Shown here in pieces: positions 1 to 64,000 of a DNA stretch of 64,000 nucleotides; position 1 is the first letter of the stretch; every line of letters starts with the position of its first letter. The notes under the pieces are model-generated. The model was not told the origin of the DNA. It saw only the letters and a program-made list of their open reading frames with translations, and did no database searches. The DNA is from Dysosmobacter sp. (GTDB lineage: Bacteria; Bacillota; Clostridia; Oscillospirales; Oscillospiraceae): assembly GCA_026169195.1 (NCBI GenBank), contig JAPFEH010000046.1, positions 1 through 64,000 on the forward strand, given 5' to 3'. The position numbers and the translations under genes are program-made.

Positions 1-7
1 CCTCGGG

Positions 8-589
8 GTGGAGCTGGCCAAAATCAAAGAATGTCTGGATGATCCCTCCTTTGACCGTCTGGCTGCCCTGAAAGACCACCTTGCCGCCTTGGAGGTGGAG
101 CGGGAGCGGCTGGAGAGATTGATCCGATCGGTGAAAGACACCATCGGAGCGGAAGAAAGGAACGAGATTATGAGCGACGAGCAGAAATTTGAGGCGTTCA
201 AGCAGCGGACGGTGGCCCATAACGAGGAGGTCTACGGAGCGGAGCTCCGCGCCAGATACGGCGACAGGGAAGTGGACGAGGCCAACGCCGCGGTGATGAA
301 TCTGACGCAGGAGCAGTATCGGGAGTGGACGGAGCTGGGTCAGGAGATCCAAAAGCGGCTGGAGGCAGCCGTCCGGTCAGGCCTGTCTCCGGAGAGTGGG
401 GAGGGAAAGAAGCTCTGCGCCCTCCATCGCCGGTGGCTCACCATGACCGGAAATCAGTATGATCCGGTCAGGCACCGGGGAATCGCGGAACTCTATGTGA
501 TGGATGAACGGTTCACCGCTTACTATGACAAGACGGTTTCCGGCTGCGCCCGCTTCCTGCGGGATGCCGTGACCTGCTGGGCCAACTGA
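8..589 (+). CDS. MerR-family regulator, C-terminal part with TipAS-like domain (5' end cut by window)
   Basis: Coiled-coil linker (LAALEVERERLERLI) followed by a TipAS-like helical domain; ORF starts at the window edge. Confidence 0.7.
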   Translation: MELAKIKECLDDPSFDRLAALKDHLAALEVERERLERLIRSVKDTIGAEERNEIMSDEQKFEAFKQRTVAHNEEVYGAELRARYGDREVDEANAAVMNLTQEQYREWTELGQEIQKRLEAAVRSGLSPESGEGKKLCALHRRWLTMTGNQYDPVRHRGIAELYVMDERFTAYYDKTVSGCARFLRDAVTCWAN

Positions 590-609
590 AAAAAGACCCG
601 CCTGTGCAC

Positions 610-1062
610 TCAGCGCAGGCGGGTCTGAACTTCTTGGAAAAAACTGCGGGCATGAGCCAGATCCCGTTCATTCGGGCGCCCCTTGGCAATGCCGCCGATC
701 AATCTGAATGGGCCAAAGGTGTCATAGCCTTTGCAGCGGAATGCGCCCAATACCGGACAGCCCTTTTCCCGGGCGGCAGCCTCCAGCTGTCCGGCGCCGC
801 GTCCTTTGGCACCACCGTAGGTATAGACGAAGAATACCGGCGTTCCGGAAGGAAGCTGCTGGCGGAAAACGTCCACAACGGACGGATGAACATCAAAGGC
901 GTAAATGCCGGAAGCGAAGCCAATGCAGGCATAGGTTTCCCATGGGATATCATGGCAATCGGTCACATCAATCAGGTCAACCTCGCTGCCGGCCGCCATG
1001 GCCTCCAAAACCTTCCGTGTGTTTCCGTGGTGGCGGGAGTAGTAGCAAATGGCGGTTTTCAT
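610..1062 (-). CDS. Flavodoxin family protein
   Basis: MKTAICYYSRHHGNTRKVLEAMA flavodoxin FMN-loop motif; start chosen at internal Met. Confidence 0.8.
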   Translation of the reverse strand: MKTAICYYSRHHGNTRKVLEAMAAGSEVDLIDVTDCHDIPWETYACIGFASGIYAFDVHPSVVDVFRQQLPSGTPVFFVYTYGGAKGRGAGQLEAAAREKGCPVLGAFRCKGYDTFGPFRLIGGIAKGRPNERDLAHARSFFQEVQTRLR

Positions 1063-1075
1063 GGTAAACTCCTTT

Positions 1076-1390
1076 TTATTCAACAGATTCCTCCAAGGCT
1101 TCGACCAGAAAGCTCACTGGGCGGAATCCGTCATTGCAGGAGAGCATGGCGGATTTTGGATTCTTCATCCAGCCGTCATAAAAATTCTCGCCGCCGTGAC
1201 TCAAAGCCAATATAAACGGGGAAAGCGTATCCCAGGCGCTTTGGCAGAAGTTCTCGGGCTTTTCCCAGCCGTTGGCAATGAAGACCTGCCCGACCTGCAG
1301 ATCGCAGGCGTGGGAAATCGGATTTTCGTACTGGGCCATCAAATCTTCATATTGTGAGATCCGCATCACGGTGATTTTACACTTTTTCAT
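1076..1390 (-). CDS. TIGR04076-like small conserved protein
   Basis: MKKCKITVMRI...CDLQVGQVF pattern; ATGA overlap with the upstream deformylase-like gene. Confidence 0.6.
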   Translation of the reverse strand: MKKCKITVMRISQYEDLMAQYENPISHACDLQVGQVFIANGWEKPENFCQSAWDTLSPFILALSHGGENFYDGWMKNPKSAMLSCNDGFRPVSFLVEALEESVE

Positions 1391-1797
1391 ATGACGATCC
1401 CCTCGCAGTGATCGATCTCGTGCTGAATGATCTGAGCTGTCCAGCCGGTGAAGGTTTTCAGCCGCTCCTGAAAGTATTCGTTCTGCCAGCGTACTTTGAT
1501 GGACTTCCACCGCTTGGTCCGGCGTGTGCCGGTAAGAGAGAGGCATCCCTCTTCCGTGTCATAGGGATCGGATTTTTTGATGATCTCCGGATTGAACATG
1601 ACCATGGGCTGCCCGCCGTTATCGAAAACGATGATACGCTTATTGACGCCGATCATGTTGGCGGCCATGCCAACGCAGCGGTCTTTGTGGTGCTCCAGTG
1701 TGTCCAGAAGATCAACAGCAACCTGCAGATCGTCCAGTGAGGCTGAGACAGCCTTTTGTGCCAGAAAGGTCGGGTCTTTACAAATTTCACGAATCAT
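1387..1797 (-). CDS. Peptide deformylase-like protein (variant motif 1)
   Basis: EGCLSL and QHEIDHCEG metal-site motifs; motif 1 reads GMAANMIG instead of GLAAPQIG. Confidence 0.8.
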   Translation of the reverse strand: MIREICKDPTFLAQKAVSASLDDLQVAVDLLDTLEHHKDRCVGMAANMIGVNKRIIVFDNGGQPMVMFNPEIIKKSDPYDTEEGCLSLTGTRRTKRWKSIKVRWQNEYFQERLKTFTGWTAQIIQHEIDHCEGIVI

Positions 1798-2096
1798 CGC
1801 TGCGTCTCCTTGTGTTGTTGAATCACTGCCGCAATGGTTTGAGCGGCTATGCCGGAGCCGGCCGCATTGGGGTGCGCTCCATCAGCGGCATAGAGAGTCT
1901 GAACTGCGGACAGCTCATAAAACCGCCGGCCTGCATCGGCGGTGAGCGCCTGATTTTCCTTGGCAGCTTTGCGGTATGCGTCCGACAGCCTGCGGGACAT
2001 TTCATCATAATCCCACCCTTTACCGGTCAGCTTGGCCAGCATTTGGGGCATCTGATTGGAGGAGGTAAAGCTGTTGCCCGGCATGAGGATGCGCAT
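1794..2096 (-). CDS. Short SGNH/GDSL-hydrolase-like protein, apparently internally deleted
   Basis: N-terminal block MRILMPGNSFTSSNQMPQML joined directly to C-terminal block DGAHPNAAGSGIAAQTIAAVI; only about 101 aa. Confidence 0.55.
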   Translation of the reverse strand: MRILMPGNSFTSSNQMPQMLAKLTGKGWDYDEMSRRLSDAYRKAAKENQALTADAGRRFYELSAVQTLYAADGAHPNAAGSGIAAQTIAAVIQQHKETQR

Positions 2097-2329
2097 GGAG
2101 ACTCCCTTCCGCAAAGACACGGCAGGGAAGCAGTCCCATCACGGTTTTCCATACCGGTGCATTGCCCGTCTTTGCCTGTTTTCTGCCGACAGTATAGCAT
2201 ACTTCTTCAGAGAATGCCAGAATGGAAAAGAGCGAACGATATCAGAGCCTGCGGGCAGGAAAATTTCCGTCAAATCAAAGAAGAATGCAAAAAAACAGGA
2301 AAAAGATGATAAAATTCAAGGAATGACAG

Positions 2330-2359
2330 TTGACAACGGTGGGATACTTGTGATATCAT
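2330..2359 (+). promoter_or_regulatory. Putative sigma-A promoter TTGACA-N18-TATCAT with TGTGA extended -10
   Basis: Sequence match immediately upstream of the riboswitch. Confidence 0.6.
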
Positions 2360-2367
2360 GCTCTACG

Positions 2368-2497
2368 CTAAAAGGGAGTAGCCAACACAAATGTGTATCC
2401 GCAGGCGTCAATACGGGTTTGACCCCGCTTCGGATTGAAATGGCGAGACTTTTGCATCAATGCAGGGCATTGACGCAAGGGTCTCGTTTTTTTGCGT
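2368..2497 (+). promoter_or_regulatory. yybP-ykoY (Mn2+) riboswitch with intrinsic terminator
   Basis: AAAAGGGAGUAGC ... GCGUCAAUAC ... GGCGAGACUUUU; P1 AAAAG/CUUUU; alternative hairpin CGAGAC...GUCUCG followed by T7. Confidence 0.85.
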
Positions 2498-2523
2498 CCT
2501 GTCCAGAAAGGAAGGTATACAAT

Positions 2524-5100
2524 ATGAAGGAAGAAAACAAGCTGTGGCAGAAAAACCGCGTGGAGCTCTTCCGGGAGTTTGATTGCGGGGAGGAGGGACT
2601 GTCTGCCGCGGAAGCGGCGGAACGGCTGAAAACATATGGCCCGAATGAGCTGCAGGCCGGAACGAAAAAAAGCACGCTGCGGATCTTCTTGGAGCAGTTT
2701 GCCGATTTTCTGGTTATCATCCTGATTTTGGCGGCGGCGGTGTCCGCTTTGCTGGGTGATGTGGAGAGTATGATCGTGATTCTGGCGGTCATCACCATGA
2801 ATGCGGTTCTTGGAACGGTGCAGACTGTGAAGGCCGCCGCGTCTTTGGACAGCCTCAAGCAGATGTCTGCGCCCACCGCCAAGGTGCTGCGGGATGGAAA
2901 AGTGATCCAGATCCCCGGCCGTGAAGTGGTTCCCGGCGATGTTGTGCTGCTGGAGGCGGGCGATGCCATCTGTGCCGATGGCCGCCTGCTGGAGTGTGCC
3001 AGCTTGAAGTGTGCGGAGAGTGCGCTGACCGGCGAGAGCCTGCCGGTAGAAAAGGACATTGCCCCCATTTCCGGAGACGTGCCGCTGGGTGACCGGAAAA
3101 ATATGGTGTTCTCCGGCTGCTTTGTCACTTACGGTCGGGGCAGATTCCTTGTGACCAGCATCGGCATGGGAACTGAGATGGGCAAGATCGCTGCGCTGCT
3201 GAAAAGCACGGAAGAAAAAAAGACGCCCCTGCAGGTCAGTCTGGACCAGTTCGGCCGGCGTTTGTCCATGATTATTCTGGTGATTTGCGCCATTTTGTTT
3301 GGCGTCAGCGTATTGGTGCGTCACGAAAATGTGATGAACGCGTTCCTCTTTGCCGTGGCGCTGGCAGTGGCTGCCATTCCGGAAGCCCTGTCCTCCATTG
3401 TGACCATTGTGCTGTCCTTCGGCACTCGGAAAATGGCGGCGGAAAATGCCATCATCCGTAAGCTGCAGGCAGTGGAAGGTCTGGGCAGCGTATCTGTGAT
3501 CTGTTCGGATAAGACCGGCACCCTGACGCAGAATAAGATGACTGTCAAAAAGATTTATGCCGGCGGCAGGATCATTGATGCCAAGGATGCGGATTTCCAT
3601 GATCCCGTACAGGAACCTCTGCTGCGGACGGCGCTGCTTTGCAGTGATGCCACAGTCAACGAAAGCGGTGAAGTGGGCGATCCCACAGAGACGGCGCTGG
3701 TGCGTCTGGGCGAAGACAACGGCTTTGATGAAGAACAGACCCGGCAGCGCTGGCCCCGCTTGACCGAAATTCCCTTTGATTCCGACCGGAAGCTGATGAG
3801 CACCGTTCACGAAATGGCCGGCGGGATGCTGATGGTCACGAAGGGTGCCGTGGATGTGCTGATGGATCGCTGTGTGATTTCTCCGGAGGAGCGTGCGGCG
3901 GTAGAAGCGGTCAATGAAGAATTTTCCAATGCGGGGCTGCGGGTGCTGGCATTTGCCTGCCGCCGCATTGACCGGGCAGAGGTGTGCCTGGCGGATGAGG
4001 ACGGTCTGGACTTCCTTGGTCTGATCGCCATGATGGATCCGCCCCGTGAGGAATCCAAGGCTGCCGTGACAGAATGTATTGCAGCCGGCATCCGTCCGGT
4101 CATGATTACCGGTGACCACAAGGTTACGGCGTCCGCCATTGCCCGGGAGATCGGAATTTTGACGGAAGGCACCGAGGCGGTGGACGGAGCGGCCATTGAC
4201 GGGCTGAGTGACGAGGAACTGCGGGAGTTTGTACCCAAGGTCTCTGTGTACGCACGGGTTTCTCCGGAACATAAGATCCGGATTGTCCGGGCCTGGCAGG
4301 ATCGTGGAAATCTGGTGGCCATGACGGGCGACGGCGTCAACGACGCGCCGGCGCTGAAGCAGGCCGATATCGGCGTGGCGATGGGCATTACCGGCACGGA
4401 GGTGGCCAAGGATGCCGCCGGTATGGTGCTGGCGGATGATAACTTTGCAACGATTGTCCGTGCTGTGAAAAATGGCCGGAATGTTTATGCCAACATTAAA
4501 AAAGCTATTCAGTTCCTGCTCTCCGGCAACACGGCCGGTATCCTGACGGTACTGTACGCTTCACTGATGGGGCTGCCTGTCCCCTTTGCGGCAGTACACC
4601 TGCTGTTCATCAACCTGCTGACAGACTCTCTGCCCGCCATCGCGCTGGGATTGGAGCCTCATAGCGACGCGGTGATGCAGGAAAAGCCCCGTCCCCGGCA
4701 GGAGGGGATCCTGACCCGTCCCTTCATGGCCAGTGTGGCGGTAGAGGGCGTGGTGATCGCCATTGCGACCATTGCGGCGTTCCATATTGGTCTTGCAAAC
4801 GGCGGCGCCCAAATGGGCAGCACCATGGCCTTTGCGACCTTGTGCCTGAGCCGGCTGTTCCATGGATTCAACTGCAAGTCCCGCCGTCCGGTGCTGCTGA
4901 CACGGAAGTTCTGGGATAACCGCTGGCTGCTGGGCGCTTTCGCTGTGGGCGCGGTGCTGCTGGGCGCGGTGCTGCTGATTCCGGCTCTGGAGCCGCTGTT
5001 CCAAGTGGCGCAATTGTCCATGGGTCTGGTGGGCACCATCGTGGGCCTGTCCTTCGGCAGTATGCTGGTGATCCAACTGCTGAAGCTGATCCGGAAATAA
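2524..5100 (+). CDS. P-type cation-translocating ATPase (P2-type, Ca2+/Mn2+)
   Basis: DKTGTLT phosphorylation motif, MTGDGVNDAPAL, P2-type TM organisation. Confidence 0.9.
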   Translation: MKEENKLWQKNRVELFREFDCGEEGLSAAEAAERLKTYGPNELQAGTKKSTLRIFLEQFADFLVIILILAAAVSALLGDVESMIVILAVITMNAVLGTVQTVKAAASLDSLKQMSAPTAKVLRDGKVIQIPGREVVPGDVVLLEAGDAICADGRLLECASLKCAESALTGESLPVEKDIAPISGDVPLGDRKNMVFSGCFVTYGRGRFLVTSIGMGTEMGKIAALLKSTEEKKTPLQVSLDQFGRRLSMIILVICAILFGVSVLVRHENVMNAFLFAVALAVAAIPEALSSIVTIVLSFGTRKMAAENAIIRKLQAVEGLGSVSVICSDKTGTLTQNKMTVKKIYAGGRIIDAKDADFHDPVQEPLLRTALLCSDATVNESGEVGDPTETALVRLGEDNGFDEEQTRQRWPRLTEIPFDSDRKLMSTVHEMAGGMLMVTKGAVDVLMDRCVISPEERAAVEAVNEEFSNAGLRVLAFACRRIDRAEVCLADEDGLDFLGLIAMMDPPREESKAAVTECIAAGIRPVMITGDHKVTASAIAREIGILTEGTEAVDGAAIDGLSDEELREFVPKVSVYARVSPEHKIRIVRAWQDRGNLVAMTGDGVNDAPALKQADIGVAMGITGTEVAKDAAGMVLADDNFATIVRAVKNGRNVYANIKKAIQFLLSGNTAGILTVLYASLMGLPVPFAAVHLLFINLLTDSLPAIALGLEPHSDAVMQEKPRPRQEGILTRPFMASVAVEGVVIAIATIAAFHIGLANGGAQMGSTMAFATLCLSRLFHGFNCKSRRPVLLTRKFWDNRWLLGAFAVGAVLLGAVLLIPALEPLFQVAQLSMGLVGTIVGLSFGSMLVIQLLKLIRK

Positions 5101-5112
5101 ACCATTTTCGCA

Positions 5113-5146
5113 AAACAGCCTCTGCTCGTTTGAGTAGAGGCTGTTT
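5113..5146 (+). terminator. Hairpin terminator-like element
   Basis: AAACAGCCTCTGCTC-GTTT-GAGTAGAGGCTGTTT. Confidence 0.6.
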
Positions 5147-5318
5147 GTGCTGCTGGGAGGGCTGGAATTGACTGCGGATCATGAGGAACAGGAGCGCCGC
5201 TCACGGTTTTGAAAACGCCGGTGTCTGGGGAGGCATGGATTTTTTTACAGAAGGGTCATAAAAAGAGCTTCCTTTTTTGCGTGAACTGAGTATAATTGAA
5301 AAAAAGGAGAGATGCCCC

Positions 5319-5789
5319 ATGATCAATTCCACCCTTTGTTATCTGGAGCAGGGAGATGCGTATCTGATGCTCCATCGGGTGAAAAAGAAACACGATATGA
5401 ACCATGATAAGTGGATCGGTGTGGGCGGGAAATTTCAAGAGGGAGAAAGTCCTGAGGACTGTGTCCTTCGTGAGACATGGGAAGAGACAGGGCTTACGCT
5501 GACGGAATACCGCTATCGGGGGCTGGTGACCTTTGTGTCGGACCAGTATCCCACAGAGTATATGCACCTGTTTACAGCCGCCGCATGGACCGGAACACCG
5601 CATCCCTGCAATGAGGGGGATCTGGCATGGATCCGGAAGGCAGAACTGCTGTCCCTGCCGCTGTGGGAGGGAGACAGGATCTTTTTGAAGCTGCTGGATG
5701 ATGATGTACCTTTTTTCTCCTTGAAGCTGCGATATGACGGGGAGCATCTGGCGCAGGCGGCGCTGAACGGAAGGCCGCTTCCACTGTAA
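5319..5789 (+). CDS. NUDIX hydrolase (8-oxo-dGTP diphosphatase-like)
   Basis: Nudix box GGKFQEGESPEDCVLRETWEETGL. Confidence 0.85.
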   Translation: MINSTLCYLEQGDAYLMLHRVKKKHDMNHDKWIGVGGKFQEGESPEDCVLRETWEETGLTLTEYRYRGLVTFVSDQYPTEYMHLFTAAAWTGTPHPCNEGDLAWIRKAELLSLPLWEGDRIFLKLLDDDVPFFSLKLRYDGEHLAQAALNGRPLPL

Positions 5790-5828
5790 AAGCGGCGATG
5801 TTCAAAAGCAGAAGGAGTGTGTTGGAAT

Positions 5829-6203
5829 ATGAGCGGAAAATTATTGCTGTTTGGATTTGATTCTTTGCTGAACGTGCTGGCGCTGGAGTCGGCCGTGGGG
5901 CCGTTCGGCGTGGAGATCGTGCCGGTGGCGCGCATGGATTATAATAAAACGCTGGCGGAGCTGGCAGGACTGGATACGGATGCCGCGCCGGTGATGCCCT
6001 ATGCCGGCGGGCCGCTGGGAGAACGCATGATGGTGCTTTGCCAGCTTGAGGACCGTCTGGATGCGCTGCTTCCGGCATTGGCGCGGGCCGGTGCGGGACC
6101 GGAGTGCCTGAAAGCGGTGCTGACGCCCACCAATCGGGAGTGGAGCGCATTGAAACTTCACAATGAACTTCTGCAGGAGCGCCGATCTCTGGGAAGCAGG
6201 TGA
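5829..6203 (+). CDS. DUF3783-like protein
   Basis: Small protein with C-terminal LKAVLTPTNREWSALKLHNELLQER pattern. Confidence 0.6.
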   Translation: MSGKLLLFGFDSLLNVLALESAVGPFGVEIVPVARMDYNKTLAELAGLDTDAAPVMPYAGGPLGERMMVLCQLEDRLDALLPALARAGAGPECLKAVLTPTNREWSALKLHNELLQERRSLGSR

Positions 6204-6207
6204 TTTT

Positions 6208-6639
6208 ATGAAATTGTTGATTTCAGCCTGCCTGCTGGGGACCTGCTGCCGGTACGATGGGGCATCCAAGCCCCACCCGCTGGCAGCGGCGCTGGCGGCA
6301 GAACATCAGCTGGTTCCGCTGTGCCCTGAGCAGTTGGGAGGGCTGGCCACACCTCGCATGCCTGCGGAGCGGCAGGGAGAGCGGGTAGTGACCCGAAATG
6401 GCGGTGATGTGACAGACGCCTACCGACGGGGGGCGGAGGAAGCGCTGCGGCTCTGCCGGCTGCTTGGGTGTGAAGCGGCGGTTTTTAAAGAGCGCAGCCC
6501 CTCCTGCGGCTGCGGCGCGGTCTATGACGGCACCTTCTCCGGCGTCCTGACAGATGGCAACGGTGTTACAGCCGCATTGCTGCTGGCCAACGGGATTCCG
6601 GTTTACGGCGAAAGCCGGATGGAGGAGCTGCTGAAATAA
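6208..6639 (+). CDS. DUF523 domain-containing protein
   Basis: MKLLISACLLGTCCRYDG ... CPEQLGGLATPR ... FKERSPSCG. Confidence 0.85.
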   Translation: MKLLISACLLGTCCRYDGASKPHPLAAALAAEHQLVPLCPEQLGGLATPRMPAERQGERVVTRNGGDVTDAYRRGAEEALRLCRLLGCEAAVFKERSPSCGCGAVYDGTFSGVLTDGNGVTAALLLANGIPVYGESRMEELLK

Positions 6640-6647
6640 GGAAAGGT

Positions 6648-6676
6648 TGACGGCAGCGCCGCTGCCGTCATTTTTT
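6648..6676 (+). terminator. Intrinsic terminator
   Basis: TGACGGCAGC-GCC-GCTGCCGTCA followed by T6. Confidence 0.8.
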
Positions 6677-6722
6677 ACAATTTCGAAGCGGGATTTTATC
6701 TTGCTGTCATGAAAAAGTCCGC

Positions 6723-6751
6723 TTGTAATATGGGGAACCTTTTTGTATAAT
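6723..6751 (+). promoter_or_regulatory. Putative promoter TTGTAA-N17-TATAAT for the uracil permease leader
   Basis: Consensus -10, 17-nt spacing. Confidence 0.65.
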
Positions 6752-6782
6752 GGGGAAAAAGAACGAGAGGGAGGAAACCGGC

Positions 6783-6836
6783 ATGATGAATCTGGCAGCG
6801 TTGACGGCGTCCTCTTTTTCTATTTCTTTTCTTTGA
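6783..6836 (+). CDS. Putative 17-aa leader peptide MMNLAALTASSFSISFL (attenuation)
   Basis: GGGAGG Shine-Dalgarno 8 nt upstream of ATG; U-rich 3' half; stop codon abuts the terminator stem. Confidence 0.6.
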   Translation: MMNLAALTASSFSISFL

Positions 6837-6863
6837 CCGGCTGTCAGTGCCGGTATTTTTTTT
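6836..6863 (+). terminator. Attenuator-type terminator in the uracil permease leader
   Basis: ACCGGC-TGTCAGT-GCCGGT followed by A and T8. Confidence 0.75.
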
Positions 6864-6899
6864 GCCCGTGTGCGGCTAAGATATGAGAGGAGAACTGAT

Positions 6900-8270
6900 A
6901 TGAACGAGAAAAAGGCCCCTATTGGACAGCAGCCCATTCGGGATGCACGGAGTCTTGGCGTGCCCAAAATGTTGATCTTGGGTTTGCAGCATATGTTTGC
7001 CATGTTTGGCGCCACCGTGCTGGTTCCGATTCTGGTGCAGAGCTATGGTCTGCCCCTTAACATTCAGACCACCCTGTTTTTTGCCGGCTTCGGTACGCTG
7101 TTTTTCCATATCTGCACCAAAATGAAGGTGCCTGCGTTCCTTGGCTCATCCTTCGCGTTTCTGGGCGGCTTTTCTGCGATGGCTGCCATGGATCAGGGAA
7201 TCTATGCCGCGATGGAACCGGCGGAAAAATTGCAGTACGCCTGCGGCGGCATGGTGGTGGCCGGCCTTTTGTATGTGCTGCTGGCGGCTGTAATCAAGGC
7301 AGTGGGCGTCCATAAGGTGATGCATTATCTGCCCCCTGTGGTCACCGGACCCATCATCATTTTGATCGGTTTGAATCTGGCGCCTTCCGCTGTCAGCAAT
7401 GCGTCTACCTGCTGGTGGCTGGCTTTGACAGCAATGGGAATCATCATTGTCTGCAACATCTGGGGCAAGGGAATGATTAAGATCATTCCGATTTTGCTGG
7501 GTGTTGTAGGGTCTTATCTGGTGGCTGTGGCAGCCAATCTGATGGGAGCCGGTCTGATCAGCTTCACGGAGGTAAAGGATGCCGCATGGCTGGGCTTCCA
7601 GCCCTTTGTAACGAATTTCGGCGGCAGCATCGCCAAGTTTGATATTTCCGCGATCTTGGTGATGGCGCCCATTGCGATTGCTTCTATGATGGAGCATATT
7701 GGCGATATGTCGGCGATCTCCGCCACGGTGGGCGAGAACTTCATCGAAGAGCCCGGCCTGCACCGTACGCTGGTGGGCGACGGTGTTGCCACAGCGCTGT
7801 CCGCGCTCTTCGGAGGTCCGGCGAATACTACTTACGGAGAGAATACCGGTGTGCTGGCACTGTCTCGCGTCCATGATCCCCGGGTGATCCGGCTGGCAGC
7901 CATTTATGCGGTCATCCTGTCCTTCAGTCCGAAATTCGCCGCCTTTGTCAATTCCATTCCCGCGGCCATCATCGGCGGCGTCAGCTTTATCCTCTATGGT
8001 ATGATCTCTGCCATCGGTGTGCGGAATGTGGTGGAGAATCAGGTGGACTTCACCAACAGCCGTAATCTCATCATTGCCGCTGTTATTCTGGTGTGTGGTC
8101 TGGGCTTTACCAACGGACTTACCTTCCAGATCGGCGAGGTATCTGTCACGCTGACATCTCTGGCGATTGCTGCCATAGCGGGTATTGTCCTCAATGCCAT
8201 TCTGCCCGGCAATGATTTCCACTTCGGCAAGAGTGCCGACGATGCCTCCGGCTCCTTGGGTCGTTATTGA
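6900..8270 (+). CDS. uraA: NCS2-family uracil/xanthine permease (uracil permease-like)
   Basis: QHMFAMFGATVLVP N-terminus; TTYGENTGVLALSRVHDPRVI NCS2 signature. Confidence 0.9.
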   Translation: MNEKKAPIGQQPIRDARSLGVPKMLILGLQHMFAMFGATVLVPILVQSYGLPLNIQTTLFFAGFGTLFFHICTKMKVPAFLGSSFAFLGGFSAMAAMDQGIYAAMEPAEKLQYACGGMVVAGLLYVLLAAVIKAVGVHKVMHYLPPVVTGPIIILIGLNLAPSAVSNASTCWWLALTAMGIIIVCNIWGKGMIKIIPILLGVVGSYLVAVAANLMGAGLISFTEVKDAAWLGFQPFVTNFGGSIAKFDISAILVMAPIAIASMMEHIGDMSAISATVGENFIEEPGLHRTLVGDGVATALSALFGGPANTTYGENTGVLALSRVHDPRVIRLAAIYAVILSFSPKFAAFVNSIPAAIIGGVSFILYGMISAIGVRNVVENQVDFTNSRNLIIAAVILVCGLGFTNGLTFQIGEVSVTLTSLAIAAIAGIVLNAILPGNDFHFGKSADDASGSLGRY

Positions 8271-8287
8271 TCCTGAGCGTAAACATC

Positions 8288-8326
8288 AAAAGGCGCCGGT
8301 ATCTGACAGGTACCGGCGCCTTTTTT
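8288..8326 (+). terminator. Intrinsic terminator
   Basis: AAAAGGCGCCGGTA / TACCGGCGCCTTTT followed by T-run. Confidence 0.85.
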
Positions 8327-8414
8327 GCATATTTTTGCAATGAAATGCGAAATTTTGCAGAAAAACAGGAAAAGCGGATTGACTTTCCGGAAATCTTTAC
8401 TATAATAAAAGCTG

Positions 8415-8646
8415 TTAGCATGATAGAGGCGCAAATGCCATGAGTCGTCCTCCCTTCAAGGACAGGCACTGGGGTGGATAAAAGGGACATTTGCCGAGGT
8501 TTCATGAGCCAGCTTGTGGGCTGTGGAGCCGGGCCGTGGGAGAAGATCCCCCGGACTGTCGTCTGAAAGGGCGGAGCGCTGTCGTGGTTCCATACGTAGT
8601 GTGTAGCGTATGAAGTCATGACTTCTGTCATGACTTCATTTTTTAT
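8415..8646 (+). promoter_or_regulatory. Lysine riboswitch (L box) with terminator
   Basis: GATAGAGGCGC ... GGTGGATAAAAGGGACATTTGCCGAGG ... ACTGTC ... GGAGCGCTGTC; then TGAAGTCATGA/TCATGACTTCA hairpin plus T-run. Confidence 0.88.
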
Positions 8647-8660
8647 AAGGAGAGAGAACC

Positions 8661-10394
8661 ATGAAACATCTGAAGCGGCATCTGCTGCCGCTGATGGCGC
8701 TGCTGCTGGTGCTGTGCAGCGTCATGACCGTTACGGCATTTGCCGAGGACCCCACGGAAGAGAACGGCACCAAGATGATCGAATGCCCGGAATGTGGAAC
8801 CATGGGCGTTGTTTTGACAGATGAAGGAACGGCAGCTCCATGCGAAAGCTGCGGCGGCAGCGGCTATATGGAGTCTCCCAGCCGGTTCTTTAATACCGCA
8901 TGGTCCCTGCTTCCCCCGGTAATTGCCATTTTATTGGCATTATTGACCAAGGAAGTGTACAGTTCGCTGTTTATCGGAATTCTGGTGGGCGGTCTGCTGT
9001 ATTCCAATTTCGCCTTTGAAGAAACCATTCTTCATGTCTTTCCGGACGGCATTGTGGCATCCGTCACGGATAGCTACAATATGGGAATCCTGATTTTCCT
9101 CGTGATTCTGGGCGCTATGGTGTGCCTGATGAACAAGGCCGGCGGTTCTGCGGCGTTTGGCCGCTGGGCAAAGACCCACATCAAATCCCGGGTGGGAGCG
9201 CAGCTGGCCTCCATTCTGCTGGGCTGCCTGATTTTCATTGACGACTATTTCAACTGCCTGACGGTGGGCAGCGTGATGCGCCCGATCACCGATAAACACA
9301 ACATCTCCCGCGTCAAGCTCGCCTATATCATTGACGCGACTGCTGCGCCGATCTGCATCATTGCCCCCATCAGCTCATGGGCGGCTGCCGTGGCAGGCTT
9401 TGCTGAGGATGGACAGGGCTTCAATCTGTTCCTGCGGGCGATCCCCTATAACTACTATGCCTTGCTGACGATTGTGATGATGGTCGGTCTGGTGGTTATG
9501 AAAATGGATTATGGGATGATGCGTACCTTTGAGTCCAACGCCATCGAAAACGGCGACCTGTTTTCGGGTCCGAACCCCTATGCCACCGCTGAAGAAAATG
9601 TAGTGGAGGACAAGGGACGGGTGCTGGATCTGGTCCTGCCTGTGGCGGTATTGATCGTCTGCTGCGTGACCGGAATGCTCTACTCCGGCGGGTTCTTCTC
9701 CGGTGAGGGATTCATCACTGCGTTCTCCAATTCTGACGCATCTGTGGGTCTGATGCTCGGTTCCGCCTTTGCGCTGGTGTTTACACTGGTGTATTTCCTG
9801 CTTCGCCGCTCCATGACCTTCAAGGAGATGATGGGCTGCATTCCCGAAGGCTTCAAGGCCATGGTTCCTGCCATCATGATCCTGACATTTGCATGGAGCC
9901 TGAAGGCGATGACCGATTCTCTGGGCGCCAAGTATTTCGTTCGGGACTTTGTGCGGACCTCCGCCACCGGCGTACAGATGCTGCTGCCGGTCATTGTGTT
10001 TGTGATTGGCTGCCTGCTGGCCTTTGCGACCGGCACCTCTTGGGGAACCTTCGGCATTCTGATTCCCATTGTGCAGAATGTGTTTTCCATGGATGATCCC
10101 ATGGCGATCATCTGCATTTCCGCCTGCATGGCGGGTGCGGTCTGCGGCGACCACTGCTCTCCCATTTCCGATACCACCATCATGGCCTCTGCCGGTGCAC
10201 AGTGCGACCATGTGAACCATGTGTCCACGCAATTGCCATACGCCATTACCTGCGCGGCAGTGGCTGGCATCACCTATTTGATCGCCGGCGCTCTGGTGCA
10301 TTTCGGCGCACCCGGCATTCTGGGCCTGCCCATTGGCATTGTGCTGATGCTGGGAACCTTGCTGGTCATCAAGCGTACCGGAAAAGGCGCATAA
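8661..10394 (+). CDS. NhaC-family antiporter, probable lysine transporter, with signal peptide and Cys-rich N-terminal domain
   Basis: NhaC-type TM core (SSWAAAVAGF, SWGTFGILIPI, CGDHCSPISDTTIMAS); N-terminal ECPECG...CESCGGSG; lysine riboswitch upstream. Confidence 0.85.
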   Translation: MKHLKRHLLPLMALLLVLCSVMTVTAFAEDPTEENGTKMIECPECGTMGVVLTDEGTAAPCESCGGSGYMESPSRFFNTAWSLLPPVIAILLALLTKEVYSSLFIGILVGGLLYSNFAFEETILHVFPDGIVASVTDSYNMGILIFLVILGAMVCLMNKAGGSAAFGRWAKTHIKSRVGAQLASILLGCLIFIDDYFNCLTVGSVMRPITDKHNISRVKLAYIIDATAAPICIIAPISSWAAAVAGFAEDGQGFNLFLRAIPYNYYALLTIVMMVGLVVMKMDYGMMRTFESNAIENGDLFSGPNPYATAEENVVEDKGRVLDLVLPVAVLIVCCVTGMLYSGGFFSGEGFITAFSNSDASVGLMLGSAFALVFTLVYFLLRRSMTFKEMMGCIPEGFKAMVPAIMILTFAWSLKAMTDSLGAKYFVRDFVRTSATGVQMLLPVIVFVIGCLLAFATGTSWGTFGILIPIVQNVFSMDDPMAIICISACMAGAVCGDHCSPISDTTIMASAGAQCDHVNHVSTQLPYAITCAAVAGITYLIAGALVHFGAPGILGLPIGIVLMLGTLLVIKRTGKGA

Positions 10395-10452
10395 GGCAGT
10401 CGATTTGCCGTGTCTGCTTTGAAAAGAAGCAGGCTTCATGAAAAGAAAGTGG

Positions 10453-10499
10453 AAAATCCCCCCTGATGCAGAGACATGATCTGCATCAGGGGGGATTTT
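10453..10499. terminator. Bidirectional hairpin terminator with 19-bp perfect stem
   Basis: AAAATCCCCCCTGATGCAG-N9-CTGCATCAGGGGGGATTTT between convergent genes. Confidence 0.9.
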
Positions 10500-10527
10500 G
10501 GATAGGGCTAAGGCGCTGCATGGCGGT

Positions 10528-11103
10528 TCAATGGCTGGAAAGAGACGGAAAGAGAGCAAGCTTTGCATGGAGCTTTTCATAAATCTGCTCCCGCATCCAG
10601 ACTTCCGTGGAGGCGGCAATGGCGTTCTCCGGTGAAAACCATGCGACCTGACTGTTCTCGCCGGGGCAGCTGCGGAGCGGAGCGGAAGGATCGGCTTCCA
10701 ACAGGAAGGTAACGTTCAAGTGAAGATGGGAGGAAACATACTGCCCGCGCTTTTGGTGTCCGAAAACAGGCAGGATCTCCAAGGAATAGATTTGCCGGGA
10801 AACAGGATAGGCGAGGACACCGCTCTCTTCACGAACCTCCCGCATGGCCACTGCCAGCAAATCCCGGTCTCCGTCGGCGTGGCCGCCCAGCCAGGCCCAC
10901 GAGTCATAGAGGCTGTGATAGGCCATGAGAACCTGACGCCGGTCCGGGCTTACCACCCATGCAGAAGCTGTCAGATGTGCGGCGGTGTTTTCCCGATGAT
11001 ATAATTCTTCACCGTGTTCCAGACGGCGCAGGATTTCCGCCGCATCCCGCGCTTCCTGCTCGTTCCATGGGCGAAAATCCCGTAAAGCAGTTATGAGATC
11101 CAT
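10528..11103 (-). CDS. NUDIX hydrolase
   Basis: GGHADGDRDLLAVAMREVREESGV Nudix box. Confidence 0.85.
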   Translation of the reverse strand: MDLITALRDFRPWNEQEARDAAEILRRLEHGEELYHRENTAAHLTASAWVVSPDRRQVLMAYHSLYDSWAWLGGHADGDRDLLAVAMREVREESGVLAYPVSRQIYSLEILPVFGHQKRGQYVSSHLHLNVTFLLEADPSAPLRSCPGENSQVAWFSPENAIAASTEVWMREQIYEKLHAKLALFPSLSSH

Positions 11104-11201
11104 AAAGAGCCTCCAAAGAGTTTTCTTATATCGTAATCGAAGATTGCAAAAAAAGCAAGAGTCCGTTGAAGCTGAAAGAATTTGAAATGTCTCGAAAAAT
11201 A

Positions 11202-11208
11202 TGTCGAA
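11202..11208 (+). promoter_or_regulatory. Candidate Spo0A box (TGTCGAA) upstream of spo0A
   Basis: Exact 7-nt 0A-box core. Confidence 0.45.
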
Positions 11209-11336
11209 CGAATTCTGGAATTATTTTACAGAACGAACTTGAAAAATCTGTAAGTTTGTGTTAATTTATAGAAAACGTGACTTAAAGCGTTACGAATCCG
11301 TCGCAAATCGAAAATTCTGGTAAAGGACAAGGTAAC

Positions 11337-12101
11337 ATGGATAACAGGAAAACCGTATTACTGGCGGATGCCAATGAAGAATTCCGCAGCACCTTGCGGG
11401 AGGAGATCGAGAAGACAGAGGTATTTACCGTGGTGGGATCTACGGGTGACGGGACGGAAGCTTTACAGATTCTGGAGCAGTGCAGGCCGGACATCGCAGT
11501 TCTGGATCTGATCCTGCCGGGAACCGACGGTGTCCAGATTCTGCGGCAGCTGAAAGAGCGGGAGGAAAGGACCCGGGCGATCGTTTTATCTGCTTTTTGT
11601 ACCGATCAGGTGGTGGCGGAGAGCATGAGCCTCGGAGCTGCTTATTTCTTGCCGAAGCCTTGTGAAGCGGGGACTCTGCTGGATCGGATGCAGGCCGTAC
11701 TGGGACCTGCGGCTGCGCCGGAGGAGCAGGAGACCACGCTGAAAAACCGGGTCACATCGGTGATCCATGAGATTGGCGTTCCTGCTCACATCAAGGGCTA
11801 CCAGTATCTGCGGGAGGCGATTATGATTGCCGTGGGAGACATGGAGGTCATCAATGCGGTGACCAAGGTACTGTATCCGGCGGTGGCAAAACGCTTCGCC
11901 ACCACGCCCAGCCGCGTGGAGCGGGCGATCCGCCATGCCATTGAGGTGGCTTGGGATCGGGGAGATCTGGAAACCCTGCAAAAATACTTTGGATACACGG
12001 TCAGTAATGCCAAAGGCAAGCCTACCAATTCGGAATTCATTGCCATGATCGCTGACCGGCTGCTGCTGGAGAAAAAACAGAACCACGCAGGAATCATGTG
12101 A
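11337..12101 (+). CDS. spo0A: Sporulation transcription factor Spo0A
   Basis: Receiver domain plus Spo0A C-terminal HTH ([24 protein letters not shown] ... [17 protein letters not shown]). Confidence 0.97.
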
Positions 12102-12107
12102 TAAAAG

Positions 12108-12138
12108 GAGGGAGAGACACGGTCTCTCCCTCTTTTTT
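12108..12138. terminator. Hairpin terminator
   Basis: GAGGGAGAGAC-ACG-GTCTCTCCCTC followed by T-run. Confidence 0.8.
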
Positions 12139-13528
12139 AAAAAATCGTGCGGAATACACGGCCTGCGGCTGTTTGCTGGCGCTCAGTCGGCTCTGCGGGC
12201 AGCTGCAGCTCCACAATGCGGTCGCCGTAGAACAGCAGAAAGACAGAATCAGGCTGGTCCTGCTCCTCGCCCAAGTAGAGGCGGTAGGCGGCGTCGGCGC
12301 CCCAGCGGTCAGGCTCCGGTTCGGGGAGCCAGCTGCGGTACAAGGTGAACGTAATTCTGCCGGGGATTCTTGCGGTGAGATTCCTGTTTTCCAGCAGGTC
12401 CTGCACCACAGTGTCCCGCAGCCATGGACGGCGGATGTCGGTGATGGTGTATTGAAGATTCAAACGCTCTCCGGGCAGGCCGATGGTCTCCTTGCAGATC
12501 TGGCGGGAGAGGAAATAGGTTCTGGTTTTGAGCTGCGATCGGGCCACATGGGGGAACGCTTCGCCCGTCAGGTCTGCCCAAGTCAGGGGAAGCTCGATGG
12601 GGTCTGCGTCATACCGCTCCCCCTGATACTCATAGGTCCTTGCCCATGGCGGATTTTCCAGCAGGCGGGGGCTGCCCCATGTCAGAGCGGAGATGACCGC
12701 AAAGGCCAGCAGAAAGCTGAGAACCTGAGTCACCGGACGGTTCACTTCCGTAGACCATCCTGTGCGCCGCAGCAGCGCCCGCAGACCGGCCAGCAGGCCC
12801 TGAAGAGCAACCAGCGCCAGCAGCACCCCGAACAGGAGGAGGGACAGACTAGAGGGGAGAGAGAAGAACAGCGAGAGAAAGCAGCCGGTACTCAGCAGCT
12901 CGTGCAGGAGCCGCAGCCTGCGGTGACCGCGGATCGGGGTGAAGCGTCCGGTTTCCTCCGCGGCCCGCCGGGCTTTGCGGCGCCAGAGGAAATAGGTGGA
13001 GAGCGCGATGGCACAGTGCAGGAGCGTCAGCAGCCACAGGAGCGGCGTGGTAAGCGCAGCGGGGTTGGACAGCGTATCCGCGGGATCCTTCCAGAAAGCG
13101 AACAGGTCTTTCCCGAACAGATAAAGGGTCAGCGCCATCAAAAGGGCGTAGCTGGGCAGAAAGTTTTTTTTCATGGCCTGATGGACGGCGTCCACCTGCA
13201 CGGCCGCGTCCGTTTCAATGGGGACCGGAGCGGGGTCCTCATTGAAAAAAATCAGCATTTGGGACCAGGAGGCAGCCAGCGTCCAGCCGGTCTGCGCACA
13301 GAGATCTTCATAGGCTTGCTGCTGCTCACCGGGACTGCAGTCAAATTCCGAGGCAGGGGCGAAATAGATGACGGAGAACTGCACCGCTTTCGGCTCGATC
13401 CGCCGGTAGGTCCAGATGGAACGCCCCGTTTTTTCCAGCATCCAGCCTTTGGAAGCCATGTGCGCCAGATGCTGCTGGATGCCGCTGCGGTCATAGAAGG
13501 AGTAGAGATTGTTTTCCCTTTTTTTCAT
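12137..13528 (-). CDS. DUF2812 membrane protein (paralog 1)
   Basis: HLAHMASKGWMLEKTGRSIWTYRRIEPKAVQFSV DUF2812 pattern plus TM helices. Confidence 0.8.
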   Translation of the reverse strand: MKKRENNLYSFYDRSGIQQHLAHMASKGWMLEKTGRSIWTYRRIEPKAVQFSVIYFAPASEFDCSPGEQQQAYEDLCAQTGWTLAASWSQMLIFFNEDPAPVPIETDAAVQVDAVHQAMKKNFLPSYALLMALTLYLFGKDLFAFWKDPADTLSNPAALTTPLLWLLTLLHCAIALSTYFLWRRKARRAAEETGRFTPIRGHRRLRLLHELLSTGCFLSLFFSLPSSLSLLLFGVLLALVALQGLLAGLRALLRRTGWSTEVNRPVTQVLSFLLAFAVISALTWGSPRLLENPPWARTYEYQGERYDADPIELPLTWADLTGEAFPHVARSQLKTRTYFLSRQICKETIGLPGERLNLQYTITDIRRPWLRDTVVQDLLENRNLTARIPGRITFTLYRSWLPEPEPDRWGADAAYRLYLGEEQDQPDSVFLLFYGDRIVELQLPAEPTERQQTAAGRVFRTIF

Positions 13529-14943
13529 AGCGCCGCTCCTTTCAAGGCGGCGGAGACAGCGGCAGCCGTCTCCGCTGTGACGGTCCACTTCCATGGGAAG
13601 TCCACCTCGGCGATCCGGTCCTGCCAGCAGATCAGAAACCGGTTTCCTGCCTCGCCGGCATAAAACGCCTGATAGACCTCCTGCGCGCCCCACGGGGCAG
13701 GGTCGATGGAACGATATTCGTCCCGATAATCCGGCGGAACCTTGTCATTGTCCCGCTCCAGCCAATGGATGTAGTCCTGCTTGCACAGGTCATAGAGGAA
13801 AGGTGCTTTGAGGATGACCAGCTCATAGTCCAGATCCGGAAGATCCTTGGACTCTCCCAGTCGGGGCCGCTGAGAAAACACGCCGTGTGCCAGCAGGGGG
13901 GAGACGGAGATCTGCGCCTCCGTGCTCCACCGGTCATAGTCCGTGTCTGCAAGATCTTCGATCCGCAGGGGGATGGGGTCGTCATAGACCTCCCAGATCC
14001 TGCCGTGGTATTCATAAGTCTCTGCGGGAGGGCGCTCTTCCAGCCAGCCGGAGCCGGAATTGCGGAGCACCAGAGCCAGCAGACCCGCCATACCGCCCAC
14101 CATCAAGGCGATGGTGAGGGCGCAGGTCACGGCAAGGTTGACCCAGCGGGGCGTGCGCAGGTGCCGCAGAGCGTCCAGCGCGCTGGATAGCAGCAGGCCC
14201 ATGAGCGCCATGTAAGCCAGCATCCCCAACAGCAGCAGCTGCATCCCGCGGGAGTACTGAAAAGCGGAGAAGAGCAGCAGGAGCAGCACCAGACCGCTCC
14301 AGACCAGCGACAGGATGCTGAGTTTTCGGGCGCTGCGCATTTCCGGCAGGGGGCAGTCGCTTTCCGCGGCGGCTTTGGCGCGCTTTTTCCAGCGGTAGTA
14401 AACGACCAGTTCTGCGGCAGAGAGCAGTGCCATGGGAAGCCATATGAGGGCGGCAATGGCGGAATAGCCGTTGGACAGCGTTTCCACCGGACGGGTCCAG
14501 ATCCGCCACAACTGGAAAAGGATCTGATACAGGGACAGCGCGCCGATGGTCCAATAACCGGCAAGGCAGCTTTTTTTCATAAACTGACAGATGTTGTCAT
14601 ATTCTGCCGCAGGGTCCGTCTCAATGGGGACCGGCTCCGAATCCTCGTGGAAGAAGATCTGCACGGCGCCCAGCGCCGCTGCCAACTGCCAGCCTGCCGC
14701 GGCACAGTAATCCCGATAAGTTTCCATTGCGTCGGTCGGCTCCGGAGAAAGGGGAGTGACCGCGGAGAAAAAGGTGACGGAAAAGCGCAGCGCCTTCGGC
14801 TCTATCCGCCGGTACTTCCAGAAAAACGTTCCGATCTTTTCCAGCATCCAGCCCTTGGCGGCCATTGTCTCCAGATGGGCGGCAACGCTGGAGCGGTCCA
14901 ACAGACCATACATCGGGGAAATCTCCCATTTGTGTTTGTTCAT
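13525..14943 (-). CDS. DUF2812 membrane protein (paralog 2)
   Basis: HLETMAAKGWMLEKIGTFFWKYRRIEPKALRFSV; same layout as neighbour. Confidence 0.8.
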   Translation of the reverse strand: MNKHKWEISPMYGLLDRSSVAAHLETMAAKGWMLEKIGTFFWKYRRIEPKALRFSVTFFSAVTPLSPEPTDAMETYRDYCAAAGWQLAAALGAVQIFFHEDSEPVPIETDPAAEYDNICQFMKKSCLAGYWTIGALSLYQILFQLWRIWTRPVETLSNGYSAIAALIWLPMALLSAAELVVYYRWKKRAKAAAESDCPLPEMRSARKLSILSLVWSGLVLLLLLFSAFQYSRGMQLLLLGMLAYMALMGLLLSSALDALRHLRTPRWVNLAVTCALTIALMVGGMAGLLALVLRNSGSGWLEERPPAETYEYHGRIWEVYDDPIPLRIEDLADTDYDRWSTEAQISVSPLLAHGVFSQRPRLGESKDLPDLDYELVILKAPFLYDLCKQDYIHWLERDNDKVPPDYRDEYRSIDPAPWGAQEVYQAFYAGEAGNRFLICWQDRIAEVDFPWKWTVTAETAAAVSAALKGAAL

Positions 14944-15260
14944 GGGTGCGCACCTCCTGTCAGTGATTCATAGTCCGCCGTCAGAGTTTGGAGGCGGCGG
15001 TATTCCTCTTCCAAGGCTTGTTGACCGGCCTGCGTGATAAGATAGCTGCGTTTCCGGCCTTCCACCTTGGTTTCCCGAATGTAACCTGCCTGCAAAAAGC
15101 TTTCCAGCAGATTGTATAGAGTGCCGGGGCCGACGGAGACCCGACCATGGGTCAGCTCTTTGACATGGGTCATCACGTCCGTGCCGCACAGCTCCTGCCG
15201 CAGGCACAGCAGGATGTAAAACATCTGCTCTGTCAGGGTTTGAAATTTTTCACGGGCCAT
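14940..15260 (-). CDS. PadR family transcriptional regulator
   Basis: FYILLCLRQELCGTDVMTHVKELTHGRVSVGPGTLYNLLESFLQAGYI PadR winged helix. Confidence 0.9.
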   Translation of the reverse strand: MAREKFQTLTEQMFYILLCLRQELCGTDVMTHVKELTHGRVSVGPGTLYNLLESFLQAGYIRETKVEGRKRSYLITQAGQQALEEEYRRLQTLTADYESLTGGAHP

Positions 15261-15273
15261 GAGAACCTCCTTA

Positions 15274-15350
15274 TTATCGAATATCGTTATTTCTGTTTCC
15301 AAGATATCATCGATATTCGATATTGTCAAGAAGAAAGATTGAATATCGCT
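15274..15350 (-). promoter_or_regulatory. PadR promoter/operator region with repeated GAATATCG half-sites
   Basis: Minus strand TTGACA-ATATCGAATATCGATGA-TATCTT; further GAATATCG copies either side. Confidence 0.7.
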
Positions 15351-15450
15351 AAAGAAAAACAAACTTCGTGAAGGAAGTCCGTAACAGGCTTGCCTTTTTC
15401 CGGCAGGTATGATATCTTAAAGTTCAATTTGTACAAAGGAGATAGAGATC

Positions 15451-15705
15451 ATGACATATCGGTTTCGTCCCAAAGGCGTCTGCTCTCAGGAAATGCGGGT
15501 GGAAGTGGATGAGCAGGAAGTGATTCAGGACCTTCAAGTGCTGGGGGGCTGCAGCGGCAACCTGCAGGGGATTGCCTCTCTGGTAAAAGGGATGCCGGCG
15601 CGGGAAGCCATTGAGCGGCTCAAGGGAATCCGCTGCGGCTTTAAAGATACGTCCTGTCCGGATCAGTTTGCCCGGAATCTGGAGGCTGCGCTGAACCGGC
15701 AGTGA
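15451..15705 (+). CDS. TIGR03905-family TSCPD domain protein
   Basis: GGCSGNLQGIASLVKGMP...DTSCPDQFA. Confidence 0.85.
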   Translation: MTYRFRPKGVCSQEMRVEVDEQEVIQDLQVLGGCSGNLQGIASLVKGMPAREAIERLKGIRCGFKDTSCPDQFARNLEAALNRQ

Positions 15706-15727
15706 GACTTATTTTTACAAGAAACAA

Positions 15728-15758
15728 GAAGGACAGCGCTCGATGAGCGCTGTCCTTT
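15728..15758. terminator. Bidirectional hairpin terminator
   Basis: AAGGACAGCGCTC-GAT-GAGCGCTGTCCTT between convergent genes. Confidence 0.8.
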
Positions 15759-15817
15759 CTTTCAGGTTTGGAAAATATGTGCCTGAGTGACCGGTGCAGA
15801 TGAAGGCCGGCACAGTC

Positions 15818-16657
15818 TCATGCCTGATGCATCTGTGCTGCCGTCAGGATGTTTTGCATCAGCATTGCGCGGGTCATAGGCCCTACGCCGCCCGGAACCG
15901 GTGTGATATAAGCGGCTTTGGGCGCTACTGAGGCAAAGTCCACATCGCCGCAGAGCTTTCCGGATGCATTCCGGTTCATGGCCACGTCAATAACCACGGC
16001 TCCCTCTTTGACCATGTCTGCGGTTACAAAGTCCGTTTTTCCGATGGCAGAAACCAGAATATCCGCTTCCCGCGTGATGGCAGAGAGCTGTTCTGTTCGG
16101 GAGTGGCAGGCGGTCACGGTTCCGTCAGCCTGAGTGAGCAGCATCGCCATGGGTTTTCCCACAATATTGCTGCGGCCAAGCACGACGCAGCGCTTGCCCC
16201 GAACGGAGATCTGATATTCTTTCAGCATTTCCATAACACCGGCAGGGGTGCATGGCAGGAACACCGGTGCTCCAATGACCAAACGTCCTACGTTGAAAGG
16301 ATGAAAACAATCGACATCCTTGTCGGGACGGATGGCGTTGATGACGGCGTCTTCGCTCAGGTGTTCCGGCAGAGGCAGCTGACAGAGGATCCCGTCGACC
16401 AAAGGGTCATTGTTCAGGGTTTGGATCAGGGCCATCAGCTCTTCCTGCGTTGTTTCCGCCGGAAGCTTATGAGGAAAGCTGCGGATGCCGCACTCGGCAC
16501 AGTCTTTTTCTTTCCCCGCCACATAAACCTTGGAGGCCGGATTTTCCCCGACAAGGATCACGGCAAGGCCGGGCTGGCGCTGCAATGTTGAGGCGCCGCT
16601 CCGGACACGGTCTTTTACTTTGGCTGCAAGAGCCTTTCCGTCAATCTGGATTGCCAT
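15818..16657 (-). CDS. folD: Bifunctional methylenetetrahydrofolate dehydrogenase/cyclohydrolase
   Basis: PGVGPMTRAMLMQN, GRSNIVGKP, DGILCQLPLP motifs. Confidence 0.95.
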   Translation of the reverse strand: MAIQIDGKALAAKVKDRVRSGASTLQRQPGLAVILVGENPASKVYVAGKEKDCAECGIRSFPHKLPAETTQEELMALIQTLNNDPLVDGILCQLPLPEHLSEDAVINAIRPDKDVDCFHPFNVGRLVIGAPVFLPCTPAGVMEMLKEYQISVRGKRCVVLGRSNIVGKPMAMLLTQADGTVTACHSRTEQLSAITREADILVSAIGKTDFVTADMVKEGAVVIDVAMNRNASGKLCGDVDFASVAPKAAYITPVPGGVGPMTRAMLMQNILTAAQMHQA

Positions 16658-17636
16658 GCTGTGCCTCCTCTGCTTCCGGGAGCGGTCCCTCTTCTGCTGT
16701 CAGCAGTGATTCATCCAAGGTTGGATCGGATTGAAAGGCGGCCTCTTCCTCGGCGGCCAGCGCGGCGGCCTTGGCTGCCGCGACCCGGTTTACCAAAAGG
16801 TCTGCTGCGGTGTGCTTTTTGACTTTGATTTGATAGAAAAGCCCAAGAGCACCGCCCACGATCATGACCAGACTCAAAGCCTGAGAGACCCGGATGGGTT
16901 CGCCGAACAATGTCCAATCAAAGAGATACAGGCTGTCTGTCCGCAGTCCTTCGATCCAGAAGCGGCCCAGACCATACCACAGGAAATAAAAACATGTGTT
17001 TTCTCCGTCGAAACGGCGGCCCTTTGCCACCACGAACAGCAGCAAAAGCAGTCCCGCCAGATTCCACAGGCTTTCATAGAGGAAGGTGGGGTGGACCTCA
17101 ATAAACTGTGTGCTGCTGACCCACAGCCGCATCCGCCAAGGCAGATCCGTCAGACCGCCGAAGGCTTCCCGATTGATGAAGTTTGCCCACCGGCCGATGC
17201 ACTGCCCCAACAGCAGACCCATAACGGCCAGATCGGTCAGAGCTGCCAATGGAAGCTTTTTGATTCGGGTAAATACCAGTGCAACCAGCGCGCCGGCAAT
17301 GACGGCCCCGTAAATTGCCAGTCCACCGTCCCATACGGCGATCATCTGCCCCCAGTTCAGGCTTCCGTCGGCGTTCCGGTAGAGATCCAGATAGAAAATG
17401 ACGTAATAGAGCCGTGCGCCCACAATGCAGCAGGGGACTGCCCATAAAACAAAGTCCAGAACATTGTCCTCTGTCAAGCCGTAGCGCTTGGCCTGCTTCA
17501 TGCACAGGAACAAGCCTGCCAGCATGGCAGCCGCTAAAATGATTCCGTACCAGTAGATCCCGTGTCCCACATGGATGGCAACGGGGTCCGGATTGAATTC
17601 CCAGCTTCCGAACAGACCGGGAAAGCTGATGGGCAT
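16641..17636 (-). CDS. lgt: Prolipoprotein diacylglyceryl transferase
   Basis: HGIYWYGI, GRWANFINREAFG, HPTFLYESLWN motifs. Confidence 0.95.
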   Translation of the reverse strand: MPISFPGLFGSWEFNPDPVAIHVGHGIYWYGIILAAAMLAGLFLCMKQAKRYGLTEDNVLDFVLWAVPCCIVGARLYYVIFYLDLYRNADGSLNWGQMIAVWDGGLAIYGAVIAGALVALVFTRIKKLPLAALTDLAVMGLLLGQCIGRWANFINREAFGGLTDLPWRMRLWVSSTQFIEVHPTFLYESLWNLAGLLLLLFVVAKGRRFDGENTCFYFLWYGLGRFWIEGLRTDSLYLFDWTLFGEPIRVSQALSLVMIVGGALGLFYQIKVKKHTAADLLVNRVAAAKAAALAAEEEAAFQSDPTLDESLLTAEEGPLPEAEEAQHGNPD

Positions 17637-17677
17637 ATCTTTCAAAGCAGTCAAAACAGGTCTTCCTTTCTGTGCGC

Positions 17678-18949
17678 TTACATAGCCGGCGGCGTGATCT
17701 CACTGAGGACCATACGCTCTGCCAGAATGTTTTCCCGCAGGAATGCGGTCACATCGTCTTTGGTAATGGAATCAAACACCTCCGGGAAACGGAAGGGATC
17801 ATAGCCGTGGAAATACCCTTCCGTCAAGGAGACGGCGATATTTTCAAAGGAGTTCAAGCCCCGCAGATTGGCGCCGAAGGAGGCCCGTGTGACCTGCTGG
17901 AAAAATGCCTCGCTGACGCCTTCCCGCGCCAACCGGTCTGCTTCCTTTTGAATCTCGGCAGCGACGGCTCGGGCGTCCTTGCTGTCGCCGCCGGCATAGA
18001 GATAGGCAACCCCGGGCATCATTTCAAAGCTGCCGCCGAAGCTGGTGTTGATGAGCCCCCGATCATAGAGCCGCAGGTACAGGGGGCTGGACTCACCCAA
18101 CAGCACATCGCAGGCAATGTCGCCGATCAAGGACAGACGCATATAGTCCTCTCCGTCTCTGGCGGGGCGGCATTTGAAGCCTGCCAGAAACTGCGGGCAG
18201 GAGACTTCCATGGTGCAGCCGGTTTCTGCCTGCGCAATCGTTTCCGGCTCTGTTCCGTAATCCCGGGGGATCACGGGGCCGCCTTCTGCGGGAAGGATCC
18301 GTCGGGCAATCTCCACGATACGCTCCGGAGAAACATCACCCACAACGGCGAGCATCATGTTGGAGGGCGTATAAAACGCCTTGTGGCAGTCGTACAGAGT
18401 CTCGGCTGTGATATGGGAGATGCTCTCGACTGTACCGGCGATGCTGGTGCGGGCGGGAGAGGAATGATACATGGCCCGCAGCATTCTGGTGTAGATCTCC
18501 CTGTACGCATTATCATAAAAAAAAAAAATCTCCTGACCGATGATGCCCTGCTCCTTCTCTACGCTTTCCTTGGTAAAATAGGGAATGGAGACAAAGGACA
18601 GCAGGATTTCCAGATTTTCCTCAAAGTGTTCTGCGGAGTCGAAATAATATCCGGTCATGGCGTTGGAGGTGAAGGCGTTGGGTTCTGCGCCGTTTTTCGC
18701 CAGCTCCTGCAGAGCGTTGCCCTCGGCCGTATCGAACATTTTGTGCTCCAGATAGTGGGCGATTCCGGCCGGCGTATCCAGCCACCGGCCGTTGAGCTGG
18801 AAGCGGGTATCCATACCGCCGTAGCGGGTTGCAAAGAAAGCGTATTTTTTGGTATAACCGGGCTTGGGGATGATCCGGATTTCCAACCCGTTGGGGAGCC
18901 GGTGGGAATAAACGGACTCTCCGATGCGTTTATAAAACGTCTGCTTCAT
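17678..18949 (-). CDS. M16 peptidase, YfmH-like (intact HxxEH)
   Basis: GIAHYLEHKMFD inverted zinc motif; contains a T12 tract in the coding strand. Confidence 0.85.
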   Translation of the reverse strand: MKQTFYKRIGESVYSHRLPNGLEIRIIPKPGYTKKYAFFATRYGGMDTRFQLNGRWLDTPAGIAHYLEHKMFDTAEGNALQELAKNGAEPNAFTSNAMTGYYFDSAEHFEENLEILLSFVSIPYFTKESVEKEQGIIGQEIFFFYDNAYREIYTRMLRAMYHSSPARTSIAGTVESISHITAETLYDCHKAFYTPSNMMLAVVGDVSPERIVEIARRILPAEGGPVIPRDYGTEPETIAQAETGCTMEVSCPQFLAGFKCRPARDGEDYMRLSLIGDIACDVLLGESSPLYLRLYDRGLINTSFGGSFEMMPGVAYLYAGGDSKDARAVAAEIQKEADRLAREGVSEAFFQQVTRASFGANLRGLNSFENIAVSLTEGYFHGYDPFRFPEVFDSITKDDVTAFLRENILAERMVLSEITPPAM

Positions 18950-20244
18950 TCCGCGGCCTCCTTTCCATGCAGGAAGTATACCGTATCCAGACGAACGGTT
19001 TCCATGGCGCGGAAGATCCGCTCCGGCGTGACCTCCTGTACTTGACGGGCCAGAGTCTGCGGGGTCTCGCTTTGCCCCGTGGCTGCCTGACCGAGATAAA
19101 AGTTTTCCAGCTTGCCCTGAGAATCTCCCATGGAGGCATAAGCGTTCAGCAGGGTGCTTTTCGCGCTTTCCAGCTCCCAGTCCTCCAGATCCCCGCGCTG
19201 TACAGCATTCAGCTGTGCCAGAATTTCATCATAGGCCTGCTGGAATTTGTCAAATTCAATGCCGGAAGACACAGTGATGAGCTTTTTCTGACGGTGGTAG
19301 AGAGACGAGGCATAATAGCACAAGGACAGCTTTTCCCGCACATTCATAAAGAGCTTGGAGTTGCTGCTGCCGCCAAACAGGGTATTTCCCAGCAGCATGG
19401 CAATATAGTCATCACTGCCGCAGGAAAATCCCATTCCCAGTTTTCCCTGCGTGACATCCATGGCTTCTTCGATCCGCAGCACGTCCTGTCGGGGCAGGTG
19501 CTCCTGCGGGAAGGAAAGTTCCTGAACGTTTTCCCGGGGCAGCGCGGAAAAGGCGTATAACAGCGCGCCTTCTACGCGCTGCTGACTGGCGCTTCCGCTA
19601 TAAAATAATTCCAAACGGGATCCGGCAATCAATTCCTGATAAAAGGTATAAAGCTTGTTGGCTTGCAGACGGGCGGCTTCGCTTTCCTCGCCGAGTCTGG
19701 GGACGCTGTACGGTTCTCCGGCGCACATCTCCCGCAGAAGGCGGCTGTCGGCATAATCCCGTTTATCATTGATGAGGCTGCGGATGGCATCGACCAAATT
19801 GGTTTTTTCGCTTTCGAAATAAGCATTGATAAATCGGCCGCGCTCCGTGACGGGGCCGCATACCAATTCTCCCAGCAGATCCGCAATGGGTTCCAGCAGT
19901 TTTTCTCCGCCGGGGGCAAAGCTGTCATCAATGAAGCTGGCGACAAACCCCACGCACTGGTTTTCCCCTTTTTTTCGAATCGTGTAATCCACGCGGGCTC
20001 CGTACAGATGATCCAGCCGCATCGACAACGCGCCCATATCCGGATAGGTCACAGTGCCCCGCCGCAAAACGGCCGGCAGCAGGGCGCACGCCGCCGCGGT
20101 CTCCTTGCGCAGAGGCCTTACAAACTGGGCGGAGAGCAGGCTGGTTTTGAATTTTCTTGCCGGCAGATACGTCAGATAGATCCCTTCCGCCAGCTTTTTC
20201 CGGGTCGCTTCCAAGGTCTCACTCCTTTGTATAGAACAATTCAA
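18946..20244 (-). CDS. M16-family YfmF-like protein (zinc motif absent)
   Basis: M16 fold similarity (GGSSNSKLFMNVREKLSLCYYASS) without HxxEH; 4-nt overlap with YfmH-like gene. Confidence 0.82.
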   Translation of the reverse strand: MNCSIQRSETLEATRKKLAEGIYLTYLPARKFKTSLLSAQFVRPLRKETAAACALLPAVLRRGTVTYPDMGALSMRLDHLYGARVDYTIRKKGENQCVGFVASFIDDSFAPGGEKLLEPIADLLGELVCGPVTERGRFINAYFESEKTNLVDAIRSLINDKRDYADSRLLREMCAGEPYSVPRLGEESEAARLQANKLYTFYQELIAGSRLELFYSGSASQQRVEGALLYAFSALPRENVQELSFPQEHLPRQDVLRIEEAMDVTQGKLGMGFSCGSDDYIAMLLGNTLFGGSSNSKLFMNVREKLSLCYYASSLYHRQKKLITVSSGIEFDKFQQAYDEILAQLNAVQRGDLEDWELESAKSTLLNAYASMGDSQGKLENFYLGQAATGQSETPQTLARQVQEVTPERIFRAMETVRLDTVYFLHGKEAAE

Positions 20245-20322
20245 TAATTATTATAGTATACTTCACGCTGCATTTCAAATTCTATTTTGTAAACAACTGC
20301 AAGATGGGAAGAAGAACGGTCA

Positions 20323-20355
20323 TAAAAAACCTCCCGACCAGTAATGGTCGGGAGG
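20323..20355 (-). terminator. Intrinsic terminator downstream of nrdD
   Basis: CCTCCCGACCA-GTAA-TGGTCGGGAGG; T-run on minus strand. Confidence 0.8.
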
Positions 20356-20421
20356 ATGGAAGGGGAATGAATGGAACAACTCCTGCAAGGGGAAAGCTGA
20401 GGACAGACCCTGCTCCGTGTT

Positions 20422-22620
20422 TTACAGGTGCAGAACCCGGTCCCGGATCTCCTGCGTGCGGCCCTGATTCCAGAACTGCGTGCCGATATAACCGCAGGTG
20501 CGGCGGGCTACATTCATTTTGTTCTGGTCGGTATTGCCGCACTTGGGGCACTTCCACACCAGCTTGTCCTGTTCTTCCACGATCTGGATCTCGCCGTCCC
20601 AGCCGCAGACCTGACAGTAGTCGCTTTTGGTGTTCAGCTCCGCATAGATGATGTTGTCATAAATAAACTTCATCACCTGCAGCACGGCGGGAATGTTATT
20701 TTGCATATCGGGGACTTCCACATAGCTGATGGCACCGCCGGGGGAGAGGTGCTGGAACTGGGCTTCAAATTTCAGCTTGGTAAAAGCGTCGATCTCTTCC
20801 GCCACATGGACATGATAGCTGTTGGTGATATATCCCTTATCCGTGATGCCTTCAATGATGCCGAAGCGCCGCTGCAGGCACTTGGCAAATTTGTAAGTAG
20901 TGGATTCCAGAGGGGTGCCGTACAAAGAGTAGTCAATGTTTTCAGCGGTTTTCCACTCTTTGCACTTGTCGTTCATCTTCTGCATGACATCCAGAGCGAA
21001 GGGGGTTGCCTCAGGGTCGGTATGGCTCTTTCCGGTCATGTACTTGACGCACTCATAGAGACCGGCATACCCCAGAGAAATGGTGGAATAACCGTTATAC
21101 AGCAGAGCGTCGATGGGTTCTCCCTTTTTCAAGCGGGCCAGAGCGCCGTACTGCCACAAAATCGGGGCTGCGTCGGAAAGGGTGCCCTTAAGCCGCTCGT
21201 GACGGCAGCGAAGCGCCCGATGGCACAGTTCCAGCCGCTCCTCAAAAATAGACCAGAATTTTTCTCGATTTCCGCCGGAACTGAGGGCCACATCCGGCAG
21301 ATTGATGGTAACAACGCCTTGATTGAAGCGGCCGTAATACTTATGCTTGCCCGGCTCGTAGTTGCCGGCGTTGGCGATGTTGCCGATCCCTGCGTCGGTA
21401 AAGCGGTCCGGAGTCAGGAAGGAGCGGCAGCCCATGCAGGTATACACGTCGCCTTTGAGCTCCAGCATCTTCTTTTCGGAGATATAGTCAGGCACCATCC
21501 GCCGGGCGGTGCACTTGGCGGCCAGCTCGGTCAGATACCAGTAAGGAGCGTTTTCATGAATGTTGTCCTCTTCCAGCACATAGATGAGCTTGGGGAAAGC
21601 GGGGGTGATCCAAACGCCGTCTTCATTTTTTACGCCCTGATAGCGCTGCTCCAGCGTCTCTTCGATAATCAGAGCCAGATCTTTTTTCTCCTGCTCGTTC
21701 TTGGCCTCTCCCAGATACATGAACACCGTGACAAAGGGCGCCTGCCCGTTGGTGGTCAGCAGGGTGAGGACCTGATACTGAATGGTCTGAACACCGCGGC
21801 GGACCTCATCCCGCAGACGGGTCTCCACCAGTTCGGAGAGTTTCTCCTCGCCGGGATGGATGCCAATGGCAGCCATTTCCTGCTCCACGATCCGCCGCAG
21901 CTTTTTCCGGCTCACATCCACAAAGGGGGCCAAATGGGCCAGAGAGATGGACTGGCCGCCATACTGGTTGGAGGCCACCTGCGCAATGATCTGCGTGGCA
22001 ATATTGCAGGCGGTGGAGAAGCTGTGGGGGCGCTCGATCAGTGTGCCGGTGATGACGGTGCCGTTTTGCAGCATATCCTCCAGATTCACCAGATCGCAGT
22101 TGTGCATATGCTGGGCATAGTAGTCGGAGTCATGGAAATGGATGATGCCTTCCCGGTGTGCCTCTACAATATCTGTGGGCAGGAGCAGCCGCTCAGAGAG
22201 ATCACGGGAAACTTCGCCGGCCATATAATCCCGCTGCGTGGAGTTGACGATGGGATTTTTATTGGAGTTTTCCTGCTTGGCTTCCTCGTTGCAGCACTCG
22301 ATCAGGCTGAGGATCTTATCATCGGTGGTATTGCTCTTGCGGACCAGAGAACGTGTATAACGATAGGTCACATAATTTTTGGCGACTTCATAAGCGCCGT
22401 GCGCCATGATCTGATATTCCACCAGATCCTGAATTTCCTCTACAGACGGTGCGCGGTTCATTTTCAGGCAGCTGAGTTCCACGAATTCTGCGATCCGCCG
22501 CACCTGCAAAGGGGTCATGCGGGCCTTTTCCTCCACGCTGTTATTGGCCTTGCTGATGGCCGCAACGATCTTTTCAATATCAAAAGAATCTTCCGTTCCA
22601 TTTCGTTTGATGACATTCAT
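20422..22620 (-). CDS. nrdD: Anaerobic ribonucleoside-triphosphate reductase
   Basis: ATP-cone N-terminus, C-terminal Zn site CQVCGWDGE...CPKCGNTD, glycyl site RRTCGYIGTQFWNQGR. Confidence 0.97.
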   Translation of the reverse strand: MNVIKRNGTEDSFDIEKIVAAISKANNSVEEKARMTPLQVRRIAEFVELSCLKMNRAPSVEEIQDLVEYQIMAHGAYEVAKNYVTYRYTRSLVRKSNTTDDKILSLIECCNEEAKQENSNKNPIVNSTQRDYMAGEVSRDLSERLLLPTDIVEAHREGIIHFHDSDYYAQHMHNCDLVNLEDMLQNGTVITGTLIERPHSFSTACNIATQIIAQVASNQYGGQSISLAHLAPFVDVSRKKLRRIVEQEMAAIGIHPGEEKLSELVETRLRDEVRRGVQTIQYQVLTLLTTNGQAPFVTVFMYLGEAKNEQEKKDLALIIEETLEQRYQGVKNEDGVWITPAFPKLIYVLEEDNIHENAPYWYLTELAAKCTARRMVPDYISEKKMLELKGDVYTCMGCRSFLTPDRFTDAGIGNIANAGNYEPGKHKYYGRFNQGVVTINLPDVALSSGGNREKFWSIFEERLELCHRALRCRHERLKGTLSDAAPILWQYGALARLKKGEPIDALLYNGYSTISLGYAGLYECVKYMTGKSHTDPEATPFALDVMQKMNDKCKEWKTAENIDYSLYGTPLESTTYKFAKCLQRRFGIIEGITDKGYITNSYHVHVAEEIDAFTKLKFEAQFQHLSPGGAISYVEVPDMQNNIPAVLQVMKFIYDNIIYAELNTKSDYCQVCGWDGEIQIVEEQDKLVWKCPKCGNTDQNKMNVARRTCGYIGTQFWNQGRTQEIRDRVLHL

Positions 22621-22654
22621 GCATGATCCCTCCGTATGTATTCTGTGCGGCCAA

Positions 22655-22703
22655 CCGCACAATATCTATTAAGCAAAGTTATTATACTACACAATATATG
22701 GAA
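22655..22703 (-). promoter_or_regulatory. Tandem NrdR-like boxes upstream of nrdD
   Basis: GCACAATATCTATT and ACACAATATATGGA, 32 nt apart, flanking TATAAT on the minus strand. Confidence 0.6.
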
Positions 22704-22765
22704 CTGCGAGTGGCAAAAATCACTAAATAAAGATCTTTTTTTGTATCTTCTGTCAGAGCCGTCGG

Positions 22766-22809
22766 AAAAGGATACCGGCACAGGGGGTGTCCTGTGCCGG
22801 TATCCTTTC
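22766..22809 (-). terminator. Terminator of the acyl-CoA dehydrogenase fusion/fprA operon
   Basis: AAAAGGATACCGGCACAGG / CCTGTGCCGGTATCCTTT. Confidence 0.8.
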
Positions 22810-22823
22810 ATAATAGAGAAGGC

Positions 22824-24029
22824 TCAGCTGTTGACAGAAGCGGCGATGGAGTCAGCCATGGCGTCCATATCAGGCAGATTCGGTTCCTGAAAGGAGGAGG
22901 AGAGCGTCAGCCCCTCTTCCAGAATGTTCATGCATTTCATGCTGTCCAGACATTCCCGCATGAGACTGCCGGAACGGGGCGCCCAAGAGCCGTTTTCCAC
23001 CAGAATGCAGGTCCGTTTCTGCAGATTCAGCGCTTTCATGTCTGCAAGGAAGTTGTGCATGGGCGGGAAGATACCGAGATTATAGGTGACGGAGGCCAGC
23101 ACCAGATGGCTGTATTTGAAGAGATCCGAGATCAGATAACTGACATGGGTGGTGGACACATCATACAGACGGGTGTTGGTGACGCCGCGCTCTGCCAGCT
23201 TGGAAGCCAGCAGCTCCGCCGCCTGTTCGGTATTGCCGTACATGGAAGCGTAGACGATCATAACGCCCCGCTCCTCCGGTTCATACGTGCTCCAGTGCAT
23301 ATATTTATCCATGATATATCCCAGATCCTTGCGCCACACGGGACCATGCAGGGGGCAGATATACCGGATATCCAAAGCAGAGGCCTTCTTCAAAAGAGCC
23401 TGCACCTGCGGACCGTATTTTCCGACGATATTGGTATAATAGCGGCGGGCATCATCGATCCAGTCCCGGTCAAAATCAAATTCATCGGCAAACAGCTTTC
23501 CGTCCAGAGAGCGGAAGGAACCAAACGCATCCGCAGAGAAGAGAACGCCGTCTGTAACATCAAAGGAGACCATGGCTTCCGGCCAGTGAACCATGGGAGC
23601 CATCACGAAGGTGACGGTGTGCTTTCCGAAGCAGCGGCTGTCGCCTTCGCGGACTTCCTCCACCTGTTCGCTTTCCAGTACAAAGCCGAACTGATGCAGC
23701 AGGATCACGGCTTTGGGGGTGGTGATGATCTTGACTTTGGGCCAGCGCAGGAGGATCTCCTCCAATGCGGCCGTATGATCCGGCTCCACATGGTTGATGA
23801 CCAGATAATCCAAAGACCGGCCGTTCAGGACGACTTTGATGTTTTCGATGAACTGGCGTCCGACACTCCAGTCGGCAGTGTCAAACAGCACTGTTTTTTT
23901 GTCCAGCAGCAGGTAGGAGTTATAACTGACGCCGTGATACAGGGGATGGATGTTTTCAAACAGGGACAGACGATGGTCGTTGGCGCCTACCCAATATAGG
24001 TCATCCGTGACCTTCCGGACTTGATACAT
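22824..24029 (-). CDS. fprA: FprA-family A-type flavoprotein (flavodiiron protein)
   Basis: MBL-type diiron domain (NHVEPDHTAALEE, APMVHWPEAM, FGSF) plus C-terminal flavodoxin (IVYASMYGNTEQAAELL). Confidence 0.93.
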   Translation of the reverse strand: MYQVRKVTDDLYWVGANDHRLSLFENIHPLYHGVSYNSYLLLDKKTVLFDTADWSVGRQFIENIKVVLNGRSLDYLVINHVEPDHTAALEEILLRWPKVKIITTPKAVILLHQFGFVLESEQVEEVREGDSRCFGKHTVTFVMAPMVHWPEAMVSFDVTDGVLFSADAFGSFRSLDGKLFADEFDFDRDWIDDARRYYTNIVGKYGPQVQALLKKASALDIRYICPLHGPVWRKDLGYIMDKYMHWSTYEPEERGVMIVYASMYGNTEQAAELLASKLAERGVTNTRLYDVSTTHVSYLISDLFKYSHLVLASVTYNLGIFPPMHNFLADMKALNLQKRTCILVENGSWAPRSGSLMRECLDSMKCMNILEEGLTLSSSFQEPNLPDMDAMADSIAASVNS

Positions 24030-24063
24030 ATAAAAACCTCCTTCTATTCAGTCGGAAGCCTTT

Positions 24064-25983
24064 TCAGCATTCCGTTCCGATTTCAATAAACTGGCTGGAA
24101 TCCTCGCCGCAATGTGGGCAGACCCACCCCTTCGGCAGATCCTGAAAAGCGGTGCCGGGCTTCACATCGTTTTCGGGGTCGCCCTGCAGGATGTCGTATT
24201 CATATCCGCAGCCGTTGCACAAGAACAGCGGACGGGGATGGCAGACCTTTTGGGGGGCGGACCGCTTCATCTTCTTCATGGGAGGAGCCGGCTGCTTTTC
24301 GCCGGTATCCAGAGCGGCTGTCAGCAGAGGCAGAATCTCCTGAACATCGCCGACGATCCCGTAATCGCAGTTTTTGAAGATCCGGGCATTGGGGTCGATG
24401 TTGATGGCTACGATGGTGGAAGCGTCCCGAATGCCTTTCAGATGCTGGCCGGCGCCGGAGATCCCGCAGGCAATATAGAGATTGCCCTTGAATTTCTGAC
24501 CGCTCATGCCCACATAGCGGTCCAGCGGCAGGTAACGCAGAGTTTCCGCAACAGGACGGCTGGAGCCAATGGCGGCGCCGGCGGCCTTGGCCAGAGCTTC
24601 AATGAGCTTCATGTTGGACTTTTCGCCGATACCCTGTCCGGCGCTGACGACCCGCTCAGCCTGAGAAATGGGAGTATCCATGGGGATCCCGACGGTGAAG
24701 TCATACCCGTCTTTTTTCAGAGCGGCTACCAGTGCATCCACCTGCTCCTGTGCGGTGCCGTCTTTCAGAATTTGCTTTTTGCGCTCACCGGTTTCTCCGC
24801 CGCGCTTCTGGGCGGTGGGAGCGGCATCGGCTTTGCCGGCTTTTCCCAGAATGTGGGATGCAATGACGACCCGCTGGATCTCGTTGGTTCCCTCGTAAAT
24901 GGTGGTGATTTTTGCGTCGCGGTAGAAACGCTCGACCTCCATGCCCTTCAGGTAACCGTTACCGCCGAAAATCTGCAGGGCGTCGTTGGTGACCTCCAGA
25001 GCAATATCGGAAGCATACTGCTTGGCCATTGCGGATTCCATGCCATAGGGCACATGGGCCTCTTTCATGGCGGCGGCGCTGTAAACCAGCAGCCGGGCGC
25101 AGCGGAGCTTGGTAGCCATATCGGCGATTTTGAAGGCGATGGCCTGCTGCTGGCAGATGGGGCGCCCGAACTGGACCCGCTCCTTGGAATATTCCACGGC
25201 AGCTTCAAAGGCGCCCTGAGCAATCCCCAGTGCCTGAGCCGCGATGCCGATGCGGCCGCCGTCCAAGGTGGACATGGCGATTTTGAATCCCTGACCTTCT
25301 TTGCCCAGCAGATTTTCCTTGGGAACTTTCACGTTGTGAAAGAGCAGCTGGCAGGTAGCCGAGGATCGAATCCCCATTTTATCATAGTGATCGCCGAAGG
25401 TAAAGCCCTCCCAGCCGCGTTCCACGATAAAAGCGGAAATCCCTTTTGTTCCAATATCAGGAGTGGTCACGGCAAAGACGATATATGTATCCGCTTCTCC
25501 GCCGTTGGTAATGAAAATCTTTTCACCGTTGAGCAGCCAGTGGTCGCCCATATCTACGGCAGTGGTTTCCGTCCCGCCGGCGTCAGATCCGGCATTTGGT
25601 TCTGTCAGGCCGAAAGCGCCTACCTTGCGGCCGGAGCAGAGATCGGGCAGATATGTTTCTTTCTGAGCTTCTGAGCCGAACGCCACAATGGGATATGTTC
25701 CCAAAGAGGTGTGGGCGGAGAGGATGACGCCGGTGCCGCCGTCCACGCGGCTGAGCTCCTCTACGGCGATGGCATAGCTGAGAGCGTCCAGTCCGGCGCC
25801 GCCGTATTTCTGGTCGTAGGGAATCCCCATCAGCCCGAGCTCTCCCAGCTTGCGTACAGCCTCCGTCGGAAAACGGTTCTCCTGATCCAGCAGGAACGCA
25901 ATGGGCTTTACCTCTGCTTCTGCGAAGGCGCGTACCTTGGCCCGCAGTTTTTCGTGCGCCTGAGTGGTCTGATACATCATCAT
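24064..25983 (-). CDS. Trifunctional fusion: acyl-CoA dehydrogenase / EtfA C-terminal FAD domain / rubredoxin
   Basis: ACAD with [10 protein letters not shown] base motif; [34 protein letters not shown]...[31 protein letters not shown]...[16 protein letters not shown]. Confidence 0.93.
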
Positions 25984-26169
25984 CGTAGAGTCCTCCTTTT
26001 TTTCACTGGAAACCCCGAAAGGGGGCCATCGAATGGTTTTCACACGTCCAGTATAAAAGGGAGATTCCGAAGATAAAGTGATATTTGCAACAATGATTGC
26101 TTTTTGGTGAGGCCCCCAATTCATGATGGAAACATTTGGCTGTTTTGACGGAGACAACCGGTGCTGCCG

Positions 26170-26997
26170 CTAGATTCCGAGAAGCTTCCGGATCCCCTGA
26201 GCGACGCCGTCTGCGTCATGGTGCGCGGTCACGTATCGGGCGGAGGCGCGGCAGGCCGGCGTAGCGTTTTCCACGGCGATGCCGCAGCCGACGCAGGCGA
26301 GCATTTCTGCGTCATTGTCACCATCGCCGAAAGCGGCCACCTGCTCCAAAGAAAGCCCCAGCAGGGACGCCACAAATTTGACGCCGCTGTGTTTTCCGGC
26401 ATTCCGATGGGAAACCTCAATCAGTTGAGGCACGGAAGAGGTCACATAGATGTCCGGTACGTTTTTTCGCAGCATTTCCATCGTGCGGGCCTTGAATGCC
26501 GGATCTCCGGTGATCAAGTCCAGACTGTCCAGCTGTTCGCGGTGGTCCAGAATGAAACTGCGGATATCCGCTTCCGGATGCCGGGTGCTTTGAATGTAGC
26601 GGATGGCACGGGGAGCGGCCCCGTAGGAAACGGGGTCCCGCACATATCCTGCGTCCGCATAGGCTGCGCCATCAAGAAAAGCCTCATATGTCAGCGGCAG
26701 TCCCGCCGTGCGTGTCAGGATCTCCTGAACAGAACGGGATTCCAGTGTATAACCGATCAAACGTTTTTTTGTCGGGATGTGATAAACGGCGCTGCCATTG
26801 GAGGTGATGGCATATGTGATACCGGGAATCTCCAGAAGCTCCTCCGGCAAAGAGCCAAAGGCACGGCCGCTGGCAATGACAATGTGGATTCCCTGCGCGA
26901 GAGCTGCCTCCAGCGCCGCCCGGTTGCCCGCTGACAGGCGGCCTTCCCGATCCAGTGTGGTCAGATCCAGATCCAAAGCGATACAACGGATATTCAT
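26170..26997 (-). CDS. Cof-type HAD-IIB family hydrolase
   Basis: DLDLTTLDREGRLS ... AFGDGDNDAEML. Confidence 0.9.
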   Translation of the reverse strand: MNIRCIALDLDLTTLDREGRLSAGNRAALEAALAQGIHIVIASGRAFGSLPEELLEIPGITYAITSNGSAVYHIPTKKRLIGYTLESRSVQEILTRTAGLPLTYEAFLDGAAYADAGYVRDPVSYGAAPRAIRYIQSTRHPEADIRSFILDHREQLDSLDLITGDPAFKARTMEMLRKNVPDIYVTSSVPQLIEVSHRNAGKHSGVKFVASLLGLSLEQVAAFGDGDNDAEMLACVGCGIAVENATPACRASARYVTAHHDADGVAQGIRKLLGI

Positions 26998-27008
26998 TGC
27001 CATCCTCC

Positions 27009-27965
27009 TCATTGTCCGGATGCCGGTTTGCGGCGGTGATACCGGCGGCGGAACTCTTTGCGGGGCTTGACGGATTTGCATGGGATCTCTCTGGCATGGA
27101 TCGCATGGTCAAAGTCCCGCAGCAGGGCGGGGGTGATTTCCGGAACGGACAGGCGGCCCTGCCATTGGCCGCTCTCCGTGGGGGAAAGGTGCAGGCGGCA
27201 GAGAAAGCTGCCGTGGGTTTTGCAGCGGAAGTCGGAATAATAGCGGTCCGGATGATCAGAATACCAGCGGCGGACCCACACGGCCTCTCCGCACAGAGGA
27301 CAGAGAGGGCGGCGGCAGCCCCGGCTGTTCAACGCGGTCTGCAAGGAGGCGTATGGCCCCGTTTCGCGCTCCGGCTGCGGGGGAAAATCGGGCGCACCCT
27401 GCAGACGGCGGATCTCCTTGGGAAGCGCCAGAAGCGTCAGAGATTCCTGATTGACCCATGCGCTGACCACCGCCGTGTACACGGCGTCGTGCAAAGCGTT
27501 GTGAAAGGTAAAGGAATCCGGGATGCCGCAGTATTCCACCGCGCGGTAAAGCGCCATTCCCTGCGTGGTTCCGACCCGCAGGGAGAAGGCCATCTGCAAA
27601 TCGATCAGCTGTGCGGCGGGCGGGGCGGGGATTTTCCAGAAAGCACAGTTTTGCCGGAGAATCTCGAAGTCATCCCCGCCCCAATCAGCAAACACGGAGT
27701 CTCCGCTGCACCACTGGGAAAACAGCCGCAGGGCAGTGGGAAAATCATGGGGGGAGTCCAAAGCGGACTGCAGCTCCGGCAAAGCCTTGGCAGTTTGATT
27801 CAGCTTTTTATGGACACAGGGATGAATAAAAATACTGAAGGTGTCTACAATGGGACCGCCCAGTGTTTCCAGCCGCACGGCGCCGATTTGCAGGATCTCC
27901 TCCAGAGGCGTCCGGTCATAACCGCGGTTCCATTCCAGATCTAGGATGATCATGTATATTACCAA
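27009..27965 (-). CDS. 3'-5' exonuclease (DEDD) with C-terminal Cys/basic extension
   Basis: ILDLEWNRG exonuclease motif I; HNALHDAVYT; C-terminal CPLCGEAVWVRRWYSD and KPRKEFRRRYHRRKP. Confidence 0.75.
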   Translation of the reverse strand: MVIYMIILDLEWNRGYDRTPLEEILQIGAVRLETLGGPIVDTFSIFIHPCVHKKLNQTAKALPELQSALDSPHDFPTALRLFSQWCSGDSVFADWGGDDFEILRQNCAFWKIPAPPAAQLIDLQMAFSLRVGTTQGMALYRAVEYCGIPDSFTFHNALHDAVYTAVVSAWVNQESLTLLALPKEIRRLQGAPDFPPQPERETGPYASLQTALNSRGCRRPLCPLCGEAVWVRRWYSDHPDRYYSDFRCKTHGSFLCRLHLSPTESGQWQGRLSVPEITPALLRDFDHAIHAREIPCKSVKPRKEFRRRYHRRKPASGQ

Positions 27966-28068
27966 ATCTCTTTCCTGATTGTTTTTTTCATTTTAACACG
28001 GTTGATGAAACCTTGCAATGTGTGATACGATACAGAATAGAAAAAAGACCGGAAGAGGAGCGTATGAA

Positions 28069-29388
28069 ATGACGGATGAGACGATTTCCAGACAGCTGCT
28101 GGAGTTTGTAGATCAAAGTCCCAGCTGCTATCACGCGGCGGCCAATGTCATGAAGGAACTGCGGCAGGCGGGATATGCCATTCTTGAGGAAAGCGCACCG
28201 TGGCAGCTGAAGCGGGGCGGCCGGTATGCCGTTATGCGGGGGGATTCCAGCCTGATCGCCTTCCGGATTCCGGAGGAAGCGTTTCGCGGCTTCATGATCG
28301 CTGCGGCGCACAGCGATGCACCCGCCTTTAAGGTGAGGGAAACGGCAGAGCTGCCGTCTGCCGGAAATTGTCTGCGGCTAAGTGTGGAACCGTATGGCGG
28401 CATGGTGATGCGTTCATGGCTGGATCGCCCCCTGTCCGTGGCGGGGCGGGTCATGGTGCGCCGGAACGGCGGAGTGGCCTGCCGGCTGGTCAATCTGGAG
28501 CGGGATCTGCTGATCATTCCCGGTGTTGCCATCCACATGGACCGGGAGGTCAACAAAGGGACTGCCCTGAAAGCCAATGTGGACCTGCCGCCCCTGTTTG
28601 CAGAGGGGACGGAACAGGGGGAGTTCCGCCGGTTGATTGCAGAGGCTGCCGGAGTGAAGGAGACGGAGCTGCTGGCTACGGACCTCTATCTGTATCCCCG
28701 AACCAAGGGAACGGTGATCGGCGCACAGGGAGCATTTATCGCCGCACCGCGGCTGGATGACCTTCAATGTGTGTTTGGCTGTCTCCGCGGCTTTTTATCG
28801 GCGAAGGAGAGCGGCAGTATTCCGGTGCTGGCGGTATTCAATCATGAAGAGGTAGGCAGCGGAACCCGTCAGGGCGCGGACTCAACCTTTTTGACGGATG
28901 TGCTGCGGCGGATCTGCATTGCTTTGCAGTGCAGTGAAGAGCAGTTCTATACAGCGGCAGCCAACAGCTTTCTGGTGTCTGCGGACAATGCCCATGCGGT
29001 CCATCCCGCCCATCCGGAATATGCGGATTCCGGAGAAGCGCCGGTGCTCAACGGCGGCGTGGTCATGAAGTACAATGCTGCGCAGCGGTATACCACAGAC
29101 GCGTTTTCGGCAGCTGTTTTTACCGGGGGTTGTCAGGAGGCCGGCGTGCCGCTTCAGCGGTACAGCAATCGGGCGGATCTGCCGGGAGGATCGACCTTGG
29201 GCAATATCAGCTCGGCGCATTTCTCGGTGCCCGGTGTGGATATCGGACTGGCACAGCTGGCGATGCACAGTGCCTATGAGGTGGCAGGCAGCCGGGATAC
29301 CGCGTATCTGATCCGTGCGATGGAGACCTATTTTTCAAAGAGCCTTCAAATTCAGGGGAATGAAGGGCGAATGATCGGAAAACAGTGA
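28069..29388 (+). CDS. M18 family aminopeptidase
   Basis: AAHSDAPAFKV, FNHEEVGSGTRQGADS, SADNAHAVHPAHPEY motifs. Confidence 0.93.
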   Translation: MTDETISRQLLEFVDQSPSCYHAAANVMKELRQAGYAILEESAPWQLKRGGRYAVMRGDSSLIAFRIPEEAFRGFMIAAAHSDAPAFKVRETAELPSAGNCLRLSVEPYGGMVMRSWLDRPLSVAGRVMVRRNGGVACRLVNLERDLLIIPGVAIHMDREVNKGTALKANVDLPPLFAEGTEQGEFRRLIAEAAGVKETELLATDLYLYPRTKGTVIGAQGAFIAAPRLDDLQCVFGCLRGFLSAKESGSIPVLAVFNHEEVGSGTRQGADSTFLTDVLRRICIALQCSEEQFYTAAANSFLVSADNAHAVHPAHPEYADSGEAPVLNGGVVMKYNAAQRYTTDAFSAAVFTGGCQEAGVPLQRYSNRADLPGGSTLGNISSAHFSVPGVDIGLAQLAMHSAYEVAGSRDTAYLIRAMETYFSKSLQIQGNEGRMIGKQ

Positions 29389-29420
29389 CAAAAAACCGGC
29401 GGTACCGCCGGTTTTTGTCA
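29389..29420 (+). terminator. Intrinsic terminator
   Basis: ACAAAAACCGGCGG-TA-CCGCCGGTTTTTGT. Confidence 0.8.
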
Positions 29421-29485
29421 TAAAAATGTTACACATTGAACATGAGCGGTGTGATATGATACCCTCAGAACGAGGAGGGGATATC

Positions 29486-30421
29486 ATGTGGGATGAAGAG
29501 CAGGAGCTCGATATGCTTCAGGAACGGATCGCCCGCCGGCGGGAAGACCGCTCCATGCTGGAACGGCTGCTGCGGCAGGAAGAGGTGCTTCGCAGGGAAA
29601 CGGAGGCGTGTGCGGGACAGCTGAAAAGTGAGGAACGGGACGTGGAAAAGCTGGAAAAACTGACCCTTTCCTCCATTCTGGCATCCCTGCGGGGCAGCAG
29701 GGATACGGATATGGAGCGGGAACTGCGGGAAGCCTCTGCGGCCCGGCTGAGGCTGCAGGAAGCCGAGAGGCAGCTTGCTGAGATTCGTGTGGAAATATTG
29801 GATGTACGGCGGCGGATCGAGGAAAGCCGCGGCTGTGAAGCGGCATATCAGGCGTTACTGGAAAAGAAGGAAAACGTGCTGCGGCAGAAGGATCCTGCGC
29901 TGGCGGAACGGTTTGTAACGATGGAGGCGCGGGAACGGGAACTGTTGAGCCGGAGCAGGGGACTGGAGGAGGCAGTCCGTGCCGGTGAGCAGGCGCTTTT
30001 TCAGCTGGAGGGCGCTTCGGGGCAGCTGGAGAATGCGGAAAGCTGTGGAACGTGGGACGTATTCGGCGGCGGACTCGTTTTTGATATGATGAAATATTCC
30101 AGTCTGGATGACGCGCAGCGGCAGATCGGTGAAGCGGCCGGCGCTTTGCGGCGTTACCGGGCGGAGCTGGAGGATGTAGCCAGAACCATGGAAATCGGAG
30201 TGATACCCGATGGATTTACACGGACAGCAGATATCTGGTTCGATAATGTTTTCTCGGATCTTGCCGTATTGGACCGGATTCGTCAGGTGCAGGATCAACT
30301 TCTGACGCTGAGGTCCGGAATCACAGGGCTCCAAAAGGAACTGAAACAAGAGCTGGAGGACACGAAAGAAGCGTTGGGCGCCTTGCGGACGGAGCGGGAG
30401 GAGCTGGTTCGAAAGGCTTGA
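29486..30421 (+). CDS. Coiled-coil protein of unknown function
   Basis: Long heptad-rich Glu/Arg/Leu helices; RBS-preceded ATG. Confidence 0.6.
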   Translation: MWDEEQELDMLQERIARRREDRSMLERLLRQEEVLRRETEACAGQLKSEERDVEKLEKLTLSSILASLRGSRDTDMERELREASAARLRLQEAERQLAEIRVEILDVRRRIEESRGCEAAYQALLEKKENVLRQKDPALAERFVTMEARERELLSRSRGLEEAVRAGEQALFQLEGASGQLENAESCGTWDVFGGGLVFDMMKYSSLDDAQRQIGEAAGALRRYRAELEDVARTMEIGVIPDGFTRTADIWFDNVFSDLAVLDRIRQVQDQLLTLRSGITGLQKELKQELEDTKEALGALRTEREELVRKA

Positions 30422-30436
30422 GGGAAAGGAGGCAGT

Positions 30437-31294
30437 ATGACAAGCTTTTGCGGAAACACCTGTGAGGATTGCAGCTGGAGAAATGAGCTTCGCTGCGCGG
30501 GCTGTGACGCCGGAACGGGGCGGTTTTCCGGCAGCTGTGCGATTGCGGATTGCTGCAGGGAAAAGGGACATTCAGCCTGCGGGACCTGCACCAGACAATC
30601 TGTCTGCGGATTGTATAAAAGCGCCCGGCAAATGCCGGAAACACGGCAGGCACAGATGAAAGCGCGGCAGGCGCGGCAGCAATGGCTGCAGGAGCAGTCA
30701 CCGGTACTGGGCAGATGGCTGGGAATGTTATTCTGGACAGCGATCGTCAGCCAGATCGCCGGAGTGATGACCAATGAAAATCTGGTGGAGCGGATACCGG
30801 GGCTGCGGCTGCCGGGGCTGCTGTTCGCGTTTGCGTGCGGTATGGCGTATGCCTTGATTTTGTGGAGGCTTCGGGGAATCGAGGCCCGTTATGGCAAGGC
30901 GGCTCTGGTGGGCGCTGTTTCGGAAGTGCTTTCTGTCTCCGCGCTCCTGATTGCGCAGGACAGAAGTTCCGGACTGGTGCTGGCGATTACTGCCCTGACC
31001 TTGGCAGGCAGCGTGTATGGATGCTATCAGGAGTTTTTGGCGCACGGAGAGGTGCTGACAGGATTGGATGACACGCTGGCGGAAAACTGGAGAAAGCTGT
31101 GGAAGTGGGGGATCGGACTGTCGCTGGGAGCGCTTGGCTGCATATTTCTGGTGCTGCTCAGCGCCGTTCTGGGGGTGCTGGCGACACTGGCCGTTGCCAT
31201 TGGACTGGTGATTGCGGGGATTTTGAGACTGGTGTATCTCTGGCGAACGGCAAAGCGGTTCCAAAATTTTTCAATGGAGTTGCAGGAGGCATAA
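30437..31294 (+). CDS. DUF3795-like Cys-rich N-terminus fused to membrane domain
   Basis: CGNTCEDCSWRNELRCAGCDAG...CREKGHSACGTCTRQSVC then several TM helices. Confidence 0.6.
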   Translation: MTSFCGNTCEDCSWRNELRCAGCDAGTGRFSGSCAIADCCREKGHSACGTCTRQSVCGLYKSARQMPETRQAQMKARQARQQWLQEQSPVLGRWLGMLFWTAIVSQIAGVMTNENLVERIPGLRLPGLLFAFACGMAYALILWRLRGIEARYGKAALVGAVSEVLSVSALLIAQDRSSGLVLAITALTLAGSVYGCYQEFLAHGEVLTGLDDTLAENWRKLWKWGIGLSLGALGCIFLVLLSAVLGVLATLAVAIGLVIAGILRLVYLWRTAKRFQNFSMELQEA

Positions 31295-31765
31295 ATGAGA
31301 CTTTATTTTAAGCAGCGCTTTTTCAGCTGGTTTGACAGCTATGATATCTACGATCAGGAAGGGAATGTGGTTTATACTGTGGAGGGGCAGCTTGCATGGG
31401 GACACTGCCTGCACATTCTGAATGCGCGGGGAGACCATGTAGGCACGGTGAAGGAACGGGTGCTGACCTTTCTGCCCAAGTTTGAGATGTATCTGGGAGA
31501 ACAGTATGCAGGCTGCATCCAGAAGGAGTTTACGTTTTTCACGCCCCGTTTTGCGGTTGACTGCAATGGCTGGCAGGTGCAGGGCAGCTTTCTGGAATGG
31601 GATTATCAGGTGACGGAGCCGTGCGGCGCACTGGTGGCGCGCATTACAAAAGAGGTGTTCAATTGGACGGATACATATGTTCTTGACATCGCAAATCCAT
31701 TGGATGCGTTGGCGGTTCTGATGCTGGTGCTGGCCATCGACGCGGAGAAATGCTCCAGAGACTGA
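31295..31765 (+). CDS. LURP-one-related (tubby-like) family protein
   Basis: FSWFDSYDIYDQEGNVVYTVEGQLAWGHCLHI...WTDTYVLDI. Confidence 0.75.
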   Translation: MRLYFKQRFFSWFDSYDIYDQEGNVVYTVEGQLAWGHCLHILNARGDHVGTVKERVLTFLPKFEMYLGEQYAGCIQKEFTFFTPRFAVDCNGWQVQGSFLEWDYQVTEPCGALVARITKEVFNWTDTYVLDIANPLDALAVLMLVLAIDAEKCSRD

Positions 31766-31808
31766 GCGGGCCGCAGGACCCTTCGGCTCGCAAGAACGAT
31801 GCTGCATG

Positions 31809-31853
31809 AACCCCCGGAAAACAAGGCGTGATCCGCCTTGTTTTCCGGGGGTT
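31809..31853. terminator. Bidirectional hairpin terminator with 20-bp perfect stem
   Basis: AACCCCCGGAAAACAAGGCG-N5-CGCCTTGTTTTCCGGGGGTT between convergent genes. Confidence 0.9.
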
Positions 31854-31897
31854 CCACTTTGTATGCAGCTTGCCGGTTCTCTGGATACCCTGTGCGC

Positions 31898-33274
31898 TCA
31901 ATGTCTCCGGCGTCCGCGGTAATTGCTGCTGCGTCCCCGGTAGGAGCTGCGTCCATACCGGCTGCGGCGGCGTCTGAACAACAGCTTCCATAGGACCAGC
32001 ACAGCGATCAGCACCAGAAGCACAATGCCGGCCACGCGAACCGCGGTTCCGGAAAAGAAATCCTTGACATTCTGCCAGAAGGTCAAAAGACGGCTGGCTT
32101 CCACATCAAAGCTGGCAAGAAGATCCACGGAGGCATAGGTGACGCCATCATAGCTTAAAGTCATGGTTCCCAGCTTTTCCCCCTCCTTCACCGGCGCTTC
32201 CACCGGCTCCTGCAGGGAAAGATTCCGCTGCAGGTCCTCTGGCTCCAGAACTTTGGGCAGGAGGACCTCCAGATCCTGCGCGGGATGAACGGTTACATGA
32301 TCCATTTTGGACAGAGACACGGGGACTTCCTGAATGATCTCCTGTTCGGATACAATGGTTTTATAGGCGAAGTTTTTGAAGCCGTAATCAAACATCCGGG
32401 AGGTTTCGGAAAAACTCCGGATATTTCCCACGCCGTTTTCCTCCACCCGGTCTGCCCCCAGAATGACGCTGATAAAGTGGAGGCTGCCCTGCACAGCGGA
32501 AGAGACCAGACAGTGTCCTGCCGCATCGGTGGAGCCGGTTTTGATGCCCTGCGCACGGGTGTCACGGTAACCGACAACCCGCCATGTGGAGAGCAGGTGA
32601 TTGGTGGTCCAGAGGTTCCGCTCCTCGCTGAGATTGGTGGCGGGGATCACAATGTTGGCGGTGTTGCAGATGGTCATAAACGCGGGGTGCTCCATAGCGG
32701 CGCGGGTGATGAGGTACATGTCCCATGCGGAGGTATAGTGCTGGGGGTCATGCAGCCCGTTGGGATTGACGAAATGGGTGTTTTCGCAGCCCAGCTCCGC
32801 GGCTTTGGCATTCATCTTCTCCACGAAGGCGGGGACGGAGCCGGCGACCGCTTCCGCCAGAATGTCACAGGCCTCGTTGGCGGAGACCACCATCATGCAG
32901 TAAAGCAGATGCTTCACCGACATGGTTTCCCCGACTTTGATGCCGGCGGAACTGCCGTCAGCGGCAAGGCCTTCCAGTGCGGTGGCGCTGGCGGTCAGCA
33001 TCTGGTCCATGGACAGCTTGCCTGCGTCAATGGCCTCCAGTGCCAGCAGGGCGGTCATGATTTTGGTAAGACTGGCAGGATAAAGCTCTTCATGCTCGTT
33101 TTTGGCATACACGATACCGCCGGTATTGGCGTCCACCAGCAAGGCGGCTTTGGCAAGAATGTCGGGGTCATCCGGAAGCTGAGGCGCCGGTTCCTCTGCG
33201 GCATAGGCGGCCGGAAACAGGCAGAGGCTCAGGATCAGAGCCAAAAAAAGAGCAAAAAAGCGTTTTGTTTTCAT
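31898..33274 (-). CDS. D-alanyl-D-alanine carboxypeptidase (S11, DacF-like)
   Basis: Signal peptide, SLTK, SAN, KTGST motifs, C-terminal TM and Arg-rich tail. Confidence 0.92.
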   Translation of the reverse strand: MKTKRFFALFLALILSLCLFPAAYAAEEPAPQLPDDPDILAKAALLVDANTGGIVYAKNEHEELYPASLTKIMTALLALEAIDAGKLSMDQMLTASATALEGLAADGSSAGIKVGETMSVKHLLYCMMVVSANEACDILAEAVAGSVPAFVEKMNAKAAELGCENTHFVNPNGLHDPQHYTSAWDMYLITRAAMEHPAFMTICNTANIVIPATNLSEERNLWTTNHLLSTWRVVGYRDTRAQGIKTGSTDAAGHCLVSSAVQGSLHFISVILGADRVEENGVGNIRSFSETSRMFDYGFKNFAYKTIVSEQEIIQEVPVSLSKMDHVTVHPAQDLEVLLPKVLEPEDLQRNLSLQEPVEAPVKEGEKLGTMTLSYDGVTYASVDLLASFDVEASRLLTFWQNVKDFFSGTAVRVAGIVLLVLIAVLVLWKLLFRRRRSRYGRSSYRGRSSNYRGRRRH

Positions 33275-33391
33275 ATCTATCTCCTGAGAAATATGTTATA
33301 ATCGGTATCAGAAACGTTCCGCGGCCGGACAGGCGGCGGAAATCGGCTGGATCCGACATCAGTATAACAAAAAAAAGGCGGGAGTTCAACA

Positions 33392-33772
33392 ATGGCACCT
33401 GAAAAAATCACAAAAGCTGAATGGCTTCTGCTGGGATTGACGGCGGTTTTTCTAAGCGGTTTGCTGGTGGTTTCCTCCCGTGACCGGTCGGGGACGGCTG
33501 TTTCGGTGGAGACGGAACGGACTGTGGCGCAGGAGGAATTCCTGCCGGATCTGTCTCCGCTGGACTTGAATACCGCCACGGCGCCGGAACTGGCGGAGCT
33601 TCCGGGAATCGGAGAGGAGCTGGCCCGCCGCATTGTGGCATATCGGGAAGAAAACGGCCCCTTTGCGGCTGTGGAGGAATTGCTGGAGATCTCCGGGATC
33701 GGACAGGGAAAGCTGGATGGACTGACGGACCGGGTGATCGCGGGCACTGCGGAAAAAGAGAGGACAGCATGA
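33392..33772 (+). CDS. ComEA-like helix-hairpin-helix protein
   Basis: TM anchor; LDLNTATAPELAELPGIGEELARRIVAYREENGPF HhH repeat. Confidence 0.85.
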   Translation: MAPEKITKAEWLLLGLTAVFLSGLLVVSSRDRSGTAVSVETERTVAQEEFLPDLSPLDLNTATAPELAELPGIGEELARRIVAYREENGPFAAVEELLEISGIGQGKLDGLTDRVIAGTAEKERTA

Positions 33773-34446
33773 AAATTCTAGTAGTTGATGATGAAAAGAC
33801 GCTGGTCAAAGGCATGAAATTCAATCTGGAGAATGAGGGATATCAGGTGGAGTGCGCTTATGATGGCGCCGCTGCCGTGGAGCTGGCCCGCAATGAGAAA
33901 TTTGATCTGCTGATTCTGGATGTGATGATGCCGGAGCTGGATGGGCTGGAGGCCTGTATGCGGATTCGGGAATTCTCCAATGTGCCCATTATCATGCTGA
34001 CGGCGAAAAGTGAAGATGCTGATAAACTGATGGGATTTGAGTGCGGCGCAGATGACTACCTCACCAAGCCCTTTAATATTTTAGAGCTGAAAGCCAGAGT
34101 CCGTGCGCTGCTGCGGCGGGCGGCAGGGGTCCACCGGGTTCAGGGCAGCGTGCTGACGGTGGGAGATCTCTCCTTGAATACGGAGGAGCGGGTCGCGGTT
34201 CGGGATGGAAAGACCGTGGACCTCACGGCCAAGGAATATGACCTCATTGAATTGTTGATGCGCAACCCCCGGCGGGTGTACAGCCGTGAAAATTTGATGA
34301 ATGTGGTGTGGGGCTACACCTATGCGGGAGATTACCGGACAGTGGATGTGCATATCCGCCGGCTGCGGGAAAAGCTGGAGCGTGCTCCGGCAGAGCCGGA
34401 GCACATCATGACCAAGTGGGGAGTGGGGTACTATTTCAAAGGGTAG
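33769..34446 (+). CDS. OmpR-family response regulator
   Basis: Receiver (LLILDVMMPELDG) plus winged-helix (RRLREKLE...TKWGVGYYF). Confidence 0.95.
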   Translation: MKILVVDDEKTLVKGMKFNLENEGYQVECAYDGAAAVELARNEKFDLLILDVMMPELDGLEACMRIREFSNVPIIMLTAKSEDADKLMGFECGADDYLTKPFNILELKARVRALLRRAAGVHRVQGSVLTVGDLSLNTEERVAVRDGKTVDLTAKEYDLIELLMRNPRRVYSRENLMNVVWGYTYAGDYRTVDVHIRRLREKLERAPAEPEHIMTKWGVGYYFKG

Positions 34447-34453
34447 GAAACGG

Positions 34454-35857
34454 GTGTGGAACAGTCTGCGGGTCAAATTCGGGCTGAGCTACCTTTCCAT
34501 CATCGCGGCTGTGCTGGTGCTGCTCAATACCTATCCGCTGGTCGTTTCAGAGGATATGGTGTTTCGTTCCAAAGTGACCACCATGCAAAACAGCGTTTCC
34601 GTCATGGTCTATTCGCTATCCGGCTTGGATGAGCTGAATGAGGAAAATGTGGCAGCGGCGATGGCGGTGGTGGAGGAAACGGGACTTTCCAGAATTCTGG
34701 TAACGGACAGTGATGGGAAAGCCCTTTATGATACCCGGGAAACCGGCAGCGCGGTGGGGAATTATGTGCTTTATTCGGAGATCGTACAGGCATTGCGGGG
34801 CAGTGACGCCGCATCCTGCGTCTATCGGAACGGAGCGTTCCGCAGTCGGGCTTCCTCACCGGTGCTGTATCAAAACCAGATCATTGGGGCGGTGTATGCC
34901 TATGAATATGATGTGGAGCAGGCGGCCCTGCTGGAAGGGCTTCAATCAAATCTCAAGCGCATTTCCCTGGTGGTGGGGGCAGGGGCGCTGCTGCTGAGCC
35001 TGCTGCTGTCCATGGCGCTGACAGAAAAAATCAGCCGGCTGATGACAGCCATTCGTCAGGTGCGGGAAGGGGCTTACGGACATCGAGCGCAGATCAGGGG
35101 CGGCGATGAGATCGCCCAGATCGGCGATGCGTTCAACAGCTTGGCAGACCGGCTTCAGACCACCGAGGATGCCAGACGCCGCTTTGTGTCAGATGCGTCT
35201 CACGAATTGAAAACGCCGTTGGCGGCGATCCGGCTGCTCTCGGACTCCATTTTGCAGACGGAGAATATGGATCAGGAGACCACCCGGGAGTTCGTCACCG
35301 ATATCGGCAGGGAGGCGGAGCGGCTCAGCCGCATTACGGAGGATCTGCTGCAGCTGACGAAGCTGGACAGCGGGATCATTCCGCCTGCCGCGGTGGTGGA
35401 TGTGCTGCCGGTGCTGGAGCAGGTCATGCGGATGATGAGCCTGATGGCGCAGGAAAACGGGGTGGAACTGACCTTTTCCGCACAGGACGGGTGTCGGGTG
35501 AAAGCGACCCGGGACGAGGTCTATCAGGTTATCTCCAATTTGACGGACAACGCATTGAAATATTCTGCGGGAGGACCGGTACAGATCTCGCTGCGAAAGC
35601 TGCACGGACAGGTGGCCCTGTCTGTGGCGGACCGGGGGCCGGGGATTCCGGAGGCAGATCTGCCCCGGATCTTTGAGCGGTTTTATCGGGTGGAAAAAGC
35701 CCGTTCCCGGGCAGCTGGCGGGACCGGTCTGGGATTATCCATCGTCAGTGACATGGTACGGCGTCGGGGAGGGACGGTGGAAGCATCCAACCGTTCCGGC
35801 GGCGGCGCGGTATTCACGGTTCGGTGGCCTGCGGCAGAAGGAGGGGAGGAACTGTGA
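34454..35857 (+). CDS. Sensor histidine kinase (HAMP, HisKA, HATPase_c)
   Basis: SDASHELKTPLAAIRLLSDS H-box; GGTGLGLSIV G-box. Confidence 0.95.
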   Translation: MWNSLRVKFGLSYLSIIAAVLVLLNTYPLVVSEDMVFRSKVTTMQNSVSVMVYSLSGLDELNEENVAAAMAVVEETGLSRILVTDSDGKALYDTRETGSAVGNYVLYSEIVQALRGSDAASCVYRNGAFRSRASSPVLYQNQIIGAVYAYEYDVEQAALLEGLQSNLKRISLVVGAGALLLSLLLSMALTEKISRLMTAIRQVREGAYGHRAQIRGGDEIAQIGDAFNSLADRLQTTEDARRRFVSDASHELKTPLAAIRLLSDSILQTENMDQETTREFVTDIGREAERLSRITEDLLQLTKLDSGIIPPAAVVDVLPVLEQVMRMMSLMAQENGVELTFSAQDGCRVKATRDEVYQVISNLTDNALKYSAGGPVQISLRKLHGQVALSVADRGPGIPEADLPRIFERFYRVEKARSRAAGGTGLGLSIVSDMVRRRGGTVEASNRSGGGAVFTVRWPAAEGGEEL

Positions 35858-36765
35858 AAAGGGGAGTGTCATTGCTGCTGGTTCTGTGTCTGGTATTGGC
35901 ATGCGGATACGTTTTGTACGGAACCGGAGAAGAACCGGCGCGAGAGGAAAGTCACGCTGTCTACTTTTTGGAGCGGAATCTGGATTCCGTTCCGGGCGGC
36001 GGCGCTTTACGGGCAGAAAATGTGTGTCTGCAGGATATAGAGACGGCGGACACACAGACGCTGGCATCCATGCTGATCCGGAGATTGCTGGCTGGCCCGC
36101 AGGACGAGACACTGGAAAATGCCGTACCGGCGGGTACGATGCTGCTGTCCCTGCAGCTGGAGGGAACCAGAGCGCTGGTGGACCTCTCTTCCTCTTATGG
36201 GACATTGTCCGGCGTAGCGCTGACGCTGGCGGATCAAGCCATTGCACTGACGTTGACACAGCTGCCCGAGATCCTGTCGGTCAAGATCACGGTTCGGGGC
36301 AGGGAACTCGCTTACCGGGATAAACAGGTTTTTACGGGGCGGGAAGTGCGGCTGGCGCCGGAGGGCGATGTGATCGGTACGGTGGATGCAACGCTGTATT
36401 TTCTGGATGAAACCGGTGCGCTGCGGCCAGAGGAGCGGGTTTTGGAGCTGTATGATGGAGACACGCACGTCAGCGCTGTGGCGCGGGCTGTGGAAAGCGG
36501 CCCGCTGGATCAGGCGCTGCTCCCTGTTTTTCCAGAGAACTTTCGTCCGAAATCCGTATGGCTGGAGGAAAACGTGTGCTATGTGAACCTGTCTACGGTG
36601 CTGCTGGAAACGGTTCCGGATGATGAGGGGCTGTCCACAGCGCTGCGGGCACTGGCGCAGGCACTGTGCTCGCTGGAAAGCGTGGAGGAAACCCGCTATC
36701 TGGTGGACGGAGAATTTGCGGACAATTATGGTTCCGTTTCCGTAGCGCGGCCTTATACGAAATAA
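35854..36765 (+). CDS. Double GerMN-domain protein (GTG start), possible lipoprotein
   Basis: Two GerMN-like repeats (VYFLERNL..., LYFLDETGAL...); hydrophobic N-terminus with Cys; 4-nt overlap with kinase. Confidence 0.85.
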   Translation: MKRGVSLLLVLCLVLACGYVLYGTGEEPAREESHAVYFLERNLDSVPGGGALRAENVCLQDIETADTQTLASMLIRRLLAGPQDETLENAVPAGTMLLSLQLEGTRALVDLSSSYGTLSGVALTLADQAIALTLTQLPEILSVKITVRGRELAYRDKQVFTGREVRLAPEGDVIGTVDATLYFLDETGALRPEERVLELYDGDTHVSAVARAVESGPLDQALLPVFPENFRPKSVWLEENVCYVNLSTVLLETVPDDEGLSTALRALAQALCSLESVEETRYLVDGEFADNYGSVSVARPYTK

Positions 36766-36770
36766 CAGAA

Positions 36771-36805
36771 AACCGGACGGTGGCTGCGGAAGCCGCCGTC
36801 CGGTT
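36771..36805. terminator. Bidirectional hairpin terminator
   Basis: AACCGGACGGTGGCT...AGCCGCCGTCCGGTT. Confidence 0.75.
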
Positions 36806-37328
36806 ATTTTGCGCCGAAAAACAGGCGCACTGCCAGAGCAGAAGCCACAAACCCCATGCAATCAGCAGCCAGCGCGGCAGGAACCGTATGGCGCGTCCGG
36901 TGAATACCGGCAGCGCCGAAATAAACGGCGATGGTATAAAAAGTGGTCTCTGTGCTGCCCAGCATCACGGCGGCGACCCGCCCTTCATAGCTGTCCGGCC
37001 CGCAGGAAGACAGCAGATCGCTGGCGACGGCCAGCGCACCGCTGCCGGAGACGGGGCGAATCAGCATTAGCGGCGCTGTCTCCGGCGGAATTCCCAGAAA
37101 TTCAAGTAACGGGGTGCATAACCCGGAGAGCCATTCCATCGCGCCGGAAGCCCGAAGCATCCCGACGGCCGTCAGCAGCCCGACCAGAGCGGGGATGATG
37201 CGGAGGAGCACACGCAGACCTTCTTCGGCTCCATGGGTCAGGGTGGTATACACATCCACGCGCTTTTCAAGGCCGTATAACGCAACGGCGGAGAGCAGCA
37301 GGGGGATCAGCAGGGAACTGAAGTTCAT
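36804..37328 (-). CDS. spmB: Spore maturation protein B
   Basis: IPALVGLLTAVGMLRASGAM, STETTFYTIAVYFGAAGI. Confidence 0.93.
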   Translation of the reverse strand: MNFSSLLIPLLLSAVALYGLEKRVDVYTTLTHGAEEGLRVLLRIIPALVGLLTAVGMLRASGAMEWLSGLCTPLLEFLGIPPETAPLMLIRPVSGSGALAVASDLLSSCGPDSYEGRVAAVMLGSTETTFYTIAVYFGAAGIHRTRHTVPAALAADCMGFVASALAVRLFFGAK

Positions 37329-37903
37329 GTCCCGCGCCCTCCCCAATGAGCCAGCAGCTTGGCTGTCAGGATTCCGGCAGTTACAGACAATGCGGAAGAA
37401 AACCAGACTGCGGGCAGGATATCAAAAGGAGTCTGACAGCCTGCTGCGGCTCGCACAGAGGCAATGGTGGAGGGCAGCAGCTGGATGGAGGCGGTATTCA
37501 ACACCACAAGGAGGCAAAGCTCATTGCTGGCGGTGCCGCCGCATCCTGCGGCCATTCTTCGCGCGGCGCGGATGCCAAGAGGCGTGGCTGCGTTGCCAAG
37601 CCCCAGCAAATTGGCAGAGACGTTGGCAGAGACGGCGGCGAGGGTTTCCTGATCCTGACTGGCCTCTGGCAGCAGGCGCCGCAGCAGCGGGCGGAAGAGG
37701 CGTGCCAGAGCGCGGGAGAGGCCGCAGGTATTCATAACCTCCATAACACCGCTCCAAAGGCACAGCATTCCGGCCATGGAAAAGCTCAGTTCTATGGCGG
37801 ACTGCGCACCGGTCATGGCGGCATTTGCCACTTGATCCAGCGTTCCGGAGAAAAGACCGAATGCCAGAGACAAAACCACCATTCCGGTCCAGATCCAAGC
37901 CAT
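37325..37903 (-). CDS. spmA: Spore maturation protein A
   Basis: MCLWSGVMEVMNTCGLS, NVSANLLGLGNAATPLGI. Confidence 0.93.
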   Translation of the reverse strand: MAWIWTGMVVLSLAFGLFSGTLDQVANAAMTGAQSAIELSFSMAGMLCLWSGVMEVMNTCGLSRALARLFRPLLRRLLPEASQDQETLAAVSANVSANLLGLGNAATPLGIRAARRMAAGCGGTASNELCLLVVLNTASIQLLPSTIASVRAAAGCQTPFDILPAVWFSSALSVTAGILTAKLLAHWGGRGT

Positions 37904-38044
37904 TGTCACAGGAAACACACTCCTTCTTGTGAAAATTGTTAAATAAGGATGAACATTTTCGTTTTGAATTGACAAAATATGACATGCTGTGATATGTTCA
38001 TATCACACAAATGTATTAACAAAAGACTGTGGAAAAGGAGACAT

Positions 38045-38290
38045 GTGGTGAAATCAACAGGGATTGTAAGAAAGGTAGATGAGTTGGGGCGCATTGTGCT
38101 TCCCATCGAGATGCGCCGTACACTGGATATTGCAGAAAAGGATGCACTGGAAATCTATGTGGAGGGTTCCTCCGTTATTCTGAAAAAGTATAAGCCCAGC
38201 TGCATTTTCTGCGACGCGACTAAGGATATCACCGTGTTCAAGGGGAAGAATGTCTGCCCCAAATGCTTGAAAGAATTGAAAAACCTGTAA
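38045..38290 (+). CDS. AbrB-family transcriptional regulator with C-terminal zinc ribbon (GTG start)
   Basis: KSTGIVRKVDELGRIVLPIEMRRTLDI; CIFC...CPKC. Confidence 0.9.
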   Translation: MVKSTGIVRKVDELGRIVLPIEMRRTLDIAEKDALEIYVEGSSVILKKYKPSCIFCDATKDITVFKGKNVCPKCLKELKNL

Positions 38291-38306
38291 AACCATAAAT
38301 CTTGTA

Positions 38307-38354
38307 AAAGCCCCCCATGATGCAGGAATGAAACACTGCATCATGGGGGGCTTT
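38307..38354. terminator. Bidirectional hairpin terminator with 19-bp perfect stem
   Basis: AAAGCCCCCCATGATGCAG-N10-CTGCATCATGGGGGGCTTT between convergent genes. Confidence 0.9.
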
Positions 38355-38416
38355 CGGATTTTAACGGGCTGGTCCGGCACTGCCTTTTTCGGGGCAATGC
38401 GCCGGTGTATAGCGCT

Positions 38417-39247
38417 TCATCGTTCCAGCGCGGCGGCGTACAGTTCATTTTTGGAAAGACCGGTGTGCTCCGCAACTTCTCTGGCGGCGTCTTTCAGGCG
38501 AATACCCTGTGCTTTCAGTGTCAGAACCTGTGCCACGCCATCCTCCAGAGTGACGGCGGTTTCCTGCTGAGGTTCCGCTCCGGCCAGCACCAGAACAAAT
38601 TCGCCTTTCGGTGATGTCTGTGAAAAATGGGCAATAGCGCCGCCCAATGTGGTTCGCAGTGTTTCCTCGTGGAGCTTTGTCAGCTCCCGGCACAGGGCGA
38701 TCCGCCGCTGGGAACCGAATGCGGCTTCCATATCCCGCAGCGTTGTCAGCAGCTTGTGGGGAGCTTCATGGAAAATCAGGGTTCGCTCCTCGTTTTTCAA
38801 GGCTTCCAGCCGCTCTTTCCGGTTTTTCTTATTCACGGTGAGAAACCCTTCAAAAGCAAAGCGGCCGGTGGGCAGACCGCTGACTGCCAGAGCGTTGACA
38901 GCGGCGCAGCATCCGGGAATGGAAAGGACCGTCACACCGTTTTCCGCGCACAGCCGCACCAGATCCTCTCCGGGGTCAGAAACGGCGGGGGTGCCGGCAT
39001 CGGTCACCAGCGCGCAGGATTCTCCTGCCAGCAGACGCTGCAAAATCGTCTGTCCGGCGGAGACGTGATTGTGTTCGTGGTAGCTGACAAGACTTTTTTT
39101 GATTTCAAAATGGTTCAGCAGCTTGATGGAAACCCGGGTGTCCTCCGCTGCAATAAAATCTACGTTCTCCAAGGTCTCCACAGCGCGGGGAGAAAAGTCT
39201 CCCAGATTTCCAATGGGGGTGGCGACCAGATACAGTGTGCCGCTCAT
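38417..39247 (-). CDS. rsmI: 16S rRNA (cytidine(1402)-2'-O)-methyltransferase
   Basis: GTLYLVATPIGNLGD, TDAGTPAVSDPG, YHEHN motifs. Confidence 0.95.
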   Translation of the reverse strand: MSGTLYLVATPIGNLGDFSPRAVETLENVDFIAAEDTRVSIKLLNHFEIKKSLVSYHEHNHVSAGQTILQRLLAGESCALVTDAGTPAVSDPGEDLVRLCAENGVTVLSIPGCCAAVNALAVSGLPTGRFAFEGFLTVNKKNRKERLEALKNEERTLIFHEAPHKLLTTLRDMEAAFGSQRRIALCRELTKLHEETLRTTLGGAIAHFSQTSPKGEFVLVLAGAEPQQETAVTLEDGVAQVLTLKAQGIRLKDAAREVAEHTGLSKNELYAAALER

Positions 39248-39978
39248 GGCATATCCTCCTGTTGTCTGAAATAAATAGACTCCACCTCAGCGGTGGGGGC
39301 GCCGTCCGGCTGCCGCAGGATCAAAGGCGGCTCCAGAGACAATCCGGGTCTGCCTCCGCGGCGGCCTTCTATCAGCAGCAGAGAGGGCGCGGCACCGGCA
39401 GCAGCGCAGACAAGCCGCAGCCGCTTGGGCTCCAGAGCGGCTTCCCGCAGGAGACAGATCACGTCCGCCAGACGTTCCGGTTTGTGAACAAGGCAGAAGC
39501 TGCCGCCCCAGCGCAGCAGATATGCGGCAGACCGGCAGATGTCCTCCAGTGTGCAGAATACCTCGGCACGCGCGGTACGACGGACTCCGTCCGCCGCCAG
39601 AGCGCCGGCGGCGGGAGGGTAATAGGGGGGATTGCAGACCACCAGATCGAAACTGCCGGACGGGAACAGGGAGGCAGCCTGCCGCAAATCTGCCAAATGG
39701 AAGGTGAGACGGTTTTCCAACTGGTTTTCCACGGCCGCCTGCTTTGCAAGGCGGATCGCGTCCGGTTGAATGTCAAGTCCGGTAACAGACAGGGATGGCT
39801 GGCGCTGCAGCAGCAAAAGTCCCAGCAGGCCTGTGCCGCAGCCCAGATCGCAGACGCGCAGACCGGGTTTCAGGCGGGGCAGGGAGGAGAGAAGAAAGGT
39901 ATCGGTTCCGGGGCGGAACAGGACGTCGTTATAAACGAAGCGGTATCCGCCGGGGGTCAGGGCTTCCCAATGCTCCAC
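39244..39978 (-). CDS. tRNA1(Val) (adenine(37)-N6)-methyltransferase family
   Basis: VCDLGCGTGLLGLLL; VVCNPPYY (NPPY) motif. Confidence 0.88.
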   Translation of the reverse strand: MEHWEALTPGGYRFVYNDVLFRPGTDTFLLSSLPRLKPGLRVCDLGCGTGLLGLLLLQRQPSLSVTGLDIQPDAIRLAKQAAVENQLENRLTFHLADLRQAASLFPSGSFDLVVCNPPYYPPAAGALAADGVRRTARAEVFCTLEDICRSAAYLLRWGGSFCLVHKPERLADVICLLREAALEPKRLRLVCAAAGAAPSLLLIEGRRGGRPGLSLEPPLILRQPDGAPTAEVESIYFRQQEDMP

Positions 39979-40075
39979 TGCATACGCCTCCTCTCTGGTG
40001 ATGTGTCCACATTATAGCGGAAAAAAGGCCGGAACGCAAGGAGCGGCTGGATTCCGGAGCGGTTCAGAAGGATAT

Positions 40076-40108
40076 AAAAACCCCGCAGGCAGAGCCTGCG
40101 GGGTTTTT
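40076..40108 (-). terminator. Intrinsic terminator
   Basis: AAAAACCCCGCAGGC-AGA-GCCTGCGGGGTTTTT. Confidence 0.88.
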
Positions 40109-40124
40109 ATGTATCCCGTTGAGA

Positions 40125-40298
40125 TTAGTCCTCGGGGACGATGGCGCCGTTGGGGCAGGTGTCAGCGCAAGAACCGCAGTCCAGGCAAGCGGCAGCGTCG
40201 ATGACGTACTGATCGTCACCCTGGCTGATAGCGCCTGCGGGGCAGGCATCAGCGCAAGCACCGCAGCTGACACAAGCAGAAGTAATCTTGTAAGCCAT
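40125..40298 (-). CDS. 2x[4Fe-4S] ferredoxin
   Basis: Two CxxCxxCxxxCP motifs (CVSCGACADACP, CLDCGSCADTCP). Confidence 0.95.
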   Translation of the reverse strand: MAYKITSACVSCGACADACPAGAISQGDDQYVIDAAACLDCGSCADTCPNGAIVPED

Positions 40299-40432
40299 GG
40301 GAAGCACCTCCATAAGATTTGTGATTCTCATTGTACCATACAATTTTGAAATTGCAAGACTCCGCCGCTAAAAAAACGTCAGGATTTGAAAAGTCCGCAG
40401 AGCAAAGGTCGTTCATCAATTGTTTTCAAATT

Positions 40433-40518
40433 GGTCAAAGAAAGTCAAAAATCATGTGTTGACAATTGCGGCCGATGTGTTATACTAACGTCAGAAACAA
40501 AGGTTAAAGAAAGTCAAA
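40433..40518 (+). promoter_or_regulatory. CtsR operators flanking ctsR promoter
   Basis: GGTCAAAGAAAGTCAAA (40433-40449) and GGTTAAAGAAAGTCAAA (40502-40518); TTGACA-N16-TATACT at 40459-40486. Confidence 0.9.
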
Positions 40519-40559
40519 GTCAAAAAAGTTTGGCTTTGCGAGAAAGGGATGGTCAGCAA

Positions 40560-41012
40560 GTGGGAATTTCTGATTTGATCGCCAGCTTTCTGCGGGAAAG
40601 TCTGGAGGAAGCGAAGAACGGGGTTCTGGAAGTCCAGCGCAGCGATTTGGCGCAGCGCTTTAACTGCGTGCCCAGCCAGATCAATTATGTGATGAGCACC
40701 CGCTTTTCTCCGGAGCGCGGATACATTGTGGAGAGCCGGCGGGGCGGCAACGGATATATCCGGATCACCCGTGTTCAGGTGGACCGGCAGACACTGCTGA
40801 TGCATGTGATCAATTCCCTCGGGGAACCGATTGATTTGCCGTCTGCGCGGGCAATTCTTGGAAATCTGGTGCAGTCCGGCGCGCTGGAAGAGAATCTGGG
40901 GCGGGCGCTGCTGGCAGCCGTGGGCGATCAGGCGCTGGGGGCTGTGCCGCGAGAGAAGCGTGACAACGTGCGGGCGGATATCATGAAGCAGGTGCTCATC
41001 CTTCAGGTTTGA
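40560..41012 (+). CDS. ctsR: CtsR family transcriptional regulator (GTG start)
   Basis: ISDLIASFLRESLEEA...FNCVPSQINYVMSTRFSPERGYIVESRRGGNGYIRI. Confidence 0.95.
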   Translation: MGISDLIASFLRESLEEAKNGVLEVQRSDLAQRFNCVPSQINYVMSTRFSPERGYIVESRRGGNGYIRITRVQVDRQTLLMHVINSLGEPIDLPSARAILGNLVQSGALEENLGRALLAAVGDQALGAVPREKRDNVRADIMKQVLILQV

Positions 41013-41070
41013 CAGGAAGCCTGCGTAAAAGAGTCAACAAAATCATTTGCTTTTATAGGAGGAATGAATT

Positions 41071-41565
41071 ATGAAATGCGAGAATTGCGGTAAGAATGAA
41101 GTTACCTTTGTTTATCAGAGCAATGTCAACGGCAATGTGACAGAAAAGCACCTTTGCAGCGAATGTGCGGAAAAGCTGGGATACACTCAGCGCTTCGCCG
41201 CACAGAGGCAGCAGATGGCACGCAGTTTCGGCAGTTTGATGGGTGGGAATCTCTTCGAGGATTTCTTCACTCCGATGCCCGGCCTGCTTGGGAGAATGAG
41301 CCGGATGCTGGAGGATCCCTTTGACGACTTCTTTGCAGACATGCCGGCGCTGTGCGCTTCTGCGGAGAAAAGGGAACCGCAGGAGCCGCAGAAGCAGGAA
41401 CATCTGGTGGATGAAGAGTCGCAGAGCCGCTTTTCCAGAACGCGGCAGATCAACGCCCTGCGGATGGAAATGAAAAAAGCGGTCCGTCAGGAAAACTTTG
41501 AGCGCGCAGCAGAGCTGCGGGACCAGATCCGTCAGATGGAGGCCCGCACTGAGGAAGCACAATAA
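41071..41565 (+). CDS. mcsA: McsA-like UvrB/UvrC-motif protein with a single zinc site
   Basis: CENCGKN...CSEC N-terminus; UVR motif at C-terminus (LRMEMKKAVRQENFERAAELRDQIRQME). Confidence 0.85.
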   Translation: MKCENCGKNEVTFVYQSNVNGNVTEKHLCSECAEKLGYTQRFAAQRQQMARSFGSLMGGNLFEDFFTPMPGLLGRMSRMLEDPFDDFFADMPALCASAEKREPQEPQKQEHLVDEESQSRFSRTRQINALRMEMKKAVRQENFERAAELRDQIRQMEARTEEAQ

Positions 41566-41598
41566 AAGGGAAGATCCCAATCAGGGAGGAATGAGAAT

Positions 41599-44058
<2,460 letters not shown>

Positions 44059-44063
44059 GTGTT

Positions 44064-44091
44064 TGCCCCTGCCGTGGAAGCGGCAGGGGCA
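44064..44091 (+). terminator. Hairpin terminator-like element
   Basis: TGCCCCTGCCG-N6-CGGCAGGGGCA. Confidence 0.6.
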
Positions 44092-44264
44092 GCTTGCATA
44101 AAGAGAAGATGCAGCCAATTACCCGTTGCATGGGGAGAACAGAAAGGGGATACCGGCTAAAATTGCTTGAATGACCGTGTTTGCCTTGATTTGTTCATAC
44201 TTTTCCTGTATGATAAAAAAATATTTAGTTTTTCAAGAAACTTTTAGAAGGGAGCAGTTTTCAA

Positions 44265-46088
44265 ATGCCGTTTATTTTTAACTTCGGGGGATTTGATCCC
44301 GGAAGCTTTGGCGGCTTCAATGGCGCGGGCGGTCAGGGGGACGCCGGCTACACACCGCCGCCTCCGCGGCCCAAAAAGGCAAGAAAACCCCGGAAACCGA
44401 TTGGCAATGCGTTTACAAGAACCCTGATCAATCTGGCAGTCACACTGGTCTTTGGGCTGGTATACTTTTATGTGGAGCTGCCGGCCATCAACCTCCACGC
44501 GGAGGAATTCTATGTGTTTGCCTTTTTGCTGTGCGCAGTCTATTGCGTCAGCGCGGTGATCACCTCCGGCTTCCGGGGGGATGGAGTCAAGGGATATGTG
44601 AGCTTTGTGAAAAAGCAGTGCACAGTCCCGTTTCTGGCTGTGATCGGATTGATCGTGGTGATCGCTGTGGGTGCGGCTGCTTCGTGGGTGGTTCTGCGGG
44701 CCGGCGCGTACAGTGAGCTGCTGCCCATCCAGAGTGGAGATTTCACTTCGGAGATTCAGGAGATCAGTTACGACCAGATCCCCATGCTGGATGCCGATTC
44801 CGCGGCGCGTCTGGGGAATCGGAAGCTGGGTGAACTGGCAGATATGGTTTCCCAGTTTGAGATCCTGCCCAACTATAATCAGATCAATTATCAGGGCCGC
44901 CCCGTCCGGGTAACGTCGCTTGCTTACGGAGATCTGATCAAGTGGTTTACCAACCGCTCTGAGGGACTGCCGGCTTACCTGATTATTGACATGGTAACGC
45001 AGGAAGCTGAGGTGGTCCGGCTCAACGAGGGAATGAAATACACCGTGGCGGAGCATTTCAGCAGGAATCTGTACCGTCATCTGCGGTTCCACTATCCCAC
45101 CATGATGTTCGATACGCCGGTTTTTGAAATTGACGAGGACGGGATCCCTTACTGGGTCTGTTCCCGTATTGTCAAGACCATCGGGCTTTTCGGCGGCACG
45201 GATGTTCATGGTGCGGTGCTGGTCAATGCCATCACCGGTGAAAGCCAGTACTATGAGGAAGTGCCCAACTGGGTCGACCGGGTCTATTCCTATGATATCA
45301 TCATGGAGCAGTATGACTATTACGGACTGTACCACAACGGCTTTTTGAACTCTCTGTTCGGGCAAAAGGACGTGACCCTCACCACGGCGGGATGGAACTA
45401 TATCGCCATTGATGATGACGTATATATGTATACCGGTGTTACCTCCGTCACCTCCGATCAGTCCAATATCGGCTTCATTCTTTCCAATCAGCGCACCAAG
45501 GAGACGCACTTCTATCCCTGCGCCGGTGCTACGGAAGCCTCTGCCATGGAGTCTGCCCAGAGTCAGGTGCAGCAGATGCGTTATGAAGCCACCTTCCCGC
45601 TGCTGCTGAATATTGCGGACCAGCCCACGTACTTTATGTCGCTGAAGGGCGCCGATGGTCTGGTGAAGATGTATGCGATGGTCAATGTCCAGCAGTATCA
45701 AATCGTGGAAACCGGAGATACCGTGGCGGAGTGCGAGAGCAATTACCGTAAGACACTGGCAAATGCGGGCCTGATTGGCGCCGGGGACGCCGAGGTGCAT
45801 GCAGGCGAACTGAAGGAAGAGCATGGCATCATCGCGGAAATCCGCAGTGCCGTAGTGAGCGGAAATACCCACTATTATATCCGGATGGAGCACAGCCTGG
45901 GCTATCTGGACTTCAATGCCGCGGAGGTTCCCAGAGCTGTTTTGCTGGATGTGGGAGACAGCATTTGGTACAGCTATGTGCTGGATGCGGCCTCCTTCCC
46001 GGAAAATGGCATTGTTACCGCGAAGAATTTCCGTTTTGAAGGAGAAGAAGCGCCGACCAACGATTTCCCGCTGGAGGAAACGGCATAA
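44265..46088 (+). CDS. Large membrane-anchored protein of unknown function with Gly/Phe-rich N-terminus
   Basis: Three TM segments then about 430 aa probable extracytoplasmic domain; N-term NFGGFDPGSFGGFNGAGG. Confidence 0.7.
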   Translation: MPFIFNFGGFDPGSFGGFNGAGGQGDAGYTPPPPRPKKARKPRKPIGNAFTRTLINLAVTLVFGLVYFYVELPAINLHAEEFYVFAFLLCAVYCVSAVITSGFRGDGVKGYVSFVKKQCTVPFLAVIGLIVVIAVGAAASWVVLRAGAYSELLPIQSGDFTSEIQEISYDQIPMLDADSAARLGNRKLGELADMVSQFEILPNYNQINYQGRPVRVTSLAYGDLIKWFTNRSEGLPAYLIIDMVTQEAEVVRLNEGMKYTVAEHFSRNLYRHLRFHYPTMMFDTPVFEIDEDGIPYWVCSRIVKTIGLFGGTDVHGAVLVNAITGESQYYEEVPNWVDRVYSYDIIMEQYDYYGLYHNGFLNSLFGQKDVTLTTAGWNYIAIDDDVYMYTGVTSVTSDQSNIGFILSNQRTKETHFYPCAGATEASAMESAQSQVQQMRYEATFPLLLNIADQPTYFMSLKGADGLVKMYAMVNVQQYQIVETGDTVAECESNYRKTLANAGLIGAGDAEVHAGELKEEHGIIAEIRSAVVSGNTHYYIRMEHSLGYLDFNAAEVPRAVLLDVGDSIWYSYVLDAASFPENGIVTAKNFRFEGEEAPTNDFPLEETA

Positions 46089-46092
46089 GAAC

Positions 46093-46125
46093 AAAAAAGA
46101 GACGGCTTTGCCGTCTCTTTTTTTG
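46093..46125. terminator. Bidirectional hairpin terminator
   Basis: AAAAAGAGACGGC-TTT-GCCGTCTCTTTTT. Confidence 0.85.
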
Positions 46126-46228
46126 TATATGAGGAGGAAAGCGGTTTCAGCTGCGCCGCAGTGCTTTTTCGATCTGTCTCTGCCATACCGGTGGCGCGGA
46201 GAAGGCGCAAACAGGGTGGGATTTTTTG

Positions 46229-47179
46229 TCATGCCAGTTCTATGTGCACGGATTCATGAAATTCCGGCTCTACCAGACCGGGAATTTCCACGGCGTCCGT
46301 GAACCGCACATCTCCCACACATTCTTTCAACAGACTGACGATATAGGGATGGGGGCGTTCGTCGGGCCGCCGTGCCGCTACGCAGACCACCGCTGTTTTC
46401 GGCTTGAGCATTTTCAGCAGCTTTCGGGTGGTGGAGGAGAGGGAAGCGTGATGCGGCACTTTTAAAATATCGCAGGGCGTTGCTGTCGCGGTTTCCCACA
46501 TATGGGCATACGCGTCTCCGCCCAGTACGATTTCCTGTCCATGGTAATAAAACCGCTGGCGCAGACTGGTCACATTCATGGATTTGGCCCAGTGAATCAG
46601 ATCATAACCATTCCGTTCTCCCCGGTATGCGGCATCCAGAACGGCTTTCTGGCGCGGATACAGCGCCGGCTCTCCGAAGAGAATGTCCATAGTCAGATCC
46701 TTTGTCAGATGCAGGGTCTCCATCCGGTCGCCGGGGAGTTCTATAAGTTCATGGATTTTGGACCGGTTGAGCAGCAAAGGCTGGACATACAGGTCTGTGC
46801 ACCGCAGCAGGTTTCGCGCTGCCTTTGGAAGACCGTTTTCTCCATCCGGATCCAGCGGTTCCGCATCCGGAGGAGGAAGATAGGCAGTCAGCAGCCGGCC
46901 CACTGTAACGGTTTCCAGCACGCGGCGCAGACCACCGACATGATCCCGGTGAAAATGGGTCAGCAGCAGTACATCCAGATGGCAGATGCCGTTCTGCTTC
47001 AAAAAGTCTGCCGCATAAATGCGCCGTGACCGCGGGTCCAGCGGGTCCGTGTGGTCATCCCGCACCAGATTGTCATGACCGCAATCGATCAGCATGGCAA
47101 ACCGGCGTCCGCCGTCTGCCAGTTCCTGCACCAAAATAGAATCGCCATTGCCTACATTGATAAAATCCAATACCAGCAT
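46229..47179 (-). CDS. MBL-fold metallohydrolase (ComEC/Rec2 C-terminal-like)
   Basis: INVGNGDSILVQE ... LLTHFHRDHVGGL ... KVPHHAS. Confidence 0.85.
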   Translation of the reverse strand: MLVLDFINVGNGDSILVQELADGGRRFAMLIDCGHDNLVRDDHTDPLDPRSRRIYAADFLKQNGICHLDVLLLTHFHRDHVGGLRRVLETVTVGRLLTAYLPPPDAEPLDPDGENGLPKAARNLLRCTDLYVQPLLLNRSKIHELIELPGDRMETLHLTKDLTMDILFGEPALYPRQKAVLDAAYRGERNGYDLIHWAKSMNVTSLRQRFYYHGQEIVLGGDAYAHMWETATATPCDILKVPHHASLSSTTRKLLKMLKPKTAVVCVAARRPDERPHPYIVSLLKECVGDVRFTDAVEIPGLVEPEFHESVHIELA

Positions 47180-47351
47180 GGCACCGCCCCCTGTTCAAAT
47201 GGTGGTATAACGGTATCATAAATGGATGTATCTGGCAACTGGTTTCGCAGGGGTCCTCTGCCAAATTTATTTCAGAAATTTTGGCAATTCTGATAGATGC
47301 CGCTGATGAAAAGACGAGATGGGCGGGGAATGAAACGAAGAGGAGCCGATA

Positions 47352-47388
47352 GAAAACGGCGGAACAGGTTCTGTTCCGCCGTTTCGGC
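47352..47388 (-). terminator. Hairpin, probable terminator of the dap operon
   Basis: AAAACGGCGGAACAG-GTT-CTGTTCCGCCGTTT. Confidence 0.7.
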
Positions 47389-47425
47389 ATAGAAAGTCGA
47401 AAATGTGCAATGGCTGTGCCTGCGC

Positions 47426-48121
47426 TCACAGCTTGCGCAGAGCATCCACCAGAGCGGTTTTTCCCTCGGTTTTTTCGTCCTTCATTTTTATGATGCGGGC
47501 AGGACTGCCGGCCACCACCGCATTTTCGGGCACATCTTCAATGACCACAGCTCCGGCGGCTACCACCGCATTTTTTCCGATGTGGACTCCTTCGATCACA
47601 ACGGCGTTTGCACCGACCAGAACCCCGTCCTCCACAATTACGGGTGTGGCAGAAGCGGGCTCCACCACGCCGGCCAATACGGCGCCTGCGCCGATGTGGC
47701 AGTGGTCGCCTACGGTGGCGCGTCCGCCCAGTACGGCGCCCATGTCGATCATGGTTCCTTTTCCCACGACAGCGCCGATGTTGAGAATGGCTCCCATCAT
47801 GATTACGGCGCCTTCTCCGATGGTGACCTTTTCCCGCAGGATCGCGCCCGGCTCAATGCGGGCTTTGAGGTCTTTGAGGTCCAGCAGGGGGACGCCGGAG
47901 TTGCGGCGGTCGTTTTCCACCACGCAGTCCGTGATCTTCTCTGCGTTGGCTTCCAGAACGGGAGCCAGTTCACGCCAGTCTCCGAACACGGTATAGCTGT
48001 TGTTTCCACCGAATACATGGGCGCTGCCGAATTCGACAGGGCCGGTGGTATTGACATAGACCTTGACCGGGGTCTTTTTTTCGGAATTTGCAATATAATC
48101 AATGATCTCCTGTGCGTTCAT
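47426..48121 (-). CDS. dapH: 2,3,4,5-tetrahydropyridine-2,6-dicarboxylate N-acetyltransferase
   Basis: Left-handed beta-helix hexapeptides; [31 protein letters not shown]. Confidence 0.93.
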
Positions 48122-48124
48122 AGG

Positions 48125-48844
48125 TCACTCTCCAAACAAAATTTTCTGCAGGTCATAGACTCCGTTGGGTTTTCCGGGCAGCAGGTGTGCCATGTGCAGG
48201 GCGCCGTTGACAAAAATCTGACGGCTGGCTGCCCGATGGGTGAATTCCAATTCTTCATCCGGCCCGAAGAACTGGACCGTGTGCGTCCCTGCCACGGTAC
48301 CGCCGCGCAGAGCGTGGATCCCCAACTCACCGGCAGAACGCTTTCCGCAGCTGCCCTCCCGGCCATAGAGCGGGGTGAGGGCGTGGTTCGGGTCTACGGC
48401 TTCCGCCAGAAGCTTGGCGGTACCGCTGGGAGCGTCTGCTTTCTGACGGTGGTGGATCTCGGTGATCTCAATGTCAAAGTCCGGCTTCAGTACCTTGGAA
48501 ACCATGGTCAGTGCCCGATACAGGACTGCGATACCCAGAGAGTAGTTGGCGCTCCACAGGACCGGAGCAAAGGCCCCCAGACGTTCCAGCTCAGACATTT
48601 GCGCCGGCGTATAGCCGGTCGTTCCGGAAATCAGGGGGGTTCCGGTACGGCGGACGTAGGCGCAGACTGCCGGCAGAGTTTCGGGGCGCGAAAAATCCAC
48701 CACCGCATCTGCAACTTTTCCAAGCTCCGCCAGCTTTTCCAGATCGCTTCGGCCGAATTCAGCAACGATCTCATCGCCTTCGGACTGTGCGGTAGTCCGA
48801 ATCAACTGCCCCATCTTTCCGCGGCCGATCAAAAGCAGCTTCAC
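48125..48844 (-). CDS. dapB: 4-hydroxy-tetrahydrodipicolinate reductase
   Basis: IEITEIHHRQKADAPSGTAKLLAEAV. Confidence 0.95.
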   Translation of the reverse strand: MKLLLIGRGKMGQLIRTTAQSEGDEIVAEFGRSDLEKLAELGKVADAVVDFSRPETLPAVCAYVRRTGTPLISGTTGYTPAQMSELERLGAFAPVLWSANYSLGIAVLYRALTMVSKVLKPDFDIEITEIHHRQKADAPSGTAKLLAEAVDPNHALTPLYGREGSCGKRSAGELGIHALRGGTVAGTHTVQFFGPDEELEFTHRAASRQIFVNGALHMAHLLPGKPNGVYDLQKILFGE

Positions 48845-49728
48845 AGCAATCCGGCCTCCTTCAAGCTGGCCTGCAAAACGGCCTGATGTTCTGCGCTCAT
48901 CTCACACAGGGGCAGCCGCATCGGACCTGCGCTCAGTCCCATCATATTCAAAGCGCTTTTGACAGGGATGGGATTGACCTCCAGAAAGAGATCGTTCATC
49001 AGCTTCAGATATTTCAGGTGGCTGGCAAGCGCCTGTGCCTGCCGGCCCTCCAGATAATCTGCTGCGATCTGGTGGCACATGGCGGGCATGACGTTGGCAT
49101 ATACGGAAATAACGCCGCTGCCGCCGATGCTCATGAGAGGGATGGTAATATCATCGTTTCCGGAGTACAAGGCGAAATCCGGTCCGATGCAGTGGGCGAT
49201 CTTCATGGCGTAACTCATATCGCCGCTGGCCTCCTTGATGCCCGCAATATTGGGGTGGCGGCTGAGGGCCTCCACGACACTGACCGGAATGGAGCAGCCG
49301 GTACGGCCGGGGACGTTGTAAAGGAGGCAGGGGATTTCCACCGCGTCGGCAGTTTCCGCAAAATGGCGATACATCCCTTCGGGATTGGCTTTGTTATAGT
49401 AGGGGGCGATCAGCAGCAGGGCATCCGCTCCCATATTCTGATATTCAATGCTCTTTTCCACTTGCGTGGCTGTGCAGTTAGAACCGCTTCCCACAATGAC
49501 GGGGACCCGCCCGTTCACCACCTGAATGGTGTGTGCCACAACGGCGGCGTCTTCTTCGTGGGTCATGGTGGAGTATTCGCCGGTGGTCCCCAAAGTCAAA
49601 ATGGCGTCGGTCCCTTCTGCGATCTGTCGCTCCAGCAGCTTCGTCAGAACATCAAAGTTGACGCTGCCGTCCTCGTGGAACGGTGTGACCATGGCGACGA
49701 TCGAGCCCCGGATGTGTTGGAATTTCAT
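48841..49728 (-). CDS. dapA: 4-hydroxy-tetrahydrodipicolinate synthase
   Basis: GTTGEYSTMTHEE, YYNKANPEGMYRHF, YNVPGRTGCSI, GIKEASGDM. Confidence 0.96.
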   Translation of the reverse strand: MKFQHIRGSIVAMVTPFHEDGSVNFDVLTKLLERQIAEGTDAILTLGTTGEYSTMTHEEDAAVVAHTIQVVNGRVPVIVGSGSNCTATQVEKSIEYQNMGADALLLIAPYYNKANPEGMYRHFAETADAVEIPCLLYNVPGRTGCSIPVSVVEALSRHPNIAGIKEASGDMSYAMKIAHCIGPDFALYSGNDDITIPLMSIGGSGVISVYANVMPAMCHQIAADYLEGRQAQALASHLKYLKLMNDLFLEVNPIPVKSALNMMGLSAGPMRLPLCEMSAEHQAVLQASLKEAGLL

Positions 49729-49764
49729 ATGTGTGCCCTCCATACTTTTTGTTTTTTCAAAAGA

Positions 49765-49995
49765 AAAAGCCGGTAGAGGCACGCTCCCACCGACAGTTAC
49801 ACACACTGGTGTTCCAGTGTGAACTTTCTGTAAGCAGATAGCGCCCCCGCGGTTGCCCGCAGACAGTCCCATGGGTATTTCCCATGACCCCACCATTCTC
49901 CTGCGCCCAGAAGAACAGTTCGGCGGATTTGCCATTCCCGCGTTCTCAGCCTGCCGGCTCCCGAGGGTCCATCGCATCCGCGCCTCTATCTCGTT
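49765..49995 (-). promoter_or_regulatory. Lysine riboswitch plus terminator upstream of dapA
   Basis: Minus strand GAGATAGAGGCGC ... GGCTGAGAACGCGGG...CGCCGAAC ... ACTGTC-TGCGG-GCAA-CCGCGG-GGGCGCTATCT; downstream hairpin plus CTTTTTCTTTT. Confidence 0.8.
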
Positions 49996-50114
49996 TTTGT
50001 TATCATACCATGGCGGCTTTTCGGATGCAATAGAAATTTTTCCAAAAAACTACCGCTTTCAGACGCAATGTGTTATAGTATGTGGCATCTTTCCCTGTTC
50101 AGGAGGCAATGCTT

Positions 50115-51221
50115 ATGTTCCATAACGCTGTGATTCATCGGCGCGCGCTGCACCGGATTCCGGAACTGGATAACCGGCTTCCGGAAACCGTTCAGTATGT
50201 CCGTACTGCGCTGACAGGTCTGCACTGTCGGATCTTCAGTCCCGTTACAGGCAGTATCTGCGCATATTTTGACGCTGGAAAGCCGGAGACTGTGGCATTT
50301 CGGGCGGATATGGATGCGCTTCCGGTGGAGGAACGTTCCGGTGTGCCGTATGCTTCCGTCCATTCCGGCTGTATGCACGCCTGCGGGCATGACGGACATA
50401 CGGCCATGATGCTGACACTGGCAGAGCTGGTGGATGCCCGCCGTTCAGAGCTGCCCGGAAATGTGCTGTTTTTGTTTCAGCCCGCTGAGGAGACCACCGG
50501 CGGCGCACGGCCCCTGTGCGAAACAGGGATTTTGCAGGCCCATCGGGTCAGCCGGATTTTCGGAATGCATCTTTGGCCGGGATTGGAGGCGGGGAAGGTG
50601 TTCACCCGCCCCGGCCCCCTGATGGCGAGAGCCAACGAAGTGACCGTGACCATTACCGGAAAAAGCGTCCACCTCAGTCGGGCCGTGCAGGGAATCGACG
50701 CGCTGACCGCAGGCGCGGAATATTTGCGCAGGGCTTATGCCGCAGTGGACAGTCTGCCGCCCGATGAGCCGAGGGCATTCCTGTTTGGGAAGATGAACTC
50801 CGGCAGTGTCCGCAATGCCGTCAGCGGAAAGACCGTGCTGGAAGGGAGCCTGCGGACCTATCGGGAAGAGACCTATTCTGTTTGCAGGAACCGCCTGACG
50901 GAGCTCGGGGAAACGCTGGCCTGGGAAACCGGCTGCGCGGTGGAGGTGGACATCAATGAGGGATATCCGGCGGTTTGGAATCATGAAGCCCTGTATGAAA
51001 CCATTTGCGCCGCGCTGGGAGAGCATGCGCCCGATTTGCTGGATGCACCGGTTTTGGCGGCGGAGGATTTCTCTTATTATCAGAAATTCGTACCCGGTGT
51101 GTTTTTCTTTCTGGGACTCGGGCAGACACCGGAGCTTCATGCACCGGAATTCTGCTTCGATGACGAACGTGTACTGCCGCGGGGCGTGGATTTTTTGTAT
51201 CGGCTGCTGATGCTGGCATAA
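50115..51221 (+). CDS. M20 family amidohydrolase (possible N-acetyl-diaminopimelate deacetylase)
   Basis: FRADMDALPVEE, HACGHDGHTAMML, FLFQPAEETTGGA. Confidence 0.85.
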   Translation: MFHNAVIHRRALHRIPELDNRLPETVQYVRTALTGLHCRIFSPVTGSICAYFDAGKPETVAFRADMDALPVEERSGVPYASVHSGCMHACGHDGHTAMMLTLAELVDARRSELPGNVLFLFQPAEETTGGARPLCETGILQAHRVSRIFGMHLWPGLEAGKVFTRPGPLMARANEVTVTITGKSVHLSRAVQGIDALTAGAEYLRRAYAAVDSLPPDEPRAFLFGKMNSGSVRNAVSGKTVLEGSLRTYREETYSVCRNRLTELGETLAWETGCAVEVDINEGYPAVWNHEALYETICAALGEHAPDLLDAPVLAAEDFSYYQKFVPGVFFFLGLGQTPELHAPEFCFDDERVLPRGVDFLYRLLMLA

Positions 51222-51307
51222 ACCATGCGGCTGGACTGGCTGCCTGCTTCTTCGGGATCGTTTTCAGTTCCGGATTCCATGCGGGACTGCCTGAATGAAT
51301 CTGCACA

Positions 51308-51354
51308 CCCCCCCATTGTCAAACAGCAGCTCCGCTGGTGTGACAATGGGGGGA
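51308..51354. terminator. Bidirectional hairpin between convergent genes
   Basis: CCCCCCATTGTCA / TGACAATGGGGGG. Confidence 0.8.
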
Positions 51355-51449
51355 TGTTTGTGTGATGATGACATCGGGCAGCTTCTTACTGAGGAGCTGT
51401 CCGGAAGGGTGGCTGCAGCCTTCCCGTTTTTTGAGGAGTCAAACCCGGT

Positions 51450-53018
51450 TTAGTCGACCTTAGGGCCGGCGGCAACCACATCAGGACTCATATGGGTATA
51501 TTTTTTGAAGTTCTCTGCAAAGCTCCGGGCAAGCTTCCGGCAGCTCTCGTGATATGCCGCCTTATCCTCCCATGTGTTTTCCGGAATCAGCAGTTCGGAG
51601 GGGACGCCCGTGATGGCGGTGGGGACCTGAACGCCGAAGGTCGGATCGGTTACAAAGCCGGCGTTTTCCAGTTCGCCGGTCAGTGCGGCAGTGATCATGG
51701 CCCGGGTGTAGCTGAGCTTCATCCGCTTGCCGGTCCCGTTCCAGCCGGTATTGACCAGATAAACGTGAGCACCGGATTTTTCGACCTTTTCTGCCAGCAT
51801 GTTCGCATAAACGGAAGGATCCAGAGGCAGGAAGGGTTCCCCGAAGCAGGTGGAAAAGGTGGGGACGGGCTCGGTGATGCCGATTTCCGTGCCGGCGACC
51901 TTGGAGGTGAAGCCGGAGACAAAATAATACATGGCCTGATTGCGGCTGAGCTTTGAAATGGGAGGCAGAACGCCATAGGCATCGGCCGTCAGGAAAATCA
52001 CGGTTTTGGGAACGCTCTGGCTCATGCCGGAAAGCTCTGCGTTGGGAATATACTCTACCGGATATCCCACGCGGCTGTTCACTGCCAGAGAGTCGTCATC
52101 AAAGTCGAATTCCCGGGTATTCTCATCCATGACCACATTTTCTACCAGAGCGCCGAATCGAATGGCATTGTAAATCTCCGGTTCACCCTCGGGGCTGAGG
52201 TTGATGCACTTGGCGTAACAGCCGCCTTCAAAGTTGAAAACGGAATCGTCTGCCCAGCCGTGCTCGTCATCGCCGATCAGCTTCCGGTTGGGATCCGCGG
52301 AGAGCGTGGTTTTTCCGGTGCCGCTGAGGCCGAAGAATACGGCGGTGTCTCCGGCCTTGCCGATGTTGGCGGAGCAGTGCATCGGAAATACACCCTGCTT
52401 GGGCAGCACGTAATTCATGACGGAGAACACGGATTTTTTGATTTCACCGGCATATTGTGTGCCGCAGATGACGACCTGCCGTTCTTCGTAGTTGACCAGA
52501 ATTGCGGCCTCCGAGCGGGTCCCGTCGATCTCGGGGATACATTTGAATCCGGGGGCTGCGAGAATGGTGTAGTCCGCGGAAAAATCGCGGAGCTGCTCTG
52601 CGGTGGGCCGGCGCAGCAGCTGGTGGATGAACAGGTTCTGGGAGGCAAGCTCGGTGATGACCCGGAAGGCCTGCGTGTATTTGGGATCTGCGCCGGCAAA
52701 ACCATCAAATACAAAAAGTTCTCTGCCCTGCAGATAAGCCAGCACTTTGCTTCGGATGGATTCGAATGCCTGCTTTTCAATCGGCCGGTTCACAGCGCCC
52801 CATGCGATTTCATCATGAACCGCGGGAGTGTCCACAATAAACTTGTCATTGGCGCTGCGTCCGGTATATTTACCGGTTTTGACGACCAGCGCACCGGTGT
52901 TGGAGAGCGTGCCTTCACCGCGGCGGAGAGCGTGTTCCGTCAATTGGGCGGGAGTCAGGTTGCGATAGACCGCAGAGGGGTTGATGATACCCAACGCCTC
53001 AAGACCAAAAGTTTCCAT
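51450..53018 (-). CDS. pckA: Phosphoenolpyruvate carboxykinase (ATP)
   Basis: FFGLSGTGKTTLSADPNRKLIGDDEHGW. Confidence 0.97.
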   Translation of the reverse strand: METFGLEALGIINPSAVYRNLTPAQLTEHALRRGEGTLSNTGALVVKTGKYTGRSANDKFIVDTPAVHDEIAWGAVNRPIEKQAFESIRSKVLAYLQGRELFVFDGFAGADPKYTQAFRVITELASQNLFIHQLLRRPTAEQLRDFSADYTILAAPGFKCIPEIDGTRSEAAILVNYEERQVVICGTQYAGEIKKSVFSVMNYVLPKQGVFPMHCSANIGKAGDTAVFFGLSGTGKTTLSADPNRKLIGDDEHGWADDSVFNFEGGCYAKCINLSPEGEPEIYNAIRFGALVENVVMDENTREFDFDDDSLAVNSRVGYPVEYIPNAELSGMSQSVPKTVIFLTADAYGVLPPISKLSRNQAMYYFVSGFTSKVAGTEIGITEPVPTFSTCFGEPFLPLDPSVYANMLAEKVEKSGAHVYLVNTGWNGTGKRMKLSYTRAMITAALTGELENAGFVTDPTFGVQVPTAITGVPSELLIPENTWEDKAAYHESCRKLARSFAENFKKYTHMSPDVVAAGPKVD

Positions 53019-53081
53019 TTATCAGATTCCTCCTTATTTGCAGAGCCGGACTCCCGAAAAAACCGGCGTCCGGACCGGCGT

Positions 53082-53942
53082 TCATTGTGGATGCGCCTGC
53101 AGCGCTTCGGCGAGACGGGCAAAATCCGCCAATGTCAGCCGCTCGCCCCGAACCTCGGGACTGAGGCCGCAGTGCATGATAGCATTCCGGATCACGTCCC
53201 TGCCGTATCCGGGCAGAGCTGCGCTGAGACTGTTTACCAAGGTTTTGCGGCGCAGCAGAAAAGCGCCGCGGATAACTTTGAAAAAGAATGCTTCGTCCCG
53301 GACGGCTACCGGAGGAGCCTTCCTCCGGACACACCGCAGCACGGCGGAAGTGACCTTGGGAGCGGGGAGAAACTTTTCCGGCGGAACGTCAAAGAGGGCT
53401 TCCGTCTCCATATAGTATTGCAGGAACATCGAGAAGGCGCCGCCATCCGCCGACCCCTGCGGAGCGGAAAGTCGCTGGGCGACCTCCTTTTGAATCAGAA
53501 CCGTGATCGTCTCGAAACAGGGACTTTCCACCAGCTTTGCCAATACCGGAGTCGTAATGTTATAAGGGAGATTGGCGCAGACAATGGGCCGGAGTCCCTG
53601 AAACTTTTCCGCTGCCAGCGCGTCCAGATCCAGTTTCATCACATCCCCCGGCACGATCTCCACATTGGGATATTCCGCCATGGTTTCTGCCAGCACGGGC
53701 AGCAGGGAGCGGTCCAATTCTACGGAGACGACTTTTCCGGCCCGTCGGGCCAGTTCCGCAGTCAGGGGGCCGATACCCGGACCGATCTCCAGTACGCCGC
53801 AGCTCCGATCCGCCTGAGACGCAGCGGCGATATCCGCCGGAACGGCCGGATCAATGAGAAAATTCTGTCCCATGGATTTGGAAAAATGAAATCCGTGGCG
53901 CTCCAAAAGCACCCGGATGGTATGATAATCACATAATTCCAT
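53082..53942 (-). CDS. rsmA: 16S rRNA (adenine(1518)-N(6)/adenine(1519)-N(6))-dimethyltransferase
   Basis: KSMGQNFLID, LEIGPGIGPLTAELA, NLPYNITTPVL. Confidence 0.96.
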   Translation of the reverse strand: MELCDYHTIRVLLERHGFHFSKSMGQNFLIDPAVPADIAAASQADRSCGVLEIGPGIGPLTAELARRAGKVVSVELDRSLLPVLAETMAEYPNVEIVPGDVMKLDLDALAAEKFQGLRPIVCANLPYNITTPVLAKLVESPCFETITVLIQKEVAQRLSAPQGSADGGAFSMFLQYYMETEALFDVPPEKFLPAPKVTSAVLRCVRRKAPPVAVRDEAFFFKVIRGAFLLRRKTLVNSLSAALPGYGRDVIRNAIMHCGLSPEVRGERLTLADFARLAEALQAHPQ

Positions 53943-54046
53943 CAGCATACCGCCTTTCGTATTTCTATCAGTATACCAAAAAAAAACCGGCTTGCCAACT
54001 TGTAAAAAAACAGATATACTGCGAAAAAGAAGGAAAAGAGGAGAGC

Positions 54047-54736
54047 ATGATGCTGAAAACAATTTTTTTCGATTTGGATGACACCCTGCTGGATTTCACC
54101 AGAGCGGAGGCGGAAGCACTGAGCCGGACGCTGCGGGCCTTTGAGATTGAACCGCTTCCGGCAATTCTGGAGCGGTATCACGAGCTGAACCGCCGGCAGT
54201 GGGAGCTGCTGGAGGAAGGCGTGATTTCCCGTGAGCAGGTACTGACCTGCCGGTTTGATCTTTTGTTTGAAGAGCTGGGGGTACAGCGCTCCAGTCGGGC
54301 GGTCTGCGACTGCTATGAGCAGCGGCTGGCGCACGGGCACTGGTTTGTGCCGGGAGCACCGGAGCTGCTGGAACAGCTGGCTCCCCGATATGACCTGTAT
54401 CTGGCGTCCAACGGCGCGGCAGCGGTGCAGTATGCGCGGCTGAAAAGTGCAGGGATCGGACATTATTTCCGCGGGATTTTTATTTCCGAGGAGATGCCTG
54501 CCGATAAGCCCAGTCCGGATTTTTTCAAGGCGGCTTTTGCGGCCATTCCGGATTTTGACCCGAAGAAGGCATTGGTGGTGGGGGACAGCCTGACTTCCGA
54601 TATCCGTGGCGGTCGGGATGCCGGACTCCGTACCTGCTGGTTTGATCCGCATGGTCGGCCGCCAAGGCCGGAGATCGTTCCGGATTACAGGATCCAGTCC
54701 CTGTCAGAGCTTCCGCCGCTTTTGGAAAGGCTGTAA
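54047..54736 (+). CDS. YjjG-type HAD hydrolase (noncanonical pyrimidine nucleotidase family)
   Basis: FFDLDDTLLDF ... SNGAAAVQYARLKSAGI ... VVGDSLTSDIRGGRDAG. Confidence 0.88.
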   Translation: MMLKTIFFDLDDTLLDFTRAEAEALSRTLRAFEIEPLPAILERYHELNRRQWELLEEGVISREQVLTCRFDLLFEELGVQRSSRAVCDCYEQRLAHGHWFVPGAPELLEQLAPRYDLYLASNGAAAVQYARLKSAGIGHYFRGIFISEEMPADKPSPDFFKAAFAAIPDFDPKKALVVGDSLTSDIRGGRDAGLRTCWFDPHGRPPRPEIVPDYRIQSLSELPPLLERL

Positions 54737-54741
54737 CGGAT

Positions 54742-54780
54742 AAAACTGCCGCCGGTACGATTTGTACCGGCGGCAGTTTT
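54742..54780. terminator. Bidirectional terminator
   Basis: AAAACTGCCGCCGGTAC-N5-GTACCGGCGGCAGTTTT. Confidence 0.9.
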
Positions 54781-54795
54781 ATAAAACATGATGGG

Positions 54796-55821
54796 TTATT
54801 CCAGAATATAGACGGTGCAGCTACGGCGGCCGAATTCGATGCATTCGCGGTAACTGTTGAAATACAAATCGACCTTATTGCCCCGGACACCGGTGTCCCG
54901 CGCGACAGACATCCCGTATACGATGCCGTCATTGGTTACAATATACATTCGGGTGCCCAGCGGGATGACCCGCTTATCCACCGCCACAGTACCCACATCC
55001 ACCAGCGTTCCGGTGGCAGTGGTATAATCCGCGCCGCCATGTCCGGCGGTGTAGGCGGTGGCAGTCATGCTCTTTGCCTGAGAAAAAGCCAGAGTATTGC
55101 CGGAAGCAAAGACCAGAGTACCGCTGCCGTCCGCATTTTTCCGGATGTCGGTAACGCGGTCGGACTGTGTGACGGTGGAGGCGGCGGTGCCGTATTCCAC
55201 GATCTGATCTACTGCGGTACTGTCCAGCTCCTCTACAAACTGACGGCTGATGCGGTTGCCGTTGGACCACACCACCTCGTAGACAGAAGTGCGGACGCCG
55301 TCCTTTCCTGTCTGTACGACCTGTTCGGTGCCCTTGGGCAGATCGGGGTTGGCAACGCGGACTGTTTGAAAAGCCTCTGCCTCACGGGTTTCTTCGTAGT
55401 AGGTGATGTCCTCCGCGACCGTGATCGTCAGCTCCTGCTGGGACAAATCAACAGCCACCATCTCCAGCGGGCTGGGGGAAATCCCCATGCGGTCCAGCAG
55501 GGCGGAGATGCTTTCCTTTCGGGAAACCGTGGAAAGCGTCTCCTGATTATGATGGATTGTGACCTCCAGTTTGGCGTCCAGAGAAATATCGTAGCCCTGA
55601 CTGCCAGAGGCAACATATACCATATGATCGGACAGATCGGGAACTTCCTGCGAACCGTCCAGTACAATGGCGGAGTCCTCTACGCCTGTGAGAATATACA
55701 GGGCGTCTGCCCAGTTGGTGGCAGCGGCGCCGGTAACCAGTGCGGCAGCCACAGCTGTTAGGAGCAAAGCGGGGGATTTCAAATGTGCGAGCAGTTTTTT
55801 TTGCAGGTCATGTGTGTTCAA
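54796..55821 (-). CDS. DUF348/G5/3D-domain cell-wall protein (YabE/Rpf2-like)
   Basis: KLEVTIHHNQETLSTVSRKESISALLDRMGI; G5-like region; 3D domain TATAYTAG...DTGVRGNKVDLYF. Confidence 0.9.
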   Translation of the reverse strand: MNTHDLQKKLLAHLKSPALLLTAVAAALVTGAAATNWADALYILTGVEDSAIVLDGSQEVPDLSDHMVYVASGSQGYDISLDAKLEVTIHHNQETLSTVSRKESISALLDRMGISPSPLEMVAVDLSQQELTITVAEDITYYEETREAEAFQTVRVANPDLPKGTEQVVQTGKDGVRTSVYEVVWSNGNRISRQFVEELDSTAVDQIVEYGTAASTVTQSDRVTDIRKNADGSGTLVFASGNTLAFSQAKSMTATAYTAGHGGADYTTATGTLVDVGTVAVDKRVIPLGTRMYIVTNDGIVYGMSVARDTGVRGNKVDLYFNSYRECIEFGRRSCTVYILE

Positions 55822-56083
55822 AACCGTACCTCCTGAATGTGGTTTTTCCGGCTCACAGATCTGGTTGGATCGGGAGCACGCAGAGCTGCATCCAGAGTTG
55901 GAAACAACTTGTAACTTTTGTTACCAGCTAAAAAACTGGGGACAGTATACACCTATCACCCACTTTTGTCAAGTTTTTGTGGATATCAACGCACTTTTGT
56001 TCCCGCTTCGGACAAAATAAAATCAAAAAAATGAAAATTATCCCATATGAAATAAGAAAATAGTAACAAAAAGTAACAAAAAT

Positions 56084-56116
56084 CTGCCCCCCGGCATGAA
56101 CCATGCCGGGGGGCAG
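56084..56116 (-). terminator. Intrinsic terminator of the copA-csoR-copZ group
   Basis: CTGCCCCCCGGCATG / CATGCCGGGGGGCAG, T-run on minus strand. Confidence 0.85.
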
Positions 56117-56132
56117 CAGGGGATGAAAGCGG

Positions 56133-56330
56133 TCAATGTTGTACTTCCGGTGAAAAGCCCAGATCATCCAGCTCATTGACGGCAGTCTGCACACAGTTCT
56201 GGCAGCCGTCAATGGTGACCTGCTTTGCTTCCAGATTGACGGTAAAGGTCAGGTTTGCCGCTTCAAGGGCGTTGGTGATGCGCTTGACACAGTTTTCGCA
56301 CATCATGTCGGGGACGTTGATGATGGTCAT
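56133..56330 (-). CDS. Heavy-metal-associated domain protein (CopZ-like)
   Basis: HMA fold with MMCENC metal site. Confidence 0.85.
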   Translation of the reverse strand: MTIINVPDMMCENCVKRITNALEAANLTFTVNLEAKQVTIDGCQNCVQTAVNELDDLGFSPEVQH

Positions 56331-56358
56331 GTTTGGTTCCTCCTTTTGAATACAGTGG

Positions 56359-56655
56359 TTATTTCATCAGTTTTTCCACGGTCCGCACCAATTCATCCAC
56401 GATTTCCGGATCTCCGTTTCGGATGCCGTCTGTGACACAGGTACGGATGTGGGCAGCCAGAAGCTCACGGGAAAAGGCGTTCAGGGCGGACTGGATCGCG
56501 GAGACCTGCGTCAGAATGTCGGTGCAGTAGATTTCCCGCTCCACCATACCGCGGACGCCGCGGACCTGTCCTTCGATGCGGCTCAGGCGTTTGAGAAGCG
56601 CCCCGGATTCCTCGGATGACCGGTGCTTGTGCCGGCAGCAATCGGTTGATTCCAT
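56359..56655 (-). CDS. csoR: CsoR-family copper-sensing repressor
   Basis: LLKRLSRIEGQVRGVRGMVEREIYCTDILTQVSAIQSAL. Confidence 0.92.
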   Translation of the reverse strand: MESTDCCRHKHRSSEESGALLKRLSRIEGQVRGVRGMVEREIYCTDILTQVSAIQSALNAFSRELLAAHIRTCVTDGIRNGDPEIVDELVRTVEKLMK

Positions 56656-56668
56656 GATCGGACCTCCT

Positions 56669-58918
56669 TCAAAGTTTTGCGCGGCTCAGCCGCAGGGCAT
56701 TGCCCACCACACATACGGAGCTGAGGCTCATCGCCGCGCCGGCAAACATGGGGGAGAGCAGCGGGCCGCCGAACAGATACAAAAGACCTGCCGCGACGGG
56801 GATGCCGATGGTGTTGTAGCAGAACGCCCAGAACAGGTTTTGCTTGATATTCCGCAGGGTCAGGGATGAGAGGCGCAGCGCGCGGGGGACGTCCCGCAGA
56901 TCCGAGCGCATCAGGACAATATCAGCGGACTCAATGGCAATATCGCTGCCGGTCCCGATGGCGCAGCCCACAGTGGCAGCGGTCAGCGCGGGGGCGTCAT
57001 TGATGCCGTCGCCTACCATCATCACTTTGCGGCCCTGCGCCTGCAGCTGTTGAACGACACCGGCCTTCTCTTCCGGCAGGACCTGAGCGATGACGTCATC
57101 CACACCGACCAGAGCGCCGATATGCTCTGCCGCGGCCTGACGGTCGCCGGTCAGCAATACGGTACGGATCCCTTGCTGTTTCAGAGCTTGAATGGCGGCT
57201 GCACTGGTTTCCTTTACCGGATCTGCCACGGAAATCAGACCCAGCAGATGCCCGTCTGCCGCAAAGAACATGGGAGTTTCCCCCTGTGCAGACAGCTGCC
57301 CTGCCAGAGTCAGCAAGGGAGCGTGGGAGATCCCGTGTTCCTCCAGAAGCCGCTGGTTGCCGGCCAGAATGGTTTTGCCTTCCCACGTTGCCAGCAGGCC
57401 CCGGCCGGAGAGATTTTCGAATGCCGAGGGACGGGACAGCCCCGTCAGCCCCTTTTCTTTGGCATAGGCAGTGATCGCCTGAGCCAGCGGGTGGGCGGAG
57501 ACGGATTCGACTGCGGCCGCGGTTTGCAGCAAAACGGTTTCCTCGCAGTTCAGCGGAACCACCTTGGTAACGGCAGGCTCCCCTTTGGTCACCGTGCCGG
57601 TTTTGTCCAGCACCACAGTGTCAATGCTGTGGGTGATCTCCAGAATCTCGCCGGAGCGAATCAGGATCCCGTTTCGCGCGCCCAGACCGGTGCCCACCAT
57701 AATGGCGGTGGGCGTCGCCAACCCGAGGGCACAGGGGCAGGCAATGACAAGCACAGAGGTAAAGACCTTCAAAACGAAGGAGAAGGGCTGTCCTGCCACA
57801 GCCCAGGCCACAGCGGCCAGCAGCGCGATCAGCATGACGGCGGGGACGAAGACGCCGGCGACTTTGTCGGCGGTTTTGGAAATGGGGGCTTTTTTTCCTT
57901 GGGCATCCTCTACAAAGCGGATGATACGGGCAAGTGTGGTATCCTGCCCTGTGCGGGTCACCTGCACATACAGCACGCCGTTTTGGTTGACGCTTCCTCC
58001 GATGACCTCACTGCCGGCCTCTTTTTCCACCGGCATACTCTCTCCGGTCAGCATGGATTCGTTGACGCTGCTGCTGCCCTCTGTAACCACGCCGTCTGCG
58101 GGAATCCGCGCACCGGGCTTTACCAGTACCAGATCTCCGGATTTCAACTGGCTGGTAGGGACCTCCTGTCCGGAAGCGGCCAGAATGGCAGTGTCCGGAG
58201 CCAGCTGCATCAAGGCGGTGATCGCGCCCTTGGTTTTCTGCATATTGCGGCTTTCTAGGAATTTTCCCAAGGAGACCAGCGTCAGCACCACTGCCGCGGA
58301 TTCGTAGTAGAGATTGTGGACATAACTGTGCGGAGCGTCCGAAATCAGGAAGGTCATGACCACACTGTATAGAAAGGAGCAGGCGGAACCAATGGCAACC
58401 AGAGAGTCCATGTTGGGGTTTCCGTGGACCAGAGCCTTAAAGCCGCTGGTAAAGAAATTCCGCCCGCAGTACAACACGGGAATGGTCAGCAGCAGCTGCA
58501 AAACAGCGAAGTTTACAGGATGCGTGTGCATGGAAAAGAGATCGGGCAGCGGAAGGGCCGGCAGTCCAAAGGGCAGCATTTGTCCCATGGACACGTATAG
58601 AAGGATCAGGGAAAAGATGCCGGCAGTGATCAATTCCGCTTTTTTGCGGCGCAAAGGATCTTCTTCGGTGCCGGCGGGAGAGGGAGGCGGGCTTTCCGGA
58701 TTTTCCGCGTGGAGTGCAGCGCCAAAGCCGGCTTTTTCCACCTTGGCAATGATCTGTTCCGGACTTACTTGGGAAGGATCATAGCAAATGGTCATGATGC
58801 CGGTCGTCAGATTGACCTCGCTGCGGTCTACACCCGGAAGCTTCCGGGTTACCCGTTCCACGGAAGCGCTGCAGGCAGCGCAGTGCATTCCGGAAATATC
58901 ATATTTTTCTTCCTGCAT
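56669..58918 (-). CDS. copA: Copper-translocating P-type ATPase
   Basis: N-terminal GMHCAAC HMA, CPC motif (IACPCALGLATP), DKTGTVT. Confidence 0.96.
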   Translation of the reverse strand: MQEEKYDISGMHCAACSASVERVTRKLPGVDRSEVNLTTGIMTICYDPSQVSPEQIIAKVEKAGFGAALHAENPESPPPSPAGTEEDPLRRKKAELITAGIFSLILLYVSMGQMLPFGLPALPLPDLFSMHTHPVNFAVLQLLLTIPVLYCGRNFFTSGFKALVHGNPNMDSLVAIGSACSFLYSVVMTFLISDAPHSYVHNLYYESAAVVLTLVSLGKFLESRNMQKTKGAITALMQLAPDTAILAASGQEVPTSQLKSGDLVLVKPGARIPADGVVTEGSSSVNESMLTGESMPVEKEAGSEVIGGSVNQNGVLYVQVTRTGQDTTLARIIRFVEDAQGKKAPISKTADKVAGVFVPAVMLIALLAAVAWAVAGQPFSFVLKVFTSVLVIACPCALGLATPTAIMVGTGLGARNGILIRSGEILEITHSIDTVVLDKTGTVTKGEPAVTKVVPLNCEETVLLQTAAAVESVSAHPLAQAITAYAKEKGLTGLSRPSAFENLSGRGLLATWEGKTILAGNQRLLEEHGISHAPLLTLAGQLSAQGETPMFFAADGHLLGLISVADPVKETSAAAIQALKQQGIRTVLLTGDRQAAAEHIGALVGVDDVIAQVLPEEKAGVVQQLQAQGRKVMMVGDGINDAPALTAATVGCAIGTGSDIAIESADIVLMRSDLRDVPRALRLSSLTLRNIKQNLFWAFCYNTIGIPVAAGLLYLFGGPLLSPMFAGAAMSLSSVCVVGNALRLSRAKL

Positions 58919-58943
58919 GAGAGATACCTCCTTTGAGAGAACG

Positions 58944-58993
58944 ATACCCCCGGGGGGTATTTACTGGCAATATCATATACCCCTAGGGGGTAT
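58944..58993 (-). promoter_or_regulatory. Two CsoR operator palindromes in the copA promoter
   Basis: ATACCCCCGGGGGGTAT (58944-58960) and ATACCCCTAGGGGGTAT (58977-58993); minus strand TTGACA-N17-TATGAT spans the second. Confidence 0.9.
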
Positions 58994-59135
58994 TTGTCAA
59001 GTGGATTGGGAAATCATGCTTTTGACACACGGAATTTTCAGAAACCCCCTTGACATTCAAAGGCGGTGTGATATGATGATATTGAAAACTGACAAAAAAT
59101 TTGCTTGACTAAAAAAAATTAAGAGGTAAGGGGTT

Positions 59136-60350
59136 ATGAAAGAAACGATCAAATGGACTGCCAATCATATGCCGGCCAGCGATGACCGTCAGCTTTCCAT
59201 CATGTCCCTGAGCAATGTGGCAAAAGCGCGCTTTTTTCACCATAGCTTTCCGCAATATACCGTGACGCCGCTGGCCCAGCTGGATGGGATGGCGCGCTAT
59301 CTGGGACTGGGGGGCTTGTTTGTCAAGGACGAATCTTACCGGTTTGGTCTGAACGCCTTTAAGGTTCTCGGCGGTTCTTTCGCCATGGCACGGTATATCG
59401 CTCAGCAGATGGGGCGCGATGTATCGGAAATGACCTATGACTATCTGACCAGCGAGGCATTGAAGAAAGAGTTTGGTCAGGCAACCTTTTTTACCGCTAC
59501 GGACGGCAATCATGGCCGCGGTGTGGCTTGGGCTGCCAATAAACTGGGGCAGAAGGCAGTGGTCCATATGCCGAAGGGCAGCAGCCAGACCCGCTATGAC
59601 AACATTGCCAAGGAAGGCGCTCAGGTCACCATTGAAGAGGTCAACTACGATGATTGTGTCCGCATGGCTGCCGCCGAAGCTGCTGCCACGGAGCATGGCG
59701 TGGTGGTGCAGGATACAGCTTGGGAGGGATATGAGGAGATCCCCGCTTGGATCATGCAGGGCTACGGCACCATGGCGGCTGAAGCTGCTGAGCAGATGCG
59801 GCAAATCAATGTGAACCGTCCCACCCATGTATTTGTGCAGGCAGGCGTTGGCAGCCTTGCCGGCGCCGTGGTGGGGTATTTTACCAATTTGTTCCCCAAT
59901 GACCCGCCGAAATTTGTGGTGATGGAGGCGCGTGCAGCCGATTGCCTGTACCGTGGCGCTGTGGCTGGAGATGGAAGTCCCAGAATCGTGGAAGGAGATC
60001 TGCAGACCATCATGGCGGGATTGGCCTGCGGTGAACCCAATATCCTCTCTTGGGATATTCTGCGCAATCATGTATCTGCCTTTATTTCATGTCCTGATTG
60101 GGTCAGTGCCCGGGGAATGCGGATGCTGGGCGTCCCCGTTAAGGGAGATCCGACGGTCATCTCCGGTGAGTCCGGCGCCGTGGGAATGGGACTGCTGGCG
60201 GCGATCATGGAGGATGATACGTACAAGGATCTGCGGGAGCATCTGGGACTGGACCGCTTCAGTCAGGTCTTGATGTTCTCCACAGAGGGAAACACGGATC
60301 CCATGAAGTTCCGCAAGGTGCTCTGGGATGGAGAGTATCCTACGGTTTGA
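59136..60350 (+). CDS. dpaL: Diaminopropionate ammonia-lyase
   Basis: PLP fold-type II: KDESYRFGLNAFKVLGGSFA, TDGNHGRGVAWAA, VFVQAGVGSLAGAVVGYF. Confidence 0.93.
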   Translation: MKETIKWTANHMPASDDRQLSIMSLSNVAKARFFHHSFPQYTVTPLAQLDGMARYLGLGGLFVKDESYRFGLNAFKVLGGSFAMARYIAQQMGRDVSEMTYDYLTSEALKKEFGQATFFTATDGNHGRGVAWAANKLGQKAVVHMPKGSSQTRYDNIAKEGAQVTIEEVNYDDCVRMAAAEAAATEHGVVVQDTAWEGYEEIPAWIMQGYGTMAAEAAEQMRQINVNRPTHVFVQAGVGSLAGAVVGYFTNLFPNDPPKFVVMEARAADCLYRGAVAGDGSPRIVEGDLQTIMAGLACGEPNILSWDILRNHVSAFISCPDWVSARGMRMLGVPVKGDPTVISGESGAVGMGLLAAIMEDDTYKDLREHLGLDRFSQVLMFSTEGNTDPMKFRKVLWDGEYPTV

Positions 60351-60450
60351 TGATATGGAATGTTTGGGACGCGGCGGCTTTTGAAGCCGGCCGCGTGCTG
60401 TTTTCAGCCGGTGATTGCCGGATCTTTGCCGGAAAGGCTTGAAATCCTAA

Positions 60451-60474
60451 AATTCCTATGGCAAAATAGGAATT
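60451..60474 (+). promoter_or_regulatory. Palindromic operator upstream of Rrf2 gene
   Basis: AATTCCTAT-GGCAAA-ATAGGAATT, perfect 9+9 inverted repeat. Confidence 0.75.
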
Positions 60475-60491
60475 GTAAAGGAGGAATGGAA

Positions 60492-60926
60492 ATGAAGGTA
60501 TCGACAAAGGGACGTTATGCGCTGCGGTTGATGACTGATATTGCCGCTCATGATAACGGCGGCTATGTATCCTTAAAGGAGGTTGCAAACCGTCAGAACA
60601 TTTCCATGAAATATTTGGAACAGATTGCCGGACTGCTGGCAAGGGCCGGGCTGCTGGCAAGCGGCCGGGGCGCGCAGGGAGGATACCGCCTGACCCGCCG
60701 TCCGGAGGAATATTCTGTGGGGAGTATCCTGCGTCTGACAGAGGGAACACTGGCGCCGGTGGCGTGTCTGGCAGGGGAGGAAAACCGCTGTGACCGGTGC
60801 GGGGAGTGCCCTACATTGGATTTCTGGTCAGGACTTTATGCCGCGGTGAATCAATATATTGATCATTATACACTTGCGGATTTGCTGGAGGAACAGATGC
60901 GCAAGCAAACGGAAGGACCGGCTTGA
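60492..60926 (+). CDS. Rrf2 family transcriptional regulator (IscR-like, three-Cys cluster)
   Basis: MKVSTKGRYALRLMTDIA...QGGYRLTR...CLAGEENRCDRCGECPT. Confidence 0.93.
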   Translation: MKVSTKGRYALRLMTDIAAHDNGGYVSLKEVANRQNISMKYLEQIAGLLARAGLLASGRGAQGGYRLTRRPEEYSVGSILRLTEGTLAPVACLAGEENRCDRCGECPTLDFWSGLYAAVNQYIDHYTLADLLEEQMRKQTEGPA

Positions 60927-60940
60927 GCCGGCCCTTCCAT
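60912..60940. terminator. Hairpin terminator
   Basis: GGAAGGACCGGC-TTGA-GCCGGCCCTTCC (one bulge). Confidence 0.65.
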
Positions 60941-60956
60941 TGTTTCTGTCGGGAAG

Positions 60957-61154
60957 TTACAGAGACTTCTCGTAGGATTCGATCATCTTCTTGACCATCT
61001 GGCCGCCCACGGAGCCGGCCTCGCGGCTGGTCAGGTCGCCGTTATAGCCTTCCTTCAGGTTGACGCCGACCTCAGAAGCGGCTTCCATCTTAAACTTATC
61101 CATAGCGGCGCGGGCCTCGGGAACGTTCAGCTTGTTAGAATTCTTGGTAGACAT
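60957..61154 (-). CDS. Alpha/beta-type small acid-soluble spore protein
   Basis: LNVPEARAAMDKFKMEAASEVGVNL...DLTSREAGSVGGQMVKKMI. Confidence 0.95.
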   Translation of the reverse strand: MSTKNSNKLNVPEARAAMDKFKMEAASEVGVNLKEGYNGDLTSREAGSVGGQMVKKMIESYEKSL

Positions 61155-61449
61155 GGTTGTTTCTCCTTTTCATCTTCATCAATTCTTCACTGTGGATTCC
61201 TTGGGTATCGCAGCCATAGCTTGTGCTGAAAAGAACGGATTATTCTGGTTTCCTGCCGGAAAAAAATGAAAATAATCATCACAGAACTCTGCGATGCGGC
61301 TGTTTTGGAAGAGTTGGAACGCGTAAAGACCGATCTGCCACCGGGGATCCGATCACTTTGTTTGCGGGGAAATACAGAAAAGAGTTGTAAAAATCCCGTT
61401 GTTGGTATATCATGTAAGTCAAGACCCATCTGAAACAGGAGGTTTGATT

Positions 61450-61635
61450 ATGAGTAAAACCGCAAGTATGGTCATGAAAATCATTGGCGCCAGCTTGGCT
61501 CTGGCGGCATTTGTATGCCTACTGATCGGCGGCTGGCACGACCTGTCCGTGGGATGTACCGGCATGAAAAAGCGGCTGGGAAAGAAATTCAGCTCTGAGT
61601 ATGACGATTACGCAGACGAGGAACTGTACCAGTAA
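61450..61635 (+). CDS. Small single-TM protein of unknown function
   Basis: One TM helix then basic stretch and acidic tail SEYDDYADEELYQ; RBS upstream. Confidence 0.6.
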   Translation: MSKTASMVMKIIGASLALAAFVCLLIGGWHDLSVGCTGMKKRLGKKFSSEYDDYADEELYQ

Positions 61636-61650
61636 CGATTGCGCAGTGTG

Positions 61651-61683
61651 AAAAAAGACCCTGCTTGGCAGGGCCTTTTTTCG
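61651..61683 (+). terminator. Intrinsic terminator
   Basis: AAAAAAGACCCTGC-TTG-GCAGGGCCTTTTTT. Confidence 0.75.
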
Positions 61684-61744
61684 TGCTGCGGCGGGAGAAT
61701 CGCGGCATCGCCGCGCGGAAGAATTAGCGGAATGAGGGAACACG

Positions 61745-62248
61745 ATGTATGATGAACTGACAGAAGTCGATATTAAAAAAATGCAGGAGGAAATTGACCA
61801 TCGGATCCGGGTACTGCGCCCTCAATTGATCGAAGAAGTACAGACAGCCCGGGCTTTTGGCGATCTCAGCGAAAATTTTGAATATAAATGCGCCAAGCAG
61901 GCAAAAAACCGCAACGAAAGCCGGATCCGGTATCTGGAGCGGATGATCCGGACTGCCAAGGTCATACAGGTGACGGGACAGGCGGATACCGTAGGGCTTT
62001 TTGACAAGGTGACGATTTTTAATGAGATGATGAAGCAGGAAATGACGCTTCAAATCGTGACGACTTTGCGGCAGGATGCATTGAAAGGCCTCATCAGCAA
62101 GGAGTCTCCTGTCGGGAAGGCCCTGTTGGGGCGAAAGGTGGGAGAACGGGTGCAGGTAGAAGTCAACGCTGCCTTGCGGTATTTTGTGGAGATTCGTGCT
62201 ATCGAAAAGGGGCAGGATGACGATTCTCTTGAAATCAGCAGCTATTGA
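61745..62248 (+). CDS. GreA/GreB-family transcription elongation factor-like protein
   Basis: ARAFGDLSENFEYKCAKQAKNRNESRIRYLERMI coiled-coil; SPVGKALLGRKVGERVQVEV C-domain. Confidence 0.88.
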   Translation: MYDELTEVDIKKMQEEIDHRIRVLRPQLIEEVQTARAFGDLSENFEYKCAKQAKNRNESRIRYLERMIRTAKVIQVTGQADTVGLFDKVTIFNEMMKQEMTLQIVTTLRQDALKGLISKESPVGKALLGRKVGERVQVEVNAALRYFVEIRAIEKGQDDDSLEISSY

Positions 62249-62308
62249 TGAATCTATGCAGCCAAAGCCCGCAGCCGTACAGAGAAACTGCGGCGGCAGA
62301 AGAGGAGG

Positions 62309-63190
62309 GTGAGAGCCGTGCATCCGATTTGTGCAAAGAGTATCCTCTCTGCCGACAATGGCATGAACCTGTACCGGGGATGCACCCATGGCTGCATTTA
62401 CTGTGATTCCCGCAGCACCTGCTATCAAATGGACCATCTCTTTGAAGATGTGGCAGTGAAGGTCAATGCCCCGGAACTGCTGGAAGCGGCGCTGCGGCGA
62501 AAGCGGCAGCGGTGCATGATCGGGACCGGTTCTATGTGTGACCCCTATCTGCCGCTGGAAAGGGAACTGAAATTGACCAGACGGTGCTTGGAATTGATCG
62601 ACCGGTACGATTTCGGCATTTCGATTTTGACCAAATCAGACCTGATTCTGCGGGATCTGGAGCTGCTCCGGCATATCAACCAAAAAACCCGTGTGGTGGT
62701 CTGCACCACGCTTACAACGTATGATGAGGAGCTGTGCCGTGTTCTGGAACCCCATGCCTGTTCAACACGGCAGCGTTTTGAAATGCTGCGGACTATGCGG
62801 GAGCAGGGGATCCACACCGGCGTATGGCTGTGCCCGATTTTGCCGTTCCTGAATGATACGGAGGAAAACCTGCATGGACTGCTGGAGTATTGCTTTGCAG
62901 CAGGGGTGGAAGCCATCGTGAATTTTGGCTTTGGCGTCACGCTGCGGGATGGGAGCAGGCAGTATTTTTACCGGCAGCTGGATGCACAATTTCCCGGAAT
63001 GAAAAACCGGTACATGGAAGCATTTGGGGACCGCTACCAATGCACAAGCCCCAACCATCCCCGCCTGTGGGCACAGTTCCGGCAAGCCTGTGAGGCCCGC
63101 GGCGTGATCCGGGAACCGGAAAAAGCCATGCTATGGCTGCGAGAATTTCGAGATCAACGGACTGGAGAGCAGATGGCTCTCTTTTCATAA
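62309..63190 (+). CDS. Radical SAM protein, SPL-like (Rv2578c-type)
   Basis: YRGCTHGCIYCDSR (CxxxCxxC); GTG start after AGGAGG. Confidence 0.85.
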   Translation: MRAVHPICAKSILSADNGMNLYRGCTHGCIYCDSRSTCYQMDHLFEDVAVKVNAPELLEAALRRKRQRCMIGTGSMCDPYLPLERELKLTRRCLELIDRYDFGISILTKSDLILRDLELLRHINQKTRVVVCTTLTTYDEELCRVLEPHACSTRQRFEMLRTMREQGIHTGVWLCPILPFLNDTEENLHGLLEYCFAAGVEAIVNFGFGVTLRDGSRQYFYRQLDAQFPGMKNRYMEAFGDRYQCTSPNHPRLWAQFRQACEARGVIREPEKAMLWLREFRDQRTGEQMALFS

Positions 63191-63212
63191 AAAATCATGA
63201 GGAGGCGTTCTT

Positions 63213-63563
63213 ATGTTATTTCTCTGTTATCCCAAATGCACGACCTGCCAAAAGGCAAGGGCGTATCTGGATGCCCGCGGCATCGCCTATGATCTGCGGG
63301 ATATCAAGCTGGAGCATCCGTCCGCGGAGGAGCTGACAGAATGGTGGCGGAAAAGCGGTCTGCCGCTGAAGAAATTTTTCAATACCAGCGGCTTGCAGTA
63401 TAAAGCTCTGGGCCTGAAGGACCGGCTGCCGGCCATGACGGAGGAGGAGCAGCTTGCACTGCTGGCAACCGATGGAATGCTGGTCAAGCGTCCGCTCCTG
63501 ATCGGTGACGGGGTTGTGCTGACGGGGTTCCGTCAGGCGGAATGGGATGAAAAACTGAAATGA
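63213..63563 (+). CDS. ArsC/Spx-family thioredoxin-like protein
   Basis: CYPKCTTCQKARAYLDARGI...FNTSGLQYKALGLKD...LVKRPLLIG. Confidence 0.9.
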   Translation: MLFLCYPKCTTCQKARAYLDARGIAYDLRDIKLEHPSAEELTEWWRKSGLPLKKFFNTSGLQYKALGLKDRLPAMTEEEQLALLATDGMLVKRPLLIGDGVVLTGFRQAEWDEKLK

Positions 63564-64000
63564 TCCGGCAATTTGATCTGGCACCGCTGGATGGGATCAC
63601 CAAGGTGGTGTTCCGGCAGGTGTGGAGCCGCCATTTCGGCGGAGCAGACCGCTGTTTTATCCCGTTTTTTTCCCCTACGGATCAGCATGTCATGACCGCC
63701 CGGGACTTTCGGGAGCTGGACCCTGCCGCCAACAGGGGGATGTCTGCCATTCCGCAGATCATGAGCTGCAAGGCGCCGGACTTTTTATGGGCGTCGGAGG
63801 TGCTGGGAGATCTGGGATATCTGGAAGTGAACCTGAATTTGGGCTGTCCCTCGGGTACCGTGACCGCCAAGGGCAAGGGGGCAGGCTTCTTGGCAAGGCC
63901 GGAGGAGCTGGATCGCTTTTTTGAGGAGGTATTCTCAAAGGTGCGGCTGCCGGTGTCCGTGAAGACCAGACTTGGGATCAGCGACCCGTCAGAGTTCTCA
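63560..64000 (+). CDS. tRNA-dihydrouridine synthase (3' truncated by window)
   Basis: My translation: MIRQFDLAPLDGITKVVFRQVW...NLNLGCPSGTVTAKGKGAGFLARPEEL...SVKTRLGI; ATGA overlap with arsC-like gene. Confidence 0.88.
   Translation, partial: MIRQFDLAPLDGITKVVFRQVWSRHFGGADRCFIPFFSPTDQHVMTARDFRELDPAANRGMSAIPQIMSCKAPDFLWASEVLGDLGYLEVNLNLGCPSGTVTAKGKGAGFLARPEELDRFFEEVFSKVRLPVSVKTRLGISDPSEFS

Follow-up and report, generated by a model that had tools for sequence, protein, structure and literature searches.

A candidate pyrBI-like leader-peptide attenuator upstream of a likely uracil permease gene in Dysosmobacter and related Oscillospiraceae

PyrR is the usual attribution for pyrimidine control in Firmicutes. 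Reiterative-transcription control, as at E. coli upp-uraA and at pyrG of Gram-positives, employs a homopolymer run at the transcription start. In the pyrBI operon of E. coli, abundant UTP leads to fast transit of the leader by RNA polymerase (RNAP) and to termination, and scarce UTP leads to RNAP pausing on the U-rich template, where a coupled ribosome prevents formation of the terminator hairpin (PMC10135430). Leader-peptide attenuation was called undemonstrated outside Proteobacteria and Actinobacteria in 2010, one special case aside (PMC2965389), and has since become known for antibiotic resistance genes of B. subtilis (PMC12288461, PMC9226507). The tlrB and vmlR leaders of B. subtilis and the predicted bacillar hisS leaders share leader-ORF-dependent transcription attenuation in Firmicutes with the leader described here (PMC12288461, PMC9226507, PMC2965389), but they sense antibiotics or histidine and lack a U-tract timer ahead of a pyrimidine gene. 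No earlier description of a pyrimidine leader-peptide attenuator in Firmicutes was found in the literature searched, outside which the key reviews lie.

The window is a 64,000-nucleotide stretch of Dysosmobacter sp. contig JAPFEH010000046.1 (C88) from an assembly of 2.37 Mb that is 96% complete. Public records name its close relatives as Oscillibacter and other Oscillospiraceae. The initial annotation had listed a promoter, a Shine-Dalgarno sequence (SD), a 17-codon ORF, a U-rich tract, a stop codon adjoining a terminator and a uracil permease-like NCS2 ORF, and reading and scanning of the sequence confirmed all of them. The permease is closest to UraA by sequence. The nearest solved structures are uracil permeases (PDB 8omz, E 8.6e-60), and the protein scores over the cut-off of the NCS2 superfamily model (NCBIfam TIGR00801). 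Its top specific model is NF007995 (uracil permease), where its score lies under the cut-off, so by sequence uracil is the likely substrate, short of proof. The window also holds two lysine riboswitches (Rfam RF00168), at 8416-8589 (+, 82 bits), upstream of an antiporter-like membrane protein ORF (8661-10394), and at 49831-49996 (−, 77.7 bits).

Features of the leader and permease gene in the window. The transcription start is an inferred position.
Feature	Position	Strand	Evidence and detail
Sigma-70-type promoter TTGTAA-N17-TATAAT	6723..6751	+	TTGTAA 6723-6728, TATAAT 6746-6751; scan 10/12 matches
P1 5' strand, inferred transcript 5' end via SD to just before the start codon	6758..6781	+	Duplex prediction, swap test
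Leader SD GGGAGG	6769..6774	+	Sequence reading
Leader ORF, 17 codons MMNLAALTASSFSISFL plus TGA (6834-6836)	6783..6836	+	Sequence reading, frame test
P1 3' strand (anti-SD), inside C-terminal codons of the leader ORF	6804..6830	+	Duplex prediction, swap test
U/Y-rich tract TCCTCTTTTTCTATTTCTTTTCTT, proposed RNAP timer	6810..6833	+	Sequence reading, wobble test
Intrinsic terminator ACCGGC-N7-GCCGGT (6836-6854), A, T8 (6856-6863)	6836..6863	+	Sequence reading, scan
NCS2 nucleobase:cation symporter, UraA-like uracil permease, 456 aa	6900..8270	+	ATG 6900; PDB, NCBIfam

The window leader and the pyrL leader of pyrBI have in common a promoter, an SD, a leader ORF, a U-rich tract just 5' of an intrinsic terminator, a T8 run and a downstream pyrimidine gene. 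E. coli pyrL has 44 codons and crosses its terminator, whereas the 17-codon window leader stops on the stem. The A of its TGA is base 1 of the 6-bp GC-rich terminator stem, and its final eight codons are almost wholly pyrimidine. The pyrBI target is biosynthesis; the target here is a permease, in Firmicutes, and its UTP response is predicted. The feature shared with E. coli rph-pyrE is a reading frame that ends near a terminator before a pyrimidine gene, but that frame is a full gene and the one in the window is a dedicated short leader. We did not detect a homopolymer run at the inferred transcription start, where the sequence is AAAGAACG or similar and varies among relatives. A second copy of ACCGGC lies at 6777-6782. 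The copy noted in the initial annotation is real, but the alternative pairing with GCCGGT proposed for it was rejected, as the window leader and L010 carry the motif but most relatives lack it.

Over 100 permease loci were gathered from relatives and GTDB contigs; many of these genomes are metagenome-assembled, and orthologs share ancestry. An SD-ATG ORF and a terminator precede the orthologous permease at 23/23 same-genus loci. The first in-frame stop fell within −3 to +14 nt of the stem in 30 of the 36 automatically called leaders, compared to 7.6 expected on shuffling; the related sequences are not independent, though their lengths and stems differ. The stop is at −1/+2 of the stem, or inside it, in most leaders. 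Meanwhile, the scored leader peptides (14-31 codons) are nearly wholly divergent. The promoter keeps its position in relatives (TTGCAA/TTGTAA-like and TATAAT), and the ACCGGC/GCCGGT stem is conserved within the genus. Distant Oscillospiraceae (Pseudoflavonifractor, Lawsonibacter) have different terminator stems with equal spacing and the stop still on the stem. The device is missing before most Lachnospiraceae orthologs. Two leaders (L018 and L041) have no stop at the stem; their ORFs cross the terminator and overlap the start of the permease gene by an ATGA, which recalls the way E. coli pyrL extends across its attenuator. Of the 168 terminator-like sites in 529 kb (~22% of the window genome), only the window leader is an SD-ATG short ORF ending on a stem. 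Scanning 400 kb of a second same-genus genome (102 terminators) gave the ortholog's leader as the sole Y-rich case. These sequence comparisons place the layout beyond chance and make a leader/terminator attenuator a well supported reading.

The codons of the tract were compared with those of the permease genes at the same loci. Over the nine C-terminal codons of 30 leaders, wobble pyrimidines are T:C 179:62 (74% T), compared to 2036:6555 (24% T) in the permease genes. The excess of wobble T is present in 30/30 leaders (paired Wilcoxon p 1.9e-9). The Phe codons alone are TTT:TTC 51:9 in leaders and 201:543 in permease genes. Phe is absent from that nine-codon stretch in three leaders, and no series of codons for a single amino acid is conserved in all leaders. 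The selection of U at wobble positions and the Phe-less leaders indicate that the tract is conserved as nucleotides and argue against an attenuator that reads Phe or Ser codons. By this comparison, the tract is kept U-rich as RNA or DNA rather than for its peptide. The stretch from P1 to the stop codon, outside the helix, is 49% T. The tract is short and weakly U-rich in four close same-genus relatives (L017-L020).

Folds of single leaders show that nearly all of them pair the inferred 5' end and the SD with the U-tract in a long helix, P1, which is a newly recognized element here. P1 is 11-26 bp long (mean 18) and takes in the SD core in 30/33 leaders; 1-26 nt separate its end from the stop codon. 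Its 3' strand starts at a median of ATG+32 (IQR 24-36), and its sequence varies by leader, for example AAATAA:TTATTT, GATAG:CTATTT, GACCA:TGGTTT and AATCATGGGA:TCTCATGATT. L017-L020 have a near-perfect P1 (AATCRTGGGAGGA and its complement) and are perhaps a variant where pairing outweighs U content. A purine-rich SD can pair with any pyrimidine tract, and a partner-swap test between leaders was therefore chosen. The native mean was −19.5 kcal/mol compared to −15.9 kcal/mol for swapped partners (z −7.3, 0/20,000 permutations), and the 16 non-redundant leaders gave z −5.3 (0/20,000 permutations). The swap-test controls, which were the permease SD, DNA upstream of the start and the early ORF, were null. 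On this result we discarded a permease SD:U-tract pairing that single-sequence minimum free energy folding had suggested. With the test limited to the 12 nt at the transcript's 5' end, the full set was significant (29/20,000) and the non-redundant set was not. RNAalifold on sequence-only alignments returned purine:pyrimidine helices of ambiguous register, with two-sided changes no higher than in slid controls. Register-specific covariation found no confirmation in these alignments, and the case for P1 is therefore built on the swap test together with the individual folds. Since the leader 5' end and SD pair with it in P1, the U-tract is predicted to double as an anti-SD, and pairing with the purine-rich SD accounts for part of its U-richness. 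In the predicted fold of E. coli K-12 pyrL (L192:12390-12620, minus strand), the SD CGGGAGGA is complementary to the U-tract UCUUCCCG over 8 bp, compared to the mean of 18 bp here. Similar complementarity is seen in the Klebsiella, Proteus and Aeromonas leaders, and the enteric pyrBI swap test covers four species only.

The 37 same-genus genomes contain neither a PyrR protein over cut-off (0/37) nor a PyrR RNA (0/37), compared to 11 and 7, respectively, of 23 other families of the order. The phosphoribosyltransferases of the window genome are Hpt, Upp, Xpt, an Apt-like protein, PyrE, Prs, PurF and ComF. PyrR lies directly upstream of the permease in four genomes of sister families (G039, G050, G054 and G055). 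In sister families the PyrR-dependent pyr attenuator (Rfam RF00515) controls an ortholog or paralog of the permease; unlike those systems, the window leader is without PyrR protein, PyrR RNA and anti-antiterminator. The permease leader in a genome from another family of the order (L169, G045) has a different attenuator-like stem pair, CAAGATT... and CTTGCCGGAGTCCGGCAAG-T7, which gives no match to the PyrR RNA model, and G045 has no PyrR protein over cut-off. The de novo operon pyrC-K-D-F-E-B-I of the window genome (L151:1863-7631, G000:C78) has a short plain leader with no recognizable attenuator, and it encodes the PyrI regulatory subunit. This plain leader and the single instance among the 168 terminators in 529 kb indicate that, within the sequence scanned, the device is confined to uptake. 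The initial annotation had proposed a pyrBI-like attenuator with no PyrR binding loop. The leader ORF, the U-tract and the stop on the terminator recur in relatives, the U enrichment acts on nucleotides rather than amino acids, and both PyrR RNA and PyrR protein are absent from genome and genus. Those parts of the proposal stand, but it overlooked the coevolving P1.

The reading we consider probable is a pyrBI-type translation-coupled transcription attenuator that governs a uracil importer, in which RNAP transit of the U-tract times ribosome loading. Comparison of the sequences establishes, at that level, the ORF, the selection for U, the stop-on-stem geometry, the terminator, P1 and the lack of PyrR. 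When pyrimidines are replete, the default, RNAP would pass the U-tract fast and the nascent tract would fold onto the 5' end and SD as P1. Closed P1 would block ribosome loading, the terminator would form and the permease would be OFF. When UTP is low, RNAP would be slowed in the U-tract, and a ribosome would load ahead of P1 closure and translate the leader. That ribosome, at the stop on the stem base while RNAP makes the T-run, would block the hairpin and turn the permease ON. We infer UTP as the signal, blocking by the ribosome, the timing, the direction of the response and coupling. An initiating ribosome has a footprint that reaches about ATG+15, and RNAP encloses about 14 nt of RNA. The ribosome site would first be fully free with RNAP near ATG+29, the U-tract entrance. 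Because the site would be exposed there and the emerging tract would shut the SD, the dwell of RNAP on the tract would be the loading window of the ribosome. A more tentative proposal, which we rate a little under an even chance, is that one U-rich segment is both the RNAP brake at scarce UTP and the anti-SD, so that the device may register if ribosome loading beats RNAP to the end of the tract. This device may have replaced PyrR in this branch of Clostridia, and like SD:U-tract pairing has perhaps been overlooked in E. coli pyrBI.

Several observations count against the coupled model. The U-tract is weak in L017-L020, the stem stop is missing from L018 and L041, and the pyr operon has its plain leader. 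Transcription is reported to outrun translation in B. subtilis (PMC7858274), which is a further point against coupling. Stop-to-terminator distances (n = 29 per genome, with no B. subtilis yardstick) have a median of 11 nt in the window genome and 17 nt in E. coli, a small-sample difference that is weighed neither for nor against coupling.

An unlikely though serious alternative keeps the leader, terminator and P1 as described and replaces the signal, with P1 controlling ribosome loading according to translation initiation capacity, ppGpp, temperature or an RNA-binding factor, and the tract being U-rich mainly to pair with the SD. P1 is the strongest coevolving feature, 40% of its pairs with a 5'-strand G opposite a pyrimidine are G-U, and L017-L020 retain P1 despite a less U-rich tract, all of which suit such a signal. 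The selection of U over C, even though C is the better partner for G, runs counter to it, as do the U-richness that continues beyond P1 and the target, a uracil permease in genomes that lack PyrR. P1 may instead be an RNAP-pausing hairpin of the NusA/NusG type, as in trp and his leaders and B. subtilis tlrB, with pausing that is independent of UTP. The end of P1 1-26 nt ahead of the stop fits this idea, as does the precedent of tlrB, where NusG-dependent pausing buys time for leader-peptide translation (PMC12288461). We consider it improbable, since the NusG pause motif TTNTTT occurs 18 times in the tracts compared to 15.8 in shuffles and was dropped for lack of excess. The NusG of the window genome (L190, G000:C71:21260-21754) has N-V as its motif-reading pair, between the N-T of the B. 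subtilis type and the S-V of E. coli, and the replacement of T by V also speaks against a pause hairpin.

Amino-acid attenuation, with the leader sensing charged tRNA-Phe or tRNA-Ser, would account for Phe and Ser being the most frequent tract residues. It is highly improbable and was rejected on the wobble test: codon identity varies while wobble U is selected, and three leaders have no Phe at the end of the ORF. In addition, the downstream gene is unrelated to amino acids, and no conserved alternative antiterminator pairing with the terminator was found. Short ORFs and terminators are each common alone, and the leader could on that ground be no more than an unrelated short ORF with its own ordinary terminator, or a chance arrangement, with no regulation. 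This is scarcely credible and was refuted by the constraints on frame, spacing, U and P1, which hold in dozens of genomes, and by the uniqueness of the arrangement in the 929 kb scanned.

P1 gives the proposed pyrBI-type attenuator a concrete, mutable hypothesis for how the leader chooses between ribosome loading and termination, and this hypothesis extends to E. coli pyrBI. If the model is true, PyrR has been superseded by a regulator-free device in these bacteria. B. subtilis is the standard example of uncoupled 'runaway' transcription. The attenuator would be workable only with a ribosome that keeps pace with RNAP, and the model, if true, would therefore mean functional transcription-translation coupling in gut Clostridia.
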